Shown here: one piece after another, positions 1-64,000 of the stretch | How the letters are laid out: each line of letters starts with the position of its first letter | How positions within the stretch are numbered: position 1 is the first letter of the stretch | Notes under the pieces: generated by a model | What the model was told of the DNA's origin: nothing | What the model saw: the letters and a program-made list of their open reading frames with translations, nothing else | The model's database searches: none | Made by a program: the position numbers and the translations under genes | NCBI RefSeq assembly: GCF_000191045.1 | Contig: NC_015185.1 | Span: forward strand, 750,501-814,500 | Length of the DNA: 64,000 bases | Source of the DNA: Desulfurobacterium thermolithotrophum DSM 11699 | GTDB lineage: Bacteria > Aquificota > Aquificia > Desulfurobacteriales > Desulfurobacteriaceae | Reading direction: 5' to 3'

Positions 1-132
1 TGTAGCAACTATCCATGGAGTTTTTTTTTCATCAAGGAGTTTTGTAAACTCAAGAGCTTCTGGTATTGGTGTATAACTTTTATCTTTAACAAGAGTTCCT
101 TCTAAATCAAGAAGAAATCCAATACTTGCCAT
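1..132 (-). CDS. HAD-superfamily hydrolase, N-terminal fragment (cut by window edge)
   Basis: Minus-strand frame open to the window edge, starting at an ATG with an AGGAGG-type ribosome site about 8 bases upstream. The first residues read MASIGFLLDLEGTLVKDKS. GFLLDLEGTL matches HAD motif I (hhhhDxDGT, with E in place of the second D), and the start PIPEALEFTKLL resembles the cap-side helix of HAD-IIA phosphatases. About 43 residues are visible. A phosphatase role is likely, but the substrate cannot be told. The E for D change at motif I could reduce phosphatase activity. It lies downstream of the symporter gene, 11 bases away on the same strand, so it may be the last gene of that operon. Confidence 0.6.
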   Translation of the reverse strand, partial: MASIGFLLDLEGTLVKDKSYTPIPEALEFTKLLDEKKTPWIVAT

Positions 133-143
133 TTTTAGACCTC

Positions 144-1331
144 CTATCTACTTATTATGGCAGCACCAATTGTATCTCCGAAAACGTTGACAGCTGTTCT
201 ACACCTATCTAAAAACCAGTCAATTGCAAGTATCAGCCCTATTCCTTCCTGAGGAATTCCTACAGACTGAAGGACAAGTACCATAGTAACAAGTCCAGCT
301 TCAGGAATTCCGGCTGCTCCTATAGCAGCAAGGGTAGCTGTAAAGAATATAGTTAAGTAATGAGTCATAGACAAATCTATTCCATAAGCTTCAGCTAAAA
401 AAACTGTAGCAACAGCTTCATAAAGAGCAGTACCATCCATGTTCACTGTAGCTCCAAGAGGAAGCGTAAATTCTGCAACTGACCTTTTAACTCCAGCAGA
501 AGTTACGCTTTTTAAAGTAACTGGAAGAGTTGCTGAAGAAGAAGCAGTTGCAAATGCAGTTACGAGTGCTTCTTTTACCTTTCCTAAGTAAGAGTATGGA
601 TTTTTTCTAATAAAGAGGTAGTAAATAAGTGGAAGCAGCAAAAATGCATGAATAGAAAGAGCTATAAGAACTGTCATAACGTATTTTCCAAGAGAATAGA
701 GAACGGGAATTATGGCTTTTGCTCCTCCCATAGAAGCGATTTTTGAAGCAATAAGAGAAAATATCCCAAGAGGAGCAAACTTTATTATCCACTCAGTAAA
801 CTTTAAAAGAGCAATATCCAATTCAGAAATTAACTTGTAAAGCTGCAGTTCTCTTTTTTCCTCAATAGATAAAACGGCCAAGGAAAATAGGATAGTCGCA
901 ATAATAACTGGAAGAATATTAAACTGTACAAGTGCTTCAAAAATATTTGATGGGAGTAAATTCACTATAAGATCACGAACACTAAAATGTATTTCCCTTT
1001 GAAAAACATTTTCAGAGTGTAAAGGAAAACCTTCTCCTGGTTTTATCAAAATAACCGTGAGAATTCCTATTCCAACAGCTATTGATGTTGTTACTGTATA
1101 GTAAAAAAAAGTTTTTATTCCTACATTCTTGAAACTTTCAAGACTTTTCATATTTAGGATTGAATTTGCGATAGAAACTATTATAAGAGGCAGAACAACC
1201 ATTTTAAGAGCATTCAGAAAAAGTTCACCGATAAAAGAAACATTTAATGCAAAATGGGGAAAATAACCACCTATAATAAAGCCAAGAAAAACCCCTGTTA
1301 GTAAGAAAAGGAGGAACTTTTTATTATGCAC
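144..1331 (-). CDS. Dicarboxylate/amino acid:cation symporter (DAACS family)
   Basis: Integral membrane carrier of the GltP/DctA type, predicted to take up C4-dicarboxylates or acidic amino acids with Na+ or H+. About 395 residues, the family length. Visible signatures are the serine-rich loop TASSSATLPVT, the NMDGTAL cation/substrate motif and AIGAAGIPEAG in the second re-entrant loop. Eight or so hydrophobic segments are spread along the chain. The frame stays open to a TTG at 1376, but a GTG at 1331 has GAGG about 9 bases upstream and begins right before the first membrane segment, so I prefer it. It follows the fumarase gene on the same strand, which fits malate or fumarate as substrate (inference). 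Confidence 0.85.
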   Translation of the reverse strand: MHNKKFLLFLLTGVFLGFIIGGYFPHFALNVSFIGELFLNALKMVVLPLIIVSIANSILNMKSLESFKNVGIKTFFYYTVTTSIAVGIGILTVILIKPGEGFPLHSENVFQREIHFSVRDLIVNLLPSNIFEALVQFNILPVIIATILFSLAVLSIEEKRELQLYKLISELDIALLKFTEWIIKFAPLGIFSLIASKIASMGGAKAIIPVLYSLGKYVMTVLIALSIHAFLLLPLIYYLFIRKNPYSYLGKVKEALVTAFATASSSATLPVTLKSVTSAGVKRSVAEFTLPLGATVNMDGTALYEAVATVFLAEAYGIDLSMTHYLTIFFTATLAAIGAAGIPEAGLVTMVLVLQSVGIPQEGIGLILAIDWFLDRCRTAVNVFGDTIGAAIISR

Positions 1332-1383
1332 TGTAACCTCTAATATAGGCGTTCCCCTACAGAAAGGAGCAGCCAAAAAGTTG

Positions 1384-2229
1384 TTAGAGCTCTATTTCTT
1401 TATGTCTTGAAGCATGGCATTGAATATTTACAGCTACCGGCAAAGAAGCAATGTGGCAAGGATACCACTCAATTTTAACGTCAAGAGCTGTAACTTTTCC
1501 TCCAAAACCAGAAGGACCTATTCCAAGTTTGTTTATTTCTTCAAGAAGCTCTTCTTCTAGTTTTGCATATCTTGGATCAGGATTTCTATGTCCAATAGGT
1601 CTTAAAAGAGCTTTTTTTGCAAGAAAAGCAACCTTTTCAAAAGTTCCACCTATTCCAACTCCAACAGTGATTGGAGGACAGGGATTAGGCCCTGCTTTAC
1701 TTACAGTTTCAATTACAAACTTTTTAATTCCTTCAATTCCATCAGCCGGTTTCAACATAGCGAGACGGCTCATGTTCTCACTTCCGCCACCTTTTGCAGC
1801 CATTGCTATTTTTAGCTTGTCACCTGGAACAATTTTATAGTGAATAACAGCAGGAGTATTGTTTCCAGTATTTTTCCTGTCAAAAAGAGGATCCGAAACG
1901 ATAGATTTTCTTAGATAACCTTCAGTATAACCTTCAGCAACACCTTTGTTTATAGCTTCTTCTAAATCCCCACCAACAAATTTTATTTCCTGACCGATTT
2001 CCATGAATATAACTGCAAAACCAGTATCCTGACAGTAGGGAATTTCTACACTTGCTGCTATCTTTGCGTTTTCTTTTAGTATGTCAAAAACGTTTTTCCC
2101 TACAGGAGAAATTTCTTTTTTCTTTCCTTCTTCGAAAGCCTTTAAAACATCTTCAGGAAGAAAGTAATTTGCTTCCATACAGAGTTTCTTCACAGCCTCT
2201 TTAACTTTATCTACATGAATCTCTCTCAT
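1384..2229 (-). CDS. Class I fumarate hydratase, alpha (catalytic) subunit
   Basis: Fe-S dependent hydro-lyase half, interconverting fumarate and malate. 281 residues, the usual size of the separate alpha subunit (TtdA/FumA N-terminal type). Conserved blocks seen: PYCQDTG near residue 66, KGGGSENMS near 145 and PNPCPPITVGVGIGGT near 185. The cysteines in the first and last blocks are the usual 4Fe-4S ligands. It lies 10 bases downstream of malate dehydrogenase, so the pair would run oxaloacetate-malate-fumarate in a reductive TCA cycle. The beta subunit gene is not adjacent, and a membrane symporter follows instead. L-tartrate dehydratase alpha is the main alternative, but the mdh neighbour argues for fumarase. 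Confidence 0.88.
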   Translation of the reverse strand: MREIHVDKVKEAVKKLCMEANYFLPEDVLKAFEEGKKKEISPVGKNVFDILKENAKIAASVEIPYCQDTGFAVIFMEIGQEIKFVGGDLEEAINKGVAEGYTEGYLRKSIVSDPLFDRKNTGNNTPAVIHYKIVPGDKLKIAMAAKGGGSENMSRLAMLKPADGIEGIKKFVIETVSKAGPNPCPPITVGVGIGGTFEKVAFLAKKALLRPIGHRNPDPRYAKLEEELLEEINKLGIGPSGFGGKVTALDVKIEWYPCHIASLPVAVNIQCHASRHKEIEL

Positions 2230-2239
2230 CTTTTTCTCC

Positions 2240-3181
2240 TTAGAGATGAAGTTTTTCTACTAATCTCTTAACAGACTCAACTGATTTTTTCCACTGCTGC
2301 CATTCTTCTTCTGAAAGATCCAACTTAATTATCTCTTCAACTCCATTTCTACCAAGGACTATAGGAACTCCCACGCAAAGACCTGAAGCTCCATAATATT
2401 CGCCAATTTCACCATCAAGATAAACACTACATGGAATTATTTTTCTTTTGTTCCAGAGAATTGAAATTACCATTTCAAGAATAGCTGCTGCTGGAGCATA
2501 GAAAGCACTTCCCGTTTTTAGTAGTTGAACGATTTCTCCACCACCAAATCTTGTTCTTTCAATAATCTTGTTAAGTTCTTCTTCTGATAAAAACTTTGTA
2601 ACTGGAACACCACTTATAGTTGTGTAATTCTTAAGAGGAACCATATCATCACCATGTCCACCAATAACAAAAGCCCTTATATTTTCAACAGATATTTTTG
2701 TTTTTTCAGATATGAAGTAAGCAAACCTTGCAGCGTCAAGTGCTCCTGCCATTCCTAAGACTTTTTCCTTTGGAAATCCCGTAACCTTCAAAGCTGTATA
2801 GGTCATTACGTCAAGAGGATTTGTAACTACTATAACAAAGGCATTAGGAGAGTATTTTTTTATCTGTTCAGAAACACTTTTTACAACTTCAAAGTTTTTA
2901 AAAAGCAGATCATCCCTACTCATTCCAGGTTTTCTTGGAAACCCTGCTGTAATAACTACAACGTCAGAGTTTGCTGTATCCTCATAGTTTCCTGTTCCAA
3001 CAACATGAGCATTAAAACCAAGAATTGGAGATGCTTCCATAATATCAAGAGCTTTCCCTTTCGCAATTCCTTCATTTATATCAATTAATGTAATATCTGC
3101 AGTTTCTCTTCTTGCAAGAAGGAGTGCAAGGGTTGAACCAATATTTCCAGCTCCAACAATTGTTATCTTTTTTCTATCCAA
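2240..3181 (-). CDS. mdh: Malate dehydrogenase (LDH-like type)
   Basis: NAD(P)-dependent oxidoreductase of the LDH/MDH superfamily, interconverting malate and oxaloacetate. Starting at TTG 3181, which has GGAGG 7 bases upstream, the protein has 313 residues. The frame continues to 3232 without a better start. Rossmann motif GAGNIG at residues 10-15, substrate loop RKPGMSRDD near 85 (arginine at the position that selects malate over lactate), VTNPLD near 117 and the catalytic histidine in GGHGDD near 173. It is the first gene of the mdh-fumarase-symporter unit, and the preceding ech operon ends in a terminator, so it probably has its own promoter in 3182-3307; I could not fix that promoter confidently. 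Confidence 0.92.
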   Translation of the reverse strand: MDRKKITIVGAGNIGSTLALLLARRETADITLIDINEGIAKGKALDIMEASPILGFNAHVVGTGNYEDTANSDVVVITAGFPRKPGMSRDDLLFKNFEVVKSVSEQIKKYSPNAFVIVVTNPLDVMTYTALKVTGFPKEKVLGMAGALDAARFAYFISEKTKISVENIRAFVIGGHGDDMVPLKNYTTISGVPVTKFLSEEELNKIIERTRFGGGEIVQLLKTGSAFYAPAAAILEMVISILWNKRKIIPCSVYLDGEIGEYYGASGLCVGVPIVLGRNGVEEIIKLDLSEEEWQQWKKSVESVKRLVEKLHL

Positions 3182-3307
3182 TTTTCCCTCCTTTAATTTG
3201 AAACTTAGGATTTTGCAAAAAGATTTTAACATTAATTCTATTTTGTTGTTGATTAAAATGGAAGAATGTGGGAAGAATGTAAAAGGAAATAAGTAAGAAA
3301 AGAACTT

Positions 3308-3332
3308 AAAGGGGGAAGTGATTTCCCCCTTT
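3308..3332 (-). terminator. Terminator of the hyd-ech operon
   Basis: A 10-bp inverted repeat (AAAGGGGGAA / TTCCCCCTTT) with a short loop begins 2 bases beyond the echF stop. Read on the minus strand it is followed by TTTAAGTTCTTTTCTT. It is a good intrinsic terminator and separates the hydrogenase operon from mdh. Confidence 0.75.
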
Positions 3333-3334
3333 TT

Positions 3335-3748
3335 TTAACTTTTTTTAGCTTGAGGCTTTTTTCTTGCTTTAAGCCATCTTTTCTTTGATTCTTCTGCCTC
3401 TTTTTCTATCTCATCCCAATTAGGAATTTCTTCCTCTGTTGCAGGTGGTGCCATTTCTTCAACTTGTATAAGACATCCAGCTTTGGGACATGCTCTTACA
3501 CACTCTCCACAGTATATACATAAGTAAGGGTTATAGTGGAATTCTCTTGAACCATCTTCATTGTAAGTAAACCTTATAGCTCCTGGAGGACAGACTAACT
3601 CACACTTAGTACAGAAAATACAAAGTTCTTTTTTATAAACTATATTTCCCCGATAGTTTGGCGGAGGTGGTGAAGGTTCAAAAGGATACTGATGAGTTGC
3701 AGGTTTTTTAAAGAGATTTTTTAAAGACTCTATAAACATATCCTTCAT
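3335..3748 (-). CDS. echF: Ech-type hydrogenase, polyferredoxin subunit (NuoI-like)
   Basis: Electron-transfer subunit of a group 4 membrane-bound [NiFe] hydrogenase. 137 residues. Two complete 4Fe-4S motifs are visible: CIFCTKCELVCPPG near residue 45 and CIYCGECVRACPKAGC near 77. The C-terminal 40 residues are charged and lysine-rich (ending KKPQAKKS). It is the last gene of the operon, 18 bases after echE, and ends at the terminator. It should pass electrons between ferredoxin and the small subunit EchC. The EchF name rests on order and composition, since the six genes match Ech A-F one to one. Confidence 0.85.
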   Translation of the reverse strand: MKDMFIESLKNLFKKPATHQYPFEPSPPPPNYRGNIVYKKELCIFCTKCELVCPPGAIRFTYNEDGSREFHYNPYLCIYCGECVRACPKAGCLIQVEEMAPPATEEEIPNWDEIEKEAEESKKRWLKARKKPQAKKS

Positions 3749-3766
3749 AACTTCCTCCTAAATCAC

Positions 3767-4852
3767 CTATCTTGCAGTACACGATAGACACGGGTCAAAA
3801 CTAATTACTGTTGCTGGAACGTCTGCATAATCCATTCCAATAAAGAGCTCTTTCATCACAGGAATGTTTGAAAACGTAGGAACTTTTATTCTAAGTCTAT
3901 CAAGAATTAATTTCTTACTTCCTTTTAGATAATAAAAGAGTTCTCCTCTTGGTGCTTCTATTCTAACAAAAGCTTCACCCTCAGGAAGGCCTTTAACCGG
4001 AACTTTTATGTCTCCCTCTGGCATTCCATCTAATAAATTAAAAATCATTTCTAAAGAGTTTAGAGTTTCTTCTGCCCTTACCATATTTCTTGCGTATATA
4101 TCTCCATCTTTCATTGTAATTAGCTTATAGCCTACTTCTTTAAAAGGTAGATAGTTAAATTCATTTCTTGCATCTGTTGCAAGTCCTGAAGCTCTAGCAG
4201 GAGGACCAACAACATTTAATTCTCTTGCCATTTCAGGAGTAATAACTCCTATCCCTTTCCATCTAAGTTTTATAGTGTAGTCGTTTTCAAAAACATCCTT
4301 TAGCCATAAACATCTTTCCTGTAGATCTTTCAATTTTTCCCGTAATTCTCTTTCTACTTCAAGCGAAAGATCTCTATTTACTCCTCCTACTGTAGCATAG
4401 TCAAATTGAATTCTGTTTCCAGTAACAAGCTCTTGGAGCTCCATTACAAGTTCTCTATCTCTGAAGGTATGCATAAAAAGATTTTCATATCCTGCAACTT
4501 CTGCTAGGTGTCCCATAGCAAGCAAATGTGAGTGAACACGATCAAGCTCGCTCACTAAAAGTCTTAAATATAAAGCCTTCTTAGGTACCTCTATCTCCAT
4601 TAATCTTTCAACAGCTGTTACATATCCTAAGGTATGAGAAATAGCACAGAGTCCGCAAACTCTTGCAACAACGTAACCTACCTGTGTATATTTAAACTTT
4701 GTCATACAAGCTTTTTCAATTCCTCTATGGACATATCCAACGTCAACCTCAACATCAACTATTTTTTCATTTTCTGTTTGAAAGACAAATCTTATTGGTT
4801 CTGGAAGTGCTACGTGCTGACTACCAAATGGAATGGTAATTCTATTTCCCAT
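3767..4852 (-). CDS. echE: Ech-type hydrogenase, large (Ni-Fe) subunit
   Basis: Catalytic large subunit of a group 4 [NiFe] hydrogenase, homologous to NuoD. 361 residues. The N-terminal nickel motif is RVCGLC near residue 64 and the C-terminal one is DPCLSCTAR. The chain stops immediately after the arginine of that motif, so there is no C-terminal peptide for a maturation endopeptidase to remove. This is known for some group 4 enzymes such as CooH. All four nickel ligands are cysteine here, unlike the linked hydA gene. It starts 1 base after the echD stop. Confidence 0.92.
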   Translation of the reverse strand: MGNRITIPFGSQHVALPEPIRFVFQTENEKIVDVEVDVGYVHRGIEKACMTKFKYTQVGYVVARVCGLCAISHTLGYVTAVERLMEIEVPKKALYLRLLVSELDRVHSHLLAMGHLAEVAGYENLFMHTFRDRELVMELQELVTGNRIQFDYATVGGVNRDLSLEVERELREKLKDLQERCLWLKDVFENDYTIKLRWKGIGVITPEMARELNVVGPPARASGLATDARNEFNYLPFKEVGYKLITMKDGDIYARNMVRAEETLNSLEMIFNLLDGMPEGDIKVPVKGLPEGEAFVRIEAPRGELFYYLKGSKKLILDRLRIKVPTFSNIPVMKELFIGMDYADVPATVISFDPCLSCTAR

Positions 4853-4853
4853 C

Positions 4854-5198
4854 TTAGCCTCTCCTTAAAGGTGCTTTTGGACTATCAGGATCAAGAAAAA
4901 GTCCCTTTTTAGCTCCTTCTACATTAAGACCTAAAAGATCTGCAAGTTCCCATTCAGCTATCCACGCAGAAGGAATTATGTAAGTAATAGTAGGAATTTC
5001 ATCTTCATAACTTGCTTCAGAAGTAAAAACTGTAAAAACTTCCTCTTCACCATATTTAGCAAAAAACCATTTAAGTTCAACTTTTCCACCTAAATCAGTT
5101 CCATTTACAGTAACAAAGTGCCATTCATCAGGATTGTAAAAATCTTTAATGGCTCTTCTTACATCTCTTAAAGAAACCTTAATCTCTTCTACTTTCAT
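4854..5198 (-). CDS. echD: Ech-type hydrogenase, NuoC-like subunit
   Basis: Small hydrophilic subunit homologous to the 30-kDa (NuoC) subunit of complex I. Start chosen at ATG 5198, with AGGAGGTGCT directly upstream, giving 114 residues (MKVEEIKVSLRDV). The open frame goes back to 5225 without a ribosome site. Seen: a compact alpha/beta pattern and PTITYIIPSAWIAEWELADLLG, matching the family's conserved C-terminal stretch around WxExExxDLLG. It overlaps the end of echC by 20 bases, which suggests translational coupling. Confidence 0.82.
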   Translation of the reverse strand: MKVEEIKVSLRDVRRAIKDFYNPDEWHFVTVNGTDLGGKVELKWFFAKYGEEEVFTVFTSEASYEDEIPTITYIIPSAWIAEWELADLLGLNVEGAKKGLFLDPDSPKAPLRRG

Positions 5199-5727
5199 AG
5201 CACCTCCTGGTACCTTCAGCGACAATCTTTCTTCTGTTAAGCTGTTTTCCTAATAGATATTCAAGCTCCTCAGTACCTGTACACTTTCTTGTAAGCTGAA
5301 GGTCTTTCTTCTTCTTTTCTAATATCTCGAGAGCTCTAACTACTCCATCAATAATATTTTCAGGTCTTGCTGCACATCCTGGAACGTAAACATCAACAGG
5401 AATAAACTTATCAACGCCATTTTCCACATTATACATTCCTCTAAAAACGCCTCCTGTACAAGCACAAACACCAACAGCCACAACAACTTTTGGTTCAGGC
5501 ATTTCCATATAAAGTCTTATTAATCTTTCTCTTGCTCTCTTAGTTACTGGTCCAGTAACCAAGAGAATATCCGATTGTTTAGGATTTCCTCTGTTTAAGA
5601 TTCCAAATCTTTCAATATCGTACTTTGGAGCAAGACATGCCAAAATCTCAACATCACAACCATTACAACTTCCAGTATTATAGTGGAGTATCCAAGGAGA
5701 CTTTGTTCTATACTTTTTTAGATTCAT
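5179..5727 (-). CDS. echC: Ech-type hydrogenase, small subunit (NuoB-like)
   Basis: Fe-S small subunit of the group 4 hydrogenase, carrying the proximal cluster. 182 residues. Cluster ligands visible as CNGCDVE near residue 22, VGVCACTGG near 89 and PGCAARPE near 120. The C-terminal 40 residues are rich in lysine and arginine. It sits between the membrane subunit echB (1-base gap) and echD (20-base overlap). Confidence 0.9.
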   Translation of the reverse strand: MNLKKYRTKSPWILHYNTGSCNGCDVEILACLAPKYDIERFGILNRGNPKQSDILLVTGPVTKRARERLIRLYMEMPEPKVVVAVGVCACTGGVFRGMYNVENGVDKFIPVDVYVPGCAARPENIIDGVVRALEILEKKKKDLQLTRKCTGTEELEYLLGKQLNRRKIVAEGTRRCYESRRD

Positions 5728-5728
5728 C

Positions 5729-6571
5729 TTAAGCCCTCCAGAGTGCTAATAGCATCAAGTTAATAACAACTAAAGGAATTAAAATGTACCAGTGAAAAGA
5801 AACCATTTGTCTAAATGTCACTCTTGCAGTAGAGTTATCGATAAGATTAACTATAAAGAAGGATAGAACAACTAAAATTGCTCCAAGCAAGTAGTTGCTT
5901 CCAGCAAAGAGAAAAACAAAGAAAAACGCATAAATGTACTCTATCCACTTTGCTGTATATACAGCTTCATAAAACTTGCCTGAATACTCTATTTCAGGTC
6001 CACCTATGATTTCTTGGTGAGCTTCAGCAATATCAAATGGAGATTTCTTTAAAACAGCTGGAAGAGAAAGAATGAATGCAATAAAAACAAGAGGAAGCGA
6101 TAAAATAGGAACGGTGTCTGTCTTAAGAAGTTCTGAAACCTGAAAAGTTCCTGTTACAAGGTATAATCCTGCTGCAGTAAGAACAAAAATAGGTTCGTAA
6201 GCAAGCATATGAATAAGTTCTCTCATAGCTCCAACTACAGAATATGGAGATCTTACGCTAAATCCTCCTACCACCAGAAAGGCAAGTGAAAGAACGTGGA
6301 AGAATATGGCTATTAGAATATCTCCTCCTGAAAGAAGGACATAAAGAGAAAACCATGTTCCAACTAAATACATAATTCCCATAAAGGCATGGAAGGAGTG
6401 TATCATAATGGATCTTTTATCCATAAGCTTAAGAAAGTCATAAAAGGGCTGAAGAAGTGGAGGACCTTGACGATTTTGCATTCTTGCTCTCACAATCCTT
6501 TCAAATCCGTAAATTAATCCCCCTATCACTGGAGAAAGTAACGTCAAAATCAGAGAGAGTTCCTTGCTCAT
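5729..6571 (-). CDS. echB: Ech-type hydrogenase, membrane subunit (NuoH-like)
   Basis: Integral membrane anchor homologous to complex I NuoH/HyfC. 280 residues with about eight hydrophobic segments. Conserved sequence blocks: ERIVRARMQNRQGPP near residue 24, KKSPFDIAEAHQEIIGGPEIEYSG near 175-200, and the acidic loop that follows. These are the hallmark of the proton-channel/quinone-site subunit. It overlaps echA by 4 bases (ATGA). Confidence 0.9.
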   Translation of the reverse strand: MSKELSLILTLLSPVIGGLIYGFERIVRARMQNRQGPPLLQPFYDFLKLMDKRSIMIHSFHAFMGIMYLVGTWFSLYVLLSGGDILIAIFFHVLSLAFLVVGGFSVRSPYSVVGAMRELIHMLAYEPIFVLTAAGLYLVTGTFQVSELLKTDTVPILSLPLVFIAFILSLPAVLKKSPFDIAEAHQEIIGGPEIEYSGKFYEAVYTAKWIEYIYAFFFVFLFAGSNYLLGAILVVLSFFIVNLIDNSTARVTFRQMVSFHWYILIPLVVINLMLLALWRA

Positions 6572-8424
6572 ACTAAACCACCTCCCAGAACAAGAGTAAG
6601 AACAAAGAGAGCAACAGCAGTAGTTTCGATAAATGGCTCTATTTTAGATACACAGAAAAAGTTATAAGTTCCAATGTTTAAAGGTATATTCTCTCCACAA
6701 GTATATTCGTAAACTTTGTCTGCCTTAAAGTGAACAAAGTAGGCAAAGATAGGAACTACCATAAGTAAAATAATAGCTCCCACAATTTGCCAACCGTAAA
6801 GCTGAGAAACAGGAGTAATAAGTGTTAAACCTGAAGCTTTAACGTTTGCAAATTCGCCAGAGATATCCTTCACTATAAGGTTAATGAAGTCTGAGGAAAG
6901 ATGAGCAATAAAGAGAGAGCCAATAATAGTAAAGAGCACATATGCACCTGTTGTAATCATGTATAAGAACGGTAATTTTTCAGGCTTGAAGCTTACAAAT
7001 TCCCCTCTTTTTCTACTAATAACTCCGATAACTTTAAAGTAAAGAAGAGCAAGAATAACTCCACCTATGGTGATAAAGATTATTGAAGCTATATAAGCTC
7101 CATGAGAAAGAAACTTTGAAGCTTCTTCTAAAGTAATCCACTTAGCAATGAAGATACCATAAGGCACAAGGGTCATACTCATAAATCCAAGTGCAATGAA
7201 GAAAACAGTAATAGGTGCTTTTTCTATGAGTCTTCTCATCTGTTCTATGTATTTAACATGGAATACTTTTTCCATGATTCCAGCTTCGAGGAATAAAAGA
7301 GCTTTAGCAACCGCATGGAAAAGTATTAAAAGAAGAGAAGCAAGAACTGCTATCGAACTTCCCATGCTTGCAGTTAACATCATCAGACCAAGTAAAGAAA
7401 TCGTTGAATAGGCAAGAATTCTCTTAAAGTTATCCTGAGTAAGAGCTAAAAGACCGGCGGCTACAAAAACAAAACCTGTTGTTGTAATAAGAAGTTTTGC
7501 AAGTAGTGTTCCCTTTATCACAGGAGATATTCTAAGAATTAAGTAAGGAGCAATCTTTACCATTGTCGCAGAGTGAAGAATTGCACTAACCGGAGTAGGT
7601 GCAACCATCGCTCCTAAGAGCCACTTATGGAAAGGCATTTGAGCTCCTTTAACAAGAGCAGAAATGGAAAGAAAACCTAAAGGTATCATTGAAATAGCGG
7701 CTGCATTTATTTTCAAGATATCTGTGAAGTTGTAAACGCTATAGTACTTGACAGCAAACAAAATACCTATGAGTATAGCTATACCACCTACTTGGTTCAT
7801 CCAGAGAGCTCTAATAGCATTCTTAATCGAAATTTCGTCCCATCTAAATCTTATAAGAATGTAAGAAGCAAGTGTTGTTGTTTCGAATAAAGCAAAAAAC
7901 CACTCTAGATTATTAACCGAAACAGCAAAGTTCATTACTCCCAAGAACCATAAAAGAATGGCTACAAAGCGATTTTCTCTTTCAACATTTTCTTGTTCCA
8001 TATACTTTGTTGCATAAATACAGATAATTGAACCAACTGTAGCTACTATTAAATACATAAAAGCAGTTAATCTATCTACGTAAATAGAAGGAGTTATTGA
8101 GTGAGGCAGGATAAGAAGAACCCATGTTAGGAGGAAAATTTGGGCAATTGCTAAAACCGAAACTAAGAAGCTTCTAAACTTAAATCCTTGGTAAAGAAAG
8201 TAACCTAATAGGAAATAGTCAAAAACTGTTATACCAAGTTCTACCCAGTGTGGAGTTTCTATAAAGTATGGAAGATCGCTACTCCACACCATATAAGCAA
8301 GATACGTTAAGATCGGTAATGACAGGAAAGTTAAAACTTGTCTAAGTCTGTGATTTGGAGATAAAAATACTGCTAATGCCAAAATCCACGGCAAGATGAT
8401 AAGAAGAGTAACCGCTTGCTCCAT
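6568..8424 (-). CDS. echA: Ech-type hydrogenase, antiporter-like membrane subunit (NuoL-like)
   Basis: Large proton-pumping subunit related to Mrp antiporters and NuoL/HyfB. 618 residues, mostly hydrophobic with some 14-16 membrane segments. Core signatures: glutamate-bearing segment WFFALFETTTLASY near 172, KGAQMPFHKWLLGAMVAPTPVSAILHSATMVK near 260-290, and the lysine/histidine segment FHAVAKALLFLEAGIMEK near 368. It starts 47 bases after the readthrough end of hydA, preceded by a GGGGG ribosome site, which makes the soluble and membrane hydrogenases one transcription unit. Confidence 0.9.
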   Translation of the reverse strand: MEQAVTLLIILPWILALAVFLSPNHRLRQVLTFLSLPILTYLAYMVWSSDLPYFIETPHWVELGITVFDYFLLGYFLYQGFKFRSFLVSVLAIAQIFLLTWVLLILPHSITPSIYVDRLTAFMYLIVATVGSIICIYATKYMEQENVERENRFVAILLWFLGVMNFAVSVNNLEWFFALFETTTLASYILIRFRWDEISIKNAIRALWMNQVGGIAILIGILFAVKYYSVYNFTDILKINAAAISMIPLGFLSISALVKGAQMPFHKWLLGAMVAPTPVSAILHSATMVKIAPYLILRISPVIKGTLLAKLLITTTGFVFVAAGLLALTQDNFKRILAYSTISLLGLMMLTASMGSSIAVLASLLLILFHAVAKALLFLEAGIMEKVFHVKYIEQMRRLIEKAPITVFFIALGFMSMTLVPYGIFIAKWITLEEASKFLSHGAYIASIIFITIGGVILALLYFKVIGVISRKRGEFVSFKPEKLPFLYMITTGAYVLFTIIGSLFIAHLSSDFINLIVKDISGEFANVKASGLTLITPVSQLYGWQIVGAIILLMVVPIFAYFVHFKADKVYEYTCGENIPLNIGTYNFFCVSKIEPFIETTAVALFVLTLVLGGGLV

Positions 8425-8471
8425 CTTTCACCCCCTGGAGTTCTAAGAAACAAGAAAATGAATCGGATTTA

Positions 8472-9779
8472 TCATTTTCGAATAATGCTTATAAGTTTGT
8501 TATCTTCTCCACCAAACTGGTGGACTGCACAAGCAATTCATGGGTCATAAGCACGAATGAGCATTTCCGCTCTTTTCCTTAACTCTATATCATCCACATC
8601 AGGAGAAAACTCTATAAGATCTGCTAAATCCTTTTCTATTATTGCCTGTAACTGAGCAGTTGGAGTGATTATATTTGCTGAAATACATCTTCCTGAATCA
8701 TCAAATGTATACCTATGATAAAGAGTTCCTCTTGGTGCTTCTTTAACCCCATAACCTGTTCCAGCTTTTGGCTTTATTTCCACTTCCCTTTTAAACGGAG
8801 TAGAAGCAATAAGTTCCTCTGTAATTTCAATTCCTTCAAAAGCAAGTTCAAGCATTTCAATTGCTCTTGCAACATTTGCATGAAGAGAGTTATAAGAAGG
8901 AAAGGATGTTTTTAAAGTTGAAATTACTTCTTTTGTTTCTGGTCTTAAGTTATTAATATGATGGTTTATTCTTGCGAGAGGACCTATAAGGAAAGGTTTT
9001 CCTTTAATAGTTGAATATTTTGCTGTACTATAGGTAGAAGTTTTCTCTTCTATAAAGAGTTCATATTCTTTCTTTGTAAAGAGAGTTCCATCAGAAAGTC
9101 CAAGACTATCTCCTAAAAGAGCAAATTTATCACCGTTTATGCAAAGAGATATAGGATGTTCCTTATTAAATTTTGGATAGTCAAAAGAATCAAATAGGGA
9201 AATGGTTGCTTTTATTTCTGGAATAGCTTTATAGAGGTCTTCCTGAACTTTTTGAAGCTGCTCTCTTGAAGGGACAGACTTAAAGCCTCCAGGAAGTATA
9301 TTTTCACCATGGATAGTTTTTCCACCAATCAATTTCATAATTTTATTTCCAATTTCCTTTAGAAGAAAACCTCTTTTTACAACGTTTGGATAGTCTTTTG
9401 CCATTGCAATAGTTGAAGGGTACCCCATGTAATCAGGAAGTGCTAAGAAGTAAAGATGTAAAGCATGACTTTCAAGACACTCTCCAACTACTAAAAGTTT
9501 TCTTAGAAGTTTTATCTCAGGAGTAATCTCAACCTCAAAAGCATTTTCAATTGCTGATATGGAAGCAAGTCTATGAGAAACATAACAAATTCCGCAGATT
9601 CTTGAAACAATTTTTGGAATTTCAGTATAGAGTCGTTCTCTTGTTATATACTCAAAAAATCTTGGTCCTTCTGTAAATCTTAGTTTTATTTCTTTTAATT
9701 TTTCATTTTCAAAAACAATATTGACAGCACCATGACCTTCCACTCTTGTAAGATGATTTATATTAACCTCTCTTTTCAT
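8472..9779 (-). CDS. hydA: Sulfhydrogenase-type [NiFeSe] hydrogenase, alpha (large) subunit with predicted selenocysteine
   Basis: Catalytic large subunit of a cytoplasmic group 3 hydrogenase. A plain reading stops at TGA 8538-8540 after 413 residues, ending RAYDP. The TGA falls precisely where DPCxxCxxH needs its first cysteine. Continuing the frame gives IACAVHQFGGEDNKLISIIRK and a second stop at 8472, so residue 414 is predicted to be selenocysteine (DPUIACAVH). Total 435 residues. The first Ni motif is RICGIC near residue 61. The 15 residues after the motif histidine are the expected peptide removed by a maturation protease. A SECIS-like hairpin follows the TGA. The start overlaps hydD by 17 bases. 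Alternative: a truncated gene, unlikely because the motif and frame remain perfect past the TGA. Confidence 0.88.
8508..8524 (-). promoter_or_regulatory. SECIS-like stem-loop for selenocysteine insertion in hydA
   Basis: On the minus strand, 13 bases after the in-frame TGA, lies a perfect 6-bp stem (TCCACC / GGTGGA) with a 5-base loop AGTTT. Bacterial SECIS upper stems sit about this far from UGA and carry a GU in the apical loop, which is present here. The stem also encodes hydA residues, as bacterial SECIS elements do. Confidence 0.75.
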
Positions 9780-10548
9780 TTAGCACTCCTTTTGAGAAGA
9801 TTTCAGAAAGTCTTTCTTGTGCTTGTTTTCCTCTAAAAACTTTAATAAAGTTAGCAGCATCTTTAGTTGATAGTCCTTCTTCTTTTAAGATAGAAATCAT
9901 TTCCTCATAATTTGGAAAATCACAGTCTCCTCTACATCCTTGACAACCAACTCCAGCAGATGTACATGGAGCTCCACACCCAGCATAAGAAATAGGTCCT
10001 TGACAAGGAATTCCTTTGAGAGTTAAACACTCAGTTTCAGAAAGTTTACACTCGTGACAAACAGGAATTTTAGGAAAGAAAGGCTTTACTCCGTTTAGTA
10101 AGAACGCAACTGCATAAACAAACTGCTTCTTATCCAAAGGACATCCAGGAAGTTCATAATCAACTTTTACAATCTCTGAAACAGCCTTTGGTTTTGATAC
10201 ATTTACAGGAAATTCAGTAGTTCCATAGACTTCTTTTAGCATTTCTTCCAAAGTAACTTCATCATTTCTTTGAGCCTGAACTCCTCCATAGCAAGCGCAA
10301 CTACCAATAGCAACTAAAATTTTTGAAACTTTTCGTCCCTTTTTAACTTTTTCTTCATCAAGATCTGTTGTTACAGAACCTTCGACAAAGAGAATGTCAA
10401 ATTCTTCGAAAGAATTGTTGTCTTGAGCCAAAGGAAAATAACAAAACTCTACTTTACCGAGTAATTTGTATAAAGCATCTTTACAATTTAAAATCTCACA
10501 CTGACATCCTGAACAACCTGTTAATCCCATAATTCCTATCTTCACCAT
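9763..10548 (-). CDS. hydD: Sulfhydrogenase-type hydrogenase, delta (small) subunit
   Basis: Fe-S small subunit of the soluble hydrogenase. 261 residues. Proximal cluster cysteines in GLTGCSGCQCEIL near residue 11, GSCACYGG near 94 and LPGCPLDK near 135. A cysteine-rich second half (CHECKL near 165, GCGAPC near 190, VGCQGCRGDC near 200) can hold two more 4Fe-4S clusters, as in group 3 small subunits. It shares its start base with the last base of the hydG stop (1-base overlap) and overlaps hydA at its end. Confidence 0.9.
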   Translation of the reverse strand: MVKIGIMGLTGCSGCQCEILNCKDALYKLLGKVEFCYFPLAQDNNSFEEFDILFVEGSVTTDLDEEKVKKGRKVSKILVAIGSCACYGGVQAQRNDEVTLEEMLKEVYGTTEFPVNVSKPKAVSEIVKVDYELPGCPLDKKQFVYAVAFLLNGVKPFFPKIPVCHECKLSETECLTLKGIPCQGPISYAGCGAPCTSAGVGCQGCRGDCDFPNYEEMISILKEEGLSTKDAANFIKVFRGKQAQERLSEIFSKGVLNEKRG

Positions 10549-11432
10549 TAGATCATCTCCGGAAGATTTTTTGTGTCCCAGAGCGGAAAGATTGGACCAT
10601 CAACACATGCAAACTTATAGCCTATCTGACAATGGCCACACTTTCCTATTCCACACTCCATTTTTCTTTCCAAAGAAACAAAAACTTGACTTTCAGGATA
10701 ACCATTTTTTATAAGCTCCTTACCTATAAACTTGTATGCAACAGGCGGTCCGCATACGGCAACGTAAGTTTCCTTTGGATCAAGGCTAACTTCAGGAATT
10801 AGAGCTGTAAGAAGACCTTCTCTATCTGCCCACTTTCTATCTTCTTCGTTTTCAAATTTATCAAGAATATAAAGACACTTAATATCTTTTCTCTCTTTTA
10901 ATCTTCTTAATTCATCCTTATAGAGAACGCTTTCATAATTTCTTGTCCCATAGAGAATATACACATCTTTGTAAAGATGTCTCTTATCAAGGATATACCA
11001 GATGAGAGAACGAAGTGGTGCAATACCAAGCCCTCCAGCAATTATTAAAACATTATGTCCTTCCATTATCTCTACAGGAAAACCATTACCGTAAGGGCCT
11101 CTTATTGCAACTAAGTCTCCTGGCTGCATCTTGTGAAGTACTTCTGTTTTTCTTCCAACTTTTCTAACAGTTAATTCTACTGTTCCCCTTCTTGTCGGAG
11201 ACGAACAAATGGAAATTGGAATTTCTCCACCTTTTGGAACAGTTAACATTACAAATTGACCAGGAATATGATTCCATTCTTCATTAACTTTTTCATCAAG
11301 AAAAACAAATGAAAATTTCTTGTGGTCTGGAGCTAAATCTTCTACATCCGTTATTAGAGCTTTTTCGGGCTTAAATGGATTAACTGGCAGAGGTTTCGTT
11401 AATAACTTCTCCAGACTTTTCTTCATTCTCAA
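10548..11432 (-). CDS. hydG: Sulfhydrogenase-type hydrogenase, gamma subunit (FAD/NAD(P)-binding)
   Basis: Flavoprotein subunit exchanging electrons with NAD(P)H. 294 residues. Ferredoxin-reductase fold: FAD-binding barrel with the VRKVGRKTEVLHKMQPGD block, RGPYGNGFP near residue 112, nucleotide-binding GGLGIAPLRSLIW near 133, CGPPVAYKF near 228 and a C-terminal 2Fe-2S-like motif CGIGKCGHCQIG near 263. It belongs to the HydG/AsrB family. Its start overlaps hydB by 53 bases; a later in-frame start (MKKSLEKL, 2 codons in) is also possible. Confidence 0.9.
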   Translation of the reverse strand: MRMKKSLEKLLTKPLPVNPFKPEKALITDVEDLAPDHKKFSFVFLDEKVNEEWNHIPGQFVMLTVPKGGEIPISICSSPTRRGTVELTVRKVGRKTEVLHKMQPGDLVAIRGPYGNGFPVEIMEGHNVLIIAGGLGIAPLRSLIWYILDKRHLYKDVYILYGTRNYESVLYKDELRRLKERKDIKCLYILDKFENEEDRKWADREGLLTALIPEVSLDPKETYVAVCGPPVAYKFIGKELIKNGYPESQVFVSLERKMECGIGKCGHCQIGYKFACVDGPIFPLWDTKNLPEMI

Positions 11433-12465
11433 CTCCTCTTAGTTTTTTAATCGTCTCCACTATGCTTATCTTGGCAGGACACTCAGCAGAACATCTTCCA
11501 CAACCTACACATCCTAACTTTTCTATTTGATAAGGATAGCCAACAAACTTATGGTAATAACGATGTTTAAATCTATCTGAACGTTTTGGTTTAAAGTAGT
11601 GTCCACCGGCAACAAGAGAATAGTAAGGATATTGACAGGATGTTGTAAATTCTATCCTTGATACTTTTTTTCCGTCAAGATCAGGAACATCAACTGCTGT
11701 ATAGCAAAAGCACGTTGGACAAACATTTGTACATGTTCCACATCCAAGACACCTTTTTGCTTCCTCTTCCCATACTTCCGAGTCATACTCAAGTTCTATT
11801 ACTTGTGATATTCTTCCAAGATCTGGAAGTTTTTCTAAGTCAAAAGATAGTTTCTTCTGAGATGTACTTTGCTTATAAAGAGTAAGATTTTCTTTTGTTA
11901 TTTCTCTAAAAAGTTCTTTTAAGGAAAGAACAATTTCATCACCTTTAGGACTTCCAATAGTTACGAAATAATCATTTCCTATATCTGTAAGAAAAAGATC
12001 CCAATTTGTACCATCTGGGAAAGCTGTTCCTGTGGAAAGACAGAAGCAAAACTCATCTGGTCTGCAGGATAAACCTATTAAAATTGTCCTCTTTCTTACC
12101 TCTAGATATCGTGGATCAGGATTTTCCTCTAAATAAATTGAATCAAGAATAGAAATTCCATGAAGATCGCAAGAATGAATTCCAAAAATTACTTGATCTA
12201 CAGGTGTAAATCTACTTTCAAAGTCAAGAGTATCTACGTTATAAGAAAATCTTTTTCTCCTATAAGGTACTAAAAATTTTTTTGGAGGTAAAATTGTTCT
12301 TGTATAGTTAAATTCAACTTCAGATGTATCTTCTATAATATCAAAGTAAAATTTTTCTTCCTTTTTTTTAGGAGCAATTAAAACACCAAATTTTTTTAAA
12401 CCTTCAAGGAATTGTTGAGCATTTTCTTTTGGAAGTATCTTAGCTTTATCTATGTGGAAATCCAT
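11380..12465 (-). CDS. hydB: Sulfhydrogenase-type hydrogenase, beta subunit (4Fe-4S)
   Basis: Electron-transfer subunit of the HydB/AsrA family. 361 residues. N-terminal half without known motifs apart from SCRPDEFCFC near residue 155. The C-terminal half carries two ferredoxin motifs, CLGCGTCTNVCPTCFC near 240 and CVGCGRCSAECP near 318. It is the first gene of the ten-gene operon. Start ATG 12465 has GGAGGTG 8 bases upstream and a sigma-70 promoter about 50 bases upstream. Together with HydG it suggests a group 3b NAD(P)-linked enzyme, with possible sulfur-reducing side activity as known for archaeal sulfhydrogenases. Confidence 0.88.
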   Translation of the reverse strand: MDFHIDKAKILPKENAQQFLEGLKKFGVLIAPKKKEEKFYFDIIEDTSEVEFNYTRTILPPKKFLVPYRRKRFSYNVDTLDFESRFTPVDQVIFGIHSCDLHGISILDSIYLEENPDPRYLEVRKRTILIGLSCRPDEFCFCLSTGTAFPDGTNWDLFLTDIGNDYFVTIGSPKGDEIVLSLKELFREITKENLTLYKQSTSQKKLSFDLEKLPDLGRISQVIELEYDSEVWEEEAKRCLGCGTCTNVCPTCFCYTAVDVPDLDGKKVSRIEFTTSCQYPYYSLVAGGHYFKPKRSDRFKHRYYHKFVGYPYQIEKLGCVGCGRCSAECPAKISIVETIKKLRGVENEEKSGEVINETSAS

Positions 12466-12507
12466 TTTTAAACACCTCCATTACATTACCATGAACATCC
12501 TAACTAA

Positions 12508-12536
12508 TTTATATAAAAAATTTGCGATTAAGTCAA
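12508..12536 (-). promoter_or_regulatory. Sigma-70 promoter of the hyd-ech operon
   Basis: Minus-strand TTGACT (-35) and TATAAA (-10, within TATATAAAT) separated by exactly 17 bases, about 45 bases before the hydB start. It is the strongest promoter match in the region and lies between the coaD stop and hydB. Confidence 0.7.
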
Positions 12537-12577
12537 CAGTTTAGATATCATATCTATAATGAATAAAAAATTAAATA

Positions 12578-13081
12578 CTATCCTTTTCTAAAAAGTTCTA
12601 TCTTCTCTTTTAATTTAGTTTCAACACATTTAGTAACAAACTGTGAAACATCTCCTCCATAAAAAGCTATTTCTCTAACAGCTGATGAAGAAAGATAAGC
12701 ATATTCATCTGATGGCATAAGAAAAACAGTTTCTATTTCTGGGTAAAGTTTTCTGTTAATAGACGCCATTGTAAATTCATGATCCATGTCAGAAATAATT
12801 CTTATTCCTCTAAGTATTGCTACAGCTCCTTCTTTTTTTGCAAATTCAACAAGTAAAGAGTTAAAAGTTTTTACTTTAACTTTTTCATAAAGACCTACTT
12901 CTTTAAGACTTTCTTCAAACATTTTTTTCCTTTCTTCTAATGTAAAAAGAGGTTCTTTCTTAGGATTTTCAGCAATACCAATTATTAACTCCTGGAAAAG
13001 CTCTATACCTCTTCTTACTATATCAATATGACCAAGGGTAACCGGATCAAAAGTCCCAGGATAAATAGCTTTTTTTATCAT
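12578..13081 (-). CDS. coaD: Phosphopantetheine adenylyltransferase
   Basis: Transfers AMP from ATP to 4'-phosphopantetheine, the penultimate step of coenzyme A synthesis. 167 residues, normal length. Nucleotidyltransferase motif YPGTFDPVTLGHIDIV at residues 7-22 with the TxGH catalytic histidine, LRGIR near 90 and the ISSTxxR-like LSSSAVREI near 130. It lies upstream of the hydrogenase operon on the same strand, but that operon has its own promoter. Confidence 0.95.
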   Translation of the reverse strand: MIKKAIYPGTFDPVTLGHIDIVRRGIELFQELIIGIAENPKKEPLFTLEERKKMFEESLKEVGLYEKVKVKTFNSLLVEFAKKEGAVAILRGIRIISDMDHEFTMASINRKLYPEIETVFLMPSDEYAYLSSSAVREIAFYGGDVSQFVTKCVETKLKEKIELFRKG

Positions 13082-13117
13082 AGGAACTCCCTTCTTTCTT
13101 TGATTTTAGATTTCAGA

Positions 13118-13145
13118 ATTATAATGAAATCCTTAAATTAATCAA
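13118..13145 (-). promoter_or_regulatory. Probable coaD promoter
   Basis: Minus-strand TTGATT (-35) and TATAAT (-10) with a 16-base spacer, 37 bases before the coaD start. The opposite strand of the same gap must serve the broken PilZ gene. Confidence 0.55.
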
Positions 13146-13641
13146 GGAACAAAAATTTTTACCTTAATATTTAAGAAATTAAAGTCGTTCTAGTATAAAA
13201 GTTTTGTTAAAATTAAAATCCTTTTTTTTGAAATCTAAATTCATTAATCAAAGATTAGGAGGTTTTATGAGTAATTTGTTTTCCGATAAATTCTTTAAAG
13301 ATTACAAAGAAGAATTTATCAACCACTTTGTAGAACAAAGTAAGGAAAGGAACGATTGCATTCTCTCGGAGGGAACAATTAGAACGCTTGCGACAAACAT
13401 CTATGATGCTCTTTTTTTCTCAGCTTCTATTGAAAAATTTAAAAAATTAGTAAGAAATGCATTAGATAGTCATGTTGATTTTATAGTTTGTCTTACAAAA
13501 TCTTCAATGCTTCTTATAAAGGATTATATTGATTACATACTTAAAAATTCACTATCTTTCGAAAATTTAAAAGAGTTAGTTGAATACACCGAAAAATTCT
13601 TAGTCGAAGCAGAAGAAGTTTATTCTGTTCATATAGAAAAA

Positions 13642-14634
13642 TTAAGAAAGGAAGTCAATAACCTTAAGAGAGAGTGTTTGAAAAATCATCCAGACAAAGA
13701 ACAAAACTCCCATGTTAAAGAGGATAAACTTAGCTAAAACAAACAGTTGAGCTATATGAAAGCTCTTTGTTTTCTCGTAACTTCCAACATCCTGCTTAAC
13801 TTCTCCAAAAATACTCTCTATCAGTCCTCTAAACCTGTAAATTTCATCAGATTCTAAAAGCTCTTTGCATTTAAGCCTAATCTCAGATTTAATTCCCTTC
13901 CTTAATGTTTCTCTCACCTTTATGTAAGGCTTTAAGCCTACTAACAGAACAAGCTCAATAAACTTAATGCTGTCATAAGCTTTGTCTCCTAAAAATGGCT
14001 TTCCTTTCAAAGCTCTCCATATAAATCCCCTTTCGTTTAACCACCTAACTATTTTCTCTCCAAGTTTCACTTCCGAAGCGTAACTCTCTCCAGGTAATGC
14101 AGTAAGAATGAACCTTTTTCCATCTTTTAGATGAACGCTTAATACAACAACTTTAACGTGGCTTTTTACCTCCTTTATCTCTTTGCCTCTTAGAATTTTC
14201 AATGGATAAATCTCATTGTATTTGAAGCCAGTTCCATCTATTATCAGAAATCTTAGTTCTTTATGATACTTCCCTAAGAGTCTTCGAGAGACAAAGTTCA
14301 GAAAATCTACAAGGAGAATGGAAGGTAGTTGCTTGAGTCGGTAATAATAGGTTGAAAAATCAGGAATATTCTCTCTTCCAAATATCTGAACTGCCAAATA
14401 TTCAAGGTCTCTGAATGATAGGTTCCAGGCTACTTGGAGGAAAAGAAGGGTAAGAATTATCTCGTCAGGGTATTTCTTGGGTCTTCCTCTTTTGGTTTTA
14501 AAAGGATATAAATATACCAGTACAGCCTGTCCTCTCCGGTTCATGTATGTTTTTGATAGGTTGAGTACTTTGTGGAAATTTAGTCTTTTCGCTTTCATAC
14601 CGGAGAGGATAGGCTTTTTTCTTAATTTTGGCAA
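13642..14634 (-). CDS. DDE transposase of IS A1
   Basis: Cut-and-paste transposase of the IS4/IS5 superfamily, 330 residues as read. Catalytic acids are probably the D in LIIDGTGFKY (near 130), the D in FLGDKAYDS (near 213) and the E in GLIESIFGEVK (near 273). A basic N-terminal part (KAKRLNFHKVLNLSKTY) would bind the ends. It starts at TTG 14634, just inside the right repeat, or possibly ATG 14598. There is no stop codon inside the element: the frame runs out through the left inverted repeat (QTLS) and ends 9 codons into host DNA. The core is almost identical to the copy at 54.2-55.2 kb. Confidence 0.85.
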   Translation of the reverse strand: MPKLRKKPILSGMKAKRLNFHKVLNLSKTYMNRRGQAVLVYLYPFKTKRGRPKKYPDEIILTLLFLQVAWNLSFRDLEYLAVQIFGRENIPDFSTYYYRLKQLPSILLVDFLNFVSRRLLGKYHKELRFLIIDGTGFKYNEIYPLKILRGKEIKEVKSHVKVVVLSVHLKDGKRFILTALPGESYASEVKLGEKIVRWLNERGFIWRALKGKPFLGDKAYDSIKFIELVLLVGLKPYIKVRETLRKGIKSEIRLKCKELLESDEIYRFRGLIESIFGEVKQDVGSYEKTKSFHIAQLFVLAKFILFNMGVLFFVWMIFQTLSLKVIDFLS

Positions 14635-14649
14635 TTTTCAAACACCCTC
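13670..14649 (-). mobile_element. Insertion sequence A, copy 1 (980 bp)
   Basis: Same 980-bp unit as 54252-55231. Terminal inverted repeats are GAGAGTGTTTGAAAA at the left and GAGGGTGTTTGAAAA (read inward) at the right, one mismatch in 15. The 12-bp direct repeat ATAACCTTAAGA at 13658-13669 and 14650-14661 is the target duplication. Duplication length and transposase type suggest the IS4 superfamily. Confidence 0.9.
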
Positions 14650-15309
14650 ATAACCTTAAGAAAGAAAAGGATAAAGAAGTTGGAGAAGCATTCACAAGAA
14701 TATTTAATCTACTAAAAGATAAAGAAGTCCCTATTATGCTTATAACGTTCTACAAGGAAGTTCCTGTTTCATGTAAAGCACTCATAGACAATGTATTAGA
14801 ATCAAGGATTTTTGTTTCATTTGAAACTTGTTCTTACATGAAAACCTTTTATGACTCTTCATTTATATACCTAAAAATAACAAATGCTCCAAAACCTATA
14901 AAAGCAAAGAAAGTTGACATCTTTCCTGAAAAGAAAACAATTATCTTAGAAGACTTTTCTTTTGAGGAAATTCCTCAAGAAAGAAGAAAGTTTGTTAGGG
15001 TAGAACCTGAAGAAAAATTTGTTGTAACTGTTGTTAAGGATAACTATTCTATTAAAGGAATCGTTGCTGATGTCTCAATTGGAGGTATAGGTGTTTTCTT
15101 TAAAACTAAACCAGAGCTTTCTCTTGGCGATAAGGTTGAAGTTAATTTTATTTTGAAAGGAACTCCTTTAAGTATAGAAGGAGAAGTAAGATACGTTATA
15201 AAACAAGGAGAGGTCTACAGAGCAGGTATTGAGTTTAAACTTCAACCAAAACAGGAAGAAATAATTGCTGAGTATGTAATGCAGAGACAATTTGAAATAC
15301 TTAAAGAGC

Positions 15310-15455
15310 TTAAGATGATGTAAATTTTTCTCTTATTACCTCTATTGGTTCTGGTTTTCCTAAGTAGTAACCCTGAGAGTAATTAAGTCCTAAGTTTTTA
15401 ACCATTTCGTATATTTTTTGATCTGAAACAAATTCAGCAATAGTCTTTATCTTTT
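15310..15455 (-). pseudogene. EAL-domain phosphodiesterase gene, C-terminal remnant
   Basis: Minus-strand reading gives KIKTIAEFVSDQKIYEMVKNLG followed by LNYSQGYYLGKPEPI and a stop at 15310-15312. GYYLGKPEPI is the characteristic C-terminal end of EAL c-di-GMP phosphodiesterase domains. Only about 48 residues remain. Everything upstream is replaced by the TnpB-type hairpin remnant and IS B1. The stop lies inside the 3' end of the PilZ gene (14-base convergent overlap), so these two c-di-GMP genes were original neighbours. Confidence 0.75.
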
Positions 15456-15500
15456 GCGGGCGGGAAGACCCCTCCCGTGAGGGAGGGGATGAGAGCCCGC
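15456..15500 (+). repeat. Nested-hairpin end remnant of a TnpB-type element
   Basis: Outer stem GCGGGC / GCCCGC (15456-15461 with 15495-15500) encloses an inner perfect 8-bp stem CCCCTCCC-GTGA-GGGAGGGG (15469-15488). Architecture and sequence match the upstream end of the TnpB element E2 (58104-58146, minus strand) and the shape of the E1 end (21429-21466). A second small hairpin GGTGC-CTCA-GCACC follows at 15502-15515, then IS B1. No tnpB remains. It is GC-rich against AT-rich surroundings. Confidence 0.65.
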
Positions 15501-15583
15501 AGGTGCCTCAGCACCTGTTGAAGTTCAGATAGAAGGTGGACACCCTAAAATAACCTTTGAATCCCAGAAGGAGGTGTCCACCG

Positions 15584-16582
15584 ATGAAACAATTGAAAAG
15601 ATTCAAAGGAACATCCCTCCATATATCAAGCACAAATACAGCATTCAAAGAAACCCTGAAAGAAGGAAGAAGAGTAAAAAAGAAACTTGACCTAACAAAA
15701 GACAGAAATGTTAAAAGGAGACTCAAATGGATAGAGTATTACCACAAAACAGGCAACGCCAGAAAAACATGCAGATACTTTGGCATCAGTCCAACAACCT
15801 TCTACAAGTGGAAAAAAAGATACGACAAGTACGGGATAGAAGGACTCCAAGACAGAAACAAAAGACCTCATAAAGTAAGACAACCCCAAACAGAACCTGA
15901 AATAGAACACATCATCGTCACAATAAGGGAAAAATTCCCAACCTGGAGCAAAGAAAAGATAGCAGCCTTCATGGAAAGATACCTAAATGTAAAAATATCA
16001 TCCTCTACAGTTTACAGGGTTCTCAAAAGACACGGACTAATAGAAAGAACCTGGAAACTAAAAAGTACCTACAAGAGGAAGAAACAGAAAGGGAAAAAGA
16101 ACCGCACCAGAAAAGGACTAAGAGCAGACAAACCAGGAACAATCCTCATGGACGTTAAATACCTCTACTGGTGCGGTAAAACCTTTTACCAGTTCACGGC
16201 AATAGACAAGTTCACCCGAATAGCATTTGCCAAGGTTTATTCTACAAAAAGCAGCAGGAGCGGAAGAAGGTTTTTTGAAGAACTTGAAAAATTTCTTCCC
16301 TTCAAGATAGAGAAAGTTCAAACGGATAACGGGAGCGAATTTTTAGGGGAGTTAGACGAATATCTTAAAAGAAAAGGGATAGAACACTACTTTAGTTATC
16401 CGAAATCTCCCAAGACTAATGCGCATGTAGAAAGGTTTATTCAAACGACAGAAAGTGAACTATGGATGATAGAAGGAACAGAACCGACTGTTGATGAGAT
16501 GAATAAAAAACTTTTTGAGTATTTAAAGATTTACAACTTTCTTAGACCCCATCACTCTTTAAATTACAAGACTCCCTGTTGA
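15584..16582 (+). pseudogene. IS B1 transposase, truncated by IS B2
   Basis: IS481/IS3-like integrase-fold transposase. Start ATG 15584 with AGGAGG upstream. Helix-turn-helix region (ARKTCRYFGISPTTFYKWKKR) near residue 50, second HTH (KISSSTVYRVLKRHG) near 135, then the rve core with D in LMDVKYLYW, D in VQTDNGSEF and E in NAHVERFIQTTESE. The frame meets B2 after LNYKTP and ends artificially at 16582, losing the last 20 or so codons; these lie at 17699-17767. Confidence 0.88.
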
Positions 16583-17698
16583 AGTTCAGATAGAAGGTGG
16601 ACACCCTACAATAACCTTTGAATACCACAAGGAGGTGTCCACCGATGAAACAATTGAAAAGATTCAAAGGAACATCCCTCCATATATCAAGCACAAATAC
16701 AGCATTCAAAGAAACCCTGAAAGAAGGAAGAAGAGTAAAAAGAAGCTTGACCTAACAAAAGACAGAAATGTTAAAAGGAGACTCAAATGGATAGAGTATT
16801 ACCACAAAACAGGCAACGCCAGAAAAACATGCAGATACTTTGGCATCAGTCCAACAACCTTCTACAAGTGGAAAAAAAGATACGACAAGTACGGGATAGA
16901 AGGACTCCAAGACAGAAGCAAAAGACCTCATAAAGTAAGACAACCACAAATAGAACCTGAAATAGAACACATCATCGTCACAATAAGGGAAAAATTCCTA
17001 ACCTGGAGCAAAGAAAAGATAGCAGCCTTCATGGAAAGATACCTAAATGTAAAAATATCATCCTCTACAGTTTACAGAACTCTCAAAAGACACGGACTAA
17101 TAGAAAGAACCTGGAAACTAAAAGTACCTACAAGAGGAAGAAACAGAAAGGGAAAAGAACCGCACCAGAAAAGGACTAAGAGCAGACAAACCAGGAACAA
17201 TCCTCATGGACGTTAAATACCTCTACTGGTGCGGTAAAACCTTTTACCAGTTCACGGCAATAGACAAGTTCACCCGAATAGCATTTGCCAAGGTTTATTC
17301 TACAAAAAGCAGCAGGAGCGGAAGAAGGTTTTTTGAAGAACTTGAAAAATTTCTTCCCTTCAAGATAGAGAAAGTTCAAACGGATAACGGGAGCGAATTT
17401 TTAGGGGAGTTAGACGAATATCTTAAAAGAAAAGGGATAGAACACTACTTTAGTTATCCGAAATCTCCCAAGACTAATGCGCATGTAGAAAGGTTTATTC
17501 AAACGACAGAAAGTGAACTATGGATGATAGAAGGAACAGAACCGACTGTTGATGAGATGAATAAAAAACTTTTTGAGTATTTAAAGATTTACAACTTTCT
17601 TAGACCCCATCACTCTTTAAATTACAAGACTCCCGCTGAGAAGTTTGAGGACTATATTAGAAGTCATCAAGGTGTCCACCATGTATTGAACTCGAACA
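16577..17698 (+). mobile_element. Insertion sequence B, copy 2, nested in copy 1
   Basis: About 1.12 kb from TGTTGAAG to CGAACA. Inserted in the 3' end of B1 with a 5-bp duplication CTCCC (or 6-bp ACTCCC) on both sides. This nesting shows that B2 moved after B1. Confidence 0.9.
16645..17698 (+). pseudogene. IS B2 transposase, frameshifted
   Basis: Same protein as B1 up to residue 155 or so, then the A-run in AACTAAAAAGTACC is one base short (near 17120) and the next run in GGGAAAAAGAACC is one base short as well (near 17155). The first part ends at 17216. The catalytic core reopens in another frame from 17206 (MDVKYLYWCGK). The protein is therefore split between the HTH part and the DDE part. 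The core frame runs out of the right end through B1's tail into host DNA up to 17817. Confidence 0.85.
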
Positions 17699-17767
17699 CT
17701 CCCGCTGAGAAGTTTGAGGACTATATTAGAAGTCATCAAGGTGTCCACCATGTATTGAACTCGAACA

Positions 17768-17817
17768 AAAGTCTCACATTTAGAAGAGATGTTCAAAATT
17801 TCAAAGGGGTTAACTGA
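17768..17817 (+). pseudogene. C-terminal remnant of the gene upstream of the HgdC-like activator
   Basis: After the B1 end the frame reads SLTFRRDVQNFKGVN and stops at TGA, which overlaps the next ATG (ATGA-type coupling). A coupled upstream gene must have existed. In HgdC neighbourhoods this is often a 2-hydroxyacyl-CoA dehydratase-like HgdB protein, and the leftover is compatible with its C-terminal helix, but 15 residues cannot prove it. Confidence 0.5.
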
Positions 17818-18605
17818 TGTTTTACGGTGTTGACGTTGGTTCCACCTACACCAAGATCGTAGGACTTGATGATAAGGGAGAAATAATTGACTTAAATGTT
17901 TTTAACACTACTGTTAATCCAGATGAAACTGTGAGAGAGTACCTGAAAGGTAAAGATGTAGAGTTAATTGTTGCAACCGGGTACGGTAGATACATGCTGA
18001 AAGAGACGTTTAACTGTCCAGTGATAAGTGAAATAAAAGCACATGCCAAAGGTGCTTATTACTTCTTCCCTGATGTTAGGACAGTTTTGGACTTGGGTGG
18101 TCAAGATAGTAAGGTGATAAAAGTAGCAGAAAATGGAAACTTCATAGACTTCAGGATGAACGACAAGTGTGCTGCCGGTACTGGAAAGTTTATTGAGATT
18201 GCAGCTTCAAGACTTGGAGTTTCTCTCGAAGAGTTTGGAAAGTTCTGTATGAAGGCTAATAAGAAAATTCAGATCTCATCTATGTGTGTAGTTTTTGCAG
18301 AATCCGAGGTTATTTCTCTGATAGCAAATAAGGAAAGGCCGGAAAATATTGGATACGGCGTTATTGATTCAATAGCAGAGAGGCTTGTTGGAATGGCAAA
18401 AAATCTTCATCCCGAAGAGAGAGTTGTTTTTACTGGAGGTGGAGCTCTAAATCCTCTTCTTGTTAAACTTGTTAGTGAGAAGTTAGGAATGGAGGTTTCT
18501 GTTCCTAAACAACCTCAATTGGTGGGAGCTTTTGGAGCAGCTCTTTCAGGATTGGAAGCTGCCGTAAAGCCTTCCCTGAGTTATTTTAAGTACCTACTTG
18601 GCTGA
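17817..18605 (+). CDS. HgdC/BadF-type ATPase activator (2-hydroxyacyl-CoA dehydratase activator family)
   Basis: ASKHA-fold ATPase with a subunit-bridging 4Fe-4S cluster that drives an electron to a dehydratase or related partner. 262 residues, normal. Motifs: phosphate 1 GVDVGSTYTKIV near residue 4, DLGGQDSKVI near 90, cluster cysteines in NDKCAAGTGKF near 119 and SSMCVVFAESEV near 157, and adenosine motif FTGGGALNP near 200. Its start codon overlaps the stop of a destroyed upstream gene, so its coupled partner is gone. Whether it still works with a partner elsewhere is unknown. Convergent 12-base overlap with the lipoprotein gene. Confidence 0.88.
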   Translation: MFYGVDVGSTYTKIVGLDDKGEIIDLNVFNTTVNPDETVREYLKGKDVELIVATGYGRYMLKETFNCPVISEIKAHAKGAYYFFPDVRTVLDLGGQDSKVIKVAENGNFIDFRMNDKCAAGTGKFIEIAASRLGVSLEEFGKFCMKANKKIQISSMCVVFAESEVISLIANKERPENIGYGVIDSIAERLVGMAKNLHPEERVVFTGGGALNPLLVKLVSEKLGMEVSVPKQPQLVGAFGAALSGLEAAVKPSLSYFKYLLG

Positions 18606-18941
18606 AGGAGCAGGTTGGCTATCTACAGTGTACCAACCCTCTTTAACGTGAATAATTTTTCCATCCTTTGTTTTTACTTCATATTCGGTATTTGCCTCAA
18701 CAGTATGTGTGCTTTGCTGATCGCTACCAAAAACGTAACCAAGAATACCTCCTGCTATTGCTCCGTAAAGAGCAGCATCCTTGGCACTTGCTTTATAGTG
18801 CTTATGAGTTGCAGCACCTACAGCAGCTCCTCCAAGAGCTCCAAGCATTGCTGCATCAGTCTTTGAAAGTTGAGTAGTTGTACTACAAGAAGAAAGGATA
18901 AATCCCAAAATGCTAAGTCCCACTATTAATTTTTTCATCAT
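18594..18941 (-). CDS. Glycine-zipper lipoprotein
   Basis: 115 residues. Signal peptide with lipobox LSSC (cleavage before Cys near 19), then a glycine-zipper stretch (MLGALGGAAVGAATHKHYK and LYGAIAGGILGYVFGS) typical of outer-membrane-associated YMGG/SlyB-like proteins. The tail is hydrophilic (YEVKTKDGKIIHVKEGWY). Probably anchored in the outer membrane; precise role unknown. Its start lies within the 3' end of the SpoVG-like gene (29-base overlap). Confidence 0.75.
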   Translation of the reverse strand: MMKKLIVGLSILGFILSSCSTTTQLSKTDAAMLGALGGAAVGAATHKHYKASAKDAALYGAIAGGILGYVFGSDQQSTHTVEANTEYEVKTKDGKIIHVKEGWYTVDSQPAPSAK

Positions 18942-19248
18942 ACTTCCTCATAGCACATTTATAAGCATCAAGAATTTTCCTTCTTATATGTAAATATAAA
19001 TTCTTATTGAGAGGATTAACAACTGGAACAAATTCACCTGTCCTTGTCTTTTTTGACGGCATTTGAATAAAATAGCCATTATTTGAATAGACTATTTTTA
19101 TATCTTTTATTTCAAGAATGTCATTAAGCTTTATAGAGGCAACTGCTTTCACGTTTCCACCAATTCCTGTTGTATCAAATGGATAGATTTTTACTTCAGT
19201 AACTTCTATGTTTCTTACTGGTAATCTTTCTAACTCTTTCTTATTCAC
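18913..19248 (-). CDS. spoVG: SpoVG-family protein
   Basis: 111 residues. The core VTEVKIYPF near residue 16, KAVASIKLND near 35, IKIVYSNNGYFIQMPSKKT near 50 and GEFVPVVNPLN near 74 matches SpoVG, a small nucleic-acid-binding regulator. In this non-sporulating context it is probably an RNA/DNA-binding modulator. It overlaps the DUF104-like gene by 4 bases (ATGA), so these two and the lipoprotein form a short unit. Confidence 0.82.
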   Translation of the reverse strand: MNKKELERLPVRNIEVTEVKIYPFDTTGIGGNVKAVASIKLNDILEIKDIKIVYSNNGYFIQMPSKKTRTGEFVPVVNPLNKNLYLHIRRKILDAYKCAMRKYDEKINSGT

Positions 19249-19679
19249 TTTATGGAAACTCCTTTCTTTATCAAGTCATAAACTTTATTTCTCTGTTCTT
19301 TCCATCTTAAAAGCTTTCTTTTCGAAATTACTTGAACTGGAAGATAAACACCGAGATCTTCATAAAGACTAAGAGCAGTTTCCATAACTGGTTTAAGACT
19401 TTCGAATTCGTCTAAAACGATAACAAAAATTTCTAATTCCTCATTTTCTGCCACAACTTTTATATCAACAAAAGCTACTTTTTCTGCTAACTTTTTTGAA
19501 AACTCTAAAAGAGCTTCTTTTTTCTTTTCTTCAATATCAAGTTGATGCCACCACGAAGGTTTCTTATCCCTTTTTCTACTATCTAAATAAACAGTTATTC
19601 CTTCAGTACCTTCAGGAATCTCTATTTTTTCTAAAGGAACAAAAACTCCATTTCTAAAAATGACTTTTACTGTTTTCAT
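19245..19679 (-). CDS. DUF104-like N-terminus fused to an uncharacterised domain
   Basis: 144 residues from ATG 19679; a TTG at 19697 is the longer alternative. Residues 1-26 (MKTVKVIFRNGVFVPLEKIEIPEG) match the start of AF2212/DUF104 antitoxin-like proteins. The remaining part (VAENEELEIFVIVLDEFESLKPVMETALSLYEDLG) recalls the beta-sheet of minimal nucleotidyltransferase folds, but the catalytic GSxxxGD motif is absent. No toxin gene is adjacent. It is not possible to say whether this is an antitoxin derivative. Confidence 0.5.
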   Translation of the reverse strand: MKTVKVIFRNGVFVPLEKIEIPEGTEGITVYLDSRKRDKKPSWWHQLDIEEKKKEALLEFSKKLAEKVAFVDIKVVAENEELEIFVIVLDEFESLKPVMETALSLYEDLGVYLPVQVISKRKLLRWKEQRNKVYDLIKKGVSIK

Positions 19680-19721
19680 AATTTTAAACCTGAACAATGT
19701 TTATCTATCGGATAATTTAAT

Positions 19722-19870
19722 GTGAACTACTCCTCGTTAAAACGAGGAACTTCCCGCTTCAACGAATGCGTTCGCACTCTCCACGGGCGTTAGTTCGGGG
19801 CGTTCCACCCCTACCGCTCGCAAAGCGAAGCGACCCCTTTAGGAATTTGAGTCCTTCTCTTAGTAGGTTT
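19722..19870 (-). ncRNA. Candidate omega-RNA at the tnpB 3' end and right end of E1
   Basis: In known TnpB systems the guide RNA scaffold comes from the 3' end of tnpB plus the right end, and the guide is the flanking DNA. Here GC-rich structured sequence (GCTCGCAAAGCGAAGC region and the CCTCGTT hairpin) lies at that place. The predicted guide would begin at 19721 on the minus strand (ATTAAATTATCC...). Extent is approximate; this is inferred from position. Confidence 0.45.
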
Positions 19871-20916
19871 AGAGTAGCATTATAATCTCTATCGTGTTCC
19901 GTCCCACAGTTAGGACATTTCCAATTCCTATCAGATAGTTTGAGATTCCCGTTCTTGTATCCACACACAGAACAGAGTTTTGATGAGGGATAGAATGTGT
20001 TTATCTTAACAAGCTTTCTTCCATAGAGTTTTGCTTTATATTCCAGATAGCTGATGAATCTTCTCCAACTTGCGTCTGCTATGTGCTTTGAGAGGTTGCT
20101 GTTTTTAAGCATCCCTTTAACGTTCAAGTCTTCCACTATCATGGCTTGGTTATCGCTGATTATTTTCCTACTTAGCTTATGGAGAAAGTAGTTCCTTTGG
20201 TTTACTATCTTCTCATGTAGCTTTGCTATTTTCTTTTGCAGTTTTAAGTATTTATTGCTTCCTCTTACTTTCCTTGATAACTTTCTTTGGAGCTTTTTTA
20301 GTTTCCTTTCTGTTTTTAGCAGGTGTCTCGGATTTTCTATCTTCTTTCCTGTCGACAAGGTACAAAAATGCGTAAGTCCTACGTCTATTGCTACTACTTT
20401 ATCCGTTTCTGGTAGTGGCTCTATTTCCCTGTCAACGAGAACGTTGAGGTAAAATTTTCCAGAGGGTAATTTTGTTATTGAAATACTTTTGACTTTCCCT
20501 TCTATACTTCTATGCTTTTTGAACTTTATCGGTGTTTCGAGTTTAGATATTTTGATTCTGTTTTCCTCTATTTTGAAGTACTGAGGTATTGATACACTGT
20601 TTACTCTTTTTTTGCTCTTGAACTTCGGGAATTTCACAAGCCCTTTAAAAAAGTTCTTGAATGCTCTGTCAAGCCACTTTACAGCTTCTTGTAAGCTTTG
20701 ACTATTCGCCTCTTTTAAGAACGGATATTCCTCTTTGAGCTTCGGTAGTAGCTTTTTGTATTCGTAATAGTTCCACTTTTTGTTTTCTTTCTTATAAAGT
20801 TCTTTAGCTATTTCAAGGAGCTTGTTGTAGACAAATCTGCAATGTCCTATCTGGCAGTTTAAGAACTCTACCTGCTCTCTGTTAGGATACAGCCTGAACC
20901 TGTAAACGTAAAGCAT
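19759..20916 (-). CDS. tnpB: TnpB RNA-guided nuclease (E1)
   Basis: 385 residues. N-terminal helical part beginning MLYVYRFRLYPNREQ, RuvC-like nuclease with D in VVAIDVGLTHF near 178, E in MIVEDLNVKG near 270 and D in HDRDYNATLNLLREG near 350, plus a zinc ribbon CSVCGYKN...CPNCGTEH near 320-345. All three acidic residues and four cysteines are present and the frame is intact, so activity is possible. Start ATG is 1 base from the end of the tnpA frame. It persists although the linked tnpA is broken. Confidence 0.9.
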   Translation of the reverse strand: MLYVYRFRLYPNREQVEFLNCQIGHCRFVYNKLLEIAKELYKKENKKWNYYEYKKLLPKLKEEYPFLKEANSQSLQEAVKWLDRAFKNFFKGLVKFPKFKSKKRVNSVSIPQYFKIEENRIKISKLETPIKFKKHRSIEGKVKSISITKLPSGKFYLNVLVDREIEPLPETDKVVAIDVGLTHFCTLSTGKKIENPRHLLKTERKLKKLQRKLSRKVRGSNKYLKLQKKIAKLHEKIVNQRNYFLHKLSRKIISDNQAMIVEDLNVKGMLKNSNLSKHIADASWRRFISYLEYKAKLYGRKLVKINTFYPSSKLCSVCGYKNGNLKLSDRNWKCPNCGTEHDRDYNATLNLLREGLKFLKGSLRFASGRGGTPRTNARGECERIR

Positions 20917-21340
20917 CTATTTCCTCTTTTGATTCTCTATATACTTGCGTATCACATCTTCAGAAATTGAACCTATGGTCTCTATGTAGTAGGATGGATT
21001 CCACAAGTGTCCTTTCCACAGTTTCTTTTTAAGTTCTGGAAACTTCAAAAACAGTTTTCTCGCACTTATTCCCTTTATCATCTTTACTATATTAGGAAGG
21101 TACTACTTTCGGATGTGCTGACACAAACAGATGAACGTAGTCTTGTTCTCTTACTTCCACCATTGCTACGTCAAATCCTTTCTCTATTCCTGTTTTTATA
21201 ATCACCTTTTTCAGATATTCCTCTACCTTTGGAGTTAATACCTTTCTCCTGTATTTGGTTGAAAAAACTATGTGGTAGTTGCAGTTATATACGCAGGTTC
21301 TACCTCTCTTTACGTTGGATTTCAGATTTATTTTGTTCAT
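20917..21340 (-). pseudogene. tnpA: IS200-type Y1 transposase TnpA, frameshifted and with a damaged HUH motif
   Basis: From ATG 21340 the frame reads MNKINLKSNVKRGRTCVYNC up to SAHPKVVPS and stops at 21092. Shifting one base restores NIVKMIKGISARKLF and continues to WNPSYYIETIGSISEDV (catalytic Tyr region) and ENQKRK at 20917, so one base was inserted near 21094. Additionally the metal-binding HUH motif, normally HVH, reads YVH (EQDYVHLFVS). Both changes would block single-strand transposition, so E1 could move only if helped in trans. Confidence 0.85.
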
Positions 21341-21428
21341 ACATATAGTATAACAAATTACGGAGTAAACCAAAGTAAAAGTGCTTATTCTTCACACACG
21401 CATAATCAAAAACAACGGCTTACGCCGT

Positions 21429-21466
21429 GCGCTGTATCTTCCCTTTAAAAAGGGAAGGATTAGCGC
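21429..21466 (-). repeat. Upstream-end nested hairpin of E1
   Basis: Outer stem GCGCT / AGCGC (21429-21433 with 21462-21466) encloses a perfect 9-bp inner stem CTTCCCTTT / AAAGGGAAG (21438-21446 with 21449-21457). Same architecture as 58104-58146 and 15456-15500. Subterminal hairpins are what Y1 transposases recognise. Confidence 0.65.
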
Positions 21467-21513
21467 AAAATTTATCCTAAGAAATATAGCTGACTACTTA
21501 ATAATTTTAGGAG

Positions 21514-21732
21514 ATGATATAAAAGATGTCACCCCCTGAAATTCGGGACTATAGTAAAGAGGCAACCTTTAAAGGCAGGAGGCTGGATTTTTCCCTGGGG
21601 AATAAGCCCCGTGCGTGGAGATTAGCCGATGCCTCCTGCCGGCTAATTATAGTGGCGGGAAGCGCCGTATTGGAGTATGGGAATAGTCCCGAAGCAGAGG
21701 TTGCAAAACACAAAACATATCAGGGGGTAGAG
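21514..21732 (+). ncRNA. Candidate bridge RNA (5' leader of IS D1)
   Basis: The leader before the transposase ATG holds a long-range perfect 11-bp stem TTCGGGACTAT (21542-21552) with ATAGTCCCGAA (21683-21693). Inside is a perfect 10-bp stem GGCAGGAGGC (21574-21583) with GCCTCCTGCC (21631-21640), and small hairpins GGGG-AATAAG-CCCC and GGCG-GGAAG-CGCC. IS110 elements carry bridge RNAs in this position. AGGAGG and CCTCCT in the two arms resemble the AGGAG target and its complement. The region is also open as coding sequence, but no SD precedes it. Confidence 0.6.
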
Positions 21733-22193
21733 ATGAAGGAGAAGGTAGAGAAAACACTGTATGTCGGAGTGGACTACCACAAAAACAGCTTTACAGCAGC
21801 TTATTTAGATTGTCTGACAGGGATACTTAATACCAAGAAGTACGAAGCAGAAGAGTTAGAGAAATTTAAAAATCACCTAACAACTTTTAGGAAAAAAGGA
21901 TATTCAGTAAAAGTTGCGGTAGAAACCTTAACAGGAGTAACATTTTTTACGGAGGAGATAAGGAACTGCGTTGATGAAATAACTTACGTTAACACTAACA
22001 AATTTAAGAACATTCTAAAAGGTGTTAACAGTGCTAAAAACGACAGGATAGATGCAGAAACGATAGCCATTTACTATGAAATGGGCTTACTTCCGACAGT
22101 TTACGTCCCGACGAGAAAAGAAAAAGAGCTAAGGATAAAGATGAAAGAGAGAGATAGCTTTGTAGATATGAGAAAAGGGGTAATTAACAGACT

Positions 22194-23444
22194 TCATAGC
22201 CTATTGCTTGAATATGGGATAAAGACAAACAAGAGAGAACTCACCACGAAGAAAGGGATGGAAAGGATAAAGGAAGAAACGAAGAAGAAAGTGCCTCCGT
22301 CATTACGAGAAACGATATGGAGGCAAATAGAAACAATAGAATACTTAACAGATAAGATAAGAGAGACAGAAGAAGATATCAAGAGTTTGTTCGAGTTCAA
22401 TACATGGTGGACACCTTGATGACTTCTAATATAGTCCTCAAACTTCTCAGCGGGAGTCTTGTAATTTAAAGAGTGATGGGGTCTAAGAAAGTTGTAAATC
22501 TTTAAATACTCAAAAAGTTTTTTATTCATCTCATCAACAGTCGGTTCTGTTCCTTCTATCATCCATAGTTCACTTTCTGTCGTTTGAATAAACCTTTCTA
22601 CATGCGCATTAGTCTTGGGAGATTTCGGATAACTAAAGTAGTGTTCTATCCCTTTTCTTTTAAGATATTCGTCTAACTCCCCTAAAAATTCGCTCCCGTT
22701 ATCCGTTTGAACTTTCTCTATCTTGAAGGGAAGAAATTTTTCAAGTTCTTCAAAAAACCTTCTTCCGCTCCTGCTGCTTTTTGTAGAATAAACCTTGGCA
22801 AATGCTATTCGGGTGAACTTGTCTATTGCCGTGAACTGGTAAAAGGTTTTACCGCACCAGTAGAGGTATTTAACGTCCATGAGGATTGTTCCTGGTTTGT
22901 CTGCTCTTAGTCCTTTTCTGGTGCGGTTCTTTTTCCCTTTCTGTTTCTTCCTCTTGTAGGTACTTTTTAGTTTCCAGGTTCTTTCTATTAGTCCGTGTCT
23001 TTTGAGAGTTCTGTAAACTGTAGAGGATGATATTTTTACATTTAGGTATCTTTCCATGAAGGCTGCTATCTTTTCTTTGCTCCAGGTTAGGAATTTTTCC
23101 CTTATTGTGACGATGATGTGTTCTATTTCAGGTTCTATTTGTGGTTGTCTTACTTTATGAGGTCTTTTGCTTCTGTCTTGGAGTCCTTCTATCCCGTACT
23201 TGTCGTATCTTTTTTTCCACTTGTAGAAGGTTGTTGGACTGATGCCAAAGTATCTGCATGTTTTTCTGGCGTTGCCTGTTTTGTGGTAGTACTCTATCCA
23301 TTTGAGTCTCCTTTTAACGTTTCTGTCTTTTGTTAGGTCAAGTTTCTTTTTTACTCTTCTTCCTTCTTTCAGGGTTTCTTTGAATGCTGTATTTGTGCTT
23401 GATATATGGAGGGATGTTCCTTTGAATCTTTTCAATTGTTTCAT
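22194..23444 (-). CDS. IS B3 transposase (IS481/IS3-like), intact
   Basis: Only B copy with an uninterrupted frame. Start ATG 23444 (MKQLKRFKGTSLHIS) with AGGAGG upstream. About 352 codons lie within the element: two HTH motifs near 50 and 135, and an rve core with D in LMDVKYLYW, D in VQTDNGSEF and E in NAHVERF. No stop occurs before the element end: the frame continues from HHVLNSN into the antisense of the disrupted IS110 gene for about 64 more codons. It may be the source for the other copies. Confidence 0.88.
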   Translation of the reverse strand: MKQLKRFKGTSLHISSTNTAFKETLKEGRRVKKKLDLTKDRNVKRRLKWIEYYHKTGNARKTCRYFGISPTTFYKWKKRYDKYGIEGLQDRSKRPHKVRQPQIEPEIEHIIVTIREKFLTWSKEKIAAFMERYLNVKISSSTVYRTLKRHGLIERTWKLKSTYKRKKQKGKKNRTRKGLRADKPGTILMDVKYLYWCGKTFYQFTAIDKFTRIAFAKVYSTKSSRSGRRFFEELEKFLPFKIEKVQTDNGSEFLGELDEYLKRKGIEHYFSYPKSPKTNAHVERFIQTTESELWMIEGTEPTVDEMNKKLFEYLKIYNFLRPHHSLNYKTPAEKFEDYIRSHQGVHHVLNSNKLLISSSVSLILSVKYSIVSICLHIVSRNDGGTFFFVSSFILSIPFFVVSSLLFVFIPYSSNRL

Positions 23445-23512
23445 CGGTGGACACCTCCTTGTGGTATTCAAAGGTTATTGTAGGGTGTCCACCTTCTATC
23501 TGAACTTCAACA
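22388..23512 (-). mobile_element. Insertion sequence B, copy 3, nested in IS D1
   Basis: 1125 bp from TGTTCGAG to TTCAACA, flanked by a 5-bp duplication GAGTT (or 6-bp AGAGTT). It lies in the middle of the IS110-type transposase gene. Since D2 is uninterrupted, B3 arrived after D1. Confidence 0.92.
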
Positions 23513-23984
23513 GAGTTTTATAGGAGAAGATGAGGAGCTTAAGGGAAAAGTAGAACTTCTAAAAAGCATACCTGGAGTAGGAGATATAGTAGCTATAGCC
23601 TTTATATCTGCCGTATGTAACGAAGAGAGGTTTGAAAACGGAGACAAGGTAGCGGCTTATTTTGGACTTGTTCCTCGTGTTAATAGCAGTGGAGACGAAG
23701 TTAGAAATGGAAGGATAACAAAGAAAGGGGACAGCAGAACGAGGAACAAGATTATCCAGGCTACGAGAGCGTTATTGAACAGCAAGTTAGACAATTCAGT
23801 TAAAAGATTTTACGAAGGGTTAGTTAAGAAAGGTTTAGAGAAGAAGAAAGCGCTGATAGCTGCGGCGAGGAAATTGGTTAAAGTAATGTTCGCAGTTTTG
23901 AGAGAGAGAAGGCAATTTATGGATTTTGTTGAAAATAAATGCAACCTCTGTGTTGGGGGTTGACATCTTTCATAGGAGGGCAAA

Positions 23985-24779
23985 ATGAAAAAGGCACTTT
24001 TTACAGTGGTAGCATTTCTTGCATCAACCTATGCTTCCTCTGCTTTGACTATTGAAGGTGGGGGAGGTGCTTGGAGGGAAAAACCAACAGGCTGGATTGA
24101 GTACACAACAAATACCAACACAGCTATAGGAACTTTAACCACTAAAACACACGTAGATTTAAAAGAAGATCTCCATGTTTCAGACAAAACAAAAGCTTCT
24201 GGTTGGTTCAAAATTGAACATGGAATCCCTTTACTTCCTGACATAAGAGTTCAGTATACTCCGATGAGCTTTTCTGGAAAAGGCATCGTTGATAGTAGCT
24301 TTACTTTTGGTGACCTTAAAGTAGAAGGAAAAGATTATATAGAGTCAAAAATTGAAGCAAACCAAGTGGACGTAACACTTTACTATCATCTTCCATTTTT
24401 AAGAACAGTTTCAAACGGCAAAGTTGATCTTAAAGCTGGAGTCAATGTAAAAGTAATTGATGGATATGCTAAAGTTAAAGATATAACTCGAGGTGGTATA
24501 GAAGAGTCAAAAAGTGCTACAATTCCTGTTCCTATGGCACATCTATCTGGAAAGATAAGACCTATAGATCTTGTTGGAATTGAGTTTTCTGGAAATTGGA
24601 TTGGTTACTCAGGAAGCCAATTTTACGAAGCTATTGCTGAAACAAAGGTCTATCCAATAAAGCATCTTTTTGTAGGAGTAGGTTATAGGTACCAAAGACT
24701 CAAAATAGACAATATAGAAGACCTATCTACAGATATAAAGATAAAAGGTGCTTTTGCAGAAGCAGGTTTTGAGTTTTAA
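23985..24779 (+). CDS. Outer-membrane beta-barrel protein (TIGR04219-like)
   Basis: 264 residues. Signal peptide MKKALFTVVAFLASTYASSA followed by LTIEGGGGAWREKPTGWIEY, the conserved start of this family. Alternating hydrophobic strands and a C-terminal aromatic residue (GAFAEAGFEF) indicate an outer-membrane barrel. Function in the family is unknown. Its Shine-Dalgarno AGGAG is the exit end of IS D1, so the element supplies or preserves the ribosome site but separates the gene from its old promoter. Confidence 0.8.
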   Translation: MKKALFTVVAFLASTYASSALTIEGGGGAWREKPTGWIEYTTNTNTAIGTLTTKTHVDLKEDLHVSDKTKASGWFKIEHGIPLLPDIRVQYTPMSFSGKGIVDSSFTFGDLKVEGKDYIESKIEANQVDVTLYYHLPFLRTVSNGKVDLKAGVNVKVIDGYAKVKDITRGGIEESKSATIPVPMAHLSGKIRPIDLVGIEFSGNWIGYSGSQFYEAIAETKVYPIKHLFVGVGYRYQRLKIDNIEDLSTDIKIKGAFAEAGFEF

Positions 24780-24788
24780 GGAGAGGAA

Positions 24789-25958
24789 ATGAACAAAAAA
24801 GTGAGAGAGCTCCAAACTTATCCCATGGATAGTCTCGTAAAGGCAAAAGAAGAGCTCAAAAAAGCGGGAAAAAGAATTTACGACTTTGGAACAGGAGATC
24901 CTAAGGAGCCTACAGATCCAAAGATTAGGGAAGCTCTCGTAAAGGCTATACCTGAAGTTAGCCAGTATCCTACAGTAAAAGGTAGAAAGGATCTAAGAGA
25001 AGCAATAGCTAATTGGTTTTTCAACAGATTTCATGTTCTCCTTGACCCTGAAACAGAAGTAATACCAACTGCCGGTTCAAAAGAAGCAATTTTCCACTTT
25101 CCACTTGTTTTCATTGATACAGACACTGAAAAAAAGAAAGTCATATTCGGTACTCCTGCATATCCAGTTTATGAAAGAGGAACTCTTTTTGCAGGAGGAG
25201 AACCTTATCCAGTTACCCTTAAGTTTGAAGAGCAGTTTTTACTTAGACTTGATAAACTTCCAAAGTCGTTGCTTGAGGAAACTGCAATAGTATGGATTAA
25301 CTATCCTCATAACCCTACAGGAGCTGTTGCTCCTATCTCTTACCTTGAGGATACTTACAATATCTGTAGAGAGTATGGAATTATCTTATGTTCGGATGAG
25401 TGTTATACAGAAATTTACTTTGAGACGCCTCCACATTCTCTACTTGAAGTTGGGAAAAAGGGAGCAGTCGTTTTTCATTCTCTATCAAAAAGAAGTGGAA
25501 TGACAGGTTATCGCTCCGGATTTGTAGCAGGAGATAGTGAGATTATTCAGAATTATCTCAAGTATCGTTCTTCTTTTGGAGTAGCATCTCAAGACTTTAT
25601 CCAACAGGCTGCTAAAGTTGCCTGGTCTGATGAAGAACACGTAAAGGAAAGAAGAGCAATCTTTGGCCAGAAGCGAGACATATTTGTAAAGTTCTTTAAA
25701 GAGATTGGACTTGAGTTTCTCTATCCGGAAGCTACCTTTTACCTTTGGGTAAAAGTTCCAAACGGAATATCTTCTAAAGAGTACGCGTTACACTTACTAA
25801 AGTATGGAATAGTTATCTCACCTGGAGAGTTTTTTGGTAAAGGTGGCAAAGGTTTTTTCAGAATAGCGCTTGTTCCAACACTCAAAGAGTGTAAAGAAGC
25901 AGTGGATATATGGAAGAAAGCCCATAAAGAGCTTATGGAGAAAAAGAATTGCAGATAA
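24789..25958 (+). CDS. dapC: Class I/II aminotransferase, probable N-succinyldiaminopimelate aminotransferase
   Basis: PLP-dependent fold-type I enzyme, 389 residues. Seen: PTAGSKEAIFHFP near residue 97, INYPHNPTGAVAP near 177, CSDECYTEIYF near 209 and the PLP lysine in FHSLSKRSGMTGYRSGF near 241. The overall pattern (YDFGTGDPKEPTDPKI at the start) fits the DapC group acting in lysine and peptidoglycan precursor synthesis. Another aminotransferase specificity is possible. Starts 9 bases after the barrel gene and overlaps exbD-like by 10 bases. Confidence 0.75.
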   Translation: MNKKVRELQTYPMDSLVKAKEELKKAGKRIYDFGTGDPKEPTDPKIREALVKAIPEVSQYPTVKGRKDLREAIANWFFNRFHVLLDPETEVIPTAGSKEAIFHFPLVFIDTDTEKKKVIFGTPAYPVYERGTLFAGGEPYPVTLKFEEQFLLRLDKLPKSLLEETAIVWINYPHNPTGAVAPISYLEDTYNICREYGIILCSDECYTEIYFETPPHSLLEVGKKGAVVFHSLSKRSGMTGYRSGFVAGDSEIIQNYLKYRSSFGVASQDFIQQAAKVAWSDEEHVKERRAIFGQKRDIFVKFFKEIGLEFLYPEATFYLWVKVPNGISSKEYALHLLKYGIVISPGEFFGKGGKGFFRIALVPTLKECKEAVDIWKKAHKELMEKKNCR

Positions 25959-26338
25959 GAGAAAAGAAGAAAGGATTTATTGCTGACATAAGTCTTTCTC
26001 CTATCTTAGACCTTTCTTTAATGCTTGTAATTTTTCTTGCAGTTACAACCGAGTTTATCTCGGGAGGAGAAATAAAGGTTCAAGTTCCTAAGGGAGGAGC
26101 AGCAATAAGCTCCTCCTCCCAAATTGTTAAGTTGATAGTTGATAAGTGGGGAAAAATCTACTACAAAGGAAAAGTCTATTCCGACCCTGCAAAACTTGTT
26201 TCTGTACTTCCAAAAGATGAAAACATATACATAAAAGCAGATAAGGAGACTCCTTATCTTTATGTATTTACACTCCTAGATACATTGAGAAAATCTGGAA
26301 TAAAAAAAGTTTCCTTAGTGGGTCAAAGAGTTGAATAA
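25949..26338 (+). CDS. ExbD/TolR-family protein
   Basis: 129 residues from a TTG start overlapping the aminotransferase end. One N-terminal membrane segment (LSPILDLSLMLVIFLAVTTEF) with the conserved Asp that carries protons, then a periplasmic domain (LIVDKWGKIYYKGKVY) and the typical end LRKSGIKKVSLVGQ. No ExbB/TolQ gene is adjacent, so it would use a partner elsewhere. A second ExbD with ExbB and TonB lies at 43.7-45.4 kb. Confidence 0.8.
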   Translation: MQIREKKKGFIADISLSPILDLSLMLVIFLAVTTEFISGGEIKVQVPKGGAAISSSSQIVKLIVDKWGKIYYKGKVYSDPAKLVSVLPKDENIYIKADKETPYLYVFTLLDTLRKSGIKKVSLVGQRVE

Positions 26339-26810
26339 GTGCAAAGTAAGAACTTCTTCAGTTGAAGAAACAGAAAAACTTGGCCAAATAATTGGCTCAA
26401 CTGTTCCTTTAGGAACAGTTATTTTACTTACTGGAGAACTTGGATGCGGAAAAACAGCTCTTACAAGGGGCATAGCTAAAGCTTTGGGAATTCCTGAAGA
26501 TGAAATATCTTCTCCATCCTTTAATATTGTCCACGAATATGACTCTTTAGTTCATATAGACCTTTATAGATTAGATTCAGTAGAAGCACTTGAAGATTTA
26601 AGCTTTGAAGATATTCTTTTAGACGAAAGAATAAAAATAATTGAATGGCCGCAGATAGCTGCTGAATATCTTGATAATCTTGATTTATTTGTTGTTCATA
26701 TTAATTGTTCTTTCTGTGAAAACGAAGTAAGAGAATTTGAAATTCTTGATGAGACTAATAAGCTGTGTAATGAGTTAAAAAAGAAAAATTTCATCTATAA
26801 TACGGACTGA
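26331..26810 (+). CDS. tsaE: tRNA threonylcarbamoyladenosine biosynthesis ATPase TsaE
   Basis: 159 residues. P-loop LTGELGCGKTALTRG near residue 35, SPSFNIVHEY near 62, VHIDLYRLDS near 72 and IKIIEWPQIA near 102 define TsaE, which supports t6A formation with TsaB and TsaD. TsaB lies at 31.8 kb in the same direction. Overlaps the ExbD gene by 8 bases. Confidence 0.92.
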   Translation: MNKCKVRTSSVEETEKLGQIIGSTVPLGTVILLTGELGCGKTALTRGIAKALGIPEDEISSPSFNIVHEYDSLVHIDLYRLDSVEALEDLSFEDILLDERIKIIEWPQIAAEYLDNLDLFVVHINCSFCENEVREFEILDETNKLCNELKKKNFIYNTD

Positions 26811-26826
26811 AATTAACATTTATTAG

Positions 26827-28125
<1,299 letters not shown>

Positions 28126-28153
28126 TTCTTTTGTTTTCTCTTAAGAGCTTATT

Positions 28154-28178
28154 AAAAGTCCCCTTTACGGGGACTTTT
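28154..28178 (+). terminator. Terminator after eno
   Basis: A 10-bp inverted repeat AAAAGTCCCC / GGGGACTTTT with a 5-base loop, then CTATTTTATTTT. It closes the 24.0-28.1 kb transcription unit. Confidence 0.85.
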
Positions 28179-28238
28179 CTATTTTATTTTCATTCATATA
28201 TTAGATTTTAGCTAATTTTGTATAAATAGGAGGACGCT

Positions 28239-28799
28239 TTGAACTTGAAGGAAATAATGGAAAACATAAGGTTTATATTGAATAGGGTAGAAAAAGAAGA
28301 GCTTATACATGTAGAACCAAAAACAATAGCTCAAAGAGCTTATGAACTTTATTGGAAACAAAATTGCGAGTATGGAGTAGTTAACTCTTTTTCCGAAGTT
28401 GGTGGACTGAAATTTAACTATTTCAAAGTTTTAGAAATTTCAAAAGAACTTCCTCATAAATGGAACAAGATTTGTGGAGCAATTACAGGAGCTTTTTACA
28501 TATTTGCTGTAACTTTACCAGAAGAAGCTATAGAGAGTGCTGTAAAAGAAATCATAGAATTTCACAATAATACAAAACTTCCAATATTTATTGGTAATAA
28601 AGAGTTTGAAATCCCAAAAGTAGCTGTTGGTTCAATTCTTTGCAGAGATTCAATAATCAACTGGTCTAAAGCAGCAGGAATTCATCCAAGAGCTCTTGAA
28701 AGAAGCGAAAGATGTGCGAGAATTACAGGAGACATTGCTTTCAAAACTGCACAAATACTAAATAAGCACGTAGGAGCTCTTACAGAAGCTAATATTTAA
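28239..28799 (+). CDS. C_GCAxxG_C_C / Split-Soret-cytochrome-like protein
   Basis: 186 residues from a TTG start with AGGAGG upstream. Spaced cysteines (NCEYGVVNSF near 49, ICGAITGAF near 78, LCRDSIINW near 128, ERCARITGD near 152) and the C-terminal pattern SKAAGIHPRALERSERCARI resemble the C_GCAxxG_C_C family and the C-terminus of Split-Soret cytochrome c. The CxxCH haem motif is not present, so if it binds a cofactor this may be Fe-S or another metal. It is paired with the next gene (2-base gap). Function unknown. Confidence 0.6.
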   Translation: MNLKEIMENIRFILNRVEKEELIHVEPKTIAQRAYELYWKQNCEYGVVNSFSEVGGLKFNYFKVLEISKELPHKWNKICGAITGAFYIFAVTLPEEAIESAVKEIIEFHNNTKLPIFIGNKEFEIPKVAVGSILCRDSIINWSKAAGIHPRALERSERCARITGDIAFKTAQILNKHVGALTEANI

Positions 28800-28801
28800 A
28801 G

Positions 28802-29722
28802 ATGGACTTTACAAAACTTTATTTAATAATTGTTTCTGCTATAGCTTTTGGTTATGTTCTTGCTTCTATTCTTGTTGAAACAAAACTTGTAAACTGGATT
28901 GGACTAAAGACTTTAAAACTTTCAAAATTTGGAATTCATCCTCTTCTTACAAATGTACCGGTTATCTACCTTGTTTCTCCACGAGCTGCTCATATTACAG
29001 CTTCTAACCTTTTAAAAGAAGGAAAAATTGAACCAATAGACCTTTACCTTGCTATTCTCGCATCAAACTTTCCAATGCGCTTAATGTTTCTTTATAGGTA
29101 CTACTTTCCGGTCTTGGTCCCTTTAATAGGCGTCATTGCAGTTTACTATGGTCTTTTGAGATTAGCCTTTGACGTAGTTGTTTTAATTATTGTTTCTATT
29201 ATAGGAAAGATTAGATATAGAAATCTAAAATTTGATTATCCAGAGTATTCTTCTATCTGTCTTGAATTTTCCTTAAAAACCTTAAAAGAAGGGTTTATTA
29301 AAGGATTAAAAGAAGCTTTTTCTTTTATTTTAAAGTTTACTCCTCTTTTCTTTCTAATAGTTTTCCTTATTAAAGCTGGATTTATGGAAAAGTTTACAAA
29401 AATGTTAAAGCCTTATCTAGGAACATTTGGATTTAATTCGCTTGAAATAACCTACATTACTACTGCTGCTGTAAGTCCTCCTGTTGCCTATGGATTAATA
29501 AAAATAATGATTGAAAAAAATCATCCTGTTACTCATATTCTTGGAACAATGGCAGTTGGAAACGCGATGTTTTCTTTAATTAGAAGCTGGTGGGCTTATC
29601 TACTTCCTTACTATCTTGGTCTTTATCCTATTTCTGTAATTAACGTTTTACTTCTCCTTCAAGCAGGACTTCCAATTGTTTACAACTTCACAGTCGGAAT
29701 CATACTCGTTAAATTCTTTTAA
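28802..29722 (+). CDS. Nucleoside-recognition (gate) domain membrane protein
   Basis: 306 residues, about eight membrane segments in two related halves. FIKGLKEAFSFILKFTPLFFLIVFL near 165-190 and the VSPPVAYGLIKIMI and GNAMFSLIRSWWAYLLPYYLG blocks are typical of gate-domain proteins related to FeoB gates and SpmA/SpmB. Probably a transporter; substrate unknown. Two bases separate it from the cysteine-rich protein gene, suggesting joint function. Confidence 0.7.
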   Translation: MDFTKLYLIIVSAIAFGYVLASILVETKLVNWIGLKTLKLSKFGIHPLLTNVPVIYLVSPRAAHITASNLLKEGKIEPIDLYLAILASNFPMRLMFLYRYYFPVLVPLIGVIAVYYGLLRLAFDVVVLIIVSIIGKIRYRNLKFDYPEYSSICLEFSLKTLKEGFIKGLKEAFSFILKFTPLFFLIVFLIKAGFMEKFTKMLKPYLGTFGFNSLEITYITTAAVSPPVAYGLIKIMIEKNHPVTHILGTMAVGNAMFSLIRSWWAYLLPYYLGLYPISVINVLLLLQAGLPIVYNFTVGIILVKFF

Positions 29723-29745
29723 CAAAGCAAATAGGAGGTATTGGA

Positions 29746-30369
29746 TTGAAAGTATCCCAAGATAGAAGAAAAATGAAAATAAAAGTAGATGGTAAATACC
29801 TTGAACTTGAAGTTAGTGATGATGTTTTCTATACTACTTCAGCTCTTTTAAGGTTAATAGAGTATAAATATCTCTTTCCACATCGTTCCATAAAGTATGT
29901 TGAAAAAAACGGAGAGGTACTTCATCCTGTAAAGGTTGATGAAGTAAAGGATTTAGAAACTATTAATATAGTAACGGAACCTTCGGTGAATATGGTGAAG
30001 AAACAAATAGAATTAGCACTTATCACTCTTGATGCAATGATTGTTTCTCTTAGTCAAATAGCTAATGAGTGGATAGAAAAAGAAGATATGACAAAACTTC
30101 TTCTCAATAATCTTCTTGATTCATTAGAGTGGACTATAAAAGTGGTTGAAAATGGCTCAAAGATTCTTCCTATATATGAAGGATTAGATGAAGCAATAGC
30201 TAAACTTGAAGATAAGATTTTTAAAGTAGATGAACTCATGATGGCAGAAAGAGAAAGAGAGTTAGTAGAGTTTCTTACACAAGAATTTTCAAAAGCAATA
30301 AGAGAATGGAAGGAATTTTTAAAAAGTATGGTACAGTTTGTTAAATCTGCATCAGGAGAAACTCATTAA
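29746..30369 (+). CDS. Uncharacterised helical protein
   Basis: 207 residues starting at TTG 29746 with AGGAGG 6 bases upstream. Residues 10-80 look like a small beta-rich domain (KIKVDGKYLELEVSDDVFY), the rest is helical and acidic (AELALITLDAMIVSLSQIANEW-type stretches, EREREL). No signal peptide or known motif. It is read with pilD (stop directly abuts the pilD ATG), so a link to type IV pili is possible but unproven. Confidence 0.6.
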   Translation: MKVSQDRRKMKIKVDGKYLELEVSDDVFYTTSALLRLIEYKYLFPHRSIKYVEKNGEVLHPVKVDEVKDLETINIVTEPSVNMVKKQIELALITLDAMIVSLSQIANEWIEKEDMTKLLLNNLLDSLEWTIKVVENGSKILPIYEGLDEAIAKLEDKIFKVDELMMAERERELVEFLTQEFSKAIREWKEFLKSMVQFVKSASGETH

Positions 30370-31125
30370 ATGAAGTATCTAATAGCTTTTATTTTTGGAA
30401 CCATAATAGGAAGTTTCCTTAACGTGTGTATTCATAGGATTCCAAAAGAAGAATCTATAATTACTCCACCTTCTTATTGTCCTAAATGTGGTAAAAAGAT
30501 TAAATGGTACGATAATATTCCAATTATTAGTTATCTAATCTTAAAAGGAAAATGTAGGAACTGTAAAGAAAAAATTTCTATTCAATATCCTCTAGTAGAA
30601 CTTTTAACAGGTTTCCTTACAACAGGAATAGTCTGGAAATATGGAATTTCAGTTACATCTTTTTATTTCCTACTTTTAACTTATGTGTTAGTTGTTGTCT
30701 CAATGATTGATTTAAAAACAATGCTTGTTCCTGTTAAACTTTGCTACTTTGCAATGATTGCTGGAATTTTGTTTTCTATTTTTGTTCCTAGTATTTCTTT
30801 GAAAGATTCTATTTTGGGAGCATCATTTGGAGCAGGGATAATTCTTTTTATCATTGAAACTTACTATATATTAAAAGGTAAAGAAGGTATGGGATATGGA
30901 GATGCAAATGTAATGGCAGTTATTGGTGCTTTCTTAGGTTGGGAAAAGGTCTTATTAACGATATTTCTTGCTTCTCTAATTGGTGCTGTGTGGGGAATTA
31001 TTTTTATGATTTTAAGGGGAAAAAATTCTCAGTTAGCTCTTCCTTTTGTCCCCTTTCTTTCATTGGCAACATACGTTACAATAATTTTTGGAAACGAATT
31101 AATCAGTTGGTACACAGGGGGATAG
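30370..31125 (+). CDS. pilD: Type IV prepilin peptidase
   Basis: Bifunctional leader peptidase/N-methyltransferase, 251 residues. N-terminal FGTIIGSFLNVCIHRIP, zinc-binding PSYCPKCGKKIKWYDNIP with CxxC, and a second CRNC; peptidase aspartates in VSMIDLKTMLVP near 114 and GYGDANVMAVIGAFLGW near 177. About seven membrane segments. It indicates type IV pili or a type II secretion system in the cell, consistent with the PilZ gene at 13 kb. Confidence 0.93.
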   Translation: MKYLIAFIFGTIIGSFLNVCIHRIPKEESIITPPSYCPKCGKKIKWYDNIPIISYLILKGKCRNCKEKISIQYPLVELLTGFLTTGIVWKYGISVTSFYFLLLTYVLVVVSMIDLKTMLVPVKLCYFAMIAGILFSIFVPSISLKDSILGASFGAGIILFIIETYYILKGKEGMGYGDANVMAVIGAFLGWEKVLLTIFLASLIGAVWGIIFMILRGKNSQLALPFVPFLSLATYVTIIFGNELISWYTGG

Positions 31126-31776
31126 ATGGTTTTTATTAAGAAAATGGAGAATTTTTTACTAAAAATTGCAGACATATTTCTTGTTGCTATAACTCTTGCT
31201 CTTTTAGTAATTTCTATAGTGCTCTTTGTTGAATTTCTAATAACTTCACCTCATTTGATTCATATAGAGGAAATAATTCTATCCGGTCATATAAAAGATG
31301 CTACTGAAAGCTTAAAAGAGTTAATTTCACCTCTTCTCATGTTTGTAATTGTTATAGAACTCATTATTATGCTTATAAAGCATCAACCAAGAATTGTTTT
31401 TGATGTATTGCTAATTGCGATTGCAAGGGAAATTATCATTGCAGGACATGATTTTAAAGATGTTCTTCTTGGAGTTCTTTCTCTTTTAATTCTTTTCCTT
31501 ATCAGAAAGTTTTTAATTTTAAAAAGTGTCCCACGAGGAACAGCTATTATTATAGATCCGTATATAACAGTTGAAGCTTTGAACGAAATGTTAGATGTTC
31601 ATATTCCATTTGAAGAAGAAAAATATCTAGTTGATCTCATAGAGAGAGTTGCTAAGGAAAGAGGTATTGTCCTTAAAAAGCATAGAACATTAGATATTGC
31701 AAATGTAAAAATAGAGATACTTGACGTAGATGAAAAAGGTAAACCAATCCTAATAAGGGTGATTAAGACAGCATGA
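31126..31776 (+). CDS. PsiE-family membrane protein
   Basis: 216 residues. Four hydrophobic segments in the first 130 residues (LVAITLALLVISIVLFVEFL, LISPLLMFVIVIELIIMLIK, VLLIAIAREIIIAG) match the phosphate-starvation-inducible PsiE fold; the cytoplasmic C-terminal 90 residues (VEALNEMLDVHIPFEEEKYL) are an extra domain. Function unknown. It overlaps tsaB by 4 bases. Confidence 0.65.
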   Translation: MVFIKKMENFLLKIADIFLVAITLALLVISIVLFVEFLITSPHLIHIEEIILSGHIKDATESLKELISPLLMFVIVIELIIMLIKHQPRIVFDVLLIAIAREIIIAGHDFKDVLLGVLSLLILFLIRKFLILKSVPRGTAIIIDPYITVEALNEMLDVHIPFEEEKYLVDLIERVAKERGIVLKKHRTLDIANVKIEILDVDEKGKPILIRVIKTA

Positions 31777-32411
31777 TAGTTTTAGGAATAGATTTATGTA
31801 CTTCTGAAGGAAGTATTTCTCTTATAAAGAATGGAGAACTTTTAGGAATTTCTCTTTGGAACCAACCTAAAAAGCATTCTGAAAAAATCTTTGTAGAGAT
31901 CAAAAAACTTTTAGAACAAACTGAGGTAAAGAAAGAAGACATAAGTCTTGTAGTAGTTAGTTCAGGACCAGGGTCATTTACAGGAGTAAGGCTCTCTGTT
32001 ACAGTTGGAAAGTCTTTAAAAGTTGTAGGCTTAAAAGTAAAAGCAGTTTCAACACTTCAGTTAATAGGATTACAGCATTTAAAGGCAAACTTACCTATTA
32101 TTTCTCTTCTTTCTGGAAGAAGAAATAGATATTACACACTTGTAAGAGAAAGTCCTTTAGATTCTAGTAACGTTATGGATTTGACAGAAGAAGAGCTCTT
32201 TTCAAAAGTTGAGGATTACTCAAGGTATATAGTGGTTTATAAAGGAAATATTTCTGATAGTATAAAGAAGAATTTTAAGACCATTTATGAAACAACTCCA
32301 CTATCTTTAATTGCTGCTCTTATACCTTTTGAGTTCCCTCAGCTTCTTAAACCTCTTCATTTTTACTATGTAAGAGACCACGATGCAAAACCTTCTTGTA
32401 AGAAACTGTAG
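31773..32411 (+). CDS. tsaB: tRNA threonylcarbamoyladenosine biosynthesis protein TsaB
   Basis: 212 residues, ASKHA fold without the metal site of TsaD. ILGIDLCTSEGSISLI at the start, KKHSEKIFVEIKKLL near 34 and SSGPGSFTGVRLSVTVGKSL near 66 are diagnostic. Together with TsaE it makes t6A37 in tRNA. The rimI frame overlaps its last 29 bases. Confidence 0.9.
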   Translation: MIVLGIDLCTSEGSISLIKNGELLGISLWNQPKKHSEKIFVEIKKLLEQTEVKKEDISLVVVSSGPGSFTGVRLSVTVGKSLKVVGLKVKAVSTLQLIGLQHLKANLPIISLLSGRRNRYYTLVRESPLDSSNVMDLTEEELFSKVEDYSRYIVVYKGNISDSIKKNFKTIYETTPLSLIAALIPFEFPQLLKPLHFYYVRDHDAKPSCKKL

Positions 32412-32835
32412 TCTTTACGACCTAAATGCTATACTAAAAATAGAGGAAGAGTCCTTTCCAGATTCTTGGAAAAGGGAACTTCTGGAAAAGGAATTATCTC
32501 TTCCTTTTTCGCTTTTCCTTGTAGCAGAGCTCAGAGGAAAGATTGTGGGATACTTGACAGCCTGGATAATTGGAGAAGTTTGCGAGTTAAACAAAATAGC
32601 TGTTGCTTCACGGTTAAGAGGTAGAAGAATTGGAGAGAAACTCTTAAAAGAGTTGATAAACGAGTGCCAAGAGAGAAAAGTTAAGGAAATTTTTCTTGAA
32701 GTTAGAGAATCTAACTTTTCTGCGATAAAACTCTATGAAAGAGTGGGATTTGAAAGGATCTCTCTTAGAGAAGGATACTATGGCTGCGAAAATGCAGTTG
32801 TTTATAAACTTAATTTAGGAGGAAAATATGCTTAG
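32383..32835 (+). CDS. rimI: Ribosomal-protein-alanine N-acetyltransferase RimI
   Basis: GNAT enzyme, 150 residues. Acetyl-CoA loop VASRLRGRRIGEKLLKELI (the R/QxxGxG motif), followed by FLEVRESNFSAIKLYERVGFERI and the typical REGYYGC end. tsaB-rimI adjacency is common in bacteria and supports the assignment. Confidence 0.88.
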   Translation: MQNLLVRNCSLYDLNAILKIEEESFPDSWKRELLEKELSLPFSLFLVAELRGKIVGYLTAWIIGEVCELNKIAVASRLRGRRIGEKLLKELINECQERKVKEIFLEVRESNFSAIKLYERVGFERISLREGYYGCENAVVYKLNLGGKYA

Positions 32836-33064
32836 AGACGAAAACTTAAAAGCTCTTGCAAGGGAAAAGTTTCATCACTTTAAGACTTTGGAAAGAAAGC
32901 ATCAAGAACTGGATGACATGATAGATGAACTGGAGAAAAAAGCAGTTATTACACCTCAGGAAGAACTTGAACTGGAAAGGATGAAGAAAGAAAGATTAAA
33001 ACTTCGTGATGAAATGATGCTTCTCATGAAAAAGGCAAAGGAGGAAGCTGAGAATGAGAAGTGA
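32828..33064 (+). CDS. DUF465/YdcH-like small helical protein
   Basis: 78 residues, almost entirely charged coiled coil. [22 protein letters not shown] and [18 protein letters not shown] match the DUF465 family, whose role is unknown. Overlaps rimI by 8 bases and ilvD by 11 bases, so it is coupled to both. Confidence 0.75.
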
Positions 33065-34706
33065 TGTGCTAAGAGAATTTGAAAAACTTCCTGCCCGTGC
33101 TCTCATGATGGCTACAGGAATTCAAAGAAAAGATATAGACAAACCTCTTATTGGGATAGTTTCCAGCTGGACAGATCTTGTTCCCGGTCATGCCGATATG
33201 TTCTCTCTTGAAAGGTTTATAGAAAGGGGAATTGCAGCAGCTGGTGGTACACCGTTTGTTGTACGTGTTCCTGCTGTTTGTGATGGCATTGCTATGGGAC
33301 ACGAAGGAATGAGATTTTCCCTTCCTTTAAGAGAGCTCATGGCTGATGCAGTTGAAGACGTTGTAACTGCTCACCAGCTTGATGGTGTTGTTTTGCTCAC
33401 AGCTTGTGACAAGATAACACCCGGAATGCTTATGGGAGTTGCAAGGCTAAATATTCCTGCAATTGTTGTTACAGCTGGTCCAATGCTTGCAGGAAGAAGA
33501 GGAAAAGAAAGACTTGACCTTGTTACCCATACATTTGAGGCAATTGGAAGGTACAAAGCTGGTGAAATTAGCCTTGAAGAGCTCCTCGAACTTGAAGGAG
33601 CAGCATGTCCTTCTTCAGGTTCTTGTCAAGGAATGTTTACAGCAAACACTATGGCCTGTCTTACAGAGGCTTTAGGACTTTCCTTACCATACTGTGGAAC
33701 TTCACCTGCGCCTTTGGCAGAAAAGAAAAGGATAGCAGAGGCTTCGGGAGAGAAAATTGTTGAGTTAGTCAAAAAAGGAATAAAAGCACGGGACATATTA
33801 ACACCTGCAGCGTTTAGAAATGCAATAAAAGTTGATCTTGCCTTAGGAGGTTCTACAAATACAGTTCTTCACCTTCCTGCAATTGCTCATGAAGCTGGAG
33901 TTCCTTTTGAAATTAAACTATTTGATCAGCTAAGTAGGGAAACTCCAAAAATCTGTAGTATGAGACCTGGCGGAAAGTACCTTATGGAAGACCTCCACTA
34001 CGCTGGAGGAATTCCAGGAGTTCTTAAAAGACTTTACGATAGTTTAGAGGATAACCCAACAGTCCTTGGGGTAAACATTAAACAGATAGCTGCAAGCGCT
34101 AAGATTTGGGATGAAGATGTAATAAGACCAGTTGATAATCCATACAGTCCTGAAGGTGGAATTGCTATTCTTTACGGCAATCTTGCTCCAGATGGAGCTG
34201 TCGTTAAACAAGGTGCTGTTTCAGACAAGATGAAAGTCTTTACTGGAACTGCAAGGGTCTTTGATTGCGAAGAAGATGCAATGAAAGCAGTAATGGATGG
34301 AAAAATTAAAGCTGGAGATATCATCGTTATAAGATACGAAGGACCAAAAGGTGGTCCAGGAATGAGAGAAATGCTTGCTGTAACTGCTTCTGTGATGGGA
34401 ATGGGACTCGGAGAATCAGTTGCGCTAATTACAGACGGTAGATTTTCAGGTGGAACACATGGTCCTTGTATCGGGCATATATCCCCTGAAGCAGCAGAAG
34501 GTGGTCCTATTGGAGTTGTTCAAGAAGGAGATAAAATACACATAAACATTCCGGAAAGAAGACTTGAATTACTCATTTCAGAAGAAGAATTGAAAGAAAG
34601 ACTTAAAAACTTTAAACCTAAGCAAAAAGAAGTTAAGTCAAAACTTCTTAGAAAATATGCAAAGCTTGTAACTTCTGCAGCAAAAGGAGCTATCCAGGAC
34701 GTTTAA
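33054..34706 (+). CDS. ilvD: Dihydroxy-acid dehydratase
   Basis: Fe-S enzyme of branched-chain amino acid synthesis making 2-oxo acids from 2,3-dihydroxy acids. 550 residues, normal. Cysteine ligands in [16 protein letters not shown] near 55, [12 protein letters not shown] near 117 and [16 protein letters not shown] near 185; C-terminal [19 protein letters not shown] near 465. Start overlaps the DUF465 gene; terminator follows. Confidence 0.96.
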
Positions 34707-34713
34707 CTTCTTT

Positions 34714-34732
34714 GCAGGGTTTTCTACCCTGC
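34714..34732 (+). terminator. Terminator after ilvD
   Basis: GCAGGGT-TTTCT-ACCCTGC hairpin followed by TCTATTTTCTTTTTCT, 8 bases after the ilvD stop. Confidence 0.8.
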
Positions 34733-34850
34733 TCTATTTTCTTTTTCTTAAAACAAAGCTAACCCTTTCAAATTTGCTAACTATTGAATAAACTATCGTA
34801 GTATAGAAATAAAGTCGTTGTGAAATCTACAGTAAAGGAAGAGGGAAGAA

Positions 34851-36038
34851 ATGAACGTTTTTGAGAAGACAGAGAATTTTGTAATGAAAACTTACAACAG
34901 ATTTTCCGTAAACTTTGTAAAGGGAGAAGGTTGTTGGCTTTATGATGATAAAGATAAAAAATACTTAGACATGTTAGCAGGGATTGCAGTTTGTAATCTT
35001 GGTCACTGCCATCCTACTGTATCGGATGCTATCTGTGAACAGGCAAGGAAGTTGATTCATGTTTCAAACCTTTTTCACATAGAGACTCAGGCAGAACTGG
35101 CAGAGCTCATCTGTAAAAACTCCTTTGGAGAAAAGGTTTTCTTCTGCAATAGTGGAGCAGAGGCAAACGAAGGAGCTATAAAGCTTGCAAGAAGATACGG
35201 AACAGAAAAAAATCCAGAAAAGTACGAAATAGTAGCTTTTAGACAATCTTTCCACGGCAGGACAATGGCAGCAGTTTCTATAACTGGCCAGGGAAAGTAC
35301 AATGAAGGTTTTGGTCCTATGTTGAGAGGAGTCAAGTTTGCTGAATTTAACAACCTTGACTCTGTCAAAGAGGTGGTTTCAGACAAAACTGCTGGAATAA
35401 TCGTTGAGCCAATTCAGGGTGAAGGTGGAATTGTTCCTGCTGATAAAGACTTTTTATTAGGACTGAGAAAAATTGCAGATGAGATAGATGCTATTCTCAT
35501 ATTTGACGAGGTTCAGACAGGAATAGGTAGGACAGGAAAGCTCTTTGCCTATCAGCACTACGGTATTGAACCAGATGTAATGACACTTGCCAAAGCTCTT
35601 GGGAACGGCGTTCCAATTGGGGCAATAGTTGCAAAAGGTAAAGCAGCAGATGTTTTAAAACCTGGACTTCATGCTTCAACTTTTGGTGGTAATCCCCTTG
35701 CTACAAGAGCAGGTATTGAGGTTATAAAGATTGTTTCAGATGAAGAATTTTTAAAAGAAGTGGAAAGAAAAGGAAAATATCTTGCAAAAAAGCTTGAAGA
35801 ACTTAAAGGAGAATTTTCTGAGATAATTAACTTTGTAAGGGGTAAAGGATTGATGTTAGGAGCTGTTTGCAAAATACCCTGTAGTGACATAGTGAAGTTA
35901 GCTCTTGAAAAAGGACTTATTATTAATTGTACGGCAGGAAATGTTTTAAGATTTGTTCCTCCTCTTGTTATAACAGAGGATGAAATAGATTACGGAATAA
36001 AAATTCTTAAAGAGGTTTTAAAAGAGCATGCAAGTTAA
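34851..36038 (+). CDS. argD: Acetylornithine aminotransferase
   Basis: PLP-dependent class III aminotransferase, 395 residues. NSGAEANEGAIKLARRYG near 98, FHGRTMAAVSITGQ near 135, FDEVQTGIGRTGKLFA near 215, PLP lysine in MTLAKALGNGVPIGA near 246 and FGGNPLATRAG near 277. Arginine biosynthesis. Preceded by GAGGGAAG. The following unknown gene begins inside its last codons. Confidence 0.92.
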   Translation: MNVFEKTENFVMKTYNRFSVNFVKGEGCWLYDDKDKKYLDMLAGIAVCNLGHCHPTVSDAICEQARKLIHVSNLFHIETQAELAELICKNSFGEKVFFCNSGAEANEGAIKLARRYGTEKNPEKYEIVAFRQSFHGRTMAAVSITGQGKYNEGFGPMLRGVKFAEFNNLDSVKEVVSDKTAGIIVEPIQGEGGIVPADKDFLLGLRKIADEIDAILIFDEVQTGIGRTGKLFAYQHYGIEPDVMTLAKALGNGVPIGAIVAKGKAADVLKPGLHASTFGGNPLATRAGIEVIKIVSDEEFLKEVERKGKYLAKKLEELKGEFSEIINFVRGKGLMLGAVCKIPCSDIVKLALEKGLIINCTAGNVLRFVPPLVITEDEIDYGIKILKEVLKEHAS

Positions 36039-37761
36039 AGAAACGACTACATATACTCTCTTTGAACTTGACGAGCTCCGTCAGGAGCTTGTCATTGACT
36101 CTCTTAATTTCTTTATAAATAAGGTAAAAAAACTCAATCCATCTCTTTCTGCTATCTATCCAGCAGATCCTATAGCTTTACCTTTTTCAATGTATTTATC
36201 AGACAAACTTTCTATTCCAATAAAGACAGAAAAGTTTCTAAATAGAAGCGATAGAATTCTCATGGTTTTCTCATACATGCCTTTTAAGTATTTAACAGAT
36301 ACGTATCTAGACGAAAAAATTAGAATTTTTAGGAAAAGTTTTCCTTATTCTCCTTCTCTTTTAATTGCTTCAAGCGAAAAAGCTGAAAATGTTGATTTTC
36401 AGCTAATCAAGGTTAAAAAACTTCAGAGAATAAACTCCTATAGATTTTTAACAGAAGGTTTTAAAAACTTCTATTTTCCTTTAGAAGGAGAATTCATCCA
36501 CTTTACGCAAACCCTTTGGGATCTTTCGAAGAAAGAAATAAAAACCTTTGAAAAGGCTAAAAGAATTAGAGACAGTGCACAAAAGTACTTAAGAGAAGAA
36601 GTTATTAAATTAGAACCTGTTGAAAACTATATAGAAATAGCAATTTGGGAAAAATTTCAGAAAAATCTCCTCGTAATTCCTCAAAAAAGAGAAAAAGAAG
36701 AGGAGTCTTTCAGCTTAAAAATTGAAAAACTAATTCAAGTATCGGACAGTATTTTAAATTCTGCAGTTACTTCCCTTCTTGAATATCTTGCTCAAAGTTT
36801 TGAATATATTTTTCCTACACATCTTGCATACTCAAACTTAGAAATAATTGAAAGAAGAGGAATTACTATTATTCCTAAGGTTACACAGGTTATGGATGGT
36901 GTGGATGTAAAATTGGAAATTATTTTAAAAAGTGAAAACATAGAAACCGATTTTAAAAAGTTAATCGCAGCTTTAAAGGATACTTTAAAAATTTTCTTTG
37001 AAGAAATTTTTAAAAAAGAAGCATTCAGACCATCCATGGATTCTATAGTGGAAAAAGAAACAAGTAAAGCAATCGTTTATCTTAACTGGTTTTTAGATAG
37101 AGAAATGATTGAAACTTTGTATAAAAAGATAAATAGAAAGTGGTTGTTAACTCGACTTTACTATCGTAAACAGCTAAAGTCAAAGTTAAGAGAGTTTTTT
37201 AAACTACTAAAGGAATTTAGATTTTCTCCTGAAAACTTAGAAACTCTTTTTTCTTCTCTAGAATCTCTTTGGAAGAAAAATTATCTAATTGTAAAGCTTT
37301 ATTCAAAAGAGATAAAGAATTTGTTTGAGAAGAAAAACTTATGGCCTCTTATAGGTGTTTATGGTCTTAAATTGGAAAATGCAAATTCTTCACAGTTAAA
37401 AGAACTTTTACACTTCCTTCTTTCCTTAAAGAACTACGAAAACCTTCATCAATTCTTAGCAAAGGAAAATAGATATTTTGTTCCGGTTAAGACAAAAAGG
37501 ATATATAGACCAAACTGGGAAAGGGTAATTAGAGAAAAACAGGACATTTACCTGAAAGCAGAACCTCTTAATCCTCAAAGTCCTGTTACTTACACTTTAC
37601 ACTCTGAAGATGGTAAGTTTTTAGGAGTAATTCCAGAGATAATAGCCCATTATATTACTGCAAAAGAAACCACAGGTAAAACTATTAAGTGTCGGGAGCT
37701 CTATTTTGACCCTGACATCTTTTCAGATACCTCTTACTGGGTAGAGATAGAATGTCTTTGA
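36028..37761 (+). CDS. Large uncharacterised protein
   Basis: 577 residues, no family recognised. Start ATG 36028 overlaps the argD stop by 11 bases, and the end overlaps the ABC ATPase gene by 10 bases, so it is a real coupled gene. N-terminal 110 residues look alpha/beta (AIYPADPIALPFSMYLSDKL, DRILMVFSYMPFKY). The middle is helical and rich in K, E, F, L. The last 80 residues include IYRPNWERVIREKQDIYLKAE and a beta-rich end. No signal peptide or membrane segment. Possibly specific to this lineage. Confidence 0.7.
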   Translation: MQVKETTTYTLFELDELRQELVIDSLNFFINKVKKLNPSLSAIYPADPIALPFSMYLSDKLSIPIKTEKFLNRSDRILMVFSYMPFKYLTDTYLDEKIRIFRKSFPYSPSLLIASSEKAENVDFQLIKVKKLQRINSYRFLTEGFKNFYFPLEGEFIHFTQTLWDLSKKEIKTFEKAKRIRDSAQKYLREEVIKLEPVENYIEIAIWEKFQKNLLVIPQKREKEEESFSLKIEKLIQVSDSILNSAVTSLLEYLAQSFEYIFPTHLAYSNLEIIERRGITIIPKVTQVMDGVDVKLEIILKSENIETDFKKLIAALKDTLKIFFEEIFKKEAFRPSMDSIVEKETSKAIVYLNWFLDREMIETLYKKINRKWLLTRLYYRKQLKSKLREFFKLLKEFRFSPENLETLFSSLESLWKKNYLIVKLYSKEIKNLFEKKNLWPLIGVYGLKLENANSSQLKELLHFLLSLKNYENLHQFLAKENRYFVPVKTKRIYRPNWERVIREKQDIYLKAEPLNPQSPVTYTLHSEDGKFLGVIPEIIAHYITAKETTGKTIKCRELYFDPDIFSDTSYWVEIECL

Positions 37762-38693
37762 TAGTTGAGAATTTATCTATTAGAACAAACCAATTTCAAA
37801 TTGTTAAAGATGCTTTTTTTAAAGTAGAAAAGGGAGAAAGAGTTGCAGTAGTTGGGGAAAGCGGAAGTGGAAAATCTATCACAGCTCTTTCTATTTTAAA
37901 GCTTCTTCCGGAAAACTTAAAAGTTAGTGGAAAAATAGAAGTGGACGGTACAAATGTTAATTCCCTTAAAGGCGAAAAATTAAGAAAGTTCCGCTGGAAT
38001 AAAGTTTCAATGGTTTTTCAAGATCCTTCCGCTTCTCTTAATCCATTGATGAAGATAAAAGATCAAATGGGAGAAGCTCTTTTATACCATAAAAAAGTTG
38101 AAAAAAAGGAAGTAGATAAAAAAGTCGTGGAACTTCTAAGACTAGTTGAAATTCCAGAACCTGAAGAAAGGATAAATGCTTATCCTCACCATCTTTCCGG
38201 TGGACTTAAGCAAAGAGTTGCAATAGCAATGGCTCTTGCCTGTAATCCAGATTACATCCTTGCTGATGAACCAACAACTGCTCTTGACGTTACAGTTCAA
38301 TCAAAGATTTTAGAACTACTAGAAAAGCTCTCTATCAAGAAAAGTACAGGTATTCTTCTTATCACTCATGACATGGGAGTTGTTGCTGAATTTTCACAAA
38401 AAGTCTTTGTAATGTATGCAGGTTATACTGTTGAAGCTGGGAAAACAGAAGATATATTCAAAAGTCCCCTTCATCCTTATACTAAAGGGCTTATAGAATG
38501 TTCACCTATTTTAAATGGCGGGAAAAAAAGGAAACTTTTTTATATTCCTGGTAATGTTCCTGAGCCTTCAGAAAAAATCATTGGCTGCCCTTTTCATCCA
38601 AGATGCCCTGAAGCAAAGGAAATCTGTAGAAGAAACATACCTCCTATTTTAGAGATAAATGATAGAAAGGTAAGATGCTTTCTTTACTTTTAA
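37752..38693 (+). CDS. ABC transporter ATP-binding protein, oligopeptide (DppD/OppD) type
   Basis: 313 residues. Walker A GESGSGKSITALS near residue 36, Q-loop VFQDPSASLNPLM near 90, signature LSGGLKQRVAIAMAL near 148, Walker B ILADEPTTALDVTVQ near 170 and H-loop LLITHDMG near 202. The C-terminal oligo_HPY part has GCPFHPRCPEAKEICRR, with a cysteine cluster. No permease or binding protein gene is adjacent. Nickel/peptide import is possible, which would suit two hydrogenases, but this is only inference. Confidence 0.85.
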   Translation: MSLIVENLSIRTNQFQIVKDAFFKVEKGERVAVVGESGSGKSITALSILKLLPENLKVSGKIEVDGTNVNSLKGEKLRKFRWNKVSMVFQDPSASLNPLMKIKDQMGEALLYHKKVEKKEVDKKVVELLRLVEIPEPEERINAYPHHLSGGLKQRVAIAMALACNPDYILADEPTTALDVTVQSKILELLEKLSIKKSTGILLITHDMGVVAEFSQKVFVMYAGYTVEAGKTEDIFKSPLHPYTKGLIECSPILNGGKKRKLFYIPGNVPEPSEKIIGCPFHPRCPEAKEICRRNIPPILEINDRKVRCFLYF

Positions 38694-40441
38694 GAGCTCC
38701 AATCTCTTATTTTTTCTAAAACTTCCTTAGCTACCTTTCTTGGTATTCCTATTTTTACAAGTTCTTCTATACTTGCTTCTGCAAGTTCTTTAATATCTGG
38801 ATAAAATTTTTCAAGAAGTTTTTTTCTCTTTGTTCCAATTCCTTTAATATCATCAAGTACACTTTTGACCATTAAACTATTTCTTAATTTTCGGTTGAAA
38901 GTTATTGCAAAACGATGTGCCTCATCCCTTAAACTGGTAAAGAACCTAAAGAGATATGGATATTTTTTTGTTTCTACAACTTCTCCATCATCTGTATAAA
39001 CGATTTCTTCTCTTTTTGCAATAGAAAAGACTCTGAAATCAAGTCCTAATGAATCACGTACCTTTAGTGCAACGTTAAGTTGTCCAATTCCCCCATCAAT
39101 TAAAACTAAATTAGGTCTTTTTACTTCTCCCTTTTTTATTCTTTTAAAACGTCTTGTCAAAACCTCTTCTAAAAAACCATAGTCGTTAATCCCTTTAACA
39201 TTTTTTATCTTGTATCTTCTGTAATCTTTCTTTACAAACTCTCCTTTTTCCCAAACAATACAGGCCCCAACACTTGCCGTTCCTTGAAGCGAAGAATTGT
39301 CAAAAACTTCTACCCTTTCAGGAAAAGTATCCAAGAACACACTTTCGTACTCAAATTTAAGTTTTTCTAAATTAAGATTTGTTCTTGCTATCGACCTATT
39401 TTTCTTAACTAATTGAAGTACCTTTTCTGGAATTTCTTTAACAGAAAATTCATTTCCAAGATAATGAAAATTAGCAAAAATCTCTTTTGGCGGATTTTCT
39501 TCTTCGTAAGTTCCTTTAATCCAAATTGTTCCTACTATACTTTCGTCTATTTGCTCTAACCTATAATTAGAAAACTCCAAAAGTAAGTTTTCATCCCACG
39601 GATCTAAGGGATCAAATTGAAAGTTTTCTTTCCCATAGAGAATACCATTTCTAACTGTTAACTTAACACCCGAAAAGATTCCATTGTTCCTTTCAATATA
39701 AAATACATCGCAGCTTGGATAATTTTCAAAGAAAATAGAACCTTTCTCGTAGATATCCTTTATAGCTATAAGTTGATCTCTAAGTATGGCAGCTTTTTCA
39801 AATTGTAAGTTTTCAGCTGCTTTTTCTATTTCACTGTAAAGCTTATTTATGTGGTTTTTGACGTTTCCCGTTAAAAAAGACAGAGCTCCCTCAACCTGTT
39901 TTCTATAGTCTTTTTTAGAAACGTAATTACAACAAGGAGCAGTACACATTTCTATGTAGTATTGAAGACAAGGCTTTGAGCGATTTAGCAATTCTTTGCA
40001 TTTTCTTAACTTAAAAACTTTGTGAATTAAATCCTTTAGATTTCGAGCATTTTTAGGAGGAACAAAAGGTCCAAACTTCTTTCCCTTCAAACAGTCTTTT
40101 TTTCTTACGATTTTTACTGTGGGAAATTCTTCATCGGTAAGAACAAGATATGGATAACTTTTATCATCTTTTAGAAGAACGTTAAACTTTGGAAGATATT
40201 TCTTTATTAATTCCGCTTCTAATGTAAGCGCTTCTTTTTCATTTTTAACAACTATATAATCGAAATCTACAGCGTTTTTAGTAATCTTATAACTCTTTTC
40301 ATTCGGATTTGTGCAATTGATATGAGTGGAAAGGCGATTTTTTAAAGATTTTGCCTTTCCAACATAAATAACCTTTCCGCTTTTATCCTTAAAAAAGTAA
40401 ACTCCAGGAGCATCCGGAACAGTCTGTAACTTTTCCCTCAT
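38690..40441 (-). CDS. uvrC: Excinuclease ABC subunit C
   Basis: Dual-incision nuclease of nucleotide excision repair. 583 residues. GIY-YIG domain APGVYFFKDKSGKVIYVGKAK at 11-31, cysteine group around CKELLNRSKPC...CTAPCC near 150-170, UVR motif ENLQFEKAAILRDQL near 215, RNase H-like domain VFDNSSLQGTASVG near 385 and LIDGGIGQLN near 447, and tandem HhH at the C-terminus. Shares 4 bases with the upstream gene and converges with the ABC ATPase (4-base overlap). Confidence 0.95.
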   Translation of the reverse strand: MREKLQTVPDAPGVYFFKDKSGKVIYVGKAKSLKNRLSTHINCTNPNEKSYKITKNAVDFDYIVVKNEKEALTLEAELIKKYLPKFNVLLKDDKSYPYLVLTDEEFPTVKIVRKKDCLKGKKFGPFVPPKNARNLKDLIHKVFKLRKCKELLNRSKPCLQYYIEMCTAPCCNYVSKKDYRKQVEGALSFLTGNVKNHINKLYSEIEKAAENLQFEKAAILRDQLIAIKDIYEKGSIFFENYPSCDVFYIERNNGIFSGVKLTVRNGILYGKENFQFDPLDPWDENLLLEFSNYRLEQIDESIVGTIWIKGTYEEENPPKEIFANFHYLGNEFSVKEIPEKVLQLVKKNRSIARTNLNLEKLKFEYESVFLDTFPERVEVFDNSSLQGTASVGACIVWEKGEFVKKDYRRYKIKNVKGINDYGFLEEVLTRRFKRIKKGEVKRPNLVLIDGGIGQLNVALKVRDSLGLDFRVFSIAKREEIVYTDDGEVVETKKYPYLFRFFTSLRDEAHRFAITFNRKLRNSLMVKSVLDDIKGIGTKRKKLLEKFYPDIKELAEASIEELVKIGIPRKVAKEVLEKIRDWSS

Positions 40442-41100
40442 CGCTCCTTAAAAGTAGCACAGGAAGTAGGAGTTTCATGAATAGAAACTTTAGAACATTT
40501 TATCCCAAGAGGTTTTATATTCTCGCTTACAAAGTAAAAAAAGAATCTTGCAAGATTTTCAGAAGTCGGAGAACCACTAAAAAGAGATATTCCGTCAAGA
40601 AGTCGCTGATAGAAATCGGCTTCTACTGAGTCAGAATCCGATCTAAAGTTTTGAAACGAAAAATATTTGTAACTTTTAATTTCTGATAAATCTACTTCTC
40701 TAATTGTTAGTTTTTTTATGCGATAGTTTTCATCAACCGCTACAACATCAACTTCTGTTTTTTTTCCATCAATTTGTGGAATAACTAATTTTTCACTTTT
40801 CATAAGTCCTAATTTTGTAAAGAAAAGATGTAATGCTGGATCATCCATTCCAAGTATTAATTTATGGTCAAAACAGCTATCTACAAAACTTTTTAGCCAA
40901 GATAAATGTCCAAAGTCTGTAACCATTTGAGAAAAATCAAGATTTTCAGATTTTAAGTAAACAACAAGTCTATAGTTATGACCGTGACCTGGAAGTCTTC
41001 TACACTTCGGATAGGTATTTTTTGTCCACTCAGGATTAAGTTTTTGTGAGTAAACAGAATGTGCTGCTGAAAACTCAATTACTTTTGAAATCTCAAACAT
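40438..41100 (-). CDS. 6-pyruvoyltetrahydropterin synthase/QueD-family protein with insertion
   Basis: 220 residues. Zinc histidines in SAAHSVY (His 14) and PGHGHNY (His 39 and 41), catalytic cysteine in PKCRRLPG, FGHLSWLKSFVDSCFDHKLIL near 83, and the C-terminal pterin motif IHETPTSCATF. QueD enzymes are usually 120-150 residues. The additional 70 or so residues between FDHKLIL and SPTSENLARF look like an inserted alpha/beta segment. Role: queuosine precursor or pterin synthesis. Its ribosome site AGGAG is the exit end of IS D2. Confidence 0.8.
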   Translation of the reverse strand: MFEISKVIEFSAAHSVYSQKLNPEWTKNTYPKCRRLPGHGHNYRLVVYLKSENLDFSQMVTDFGHLSWLKSFVDSCFDHKLILGMDDPALHLFFTKLGLMKSEKLVIPQIDGKKTEVDVVAVDENYRIKKLTIREVDLSEIKSYKYFSFQNFRSDSDSVEADFYQRLLDGISLFSGSPTSENLARFFFYFVSENIKPLGIKCSKVSIHETPTSCATFKER

Positions 41101-41121
41101 ATCTTACTCCTATGAAAGATG

Positions 41122-42222
41122 TCAACCCCCAACACAGAGGTTGCATTTATTTTCAACAAAATCCATAAATTGCCTTCTCTCTCTCAAAACTGCGAACATT
41201 ACTTTAACCAATTTCCTCGCCGCAGCTATCAGCGCTTTCTTCTTCTCTAAACCTTTCTTAACTAACCCTTCGTAAAATCTTTTAACTGAATTGTCTAACT
41301 TGCTGTTCAATAACGCTCTCGTAGCCTGGATAATCTTGTTCCTCGTTCTGCTGTCCCCTTTCTTTGTTATCCTTCCATTTCTAACTTCGTCTCCACTGCT
41401 ATTAACACGAGGAACAAGTCCAAAATAAGCCGCTACCTTGTCTCCGTTTTCAAACCTCTCTTCGTTACATACGGCAGATATAAAGGCTATAGCTACTATA
41501 TCTCCTACTCCAGGTATGCTTTTTAGAAGTTCTACTTTTCCCTTAAGCTCCTCATCTTCTCCTATAAAACTCTTGATATCTTCTTCTGTCTCTCTTATCT
41601 TATCTGTTAAGTATTCTATTGTTTCTATTTGCCTCCATATCGTTTCTCGTAATGACGGAGGCACTTTCTTCTTCGTTTCTTCCTTTATCCTTTCCATCCC
41701 TTTCTTCGTGGTGAGTTCTCTCTTGTTTGTCTTTATCCCATATTCAAGCAATAGGCTATGAAGTCTGTTAATTACCCCTTTTCTCATATCTACAAAGCTA
41801 TCTCTCTCTTTCATCTTTATCCTTAGCTCTTTTTCTTTTCTCGTCGGGACGTAAACTGTCGGAAGTAAGCCCATTTCATAGTAAATGGCTATCGTTTCTG
41901 CATCTATCCTGTCGTTTTTAGCACTGTTAACACCTTTTAGAATGTTCTTAAATTTGTTAGTGTTAACGTAAGTTATTTCATCAACGCAGTTCCTTATCTC
42001 CTCCGTAAAAAATGTTACTCCTGTTAAGGTTTCTACCGCAACTTTTACTGAATATCCTTTTTTCCTAAAAGTTGTTAGGTGATTTTTAAATTTCTCTAAC
42101 TCTTCTGCTTCGTACTTCTTGGTATTAAGTATCCCTGTCAGACAATCTAAATAAGCTGCTGTAAAGCTGTTTTTGTGGTAGTCCACTCCGACATACAGTG
42201 TTTTCTCTACCTTCTCCTTCAT
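41122..42222 (-). CDS. IS110-family transposase/recombinase (D2)
   Basis: 366 residues from ATG 42222 (MKEKVEKTLYVGVDYHK), preceded by GGGGGTAG. N-terminal RuvC-like DEDD domain: D in YVGVDYHKNS near 10, E in VAVETLTGVTFF near 60, and NDRIDAETIA with paired acids near 108. The coiled linker spans about 150-230. C-terminal Transposase_20 domain with LLKSIPGVGDIVAIAFISAV near 245 and YFGLVPRVNSSGDEVRNG near 275, where the SSG serines are candidates for the catalytic Ser. The frame is open upstream to 42429, but that part overlaps the structured RNA leader and lacks an SD. Confidence 0.9.
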   Translation of the reverse strand: MKEKVEKTLYVGVDYHKNSFTAAYLDCLTGILNTKKYEAEELEKFKNHLTTFRKKGYSVKVAVETLTGVTFFTEEIRNCVDEITYVNTNKFKNILKGVNSAKNDRIDAETIAIYYEMGLLPTVYVPTRKEKELRIKMKERDSFVDMRKGVINRLHSLLLEYGIKTNKRELTTKKGMERIKEETKKKVPPSLRETIWRQIETIEYLTDKIRETEEDIKSFIGEDEELKGKVELLKSIPGVGDIVAIAFISAVCNEERFENGDKVAAYFGLVPRVNSSGDEVRNGRITKKGDSRTRNKIIQATRALLNSKLDNSVKRFYEGLVKKGLEKKKALIAAARKLVKVMFAVLRERRQFMDFVENKCNLCVGG

Positions 42223-42441
42223 CTCTACCCCCTGATATGTTTTGTGTTTTGCAACCTCTGCTTCGGGACTATTCCCATACTCCAATACGGCGCTTCCCGC
42301 CACTATAATTAGCCGGCAGGAGGCATCGGCTAATCTCCACGCACGGGGCTTATTCCCCAGGGAAAAATCCAGCCTCCTGCCTTTAAAGGTTGCCTCTTTA
42401 CTATAGTCCCGAATTTCAGGGGGTGACATCTTTTATATCAT
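42223..42441 (-). ncRNA. Candidate bridge RNA (5' leader of IS D2)
   Basis: Same sequence as the D1 leader, including the closing 11-bp stem and the GGCAGGAGGC/GCCTCCTGCC stem. Located between the element left end and the transposase ATG, as in bridge-RNA IS110 elements. Extent estimated. Confidence 0.6.
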
Positions 42442-43014
42442 CTCCTTTTCTGGATAGAAATTTATAAATGTAACAAGAGTAGTACCATATCCTCTACGTT
42501 CTACAATCCATTTTTCATCATCTGGAAGAAATGGTGCATTTTTTGGCTCCTCAAGGATTAAAAGTCCATCTTCATCAAGAAGATCGAAGTTTTTTACCAT
42601 ATTTACAATTCTTGTGTAAAAACCCTTTTCATAGGGAGGATCTGCGTAAATAAAATCAAACTTTTCACCTCTTTTGGCAAGCTTCTTTAGTGCATTAACA
42701 TAGTCATCACAGATTATCTCGTATTTTCCTCTTTCTACACCAAGCTTTCTCAAGTTTTCTTCTATTAGATTACAGAACCTCTTATCATTTTCTACGAAAA
42801 CGACCTTTTTTGCTCCTCTACTTATGGCTTCTATACCAACATTTCCTGTACCTGCAAAGAGATCAAGAAATTTAACTCCTTCAAGATAATTATTGAGAAT
42901 AGAAAAAACAGATTCTTTAACCCGTTCAGTTGTTGGTCTTAAAAGCTTCGTATCAGAACGTTTAGGAAGCGATTTTATTCTCCTTCCTTTATACTTTCCA
43001 CCAATTATTCTCAT
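42433..43014 (-). CDS. rsmD: 16S rRNA m2G966 methyltransferase RsmD
   Basis: 193 residues. SAM-binding FLDLFAGTGNVGIEAISRGAK near 48, catalytic DPPYEKGFY near 128 and N-terminal MRIIGGKYKGRRI with RPTTERVKESVFSIL are diagnostic. The last two residues (MI) and the stop come from IS D2; the original gene would have ended ...PEKE. The element thus lengthens the protein by two residues without disrupting it. Confidence 0.92.
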   Translation of the reverse strand: MRIIGGKYKGRRIKSLPKRSDTKLLRPTTERVKESVFSILNNYLEGVKFLDLFAGTGNVGIEAISRGAKKVVFVENDKRFCNLIEENLRKLGVERGKYEIICDDYVNALKKLAKRGEKFDFIYADPPYEKGFYTRIVNMVKNFDLLDEDGLLILEEPKNAPFLPDDEKWIVERRGYGTTLVTFINFYPEKEMI

Positions 43015-43097
43015 TCTATTCTCCTAAAGTGTATTGATAGAAAATAAATTATGTCCTATAAGAAAGAAATGTTAATTTTTAAAAAAAGGAGAACAAG

Positions 43098-43718
43098 ATG
43101 AAAAAGATTTTGTCTTCACTTGTTTTAACTTTCTTTTTTGTAGCTCCAGCTTATGGGGACGGAAAATTAGATTCTTTTTTAGAAAAACTAAAGTCTATAA
43201 AAACACTAAAGATTGTCTTTTCCCAGGAAACTAAACTTCCTGTAGCTGGGGACACTGTTGATCTTTACGGTGGTGTTATTTATTATGAAAAACCATCAAA
43301 ATTTCGCTGGGAATATACAAAAGGAAGCGATATTTATCTTGTATCTAACGGAGAGTATTTAGAAACGGTTTTTCCTTCTGATAATCAGTGTCAGATAACA
43401 GAGCTTGACACTAAAAGTGAGCTCTTTCCCCTTTTTCAAATCTTAAACAATCCTGAAAACTTCAAAAAGCTTTTTAAAATTGTAAAAATTGAGGAAAGTC
43501 GAAATTTTGAAACTGTAGAGCTAAAACCAACTTATGAAAACTCTATCTTTGAGAAAATTATCCTCCTTATAGATAAAGACTGTAATCTAAAAGCTTTTAA
43601 AACTGTTCAAATAGACAAAACTTTTGCCACATACGTAATAAAGAGCTGGAAAGAAAACGTAAAACTTTCAGAAAACCTTTTTAAAATTACTCCCTGCTCT
43701 TTAAGTTCTTCAAAATAA
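43098..43718 (+). CDS. lolA: Outer-membrane lipoprotein carrier protein LolA
   Basis: 206 residues. Signal peptide MKKILSSLVLTFFFVAPAYG, then LDSFLEKLKSIKTLKIVFSQ, YYEKPSKFRWEYT near 62 and LVSNGEYLETVFPSDNQ near 78, typical of LolA, which carries lipoproteins across the periplasm. A Lol-type permease lies at the end of the window. Converges with exbB with a 32-base overlap. Confidence 0.85.
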   Translation: MKKILSSLVLTFFFVAPAYGDGKLDSFLEKLKSIKTLKIVFSQETKLPVAGDTVDLYGGVIYYEKPSKFRWEYTKGSDIYLVSNGEYLETVFPSDNQCQITELDTKSELFPLFQILNNPENFKKLFKIVKIEESRNFETVELKPTYENSIFEKIILLIDKDCNLKAFKTVQIDKTFATYVIKSWKENVKLSENLFKITPCSLSSSK

Positions 43719-44178
43719 GAACTTTAATTTCTGTTTTTGCCTTTTCGACTTTTCCGTTTAAGTAGTAGTAGTAAACAAGAGTGATAACTGCAACAAATAT
43801 ACCTAAAGCTGTTGCTTCAAGAGCTAATCCTATTCCTTTACTAACCTCAACTATATCAGAAACTCCTTTTTCTGCCATTGTTACAAATGACTCCATTATT
43901 CCTAGGACAGTTCCTAATAGTCCTAAAAGCGGCGAGGCAGTAATGGTAAAAGATAAAACTCCCTTTCCTCTTGTAAGCTTAGAAACAAAGGTGTGATAAT
44001 ATGTTTCTACTTCTGTTTCCTTTAAGCCTTCAGTATCCTTTAAAAGAAGTTTTTTCTCTGAAGGAAAGGCAAAGAGAAAATAAAGAAGTCTTTCTATAAA
44101 CACAACCGTTGCAATAAAAAGAAGAAAATATAATGCAAAGAAAACGGCCTTATGAGCAATTTCCATTGAGAAAGCCAA
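43687..44178 (-). CDS. exbB: ExbB/TolQ/MotA-family proton channel protein
   Basis: 163 residues from TTG 44178, which has GGAGG 5 bases upstream; the longer open frame upstream covers repeat DNA. Three membrane segments: AVFFALYFLLFIATVVFIERLLYFLF near 12, VLSFTITASPLLGLLGTVLGIMES near 70 and GIGLALEATALGIFVAVITLVYYYYL near 113. GLLGTVLGI and the second-last block are ExbB signatures. Divergent from exbD and tonB, an unusual arrangement because they normally form one operon. Confidence 0.82.
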   Translation of the reverse strand: MAFSMEIAHKAVFFALYFLLFIATVVFIERLLYFLFAFPSEKKLLLKDTEGLKETEVETYYHTFVSKLTRGKGVLSFTITASPLLGLLGTVLGIMESFVTMAEKGVSDIVEVSKGIGLALEATALGIFVAVITLVYYYYLNGKVEKAKTEIKVLILKNLKSRE

Positions 44179-44193
44179 CTTTTCCTCCACGAT

Positions 44194-44235
44194 CAGTTTA
44201 CTGTTAAAATAATTCAGTTTACTGTTAAAATAATT
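44194..44235. repeat. Perfect 21-bp tandem duplication in the exbB/exbD divergent region
   Basis: The unit CAGTTTACTGTTAAAATAATT occurs twice without a gap (44194-44214 and 44215-44235). It lies just upstream of exbB and probably duplicates promoter or operator DNA. Confidence 0.9.
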
Positions 44236-44252
44236 ATGATAAATTTTAATAC

Positions 44253-44320
44253 AAAAAGAAACTTTAAGGATGGTAGGTGATGTGTAAAAAAGAAACTTTA
44301 AGGATGGTAGGTGATGTGTA
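44253..44320 (+). repeat. 34-bp tandem duplication covering the exbD translation start
   Basis: A 34-base unit beginning near AAAGAAACTTTAAGG and containing TAGGTGATGTGTAAA is repeated in tandem. The first copy's ATG (44280) opens a 13-codon frame (MCKKETLRMVGDV) that stops at 44319-44321, overlapping the second ATG (44314), the true exbD start. 34 is not a multiple of three, so the two starts are in different frames. Confidence 0.85.
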
Positions 44321-44742
44321 AATTCAAAGACGAACCTGTAGAGGAAAAGCCTCAACTCATAATTGTTCCTATGGTAGACGTTATGCTGTTTTTGCTTGCC
44401 TTTTTTGTTCTCATAGCTGGAAGTATTATCCCAGGGCTTGCTATAAAAACAAATCCTCCTGAAACCACTCAGAAAACAAAAGTTAACGTAAAAAAAGAAA
44501 TTGTAACTATTACAATAAAGAAAGATGGTTCTATTTATTTTAAAGAAAAAAAAGTTAGTCTTAAAGATTTAAAAAGGCTTTTAAAAGAAGCAAAAAGAAA
44601 AAATCCCGTAGTTTCTGTTGCTATAAATGCTGATAGAGATTCAAAAGTTCAGCTTTTAGTTAGTGTAATGGATACAGCTCAAGAAGTCGGAATTAATTCA
44701 ATTGGTTTGATTGCAAAGGAGAAAAATGAAGGTAACCGTTAG
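44314..44742 (+). CDS. exbD: ExbD/TolR-family protein (TonB system)
   Basis: 142 residues. Single N-terminal membrane helix IIVPMVDVMLFLLAFFVLIAG with the conserved proton-carrying Asp, periplasmic domain (VTITIKKDGSIYFKEKKVSL) and VMDTAQEVGINSIGLIAK at the end. It starts in the second copy of a duplicated initiation region and overlaps tonB by 17 bases. Confidence 0.85.
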   Translation: MCKFKDEPVEEKPQLIIVPMVDVMLFLLAFFVLIAGSIIPGLAIKTNPPETTQKTKVNVKKEIVTITIKKDGSIYFKEKKVSLKDLKRLLKEAKRKNPVVSVAINADRDSKVQLLVSVMDTAQEVGINSIGLIAKEKNEGNR

Positions 44743-45358
44743 ATTTTTATTAGCCTTTATTTTGGCTCTTTTTTTGGAAGCAGGATTTATCTATATTGTA
44801 AAAAACCTCCATAAGCCTCATAAACAAGAGGTAAAACAGGTAATCAAAATATCTCTTCTAAAGAATGAAAAAAAACCGAAAGTTCTTGTAACAAAGCAGA
44901 AGAAAATAGTTAAAGAACCTAAACAAAAGAAAAAAGTAGTTATTCCTAAGGAAAAGCCTAAAGTTGTTACAAAGAAACCTCAAAAGAAAATTCCTCAAGA
45001 AGAAAAAAAGGAAGTTCTGGAAAAGAAAAAACCCGGAGGTCTGAAGCCTCTTCAAGGTAATCTTCCGGCTTACTATGTAGATGCAATAAAAAAAGCTATT
45101 GAAGAAAACATTTTTTATCCTTTAGAGGCAATAGAAAGAGGAGAGGAAGGAGTTGTTTCAGTTAAATTTGTTTTAGACAAAAGTGGAAAGGTTATTAAGT
45201 GTAAGCCTTTTAGTGGAAAAAGCGAAATACTTCAGAAAGCTACATGTATAGCCATAGAAAGAGCAAAGTTTCCTCCAATTCCCCAAACTATAAAAAATGA
45301 AAGGATAACCTTTCATTTGGAGATTGAGTACAACTTAGAAAGTCTTAAACAAAATTAA
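44726..45358 (+). CDS. tonB: TonB-like energy-transducing protein
   Basis: 210 residues from ATG 44726 with AAAGGAG upstream. N-terminal membrane anchor (VRFLLAFILALFLEAGFIYIV), a long lysine/proline-rich periplasmic spacer (residues 45-110, KKPKVLVTKQKK and similar), and a C-terminal TonB domain: YVDAIKKAIEENIFYPLEA, GVVSVKFVLDKSGKVIKCK and ATCIAIERAKFPPIP. With ExbB and ExbD it powers outer-membrane receptors. Confidence 0.88.
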   Translation: MKVTVRFLLAFILALFLEAGFIYIVKNLHKPHKQEVKQVIKISLLKNEKKPKVLVTKQKKIVKEPKQKKKVVIPKEKPKVVTKKPQKKIPQEEKKEVLEKKKPGGLKPLQGNLPAYYVDAIKKAIEENIFYPLEAIERGEEGVVSVKFVLDKSGKVIKCKPFSGKSEILQKATCIAIERAKFPPIPQTIKNERITFHLEIEYNLESLKQN

Positions 45359-45373
45359 AATGGAAGTTTAAAA

Positions 45374-46135
45374 ATGAGACTTAAAAAATCATTAGGACAG
45401 CATTTTTTAAAAGATAGGAACATAATTAGAAAAATAGTTGATTCTGGAAATATTACTTTTGAAGATAGAGTAATTGAAATAGGACCGGGTGGGGGAGCTC
45501 TAACTGAAGAGATACTTAAAAGAAATCCAAAAGAACTTATAGTTATTGAAATTGATAAGGATTGGGTGGAGCATCTACGGGAAAAGTTTGGTGACAGAAT
45601 TAAAATCGTAAATGCCGATGCAACCAAGTTTGACTTTTCTTCTTTTGATGGAAAGTTTAAATACTTTGGAAACCTTCCCTACAACGTCTCAACTGCAATC
45701 CTTAGAAACCTTCTTGACCACAAGGATTCGGTAGAAAAGGGAATCTTTATGGTTCAAAAAGAGGTTGCCAATAGGCTTTCTGCACGAAAAGGTAAGGAGT
45801 ACGGCTATCTGCCAGCACTACTTTCTCTCTTCTTTGATATAAAAAAGCTTTTTGATGTTTCTCCAAGGGCTTTCACTCCTCCCCCAAAGGTTATGTCAAC
45901 CGTTTTTATGATGACTCCGAAAGAGTTTGACATAGAAGAAAAAGAGCTAATTGAATTTGAGAGTTTCCTGAAAAGAGCATTTTCACAGCGGAGAAAAAAA
46001 TTAAAGAGCAACCTGAAACTCAAAAATTATCCAGAAGAGATTTCAGAATACATGGAAAGAAGAGCTGAGAAGCTCCCACCAGAAAAACTGCTGGAGCTCT
46101 TTTATACAGTTCGAGACTTTCAGCTACACCAATAA
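45374..46135 (+). CDS. rsmA: 16S rRNA dimethyladenosine transferase RsmA (KsgA)
   Basis: 253 residues. KKSLGQHFLKDRNIIRKIV at the start, SAM motif IEIGPGGGALTEEIL near 36, catalytic NLPYNVSTAIL near 101, and FTPPPKVMSTVF near 170. Dimethylates A1518/A1519 in the 16S rRNA 3' helix. Converges with the M29-like gene (12-base overlap). Confidence 0.95.
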   Translation: MRLKKSLGQHFLKDRNIIRKIVDSGNITFEDRVIEIGPGGGALTEEILKRNPKELIVIEIDKDWVEHLREKFGDRIKIVNADATKFDFSSFDGKFKYFGNLPYNVSTAILRNLLDHKDSVEKGIFMVQKEVANRLSARKGKEYGYLPALLSLFFDIKKLFDVSPRAFTPPPKVMSTVFMMTPKEFDIEEKELIEFESFLKRAFSQRRKKLKSNLKLKNYPEEISEYMERRAEKLPPEKLLELFYTVRDFQLHQ

Positions 46136-47233
46136 CTTTCCTTCTCTCATTATTTCAACTTCTTTTTCACCAATCCTGAGTTTAATTGTTGGTTTATCTA
46201 CAAGTAAGTCAATATGAACGTTTGCTCTTGTCTCTCCACCAAAAGCGCTGTTGTCTCCGATTGCTATATGACAGGTTCCAAGGATTTTTTCAGCCTCTAA
46301 TATGTTGTCAAACCTTTCTGCTTTTTCGTTTGTTCCGATCCCAAACTCTGCAATGTTGTCTGCATTCTTCTCATGATGGATTAAATCTGTCAAGAATTTT
46401 GAAAACGCTTCTTCACCCTTTACTTCTATGACCTTTCCATTTTCGACGAATAGCTTTACTGGTTCGCTTAGTTTCCTTGTAGGTGCATATTTGGTTACAA
46501 AGACTCCTTCAGCTGTTTCTTCAACTGGTGCAATAAATGCTTCTCCTGCTGGTAGGTTTCCAAAGTCTCCGAGTGTACAGAGTTTTCCTGTATCTGCCAG
46601 TCCTTCTCTTCCTTCAAGAGAAAATCTTATATCTGTTCCAAGTGGACATGTAATGTGGGCTTCTGTTGCATCTGTTAGGAGGCTTGCAAGAACTTTTGAG
46701 TGTTTCGCAACCAGATTCCAGTCTGCCTGCATAGAAGTATAGAACATAAATGATTCAAAGAGTGGCATACTTGCAAATCTCATTGAGAGGAAGTTTGTGC
46801 AGAGCTTCCTGAAAAGTGTATGGCTTAGAGAATGCTCGTTCACGGCAACGACCACTGATGGTAAATCAAGGGGAGAAGTGGTTTCAAGGAGAATCTCTTT
46901 TATCTCTTCTTCATCGCTTTGAGTTAATTCTTTTCTCTGTATTCTTTCGAAAAGTCCCTTTGATTTTAGCTCCTCAACGAACTCAGAACCAAAGGTTCCC
47001 CTCCAGACAACCTCTGGTGGTTCAAGCCCGTGTCTTCCAGTTGGTGGATATGTCAGATGGAGGACGTAATTTGAGAAGTTAGTTCCAACAGAAAAGAAGA
47101 GCTCTCCGATTCTTTCCTTGTAGGTATCTGAAAGGATTAAAACTTTGTCTTCCTTAGATGTGCAAAGATTCTTTATGAATAAGTTTTTAATTGCTTTTTT
47201 TACCTTTTCATCGTGCCAGTCCCAAATTCCCAT
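46124..47233 (-). CDS. Aminopeptidase-like metalloprotein (M29-related)
   Basis: 369 residues from ATG 47233, with GGAGG 5 bases upstream. C-terminal half shows NLPAGEAFIAPVEETAEGVFV near 230, the acid pair of E-x-x-E type, AEFGIGTNEKAE near 300, and GTCHIAIGDNSAFGGETRANVHIDLL near 325, all typical of thermophilic M29 peptidases (AmpS/PepS fold). The N-terminal domain (KVLILSDTYKERIGELFF) also fits. Metal-dependent aminopeptidase likely; some relatives lack proven activity. Follows the nitrilase gene with 2 bases between. Confidence 0.75.
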   Translation of the reverse strand: MGIWDWHDEKVKKAIKNLFIKNLCTSKEDKVLILSDTYKERIGELFFSVGTNFSNYVLHLTYPPTGRHGLEPPEVVWRGTFGSEFVEELKSKGLFERIQRKELTQSDEEEIKEILLETTSPLDLPSVVVAVNEHSLSHTLFRKLCTNFLSMRFASMPLFESFMFYTSMQADWNLVAKHSKVLASLLTDATEAHITCPLGTDIRFSLEGREGLADTGKLCTLGDFGNLPAGEAFIAPVEETAEGVFVTKYAPTRKLSEPVKLFVENGKVIEVKGEEAFSKFLTDLIHHEKNADNIAEFGIGTNEKAERFDNILEAEKILGTCHIAIGDNSAFGGETRANVHIDLLVDKPTIKLRIGEKEVEIMREGKLLV

Positions 47234-47235
47234 CT

Positions 47236-47979
47236 TCACCTCCCCATTGGAAGCTTTCTCTCAACCTGTTTTATTACAGATAAATCTATTCTTCCTGAAA
47301 TTATTCCTTCACTCTCTCCAGCAGAAGATAAGATTCTTCCCCACGGATCAACAATTATTGAGTTTCCTGCCATTTCACCAATACCGTTTGATGCAACCAG
47401 AAAGCGCTGTGTTTCAATGGCTCTTGCAGAAGTTAAAACTTTCCAGTGTTCTTTCCTTGCTTTTCCCCACTGGGCAGAAACTGTAAAGATTTCAGCTCCA
47501 TTTTTCAAAAGCTCTAAAAAGATTTCAGAGAACCTTAGCTCAAAACAGATTACAGGTGCTATTACGCCAATGGAAGTTTCTACGAGCTTCAAATCCTTTT
47601 CACTTCCAGCAACAAAATATTTATCTTCATCCATTGGAGCAAAAAGCTTTATCTTGGGACGAGAAAGAAGGAGTCTACCTTTATCAATAACTTGAACAGA
47701 ATTAAAGAATTTGTTGTTAATCTTCTCAATTACCGTATAAACGAGGGTAAGCTCAAGTCCTTTTGAAAATTCTAAAAGCTCACTAACGATCCTTTCGGAG
47801 AACCTTGCAGCAGATTCGATATCTTCATAGTAAAAACCTGTGAGGAAAACCTCAGGAATAACAACCAAAGAACCTTTTTCGCACAAGTTTAGAAACGTTA
47901 AAAATCGGCTGTAGTTCCTCTCAAACTTGCCTGTGACTGTTTCAAACTGAACTGCGTAGGCTTTAAAGCTTTTCTTCAA
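47236..47979 (-). CDS. Carbon-nitrogen hydrolase (nitrilase superfamily)
   Basis: About 247 residues from TTG 47979, with AAGGA 6 bases upstream and a 17-base overlap with msrA. The frame is open further upstream. Catalytic triad: E in VIPEVFLTGFYYED near 45, K in SRPKIKLFAP near 110 and C in APVICFELRFSE near 148. An amidase acting on omega-amides or similar is most likely; the natural substrate is unknown. Confidence 0.8.
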   Translation of the reverse strand: MKKSFKAYAVQFETVTGKFERNYSRFLTFLNLCEKGSLVVIPEVFLTGFYYEDIESAARFSERIVSELLEFSKGLELTLVYTVIEKINNKFFNSVQVIDKGRLLLSRPKIKLFAPMDEDKYFVAGSEKDLKLVETSIGVIAPVICFELRFSEIFLELLKNGAEIFTVSAQWGKARKEHWKVLTSARAIETQRFLVASNGIGEMAGNSIIVDPWGRILSSAGESEGIISGRIDLSVIKQVERKLPMGR

Positions 47980-48514
47980 GGAGTTTCCTTCCATTCTTCT
48001 TATCCCAGACAATCTCACAGTACTTAGCCCTTCCGGAGTTGATTTTATAGTAGTAGTATCTCATCGGTTCTTTTTCAAAGAATCTCCTGTGATATCCTTC
48101 GGTCACGTAGAAGTTTTTGAAAGACTTAATCTCTGTAGCTATGGTTTCAGAGAAAAGACCGCTTTCTTCAAGAATCTTTTTGCTCTTCTCAGCCAGTTCC
48201 CTCTGTTCTTCATCATGGTAGAAAATCACGGTTTTGTAGTGACTTCCTCTATCTGCAAACTGTCCACCTGAATCTGTGGGATCGATTGAAGTCCAGAAAG
48301 TTATGAGAAGTTCTCTATAAGAAACCTTTTCTGGATTGTAAGTTATCTGAACAGCTTCAACGTGTCCAGTTTTACCCGAGCAAACTTCCTCATAAGTAGG
48401 ATTCTCTACATTACCCCCAGCATATCCAGGAATAACCTCTACAACCCCAGGAACCTTAGAAAACGCTTCCTCAAGACACCAGAAGCAACCACCTGCAAAA
48501 GTTGCTTTTTTCAC
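47963..48514 (-). CDS. msrA: Peptide methionine-S-sulfoxide reductase A
   Basis: 183 residues from a GTG start with AGGAGG upstream. Catalytic GGCFWCLEEAF at residues 8-18, PGYAGG near 29, TGHVEAVQITYNPEKVSY near 50, and the C-terminal YYYKINSG. Repairs oxidised methionine. It reads in one direction with the panE and nitrilase genes. Confidence 0.94.
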   Translation of the reverse strand: MKKATFAGGCFWCLEEAFSKVPGVVEVIPGYAGGNVENPTYEEVCSGKTGHVEAVQITYNPEKVSYRELLITFWTSIDPTDSGGQFADRGSHYKTVIFYHDEEQRELAEKSKKILEESGLFSETIATEIKSFKNFYVTEGYHRRFFEKEPMRYYYYKINSGRAKYCEIVWDKKNGRKLLEEKL

Positions 48515-48572
48515 AAAATCCTCCTTAGGAAACTCTCAATCTCAGAAATTGAAAAGACTCCAGCCCACCTGT

Positions 48573-49523
48573 TTACTTCTTTTCCATCAATTTCTTGTCT
48601 CTCTTCTTTAAGAGGATCTTGACGGTACCGTAAACACATCTATTGTAAGGAATCTTAATTCCTTTCTCTTCAGCCTTTCTGATTAAGGCTCCTGTTATGC
48701 CTTCCAGCTCTATTGGTTTACCTCTCTCAAAATCCAAAAGCATCGAAGTTTTGTAGTCCATCAAGTCTGGAGAGGATTTTAAGTAGTTTTCCATGATCTT
48801 CGGTTTTAACTTAACGCCGTGGGCTTCAGCAACTCTGTAGCACTCCTCCATCAAGTTTTTCAGTATTTCATAACTTTCCGGCATAGAAAGCATTTCTCCA
48901 ACTGTTGCTCCCGTTATGACCGAGTAAGGGTTAAATGCAATGTTCCAGACCAGCTTTTTCCAGAGGGTGTATCTGATATCTTTTGAAGCCCTTGCTTCAA
49001 TTCCACATTTTTTAAGCTCTTCAACAAGCTTTTCAACCCTTTCTGACTGTTGTCCACTCATTTCCCCAATCTCTAAAAGACCTGCTGCTTCATGGACAAC
49101 AACTCCAGGTTCTTTAACGTAAGCTCCTACAAACGCTGTAGCTCCTAAAACTCTATTTTCACCAACGTATTTCGCGAGTATCTCTTCATTTTCAATTCCG
49201 TTTTGGATGGAAACAACAACAGTATCTTCCTTTAACATTGGGAGTAACTTTGGAGCAACATTTTCAGTGTCGTAGGACTTCACGCAGACAAAGACAACAT
49301 CGACTTTTCCAGCCTCTTCTGGTTTGTCTGTGAAGGTAATTCTCTTTCCATCCTCCTTGACTGTCCACTCACCGTGCTTAAAGCTCTTAACAGTTAATCC
49401 CTTTTCTTTCATTGCTTTTAACTTTTTACCTCTTGCAATGAAAACAATCTCATGACCACAGCGGGCAACCATCCCGCCGTAAAATCCTCCGACTCCGCCG
49501 GTTCCAAATATTGCAAATCTCAT
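48573..49523 (-). CDS. panE: 2-dehydropantoate 2-reductase
   Basis: 316 residues. N-terminal NADP site FGTGGVGGFYGGMVARCGHEI, catalytic lysine in LWKKLVWNIAFNPYSVITG near 190, S/E in DYKTSMLLDFERGKPIELEGI near 260 including the conserved SMLQD-like block. Pantothenate pathway, which feeds coenzyme A synthesis (coaD at 12.6 kb). Confidence 0.9.
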   Translation of the reverse strand: MRFAIFGTGGVGGFYGGMVARCGHEIVFIARGKKLKAMKEKGLTVKSFKHGEWTVKEDGKRITFTDKPEEAGKVDVVFVCVKSYDTENVAPKLLPMLKEDTVVVSIQNGIENEEILAKYVGENRVLGATAFVGAYVKEPGVVVHEAAGLLEIGEMSGQQSERVEKLVEELKKCGIEARASKDIRYTLWKKLVWNIAFNPYSVITGATVGEMLSMPESYEILKNLMEECYRVAEAHGVKLKPKIMENYLKSSPDLMDYKTSMLLDFERGKPIELEGITGALIRKAEEKGIKIPYNRCVYGTVKILLKKRDKKLMEKK

Positions 49524-49578
49524 TTCAGACCTCTCTTACTTGAAGTTTAGATAGGAAAGCAAATGTCTCCAGAGCTCC

Positions 49579-49936
49579 TTATCCTTTATACCTCACTGCA
49601 GTCTTTGAAACCCGCAGCAAGCTCCAGCTTTCAACAGGTTCCAACCTTCCTACAAAGATGACCTTTACATCCTTTGTTTTATTGCCAAAATACTCCTATT
49701 TGTGGAACGTCCATATCTTCTAAAACTTCGTAGAAAACCTGAAGTGTAAAGCCGCAGCAGAAAGAGTAACCACTGTGGGACTTTAACACCCTCATTCCCA
49801 GCAGGTAAACGTCCGAAATACAACCATCGTAACATTCAGACCACTTATAGCCTATTCCTTTAAATATTTCACAGTGTTTTATCTTTTCTAGAACTATATT
49901 GTCTGGACTTCTCTCTGTAGGATAGACTTTCCTCAC
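49579..49936 (-). pseudogene. Small unknown gene with probable frameshift
   Basis: From GTG 49936 (AAGGAG 8 bases upstream) the frame reads MRKVYPTERSPDNIVLEKI and ends GVFWQ at 49679 after 85 residues. Skipping one T in the TTTT run near 49690 continues as GVFGNKTKDVKVIFVGRLEP and VESWSLLRVSKTAVRYKG to a stop at 49579, which is coding-like. The 118-residue product has paired cysteines (ECYDGCISD, SFCCGF) and no recognised family. Either a broken gene or an 85-residue protein. Confidence 0.5.
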
Positions 49937-49992
49937 TTTTTCTATCTCCTTCCACCTTTCAAGGATTTCCTCAGTTTTAAACTGATAACTAG

Positions 49993-52263
49993 TTATTTTA
50001 GCTCCACAATCGTTACGCCGTCCCCACCCTCTTCAATCTTTCCAGGTCTAAAGCTTTTGACGTAAGGAGACTCTTTTAAATATTCCCTTATAAGCCTTTT
50101 TAGTATTCCTGTTCCATAACCGTGGACAATCTTGACCCTCTTTATTCCAACAAGATTTGCATCGTCTAAGAACTGCTCAACCGCTGCGAGAGCTTCCTCT
50201 CCTCTCATTCCAAGGAGCTTAAGCTCAGGGAAAAACGTTGACGGTTTCTTTACGTTGACCTTTACAATCTCCTCTTGCTTTACTGTCTCTTCAACTGGCT
50301 CAATCTGAGAAAGTTTAACGTCAACCTTCAAGCCACCAACCAGAACCTTTGCCACTTTTCTCTCTTTATCGACTTCAAGGACTTTTCCTTTCCTTCCAGA
50401 TTTAAGAAGCTTTACAGTATTGCCTGGTTTGACTTCTCTTACCTCTTTAGCTTCTGCAAGAGCTTTGGCTCTGTTCTTTGCAGTAATTACGATCTGCCTT
50501 ATTTCCTGTTTTGCTTTTTCAGATTTTGCCTTTTTGAAGACTTCTTCGCTCTTTTTCTTTAATTCCTCTATGAATTTTTCAATTTCTCTTGCCGATTTTT
50601 CCTTGAGTTCCTTTTCTTTCTTCTGGAGCTCCTCCTCTTTTTTCTTTAATGCCTCTTTTAGCCTTTCAACAGTTTCCTTTTCTTCTGTCAGTTTCCTGTA
50701 TTCCTTCTCAAGGGCAGCTATTATGTCCTCGGCAAGCCTGTCTTCTGCCGTCATGAGAGACCTTGCGGTTTCAATAACCTCTTCGGGCATTCCGTACCTT
50801 TTTGCAATCTCAAGGGCGTAACTTCTTCCGATTATCCCGTAGGCAAGTTTGTAGAGGGGCTTTAAGGTTTCTTCATCAAACATCACTGAGGCGACATCGT
50901 AATAGTCATCCTTGTAGGCAAAGAGTTTAACGGGTGTAAAGTGGGTTGTTGCTATGACCTTTGCGTTCTTTTCTTTTAAATATTTGAGGATCCCGATTGC
51001 AAGGGTTGAACCCTCTATCGGGTCTGTTCCAGCTCCTAGCTCATCAAGAAGAACAAGGGAATCCTTATCAGCTTCCCTTAGAATTTCAGAGATGTTCTTG
51101 ACGTGGGCACTGAAGGTTGAAAGGCTCTGTTCGATGCTCTGCTCGTCACCAATATCTGCCATCCACTTCTTAAAGAGTCTCAGTTTGCTTCCTTCGCTGA
51201 CAGGAATGAGGAACCCAGACTGTGCCATCATGGAGAGAAGTCCAACGGTTTTAAGGGTGACCGTTTTTCCACCTGTGTTGGGACCTGTTATGACAAGTCC
51301 ATTCTTTAGCTTTATATCAACGGGAACCACTTCTTTTTCGGAAAGGAGTATTAGAGGATGCTTTGCCTCTTTTAGGTCTATTTCTTCAGAGAACTCAGGA
51401 AGAGTGCCTTTCAGTTTCAGAGAGAGAAGTGCAGTTGCATAGCGCCTATCAAGCTCAATGAGGGTTCTGAAACTCGTCAGTAATTCCACTCTCCTTTCAC
51501 TCACTTTCCAGGAGAGTTCAATCAAAATTCTCTTTATCTCTTCTTTTTCTTCAGCTTTCAGCTCCCTCAATCTGTTGTTATCTTCAATGACAGAAGCTGG
51601 TTCAACGTAAAGTGTCTGACCCGATGAGGATCGATCATGGACTATTCCTGAGAATTTCTTCCTAAAGTGAGGTTTTACCAAGATGACGTAACGCCCTTCC
51701 CTTTCGGTTACTATCCTGTCTGGACAGAGGTCTTCGTAGCGGTTTACCAGAGATTCCAGCTTTTCTCTTATCCGTAAGGTGGTTACTCTGATGTTTTTCC
51801 TTATGCTTTTGAGCCTTGGTGAAGCGGTATCAAGGATTTCTCCTGTATCGTCTATCGACCTTTCAAGGACTTCTCTCAACCCTTCAAATCTGGAAAGCCT
51901 TTCCCCAAAGTATTTGATCCGTGAAAACCGTTCATCCAGACTGGAGAAGAAGTTCTTCAGGATGGAGGATTGTCTTATAACTTTTAAAATCGATACAAGC
52001 TCTTCGACGCTTAAAATAGCACCTTCAACAGAAAGTTTATTTATCGTTTTTGAGATATCAGGAAAAGACTCTAAAGGAAGTTGTTTTTCCGATAAAAGTT
52101 TAACAAGAGTATCTGTTATCCGGAGATTTCGTTCGACCTCTTCTCTTTTTGTAAGTGGAACAAGCGACAACGTTGCAGATTTACCTGGCTCGCTTTTTGC
52201 GAGTTCAGAGGTAGCTTTAAGAATTTTGTTGAATTCTAAGTGGTACCCCACTCCTTTGAACAT
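49993..52263 (-). CDS. mutS2: Endonuclease MutS2
   Basis: 756 residues from ATG 52263 (GGAGG 13 bases upstream; TTG 52284 is an alternative). MutS core and lever in the first 300 residues, Walker A ITGPNTGGKTVTLKTVG near 325, Walker B LVLLDELGAGTDPIEG near 400, a long coiled coil at about 510-600 (ERLKEALKKKEEELQKKEKELKEK) and a C-terminal Smr nuclease domain with GMRGEEALAAVEQFL and VKIVHGYGTGILKRLIREYL. Acts on recombination intermediates or stalled collided ribosomes. Confidence 0.95.
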   Translation of the reverse strand: MFKGVGYHLEFNKILKATSELAKSEPGKSATLSLVPLTKREEVERNLRITDTLVKLLSEKQLPLESFPDISKTINKLSVEGAILSVEELVSILKVIRQSSILKNFFSSLDERFSRIKYFGERLSRFEGLREVLERSIDDTGEILDTASPRLKSIRKNIRVTTLRIREKLESLVNRYEDLCPDRIVTEREGRYVILVKPHFRKKFSGIVHDRSSSGQTLYVEPASVIEDNNRLRELKAEEKEEIKRILIELSWKVSERRVELLTSFRTLIELDRRYATALLSLKLKGTLPEFSEEIDLKEAKHPLILLSEKEVVPVDIKLKNGLVITGPNTGGKTVTLKTVGLLSMMAQSGFLIPVSEGSKLRLFKKWMADIGDEQSIEQSLSTFSAHVKNISEILREADKDSLVLLDELGAGTDPIEGSTLAIGILKYLKEKNAKVIATTHFTPVKLFAYKDDYYDVASVMFDEETLKPLYKLAYGIIGRSYALEIAKRYGMPEEVIETARSLMTAEDRLAEDIIAALEKEYRKLTEEKETVERLKEALKKKEEELQKKEKELKEKSAREIEKFIEELKKKSEEVFKKAKSEKAKQEIRQIVITAKNRAKALAEAKEVREVKPGNTVKLLKSGRKGKVLEVDKERKVAKVLVGGLKVDVKLSQIEPVEETVKQEEIVKVNVKKPSTFFPELKLLGMRGEEALAAVEQFLDDANLVGIKRVKIVHGYGTGILKRLIREYLKESPYVKSFRPGKIEEGGDGVTIVELK

Positions 52264-52345
52264 TAGTATAAATACCCCCTCCAATTACCCAAAGGAGTGG
52301 AAGTACCACGATTATTGTCCATCCAATATCTATTATACAAAATCA

Positions 52346-52795
52346 TCAGCCGTTTGCAAGCATCTCTCTAACGATTTTATTAACAACAGAACCGTCAGCT
52401 CTACCTTTGACTTTGGGCATAACGTGTTGCATCACTTTTCCGATATCCTTCGGTGAAGAAGCTCCTGTAGCTTCGATGGCTTCCTTGACGAGCTCTCTTA
52501 TTTCCTCTTCGCTCATCTGCTTTGGAAGATAAGACTCAACTACAGCCAATTCAGCCTTCTCTTTCTCTACCAGATCCTGCCTTCCGCCCTTTTCGTACAT
52601 CTCAATGGCTTCTTTTCTCTGCTTTGCGTACTTCATGAGGAGCTGGATGATCTCGTCGTCTGTGAGCTCTCCTCTTTTCTCAATTTCAGCGTTCTTAATT
52701 AGAGAGTTAATCATTCTGATCGTAGAGAGCCTTACTTTATCCTTGGCTCTCATAGCCTCTTTCATATCCTGAAGGAGCTGCGCTTTCAGTCCCAT
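52346..52795 (-). CDS. GatB/YqeY domain protein
   Basis: 149 residues. KAQLLQDMKEAMRAKDKVRLSTIRMI at the start and ESYLPKQMSEEEIRELVKEAI, GKVMQHVMPKVKGRADGSVVNKIV at the end match the YqeY family, related to the tRNA-binding tail of GatB. It follows rpsU by 22 bases, the usual neighbour. Confidence 0.9.
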   Translation of the reverse strand: MGLKAQLLQDMKEAMRAKDKVRLSTIRMINSLIKNAEIEKRGELTDDEIIQLLMKYAKQRKEAIEMYEKGGRQDLVEKEKAELAVVESYLPKQMSEEEIRELVKEAIEATGASSPKDIGKVMQHVMPKVKGRADGSVVNKIVREMLANG

Positions 52796-52817
52796 TAATT
52801 ACCTCTATTAACCTCTA

Positions 52818-53042
52818 TTACTTTTTCTTCTTGCCTTTTGGTGGAAGAAGACCGCGTTTCTTGAGAGCCTTGATAAGTCTCTTTCTTGCAGCCATTGCTT
52901 TTCTCTTCCTCTTTTCGCTTGGCTTCTCGTAGTACTCTCTTCTCTTGATTTCCGTAAGTATACCTTCTTTTTCGCAGAGTTTCTTAAATCTCTTTAGTGC
53001 TTTTTCAAATGGCTCTCCATCGCGGACGTAAACTGTTGCCAT
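52818..53042 (-). CDS. rpsU: Ribosomal protein S21
   Basis: 74 residues. [25 protein letters not shown] followed by the basic tail [37 protein letters not shown] ribosome site. Its promoter survives just beside IS B4. Confidence 0.95.
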
Positions 53043-53081
53043 TAAGCATCGCCTCCTTTTATTTTGGTTTTACGCTGGCAA

Positions 53082-53110
53082 ATTATAGTCCTTTTAGACT
53101 CTAATAGCAA
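53082..53110 (-). promoter_or_regulatory. rpsU promoter next to the IS B4 insertion
   Basis: Minus-strand TTGCTA and TATAAT with a 17-base spacer. The B4 duplication GTTCA (53111-53115) directly abuts the -35 box, so B4 cut off everything upstream of -35 but left the core promoter. Confidence 0.7.
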
Positions 53111-53115
53111 GTTCA

Positions 53116-54173
53116 TGTTCGAGTTCAATACATGGTGGACACCTTGATGACTTCTAATATAGTCCTCAAACTTCTCAGCGGGAGTCTTGTAATTTAAAGA
53201 GTGATGGGGTCTAAGAAAGTTGTAAATCTTTAAATACTCAAAAAGTTTTTTATTCATCTCATCAACAGTCGGTTCTGTTCCTTCTATCATCCATAGTTCA
53301 CTTTCTGTCGTTTGAATAAACCTTTCTACATGCGCATTAGTCTTGGGAGATTTCGGATAACTAAAGTAGTGTTCTATCCCTTTTCTTTTAAGATATTCGT
53401 CTAACTCCCCTAAAAATTCGCTCCCGTTATCCGTTTGAACTTTCTCTATCTTGAAGGGAAGAAATTTTTCAAGTTCTTCAAAAAACCTTCTTCCGCTCCT
53501 GCTGCTTTTTGTAGAATAAACCTTGGCAAATGCTATTCGGGTGAACTTGTCTATTGCCGTGAACTGGTAAAAGGTTTTACCGCACCAGTAGAGGTATTTA
53601 ACGTCCATGAGGATTGTTCCTGGTTTGTCTGCTCTTAGTCCTTTTCTGGTGCGGTTCTTTTTCCCTTTCTGTTTCTTCCTCTTGTAGGTACTTTTTAGTT
53701 TCCAGGTTCTTTCTATTAGTCCGTGTCTTTTGAGAGTTCTGTAAACTGTAGAGGATGATATTTTTACATTTAGGTATCTTTCCATGAAGGCTGCTATCTT
53801 TTCTTTGCTCCAGGTTAGGGAATTTTTCCCTTATTGTGACGATGATGTGTTCTATTTCAGGTTCTATTTGTGGTTGTCTTACTTTATGAGGTCTTTTGCT
53901 TCTGTCTTGGAGTCCTTCTATCCCGTACTTGTCGTATCTTTTTTTCCACTTGTAGAAGGTTGTTGGACTGATGCCAAAGTATCTGCATGTTTTTCTGGCG
54001 TTGCCTGTTTTGTGGTAGTACTCTATCCATTTGAGTCTCCTTTTAACGTTTCTGTCTTTTGTTAGGTCAAGTTTCTTTTTTACTCTTCTTCCTTCTTTCA
54101 GGGTTTCTTTGAATGCTGTATTTGTGCTTGATATATGGAGGGATGTTCCTTTGAATCTTTTCAATTGTTTCAT
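53116..54173 (-). pseudogene. IS B4 transposase, frameshifted
   Basis: Start ATG 54173. One additional base in a G/C run (near 53818-53820, GGTTAGGGAA against GGTTAGGAA in B3) breaks the frame after REKFP, and the first part ends in another frame at 53598. The remaining frame (MERYLNVKISSS onward) is open and has no stop in the element; it runs to 53042, just touching the rpsU start codon. Confidence 0.88.
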
Positions 54174-54241
54174 CGGTGGACACCTCCTTGTGGTATTCAA
54201 AGGTTATTGTAGGGTGTCCACCTTCTATCTGAACTTCAACA
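53116..54241 (-). mobile_element. Insertion sequence B, copy 4
   Basis: 1126 bp from TGTTCGAG to TTCAACA, flanked by GTTCA on both sides (53111-53115 and 54242-54246). It is one base longer than B3, consistent with a frameshift insertion. IS A2 lies 10 bases beyond. Confidence 0.92.
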
Positions 54242-55216
54242 GTTCATATTCGAGAGTGTTTGAAAAATCATCCAGACAAAGAACAAAACTCCCATGTTAA
54301 AGAGGATAAACTTAGCTAAAACAAACAGTTGAGCTATATGAAAGCTCTTTGTTCTCTCGTAACTTCCAACATCCTGCTTAACTTCTCCAAAAATACTCTC
54401 TATCAGTCCTCTAAACCTGTAAATTTCATCAGATTCTAAAAGCTCTTTGCATTTAAGCCTAATCTCAGATTTAATTCCCTTCCTTAATGTTTCTCTCACC
54501 TTTATGTAAGGCTTTAAGCCTACTAACAGAACAAGCTCAATAAACTTAATGCTGTCATAAGCTTTGTCTCCTAAAAATGGCTTTCCTTTCAAAGCTCTCC
54601 ATATAAATCCCCTTTCGTTTAACCACCTAACTATTTTCTCTCCAAGTTTCACTTCCGAAGCGTAACTCTCTCCAGGTAATGCAGTAAGAATGAACCTTTT
54701 TCCATCTTTTAGATGAACGCTTAATACAACAACTTTAACGTGGCTTTTTACCTCCTTTATCTCTTTGCCTCTTAGAATTTTCAATGGATAAATCTCATTG
54801 TATTTGAAGCCAGTTCCATCTATTATCAGAAATCTTAGTTCTTTATGATACTTCCCTAAGAGTCTTCGAGAGACAAAGTTCAGAAAATCTACAAGGAGAA
54901 TGGAAGGTAGTTGCTTGAGTCGGTAATAATAGGTTGAAAAATCAGGAATATTCTCTCTTCCAAATATCTGAACTGCCAAATATTCAAGGTCTCTGAATGA
55001 TAGGTTCCAGGCTACTTGGAGGAAAAGAAGGGTAAGAATTATCTCGTCAGGGTATTTCTTGGGTCTTCCTCTTTTGGTTTTAAAAGGATATAAATATACC
55101 AGTACAGCCTGTCCTCTCCGGTTCATGTATGTTTTTGATAGGTTGAGTACTTTGTGGAAATTTAGTCTTTTCGCTTTCATACCGGAGAGGATAGGCTTTT
55201 TTCTTAATTTTGGCAA
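54236..55216 (-). CDS. DDE transposase of IS A2
   Basis: 326 residues as read, nearly identical to A1 (one visible difference: GSYERTKS against GSYEKTKS near 288). DDE residues as in A1 (LIIDGTGF, FLGDKAYDS, LIESIFGEVK). Again no stop within the element; the frame leaves through the left repeat (QTLS) and ends NMNC in the flanking DNA. Confidence 0.87.
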   Translation of the reverse strand: MPKLRKKPILSGMKAKRLNFHKVLNLSKTYMNRRGQAVLVYLYPFKTKRGRPKKYPDEIILTLLFLQVAWNLSFRDLEYLAVQIFGRENIPDFSTYYYRLKQLPSILLVDFLNFVSRRLLGKYHKELRFLIIDGTGFKYNEIYPLKILRGKEIKEVKSHVKVVVLSVHLKDGKRFILTALPGESYASEVKLGEKIVRWLNERGFIWRALKGKPFLGDKAYDSIKFIELVLLVGLKPYIKVRETLRKGIKSEIRLKCKELLESDEIYRFRGLIESIFGEVKQDVGSYERTKSFHIAQLFVLAKFILFNMGVLFFVWMIFQTLSNMNC

Positions 55217-55231
55217 TTTTCAAACACCCTC
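54252..55231 (-). mobile_element. Insertion sequence A, copy 2 (980 bp)
   Basis: Same length and ends as A1. Target duplication AGTTCATATTC at 54241-54251 and 55232-55242. The duplicated sequence begins with the last base of IS B4 and includes B4's own GTTCA, so A2 inserted after B4. Confidence 0.92.
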
Positions 55232-55253
55232 AGTTCATATTCAAACTTAACAA

Positions 55254-56696
55254 CTAATTTTCCAAAACTATATATTCAACGACAGTTCTTACAGGCTGTC
55301 CTGTAGCTCCTGGAGAATAATATTTCCATTCCTTATCAAGAAATGCAGGACCTGCAATATCAATGTGAGCCCAAGATTTTACTTTTTCAAAATCAACAAA
55401 GTTCTGTAAAAAGAGAGCAGCTGTTATTGCTCCACCGTATCTTGTCTTTCCAACGTTTTGAAGGTCAGAATATGCTCCTTTAATATCTTCTTTTAGATCT
55501 TCATCTAATGGCATTCTCCACATTTTCTCGCCGGTTTCAGCTGATAGTTTAAGGAAAGTATTTGCCAGTTTATCATCATTTGTAAAAAGTCCTGAAGTAT
55601 AGTATCCAAGAGCAACTACACAGGCCCCAGTTAATGTTGCCATATCAATCATTACATCTGGTTCAAGTTCAGAACCGTAAATAAGAGCATCTGCCAGTAT
55701 AAGCCTTCCTTCAGCATCTGTAGAGTGGATTTCAACGCTTTTTCCATTCTTATAAACAATAATATCGTCAGGTCTATAAGCCTTTCCACCTGGCATATTT
55801 TCAACGGTCGGAATAAGAGCATGAATTTCCACATCTGGTTTTAGTTCTCCAACTGCTTTCATTATTCCAAGAACTGCACAAGCACCAGCTTTATCTGATT
55901 TCATCGTTTTCATAAACTGTTCTGGTTTTATGTTAAGTCCACCACTATCAAAGGTTACACCTTTCCCAACGATTGCAATTTTCTTTTTAGGATTTTTAGG
56001 TTTGTAAGTTATATGAATAAATCTAGGAGGATTTTTACTTCCCTTTCCTACTGTAAGAATTCCAAACATTTTGTTCTTTTCTAGTTCCTTTTCCTTAAAA
56101 ACTTTGCACTTGAAACCGTACTTTTCGGAAAGCTCCTTTGCGATTTCTGCAAGCTTTTCAGGAGTTACTACATTTCCTGGTTCATTTACTATATCTCTTG
56201 TAAAGTTTGCAGCTTCAGCCAAGACATAACCAGATTCAAAATCTTTTTTATACTCTTTTTCACCAGCAACAGTTACTTTTTCTAACTCAAACTTTTCTTC
56301 TTCTTTACTTTTGTACTTATTGAAAGAATAATTGCCAAGTACAATTCCTTCTGCAAGAGCTTTTGCAGCTTTCTCTTTTAGTTTGTCCACACCAAAAAGT
56401 TCAAAGACTACTTTTTTAGCTTTTATTCTCTTTGCACTCTTTATTCCTTTTGCTGCTGCAAGTCTTACAACGTCAGTCTTAAGCTCAGTCTTTTTACCAA
56501 GCCCTACATAGATTAAAGTTTTAAAGTTTTCTGTACCGGGAACAGTTACAACTTCTCCTAACTTACCTGAAAAACTTAAGCTTTTAAGCTGGGCTACTTC
56601 TTCTTTTGTAAGATTTTTTAATCCTTCATAAACTCCAATTACAAGAGCATCTCCTTTTTTGTTGGCAGGAAGTTCATGAGTGTATGTTATTTTCAT
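55254..56696 (-). CDS. pepA: Leucyl aminopeptidase (M17)
   Basis: 480 residues. Metal and active-site blocks KGVTFDSGGLNIKP near 248, MKSDKAGACAVLG near 263 and the signature NTDAEGRLILADAL (here HSTDAEGRLILADAL) near 330. Two-metal cytosolic exopeptidase. Upstream gap 56697-56838 holds no gene; downstream lies IS A2. Confidence 0.94.
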   Translation of the reverse strand: MKITYTHELPANKKGDALVIGVYEGLKNLTKEEVAQLKSLSFSGKLGEVVTVPGTENFKTLIYVGLGKKTELKTDVVRLAAAKGIKSAKRIKAKKVVFELFGVDKLKEKAAKALAEGIVLGNYSFNKYKSKEEEKFELEKVTVAGEKEYKKDFESGYVLAEAANFTRDIVNEPGNVVTPEKLAEIAKELSEKYGFKCKVFKEKELEKNKMFGILTVGKGSKNPPRFIHITYKPKNPKKKIAIVGKGVTFDSGGLNIKPEQFMKTMKSDKAGACAVLGIMKAVGELKPDVEIHALIPTVENMPGGKAYRPDDIIVYKNGKSVEIHSTDAEGRLILADALIYGSELEPDVMIDMATLTGACVVALGYYTSGLFTNDDKLANTFLKLSAETGEKMWRMPLDEDLKEDIKGAYSDLQNVGKTRYGGAITAALFLQNFVDFEKVKSWAHIDIAGPAFLDKEWKYYSPGATGQPVRTVVEYIVLEN

Positions 56697-56838
56697 TTCT
56701 TGCCTCCTCTTTTAAAAATTTCTGTTTTATCAAAACCAGTTTAATTATAAACTTTAAAGCCAAAATAGCCACAGGAAAAGTATAGGTTAAAATATTCTTG
56801 AAAAGAATTTATCTATAGTTAGTCACAATGGAGATAGA

Positions 56839-56960
56839 GTCAACTACTCCTCCCTGACGGAAGGAGCTTGTAGCTGATGCTACCAGGTAGCACCGCTACA
56901 TTGGGACGGTTGACAGCGCCCCACTGGGAGGGATATACCACTCCCAGTCCCGACTTCTCC
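56839..56960 (-). ncRNA. Candidate omega-RNA of E2
   Basis: Structured sequence at the tnpB 3' end: an inverted repeat GACTGGGAGTGGTATATCCCTCCCAGT-like region (56920-56950), GCTACCTGGTAGC and the terminal 8-bp hairpin. By analogy with TnpB systems the guide would be the flanking minus-strand DNA from 56838 (TCTATCTCCATTG...). Inferred from position. Confidence 0.45.
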
Positions 56961-58073
56961 TCTTTGGAGAGAAGCCAGATAGTTTTTAACTATGTTCCTG
57001 CTGGCGTTAAGGTCAGCGTTAAGGGAGTAACTACAATGTTTGCAGACAAAGTGAGACTGGTCAATTCGGTTAGAACGAGAAATGTGTCCGCATCTGCTAC
57101 ACTTTTGAGAGGTGTAGCGTGCATCTACATAGACCACTCTTATTCCCTTAGCTTGAGCTTTATACTCTATAAACTGCTGGAGCTGTGCAAAGTTCCAGCT
57201 GTGTATCCAGCGTCTATTTTGCTTGTTAACCTTAATCCTTTTCCTGATTCCTTTGAGCTTCTCAAGGACAATTACTCCACCAGCAGGAACAAGGCTAACT
57301 ATCTCCTTTGCTATCCTATGGTTAATAGCAGTCCGAAACCGTTTCTCCTTCTGGGAAAGTGTCTTGAGGTGCCTCTTTGCAGAAGGAGTGCCTTTGGACT
57401 GCAATCTCTTGCGAAGTGCAAAATATCTTTCGGAAACTGCCCTTATGTGTCCCCCATCAAAGAACTTGTTAATTTTTCCGTCAGGAGTAGAAACTACCGC
57501 AAGGTTACGGAGACCAAGGTCAACTCCGACAAAGTAGTTAACAGGTTCTACATCGGGGAATTCCTTTTCACAGGTAATGTTGAGAAAGAACTTTTTAAGT
57601 CTCTTGTCATACTTGAGATTCGCAGAAGTAACTCTCCAGTCAAGGTATTGCTTGAAGTAATCAGGAACTTTTACCTTAAACTTCTGTCTTCCTTTAACGG
57701 TAGCGAGGGAGACTTCTTCTCTTTCCAGCCAAACAGTATAGGAACGCCTATCATAACGGATAGCAGGATTGTTGCTCTGAGGACATTTGCTTTTGAGTCC
57801 TTTCTTCTTTCTCTTGATTGCAGATTTGAGGCTTTCAGTAGCTACAACCCTTGCAGAAATAACGAGTTGAGAAGGGAGAGAGGTTTTTTCTCTTACCGTG
57901 TAATAGGTAAGTTTGTGGAGCTCAATCCCGTTCCAAGTTTTTGCACTCCAACCAACTTTACAAGTATAGTTGTAGGCAAACTTATACTGCTCAATGGTTT
58001 CAAGGAGTGTTTGTTTCTGTTCTTCAGTAGGTTTAAGAACAAGTTTAAGAGTGCGTTGCAGTTTCATATTCAT
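56880..58073 (-). CDS. tnpB: TnpB RNA-guided nuclease (E2)
   Basis: 397 residues, only distantly similar to the E1 TnpB. RuvC-like D in YFVGVDLGLRNLAVV near 182, E in GVIVLEKLKGIRKR near 270, zinc ribbon CSRCGHISRS...CKHCSYSL near 335-355 and final D in NADLNASRNIVKNYL near 358. All catalytic and zinc residues are intact. The C-terminal 25 residues (GTGSGISLPVGRCQPSQ) overlap the presumed omega-RNA. Confidence 0.9.
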   Translation of the reverse strand: MNMKLQRTLKLVLKPTEEQKQTLLETIEQYKFAYNYTCKVGWSAKTWNGIELHKLTYYTVREKTSLPSQLVISARVVATESLKSAIKRKKKGLKSKCPQSNNPAIRYDRRSYTVWLEREEVSLATVKGRQKFKVKVPDYFKQYLDWRVTSANLKYDKRLKKFFLNITCEKEFPDVEPVNYFVGVDLGLRNLAVVSTPDGKINKFFDGGHIRAVSERYFALRKRLQSKGTPSAKRHLKTLSQKEKRFRTAINHRIAKEIVSLVPAGGVIVLEKLKGIRKRIKVNKQNRRWIHSWNFAQLQQFIEYKAQAKGIRVVYVDARYTSQKCSRCGHISRSNRIDQSHFVCKHCSYSLNADLNASRNIVKNYLASLQRGEVGTGSGISLPVGRCQPSQCSGATW

Positions 58074-58103
58074 ATATTACTTCAATACCTGCAAACTTTC
58101 AAG

Positions 58104-58146
58104 TGCGGTCTCTTCCTCTCCCTGACGGAAGGGGTCTCCAACCGCA
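58104..58146 (-). repeat. Upstream-end nested hairpin of E2
   Basis: Minus-strand outer stem TGCGGT / ACCGCA encloses CCCCTTCC-GTCA-GGGAGAGG (one mismatch and a G-T pair). Near-identical to the solo remnant at 15456-15500. Confidence 0.65.
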
Positions 58147-58158
58147 AGGAGGAAAAAG

Positions 58159-58827
58159 ATGAAAAGTATTATAGCCATAATGATAATGATTTTCTCGTTT
58201 TATAACTCAGTAGCACAGGAATGTCCCAGTTTTTCAGAAGCACAGGCTATACTTAATAGAACACTAAAGACACCTTTAACTATTAAAGAAATTAAAAATC
58301 TGAAAAGCTTTTCCGCTTGCAAAATTTCTACACATGAAGGAGAAACCTTCTTTTTATCCCATGATAAAAGGTTTCTAATAGAAGGAATTTTGTTAAAGAT
58401 TCCTTCTTTTGTCCTTTCTTTTAAAGACTATGGCATTTTAAAAAGGAACGTTCTTTTTTCTATTGGAAGTGGTAAAGAGATAATTGTCCTTACTAATCCT
58501 TTATGTAAAGCTTGCCAAGAAAATAAGCAAAAATTAACTAAATTGGCAAAAAAATTCCGTTTAAGCTTTGTAATGGTCGGTTTTAGCAAAAAGGAAATAG
58601 CCGCTGCTTCTAACGCGGTTTGTAAGAAAAAAAATATTAATGATCTCTTTAGTTTAGAAGAAAATCTAGATGTATGTGATACAGGAAAACTAAAGGTTTG
58701 GACAGTTTCAGATATCTTGAGAAGATATGGAATAACAGGAACTCCTGTTTTTGTTTTTCCAGATAGAAAAGTAGCAGTTGGTATTAGTGATTTTGAAAGA
58801 ATGCTAACCAAGTTCACACTTCACTAA
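58159..58827 (+). CDS. DsbC/DsbG-like periplasmic thiol-disulfide protein
   Basis: 222 residues. Signal peptide MKSIIAIMIMIFSFYNSVAQ, an N-terminal dimerisation-like domain with CPSFSEAQAIL, then a thioredoxin fold with the CxxC active site NPLCKACQENKQKL near 115 and the cis-proline motif ITGTPVFVFPDRK near 194. A second cysteine pair (NAVCKKK, LDVCDTG) resembles DsbC. AAGGAGG ribosome site adjoining E2. Confidence 0.8.
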   Translation: MKSIIAIMIMIFSFYNSVAQECPSFSEAQAILNRTLKTPLTIKEIKNLKSFSACKISTHEGETFFLSHDKRFLIEGILLKIPSFVLSFKDYGILKRNVLFSIGSGKEIIVLTNPLCKACQENKQKLTKLAKKFRLSFVMVGFSKKEIAAASNAVCKKKNINDLFSLEENLDVCDTGKLKVWTVSDILRRYGITGTPVFVFPDRKVAVGISDFERMLTKFTLH

Positions 58828-58849
58828 TCACTTTTTTCTCTTTATTTGT

Positions 58850-59202
58850 TGGTGGAGGTGGCGGGATTCGAACCCGCGTCCGGAGATGCGGTTCAGGTAG
58901 CTTCTACACGCTTAGCCTGTGTTTTGCTTTCTCACTCCAGGGTTAGCCCACAGGCAGGCGCCCTGGAGCCAGCCTTCTCTTTTCTCGGCTACCACCTCGA
59001 AGGCGAAGGTGGTAACCCAGCCCATCTCTCTGGCGCCCTACCCGGAACCGATGGGCTAAGCTCCGGGGGACGTCGCTGCGTTAATTAGGCAGCGAGAGCA
59101 AGTTCTTCGTTGGCAACTATCTTGGGTGCCTTTTTTACGAGGTTGGCTCCTCGGCGTGCCACTACCTGAACCTTTGCATCCCCGTCGAAACCAGTCACCC
59201 CC
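58850..59202 (-). ncRNA. ssrA: Transfer-messenger RNA (tmRNA)
   Basis: Minus strand. 5' end GGGGGTGACTGGTTTCGACGG and 3' end GGGTTCGAATCCCGCCACCTCCACCA. The 7-bp acceptor stem GGGGGTG pairs with CACCTCC (one G-U). The internal frame encodes a tag ending KKAPKIVANEELALAA then TAA, with the LAA degradation signal. Pseudoknot-like GC-rich repeats fill the rest. CCA is encoded. Length 353 bases. Confidence 0.95.
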
Positions 59203-59260
59203 GTATTCTACTGTCCAAAACTAAATATATGCTCGATTTGCAAATTTACAAAAAATATAA

Positions 59261-59284
59261 AACCCTCCCTAAATAGGGAGGGTT
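59261..59284 (-). terminator. Terminator after metK
   Basis: An 11-bp perfect inverted repeat AACCCTCCCTA / TAGGGAGGGTT with a 2-base central AA. On the minus strand it is followed by TTATATTTTTTG. It lies between metK and the tmRNA gene. Confidence 0.85.
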
Positions 59285-59307
59285 AGAAGATAGAAATACA
59301 AATCTAA

Positions 59308-60504
59308 TTAATAAACTGTTATTTCCTCTTCAACAAGTTTTTTCCAAGTATTTTTCATCTCAGAGAGGCAGTCCTTAACGATAGTATCTATTCTTGATTG
59401 GAAACTTTCAGGTTTTTCAGAAGTTCTTATCTTTACATCAACAGCAAGCGGTTCATTAACAGGTTTACCAATCTGACTAACCATATAGCAGTAAGCTTCT
59501 TCTATTTCAGGAATATTTTCAATAACAGCTTTGGCTATCTCGTTTGCCGTAATGTTATAAAGTTTTCCAACATGAGTTATTGGATTCTTACCGGCTGCAG
59601 CCTCAAGACTCATAGGTCTATATGGAGTAATAAGACCATTTACTCTGTTACCTCTTCCTACTTCTCCATCATCACCAGCTTCTGCAGAAGTTCCTGTAAC
59701 AGTTATATAAACGTTTTGGTTTTCTATGTCGTCGCCTGTATTAACGTATATTTGAACTTCTCTATTTGTAAACTTAGTAGCTACATCATAGGCAATTTTC
59801 CTAACGTTTTCTCTTTTTTCAACGTAGTCATTAATATCTTTGATATATCTATCAACAAACGCACAGGCAATCGTTACCTTTATTGTTTCGCCAATTCTAA
59901 CTCCCATTACCTTAATATCTTCCCCGAGCTCAGGGTGTATTTTCTTCAATTCTTTACTATTAAGCTTTTTTTCAATGTGATAAACAACATTTTCTACTTC
60001 ATCAAAAGGTGCATAACCAACACCAAAAGAAGTGTCATTAGAAAGAGGAACGCCTTCCTTTAACTGTCTCATATAAATGTCTACAAGATCTACAGAACCA
60101 GGTCTAATGTAAGTGTATATTCTTACATCTTTTTCAGGATCTATAGCATGGATATTTTCTCTCAACCATTTCTTTGCACTTTCTACTGCCAATTCTTCTA
60201 CAGGGATTTTCACTCCCTTATATTCTTTAATAGCTCTACCGGACAGAAAAATCTCTATAGGTTCTGTTACTTCTCCTCCCATGAACTTAGGAATTGCACT
60301 TCCACCAACTAAAAGATTTTTATCAACGTTGTGATGGAGAACAAAACCAAACTTTTCGTAGTAGAACTTACAGAGCTCTGCGGAAAGCTTTTCTGCAAGA
60401 GCATCACATATTGTGTCTGGGTGGCCAAGCCCCTTTCTTTCTACAATCTCAATCTCAGCACCATTGACTGGCTGAGTGTCCAGAGGAGTAACACGTATGT
60501 TCAT
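59308..60504 (-). CDS. S-adenosylmethionine synthetase, archaeal type
   Basis: 398 residues. Sequence blocks [20 protein letters not shown] near 26, [23 protein letters not shown] near 57, [41 protein letters not shown] near 275-315 identify the archaeal-type MAT, which is only remotely related to bacterial MetK. Makes SAM from Met and ATP. Archaeal-type MAT in place of MetK is known in Aquificota and supports the proposed lineage. Single gene with its own terminator. Confidence 0.93.
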
Positions 60505-60579
60505 TTAACTGCCTCCTGCAAATGAATTTGGATTAGAGAAATATATCATCAATTTTCAAAAATTGGGAAAATGAAAATA

Positions 60580-61581
60580 TTACTTTTTAAGTAAATTTTC
60601 AGCTTTTTCTATAACAATTTCCGGTTTTAGATTTTTCATGCACCTAAAGTGACCTTCTGGACACCTTCTCCCACCATGAATTCCACATGGACGGCAGTAT
60701 AAGTCAATTTCTGCAACTACTCCTTTATCTTTATTATAAGGATAAAAACCAAAATCTTTTACTGTTGCTCCAAAAACTGCAACAACAGGAATATTAAAAC
60801 AACTTGCAACGTGAACAGGCGAAGAATCGTTAGAAATAAGTAGCTGTGCTTCTTTTATAACTGAAAAGAATTCTCTCAGTGTCGTTTTTCCACATAGATT
60901 AATAGTTCTCTTTTCTGCTATTTCATGAACTTTTGTACAAGGTTCCAAATCACTTTTTGAGCCTACTAAAACAACATTTTTTCCTTTTTTTAGGAAGTAC
61001 TTAGCAACTTCTCCATAATACTCTGAAAGCCACATTTTTGTTTTCCATACTGAGCCTGGGGCAAGAACTATGTAGTCTTTTTTCAAGTTAAATTTTTCAA
61101 GAGTTACTTTTGATTCAGAATTAGATATTGGGAGTTCTGGCTTTTTATCTACAACAACAGAAAACTCATCTTTTAAAGGCAATAACAGATCGAGATTCCT
61201 ATCAATTTCATGAACTTCCTTACCCTGTCTATATTTAACTCTATCAGTGTAAAGAAAACTAAACCCTGAAGTATTAAAACCTATTCTTCTTTTTATCCTG
61301 GACAAGAAAAGAAGTAGTGAAGTTCTATGAGAACGATGAGGAGAAATTACAAGATCAAAATTCTTTTCTTTTAAAAGTCTTGAAAATTTTAAAAAACCTT
61401 TCTTATTGTAAGAGATAATCTCTGACACATAGGAAAACCCTTGAAATACACTTTCAAAACCTTTTCTAACAACTATAGAGACATTAGCTTCTGGAAAACT
61501 CTTCTTTATAGACTTTATTAAAGAAGAAGTAAGAATCAAATCTCCTAAGAATGCCGTTTGAAAGATAAGAATGTTTCTCAA
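60580..61581 (-). CDS. Lipopolysaccharide heptosyltransferase (GT9)
   Basis: 333 residues from a TTG start. FQTAFLGDLILTSSLIKSIKKSFP at the start, VLAPGSVWKTKMWLSEYY near 168, NLCGKTTLREFFSVI near 225, and LLISNDSSPVHVASCFNIPVVAVFGATVKDFGFYPY near 245, the donor site of GT9 heptosyltransferases (WaaF type). Acts at the inner membrane on the LPS core. The C-terminal CRPCGIHGGRRCPEGHFRCM cysteines are typical of the WaaF group. Confidence 0.88.
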   Translation of the reverse strand: MRNILIFQTAFLGDLILTSSLIKSIKKSFPEANVSIVVRKGFESVFQGFSYVSEIISYNKKGFLKFSRLLKEKNFDLVISPHRSHRTSLLLFLSRIKRRIGFNTSGFSFLYTDRVKYRQGKEVHEIDRNLDLLLPLKDEFSVVVDKKPELPISNSESKVTLEKFNLKKDYIVLAPGSVWKTKMWLSEYYGEVAKYFLKKGKNVVLVGSKSDLEPCTKVHEIAEKRTINLCGKTTLREFFSVIKEAQLLISNDSSPVHVASCFNIPVVAVFGATVKDFGFYPYNKDKGVVAEIDLYCRPCGIHGGRRCPEGHFRCMKNLKPEIVIEKAENLLKK

Positions 61582-61601
61582 CCTTCCCTCTTAAAGTTAA
61601 C

Positions 61602-61627
61602 TATGCACGGGGTAATCCCCGCGCATA
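61602..61627 (-). terminator. Strong hairpin between tyrS and the heptosyltransferase gene
   Basis: 11-bp stem TATGCACGGGG / CCCCGCGCATA (one G-U or A-C position) with loop TAAT. It lies after the tyrS stop on the minus strand. No T-run follows, so it may be a Rho-independent terminator of weak type, an attenuating or a stabilising hairpin. Confidence 0.45.
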
Positions 61628-61637
61628 CAGCTAAATT

Positions 61638-62864
61638 TTAGTTTTCAGATGTAATTGTTACTTTTTCAGGCTTTATTCTTGCAAATCTTCTCTTTCCTAC
61701 TTGAAGGATAAATTCCTTCTTTAAGACGTCTATTTTTAAGTTTTCGTCTGTTATTTTTTCACCGTCTATTCTTACACCACCACCTTTAATTTGTCTTCTT
61801 CCTTCAGATGTTGATTTTACAAGACCTGCTTCCTTAAGAAGTCTTGGAAGCCATACTGGATTCTCCGGTATGGAAATTTCCGGCTCTGGTATTTCTTCTG
61901 GGAGCTCTCTTTTAGAAAAAACTCTTTCAAAATGCTCTCTTGCCTTTCTTGCGGCATCTTCACCGTGAAAAGTTCTAACTATTGTTTCTGCCAATCTTTT
62001 CTTTGCTTCCATTGGGTGAAGTTTTCCTTCTCTAACTGCCTTTTCCATTTCTTCTATTTCTTCTTCTGAAACTCTTGTAACAAGTCTATAGTAGCGCCAC
62101 ATTAGTTCATCTGAAATTCTCATAACTTTTCCAAATTGTTCTTCAGGAGGCTCCAAGATTCCTATGTAATTTCCAAGAGATTTGCTCATCTTCTGCACGC
62201 CATCGAGTCCTTCTAAGATTGGCATCATTATGCAAGTTTGTTCTTCCTGCCCAAATTCTCTTTGAAGATGTCTTCCAATAAGTAAGTTGAACTTTTGATC
62301 GGTTCCTCCCAACTCAACATCTGCTTTTAGTGCTACTGAATCGTAACCTTGTAAAAGAGGATATATAAATTCATGAATATGGATAGACCTTCCTTCCTTA
62401 AATCTCTTAGAAAAATCGTCCCTTTCTAGCATTCTTGCTACAGTATATTTAGATGAGAGTTTTATAAGGTCTGTAGCTGTCATTTTATCAAGCCATTCAC
62501 TGTTGAAAACAACTACTGTTTTTTCCGGATCAAGTATTTTAAAGACCTGTTGAGCATAGGTTTCAGCATTCTTTAAAACTTCTTCTTTTGTAAGAGGAGG
62601 TCTTGTTTCAGACTTTCCTGTTGGATCTCCAATCATTGCAGTGAAGTCACCAATAAGAAAATAGACTTTGTGTCCAAGCTCCTGAAAATCCCTTAATTTC
62701 CAAAGAAGAACTGTATGTCCAAGATGTAAGTCCGGCGCTGTTGGATCAAATCCAGCTTTTACGTAAAGAACTTTCTTCTCTTTAAGCTTTTTAAGAAGTT
62801 CATTTTCACCAATTATTTCTGCAGTTCCTCTTTTTATAATCCTAAGCTGTTCCTCTGGTGTCAT
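61638..62864 (-). CDS. tyrS: Tyrosyl-tRNA synthetase (TyrZ-like)
   Basis: 408 residues. [18 protein letters not shown] near 37 with the HIGH-type motif, [22 protein letters not shown] near 175, [12 protein letters not shown] near 228 (KMSKS) and a C-terminal S4 domain ([22 protein letters not shown]). Charges tRNA-Tyr. Overlaps the acetyltransferase gene by 4 bases. Confidence 0.94.
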
Positions 62865-63358
62865 TGTTCCCTCTCTCCTTTGAGAATTTCTATTTCCATT
62901 GCTGTTTCATCACAGTTTGGAAACTTAACACAGTTTATACAATCTCTCCAAATCTTATGGGGAAGGGAGTTTTTATCTATTACCTTAAATCCTAACTTCT
63001 CAAAAAACCTTACTTGATAAGTCAGTGTAAAAACTCTCCCTATTCCGAATTCTTTGGCTTCTTCCAAGGTTTTTTTTACAAGAGCTGTGCCTATACCTCT
63101 TTTTAAGTGCTTCGGATCAACTGCAAGAGAGCGAACTTCTGCAAGGTCATTCCAGAAAATAGTTAGAGCACATACTCCAAGAATTTTTCCACTTTCTTCA
63201 TAAACCCAAAAATCTCTGATGTGTTCGTAAATACTGTTAATAGAACGAGGAAGCATAAGCCCTTGCTTAGCATACTCGTTTATAAGAAACTGTATTCTTT
63301 CTGCATCTTTCATCCTTGCCTTTCTTAGAATACCTTTAACTTTCTTTTGTTTTTCCAA
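62861..63358 (-). CDS. GNAT acetyltransferase, probable short-form N-acetylglutamate synthase
   Basis: 165 residues. GNAT core with [31 protein letters not shown] near 93 (acetyl-CoA loop) and [32 protein letters not shown] near 130. The ending [20 protein letters not shown] with three cysteines is characteristic of the ArgA-like N-acetyltransferase group, and argD at 34.9 kb shows that the arginine pathway exists. The exact substrate is inferred. Confidence 0.75.
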
Positions 63359-63360
63359 TT

Positions 63361-64000
63361 TTAGTTTTCTCCCATTCTCAAGACTTTAACAGGTTCTGTT
63401 TTTGCAGCTTTTCTTGCAGGGTAGATAGTAGCAAGAACACTTATCAGTATAGCTGATACTGCAGCAACTATACAGTCTGAAATATGGAGTTTAAATGGAA
63501 GATGGTCAATGTAATAGACATCAGGAGGAAGAGGAATAAGCTTATACTTTTCTCCTAAAATAGATACTCCAATTCCTATTACCTCACCGACAATTGTTCC
63601 AATTACACCAATTATAAACCCTTGCAGAATAAAAACCTTTAAAATGAAACTATCAAGAGCTCCTACGGTTTTAAGTATGGCTATATCTCTTGCTCTTGCA
63701 TTTACGTTCATCATCAGTAAGCTTGATATATTAAAAGAAGCAACTATGACTATAAGTGTCAAAATTAAAAACATGGCAAGTTTTTCCAACTTTAAAGCTG
63801 AAAAAAGACTCTTATTAAGGCTTATCCAGTCCTGAGCTATAAATTCATTACCTAAGGTCTCTTCTATTTTTCTCTCGACTATCTTTGCATTTTCGGGATC
63901 ATCAAGCTTTACCATTATTCCTGTTACGATATTTCCAAGGCCAAACTTTTTTCTAACTTCGTCTATATGAGCTAAAATAAGTCCTGAATCAAATTGATAC
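63361..64000 (-). CDS. ABC transporter permease of the LolC/LolE (FtsX-like) type, C-terminal part
   Basis: The frame is open to the window edge, at least 213 residues visible, N-terminus outside. Reading from the edge: DSGLILAHIDEVRKKFGLGN, then IMVKLDDPENAKIVERKI (the LolC/E-type periplasmic domain), MFLILTLIVIVASFNISSLLMM membrane helix, ARARDIAILKTVGALDSFILKVF (the cytoplasmic FtsX motif), and two further helices ending ILISVLATIYPARKAAKTEPVKVLRMGEN. The end PARKAAxxxPxxxLR matches lipoprotein-releasing permeases and fits LolA at 43.1 kb. The gene lies 2 bases upstream of the GNAT. Confidence 0.8.
   Translation of the reverse strand, partial: YQFDSGLILAHIDEVRKKFGLGNIVTGIMVKLDDPENAKIVERKIEETLGNEFIAQDWISLNKSLFSALKLEKLAMFLILTLIVIVASFNISSLLMMNVNARARDIAILKTVGALDSFILKVFILQGFIIGVIGTIVGEVIGIGVSILGEKYKLIPLPPDVYYIDHLPFKLHISDCIVAAVSAILISVLATIYPARKAAKTEPVKVLRMGEN

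Follow-up and report, generated by a model that had tools for sequence, protein, structure and literature searches.

Whether the TGA codon that interrupts the hydA frame of Desulfurobacterium thermolithotrophum, a thermophilic, anaerobic, chemolithoautotrophic, H2-using deep-sea vent bacterium, is a stop or a codon for selenocysteine (Sec) is the question raised by this locus. The gene lies in a stretch of 64,000 nt (the window, to which all coordinates refer) of the genome of strain BSA, which comprises 1,541,968 bases in one contig (PMC3368423). On comparative sequence evidence, HydA is almost certainly a selenoprotein, namely a group 3b [NiFeSe] hydrogenase derived by one Cys-to-Sec conversion, in which the UGA at codon 414 would be decoded by SelB and Sec-tRNA(UCA) with the help of a hairpin (Table 1).

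Table 1. Features of the hyd locus and its surroundings in the window.
Feature	Position	Strand	Basis and remarks
hydB, iron-sulfur subunit (beta)	11380..12465	-	closest PDB chain: beta of P. furiosus sulfhydrogenase 1 (E 4e-86)
hydG/hydC, FAD and NAD(P)-binding subunit (gamma)	10548..11432	-	closest PDB chain: gamma of P. furiosus sulfhydrogenase 1 (E 7e-75)
hydD, small subunit (delta)	9763..10548	-	closest PDB chain: delta of P. furiosus sulfhydrogenase 1 (E 6e-54)
hydA, catalytic large subunit	8472..9779	-	435 aa with Sec414 (predicted); NiFeSe_Hases Pfam match; closest PDB chain: alpha of P. furiosus sulfhydrogenase 1
In-frame UGA, predicted to encode selenocysteine	8538..8540	-	14 Desulfurobacteriaceae genomes have UGA, 6 sister sequences have TGC/TGT
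SECIS hairpin UCCACC-AGUUU-GGUGGA	8508..8524	-	starts 13 nt after UGA; near-frozen codons in 14 genomes; lost in Cys relatives
Codons for 15-residue tail after His420, QFGGEDNKLISIIRK	8475..8519	-	sequence; contain most of SECIS hairpin
Six-gene Ech-type group 4 hydrogenase operon	3335..8424	-	ORFs, family matches; 47 nt downstream of full-length hydA

The hydA frame and its neighbours

On the minus strand, an open reading frame of 413 codons runs from an ATG at 9779 to the TGA at 8540-8538, straight after ...RAYDP, and the same frame continues beyond it for 21 further codons, IACAVHQFGGEDNKLISIIRK, ending with a TGA at 8474-8472. The first TGA takes the place of the first residue of the C-terminal nickel motif, DPU-IACAVH. 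RAYDP-TGA-IACAVH aligns on RAYDP-C-ISCSVH of P. furiosus sulfhydrogenase I alpha, and the TGA thus stands for the first Cys of this motif. An initial annotation, made from the DNA letters, had located the TGA at the first Cys of DPCxxCxxH, which is borne out by both the frame and the alignment; it also gave the correct end of the readthrough, at 8472, but left the last seven residues out of its tail. HydA has all four nickel-site ligands of an [NiFe] hydrogenase, with C62 and C65 in the N-terminal motif RICGIC and the predicted U414 as well as C417 in DPU414-IAC417-AVH420. The predicted protein therefore bears the feature by which [NiFeSe] hydrogenases are recognized, a Sec as the first residue of the C-terminal nickel motif DPU414xxC417xxH420, and natural [NiFeSe] enzymes carry their Sec at this same position (PMC11212049).

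Translated with the standard code, HydA ends at the TGA at 8540-8538, and were this a true stop, a sequencing error or the sign of a pseudogene, the protein would be truncated before its nickel motif and be inactive or serve another role. Such a truncation is extremely improbable, since the TGA recurs in 14 genomes with both motif and tail still conserved past it, HydA is an abundant protein of strain HR11 under low H2 (PMC12724263), and no Cys-type group 3b paralogue was found in the genome, the next best match being a large subunit of 36% identity with an intact frame. A sequencing error or a recent mutation, which the initial annotation had named as possible refutations, is ruled out by the retention of UGA in the 14 genomes.

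The gene order also bears on the end of hydA. The gap between hydA and the Ech operon, whose large subunit retains Cys (FDPCLSCTAR), is 47 nt for full-length hydA versus 113 nt for a gene ending at the UGA. Strain HR11 is described as having this arrangement too, with 51 nt between Hyd and Ech (PMC12724263), which suggests that the HR11 record already reads through the UGA and that a database may carry the Sec form; the truncation of hydA by automatic annotation, as expected in the initial annotation, may not apply to this record. The open frame that follows hydA was located in nine Sec relatives: its start ranges from an 8-nt overlap with full-length hydA to a gap of 2 nt, about 60 nt past the UGA, which argues against a stop at the UGA and fits translation of the predicted tail. 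The frame in question (L012:2807, L016:2813, L018:2804 and similar) encodes ~160 aa and stands where the Ech operon lies here. Two transposase-like open reading frames, recognized by eye, lie near the hydrogenase cluster at 13642-14634 and 15557-16582 of the window.

Selenocysteine machinery and the hairpin after the UGA

The genome encodes selA (637 bits), selB (443), selD (373) and a tRNA-Sec (80), all above curated cut-offs, and the anticodon of the tRNA is TCA, i.e. tRNA-Sec(UCA); the search for selA, selB, selC and selD proposed in the initial annotation thus found all four. The 6-bp stem that had been described 13 bases past the TGA, with GU in its loop, was confirmed exactly at 8524-8508, where UCCACC (8524-8519) pairs perfectly with GGUGGA (8513-8508) around the loop AGUUU. 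FdhA and SelD of the same genome also have an in-frame UGA and comparable hairpins. That of FdhA, UGGCC-GGUCU-GGCCA at 13 nt, has the spacing and the 5-nt GU-containing loop seen in HydA, and that of SelD is GC-rich, has the loop GGUC and lies slightly nearer to the UGA.

When the protein was held fixed and codons were redrawn from local usage, a perfect stem of at least 6 bp arose in 1102 of 20000 resamples (5.5%), and an equal fold stability was reached in 1.35% of 2000 such resamples of the hydA hairpin zone. The hairpin as proof by itself in one genome was dropped in view of the former rate; taken in one genome alone, it is only marginally beyond chance and no more than suggestive, and the case is carried by the comparison among genomes. 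A scan of the window with Rfam at gathering thresholds gave no SECIS match, only tmRNA.

The hairpin UCCACC-AGUUY-GGUGG(A/U) is present 13 nt past the UGA in 14/14 Sec genomes. Across the 14 Sec hydA genes, 170 columns are invariant in amino acid and seven in codon, and five of these seven lie in the stretch of 10 codons that follows the UGA (P 4.5e-6, hypergeometric test). The wobble base of a Phe codon that varies between TTT and TTC sits in the hairpin loop, and the sole change in the stem, found in L026, where GGT replaces GGA, breaks the outermost pair. No compensatory base change (covariation) is found because the stem is near-identical in all 14 genomes. The minimum free energy of the UGA region is -10.7 to -15.7 kcal/mol in the Sec genes compared with -2.6 to -6.1 for the four g7 genes that encode Cys, and the hairpin is missing from the Cys hydA of both g7 (4 genomes) and family f5 (2 genomes).

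Residue 414 is predicted here from the DNA, and the UGA might be read through by near-cognate suppression as Cys, Trp or some residue other than Sec. The chance of this is exceedingly slim in the face of a complete Sec machinery, a SECIS-like hairpin with the geometry of that of FdhA, and homologues with Cys at this exact column. Decoding as Sec would agree with three features that mark a bacterial selenoprotein and that are found for HydA: Sec machinery, a UGA aligned with Cys in conserved coding sequence, and a downstream hairpin. Together with the conservation of the UGA in 14 genomes and the Cys counterparts, they support the earlier proposal that HydA is probably translated through the UGA as Sec.

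Group 3b assignment, descent and proposed mechanism

The best PDB matches of all four subunits are chains of P. furiosus sulfhydrogenase I (E 7e-84 for HydA), which makes the enzyme group 3b by composition, as the initial annotation had surmised. P. furiosus sulfhydrogenase I (HydBGDA, group 3b; PDB 9nez, 9e15) has the same four kinds of subunit, and its alpha chain is 36% identical to HydA over 416 residues; it has Cys at the nickel ligand (RAYDPC-ISCSVH), whereas Sec is predicted here (RAYDPU-IACAVH). The HydG/HydC subunit matches the Pfam families FAD_binding_6 and NAD_binding_1, and from these domains the enzyme is predicted to be NAD(P)-linked. HydA scores below the NCBIfam cut-offs for the ShyA/HydA equivalogs (NF040828, 358.6 of 700 bits; NF040832, 313.6 of 880 bits) and would thus be group 3b by best match while standing outside the curated equivalogs, as expected for a distant member.

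Among 136 genomes of the phylum, HydA with TGA was found in 14 Desulfurobacteriaceae, with TGC or TGT in four genomes of g7, a sister genus within the same family, and with TGC in two of the related family f5; remoter homologues (33-37% identity) are free of an internal stop. The alignment with homologues that the initial annotation had called for places a Cys at this same column in the six sister sequences, and these relatives with a Cys codon, which it had regarded as potentially refuting, form separate lineages (g7 and f5). The Cys HydA of g7 (L022-L025) is 58-60% identical to the present HydA and that of f5 (L154, L155) 50%; both share RICGICYVSH and differ in their TGC/TGT and TGC codons, respectively, and in the absence of the hairpin. 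In the tree, Sec HydA forms one clade with support of 89/89 in the full set, and the clade is separated from the other named groups with support of 95/92 when two long branches are left out. A placement of g7 inside either Sec subclade was rejected (AU p about 1.4e-4), and a Sec-to-Cys reversion in g7 is not favoured by this test. Genus g7 retains SelB and tRNA-Sec, and its Cys is therefore not explained by missing machinery. The simplest reading would be that Cys gave way to Sec once, at the root of the Sec clade, within Desulfurobacteriaceae. In the full set, HydA of f5 (L154, L155) clusters with that of g7, a genus from a different family, with support of 94/93, and an origin of f5 HydA outside all Desulfurobacteriaceae was not rejected (AU p 0.10). 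A Ser-to-Ala difference at residue 416 (8532-8534 of the window; UIAC versus CISC) is shared by the whole Sec clade and occurs in none of the Cys relatives compared, and F35, L102, E188, I265, Q421 and G424 of HydA likewise differ between the Sec clade and the Cys relatives.

Sec insertion, nickel ligation, tail cleavage, the physiological role and any kinetic benefit are what we infer from these data, along the following lines. SelB with Sec-tRNA(UCA) would decode the UGA at codon 414, guided by the hairpin 13 nt downstream within the coding sequence, and Sec414 would occupy the terminal nickel-ligand position that ordinary enzymes fill with the first Cys of DPCxxCxxH. The tail of 15 residues beyond His420 would, by analogy with the family, be clipped by a maturation protease after nickel insertion; two genes for proteases of the HycI/HyaD type are present in the genome. 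A soluble four-subunit NAD(P)-linked group 3b enzyme would thereby be an [NiFeSe] hydrogenase. The SECIS would have arisen mostly in the codons of a disposable C-terminal tail and, since most of the hairpin lies there, could plausibly have evolved at little cost to the mature protein.

The likely role of the enzyme would be H2 oxidation feeding NAD(P)H to CO2 fixation, above all at low H2. In the proteome of strain HR11, all four Hyd subunits (HydBCDA) were up 10.5- to 17.7-fold at 2 uM H2, and the authors assigned the Hyd enzyme to NAD(P)H supply without mention of selenium (PMC12724263); the strong induction of the operon at low H2 makes this role testable. In E. coli Hyd-2, Sec at this residue eases the inhibition of proton reduction by H2, and Sec has been linked to O2 tolerance (PMC11212049). 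More tentatively, the Sec enzymes may form a separate group 3b [NiFeSe] lineage in which one Cys-to-Sec change and a SECIS in tail codons gave vent autotrophs an NAD(P)-reducing hydrogenase that performs better at low H2 or under oxidative stress than the Cys form.

Other hydrogenases with selenocysteine

The genomes of 84,980 species were scanned for FDP/YDP-TGA-I-(A/S)-C-xx-H, giving 101 stretches, of which 80 were listed. Among these 80 of 101 matches are Desulfobacterial 3c-like and group 1a-like enzymes, so labelled from the family matches of six examples and the motif, and three chance matches; HydA of the present type occurs, among the same 80, only in Desulfurobacteriaceae. The [NiFeSe] HysA of group 1a (Desulfovibrio, Desulfomicrobium) has Sec at the same residue, and the group 1a-like matches listed end in UIACAVH or UIACSVH; unlike the present HydA, HysA belongs to a periplasmic two-subunit uptake enzyme of another group and with other partners. 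Sec is also found at this residue in Desulfobacterial MvhA/VhuA (3c), where a hairpin is visible soon after the UGA in the matches listed, and in the Vhu/Fru enzymes of methanogens (3c/3a). In contrast to HydA, these are tied to heterodisulfide reductase or F420, have the motif DPUISCATH and score low against it.

It is very improbable that HydA is a selenoprotein of one of these known [NiFeSe] groups (1a Hys, 3a Frh or 3c Mvh/Vhu) and hence nothing new. DPUIACAVH does recur in group 1a-like Sec enzymes among the matches listed, and the sulfhydrogenase alpha equivalog cut-offs of NCBIfam are missed as given above; however, for all four subunits P. furiosus sulfhydrogenase I is the best match and outscores Mvh, Frh and Hys by a wide margin, the partner subunits (NAD(P)-binding and HydB) form the 3b set and, among the matches listed, full-length Desulfobacterial Sec MvhA/VhuA-type proteins reach only ~130-170 bits against this HydA compared with 630-860 for other Desulfurobacteriaceae.

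In the HydDB table, [NiFeSe] variants are confined to groups 1a, 3a and 3c, with none for 3b (PMC5037454), and a 2026 review describes [NiFeSe] enzymes as exclusive to sulfate reducers and methanogens (PMC13188914). The genome paper of T. ammonificans assigned the Hyd operon to group 3b and regarded HydA as unique to the family, Sec in HydA being unmentioned (PMC5441870). A search that covered the open-access literature yielded no paper in which Sec is connected with group 3b. The predicted Sec group 3b enzyme in Aquificota would widen both the HydDB table and the statement of the 2026 review. Group 3b is soluble and NAD(P)H-linked and has a heat-stable model in P. furiosus, and a natural Sec member together with the Cys sisters of 58-60% identity in a sister genus would provide a ready pair on the effect of selenium at the nickel site. 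Group 1a-like DPUIACAVH subunits were also seen in the metagenome-assembled genomes L056, L084 and L129 (as well as L066 and L081), seemingly beyond sulfate reducers and methanogens, under the titles Ca. Subteraquimicrobium carltonvillense, Bacterium BMS3Abin01 and Actinomycetes bacterium; L056 is above the NF033181 cut-off, and L084 and L129 are below it.
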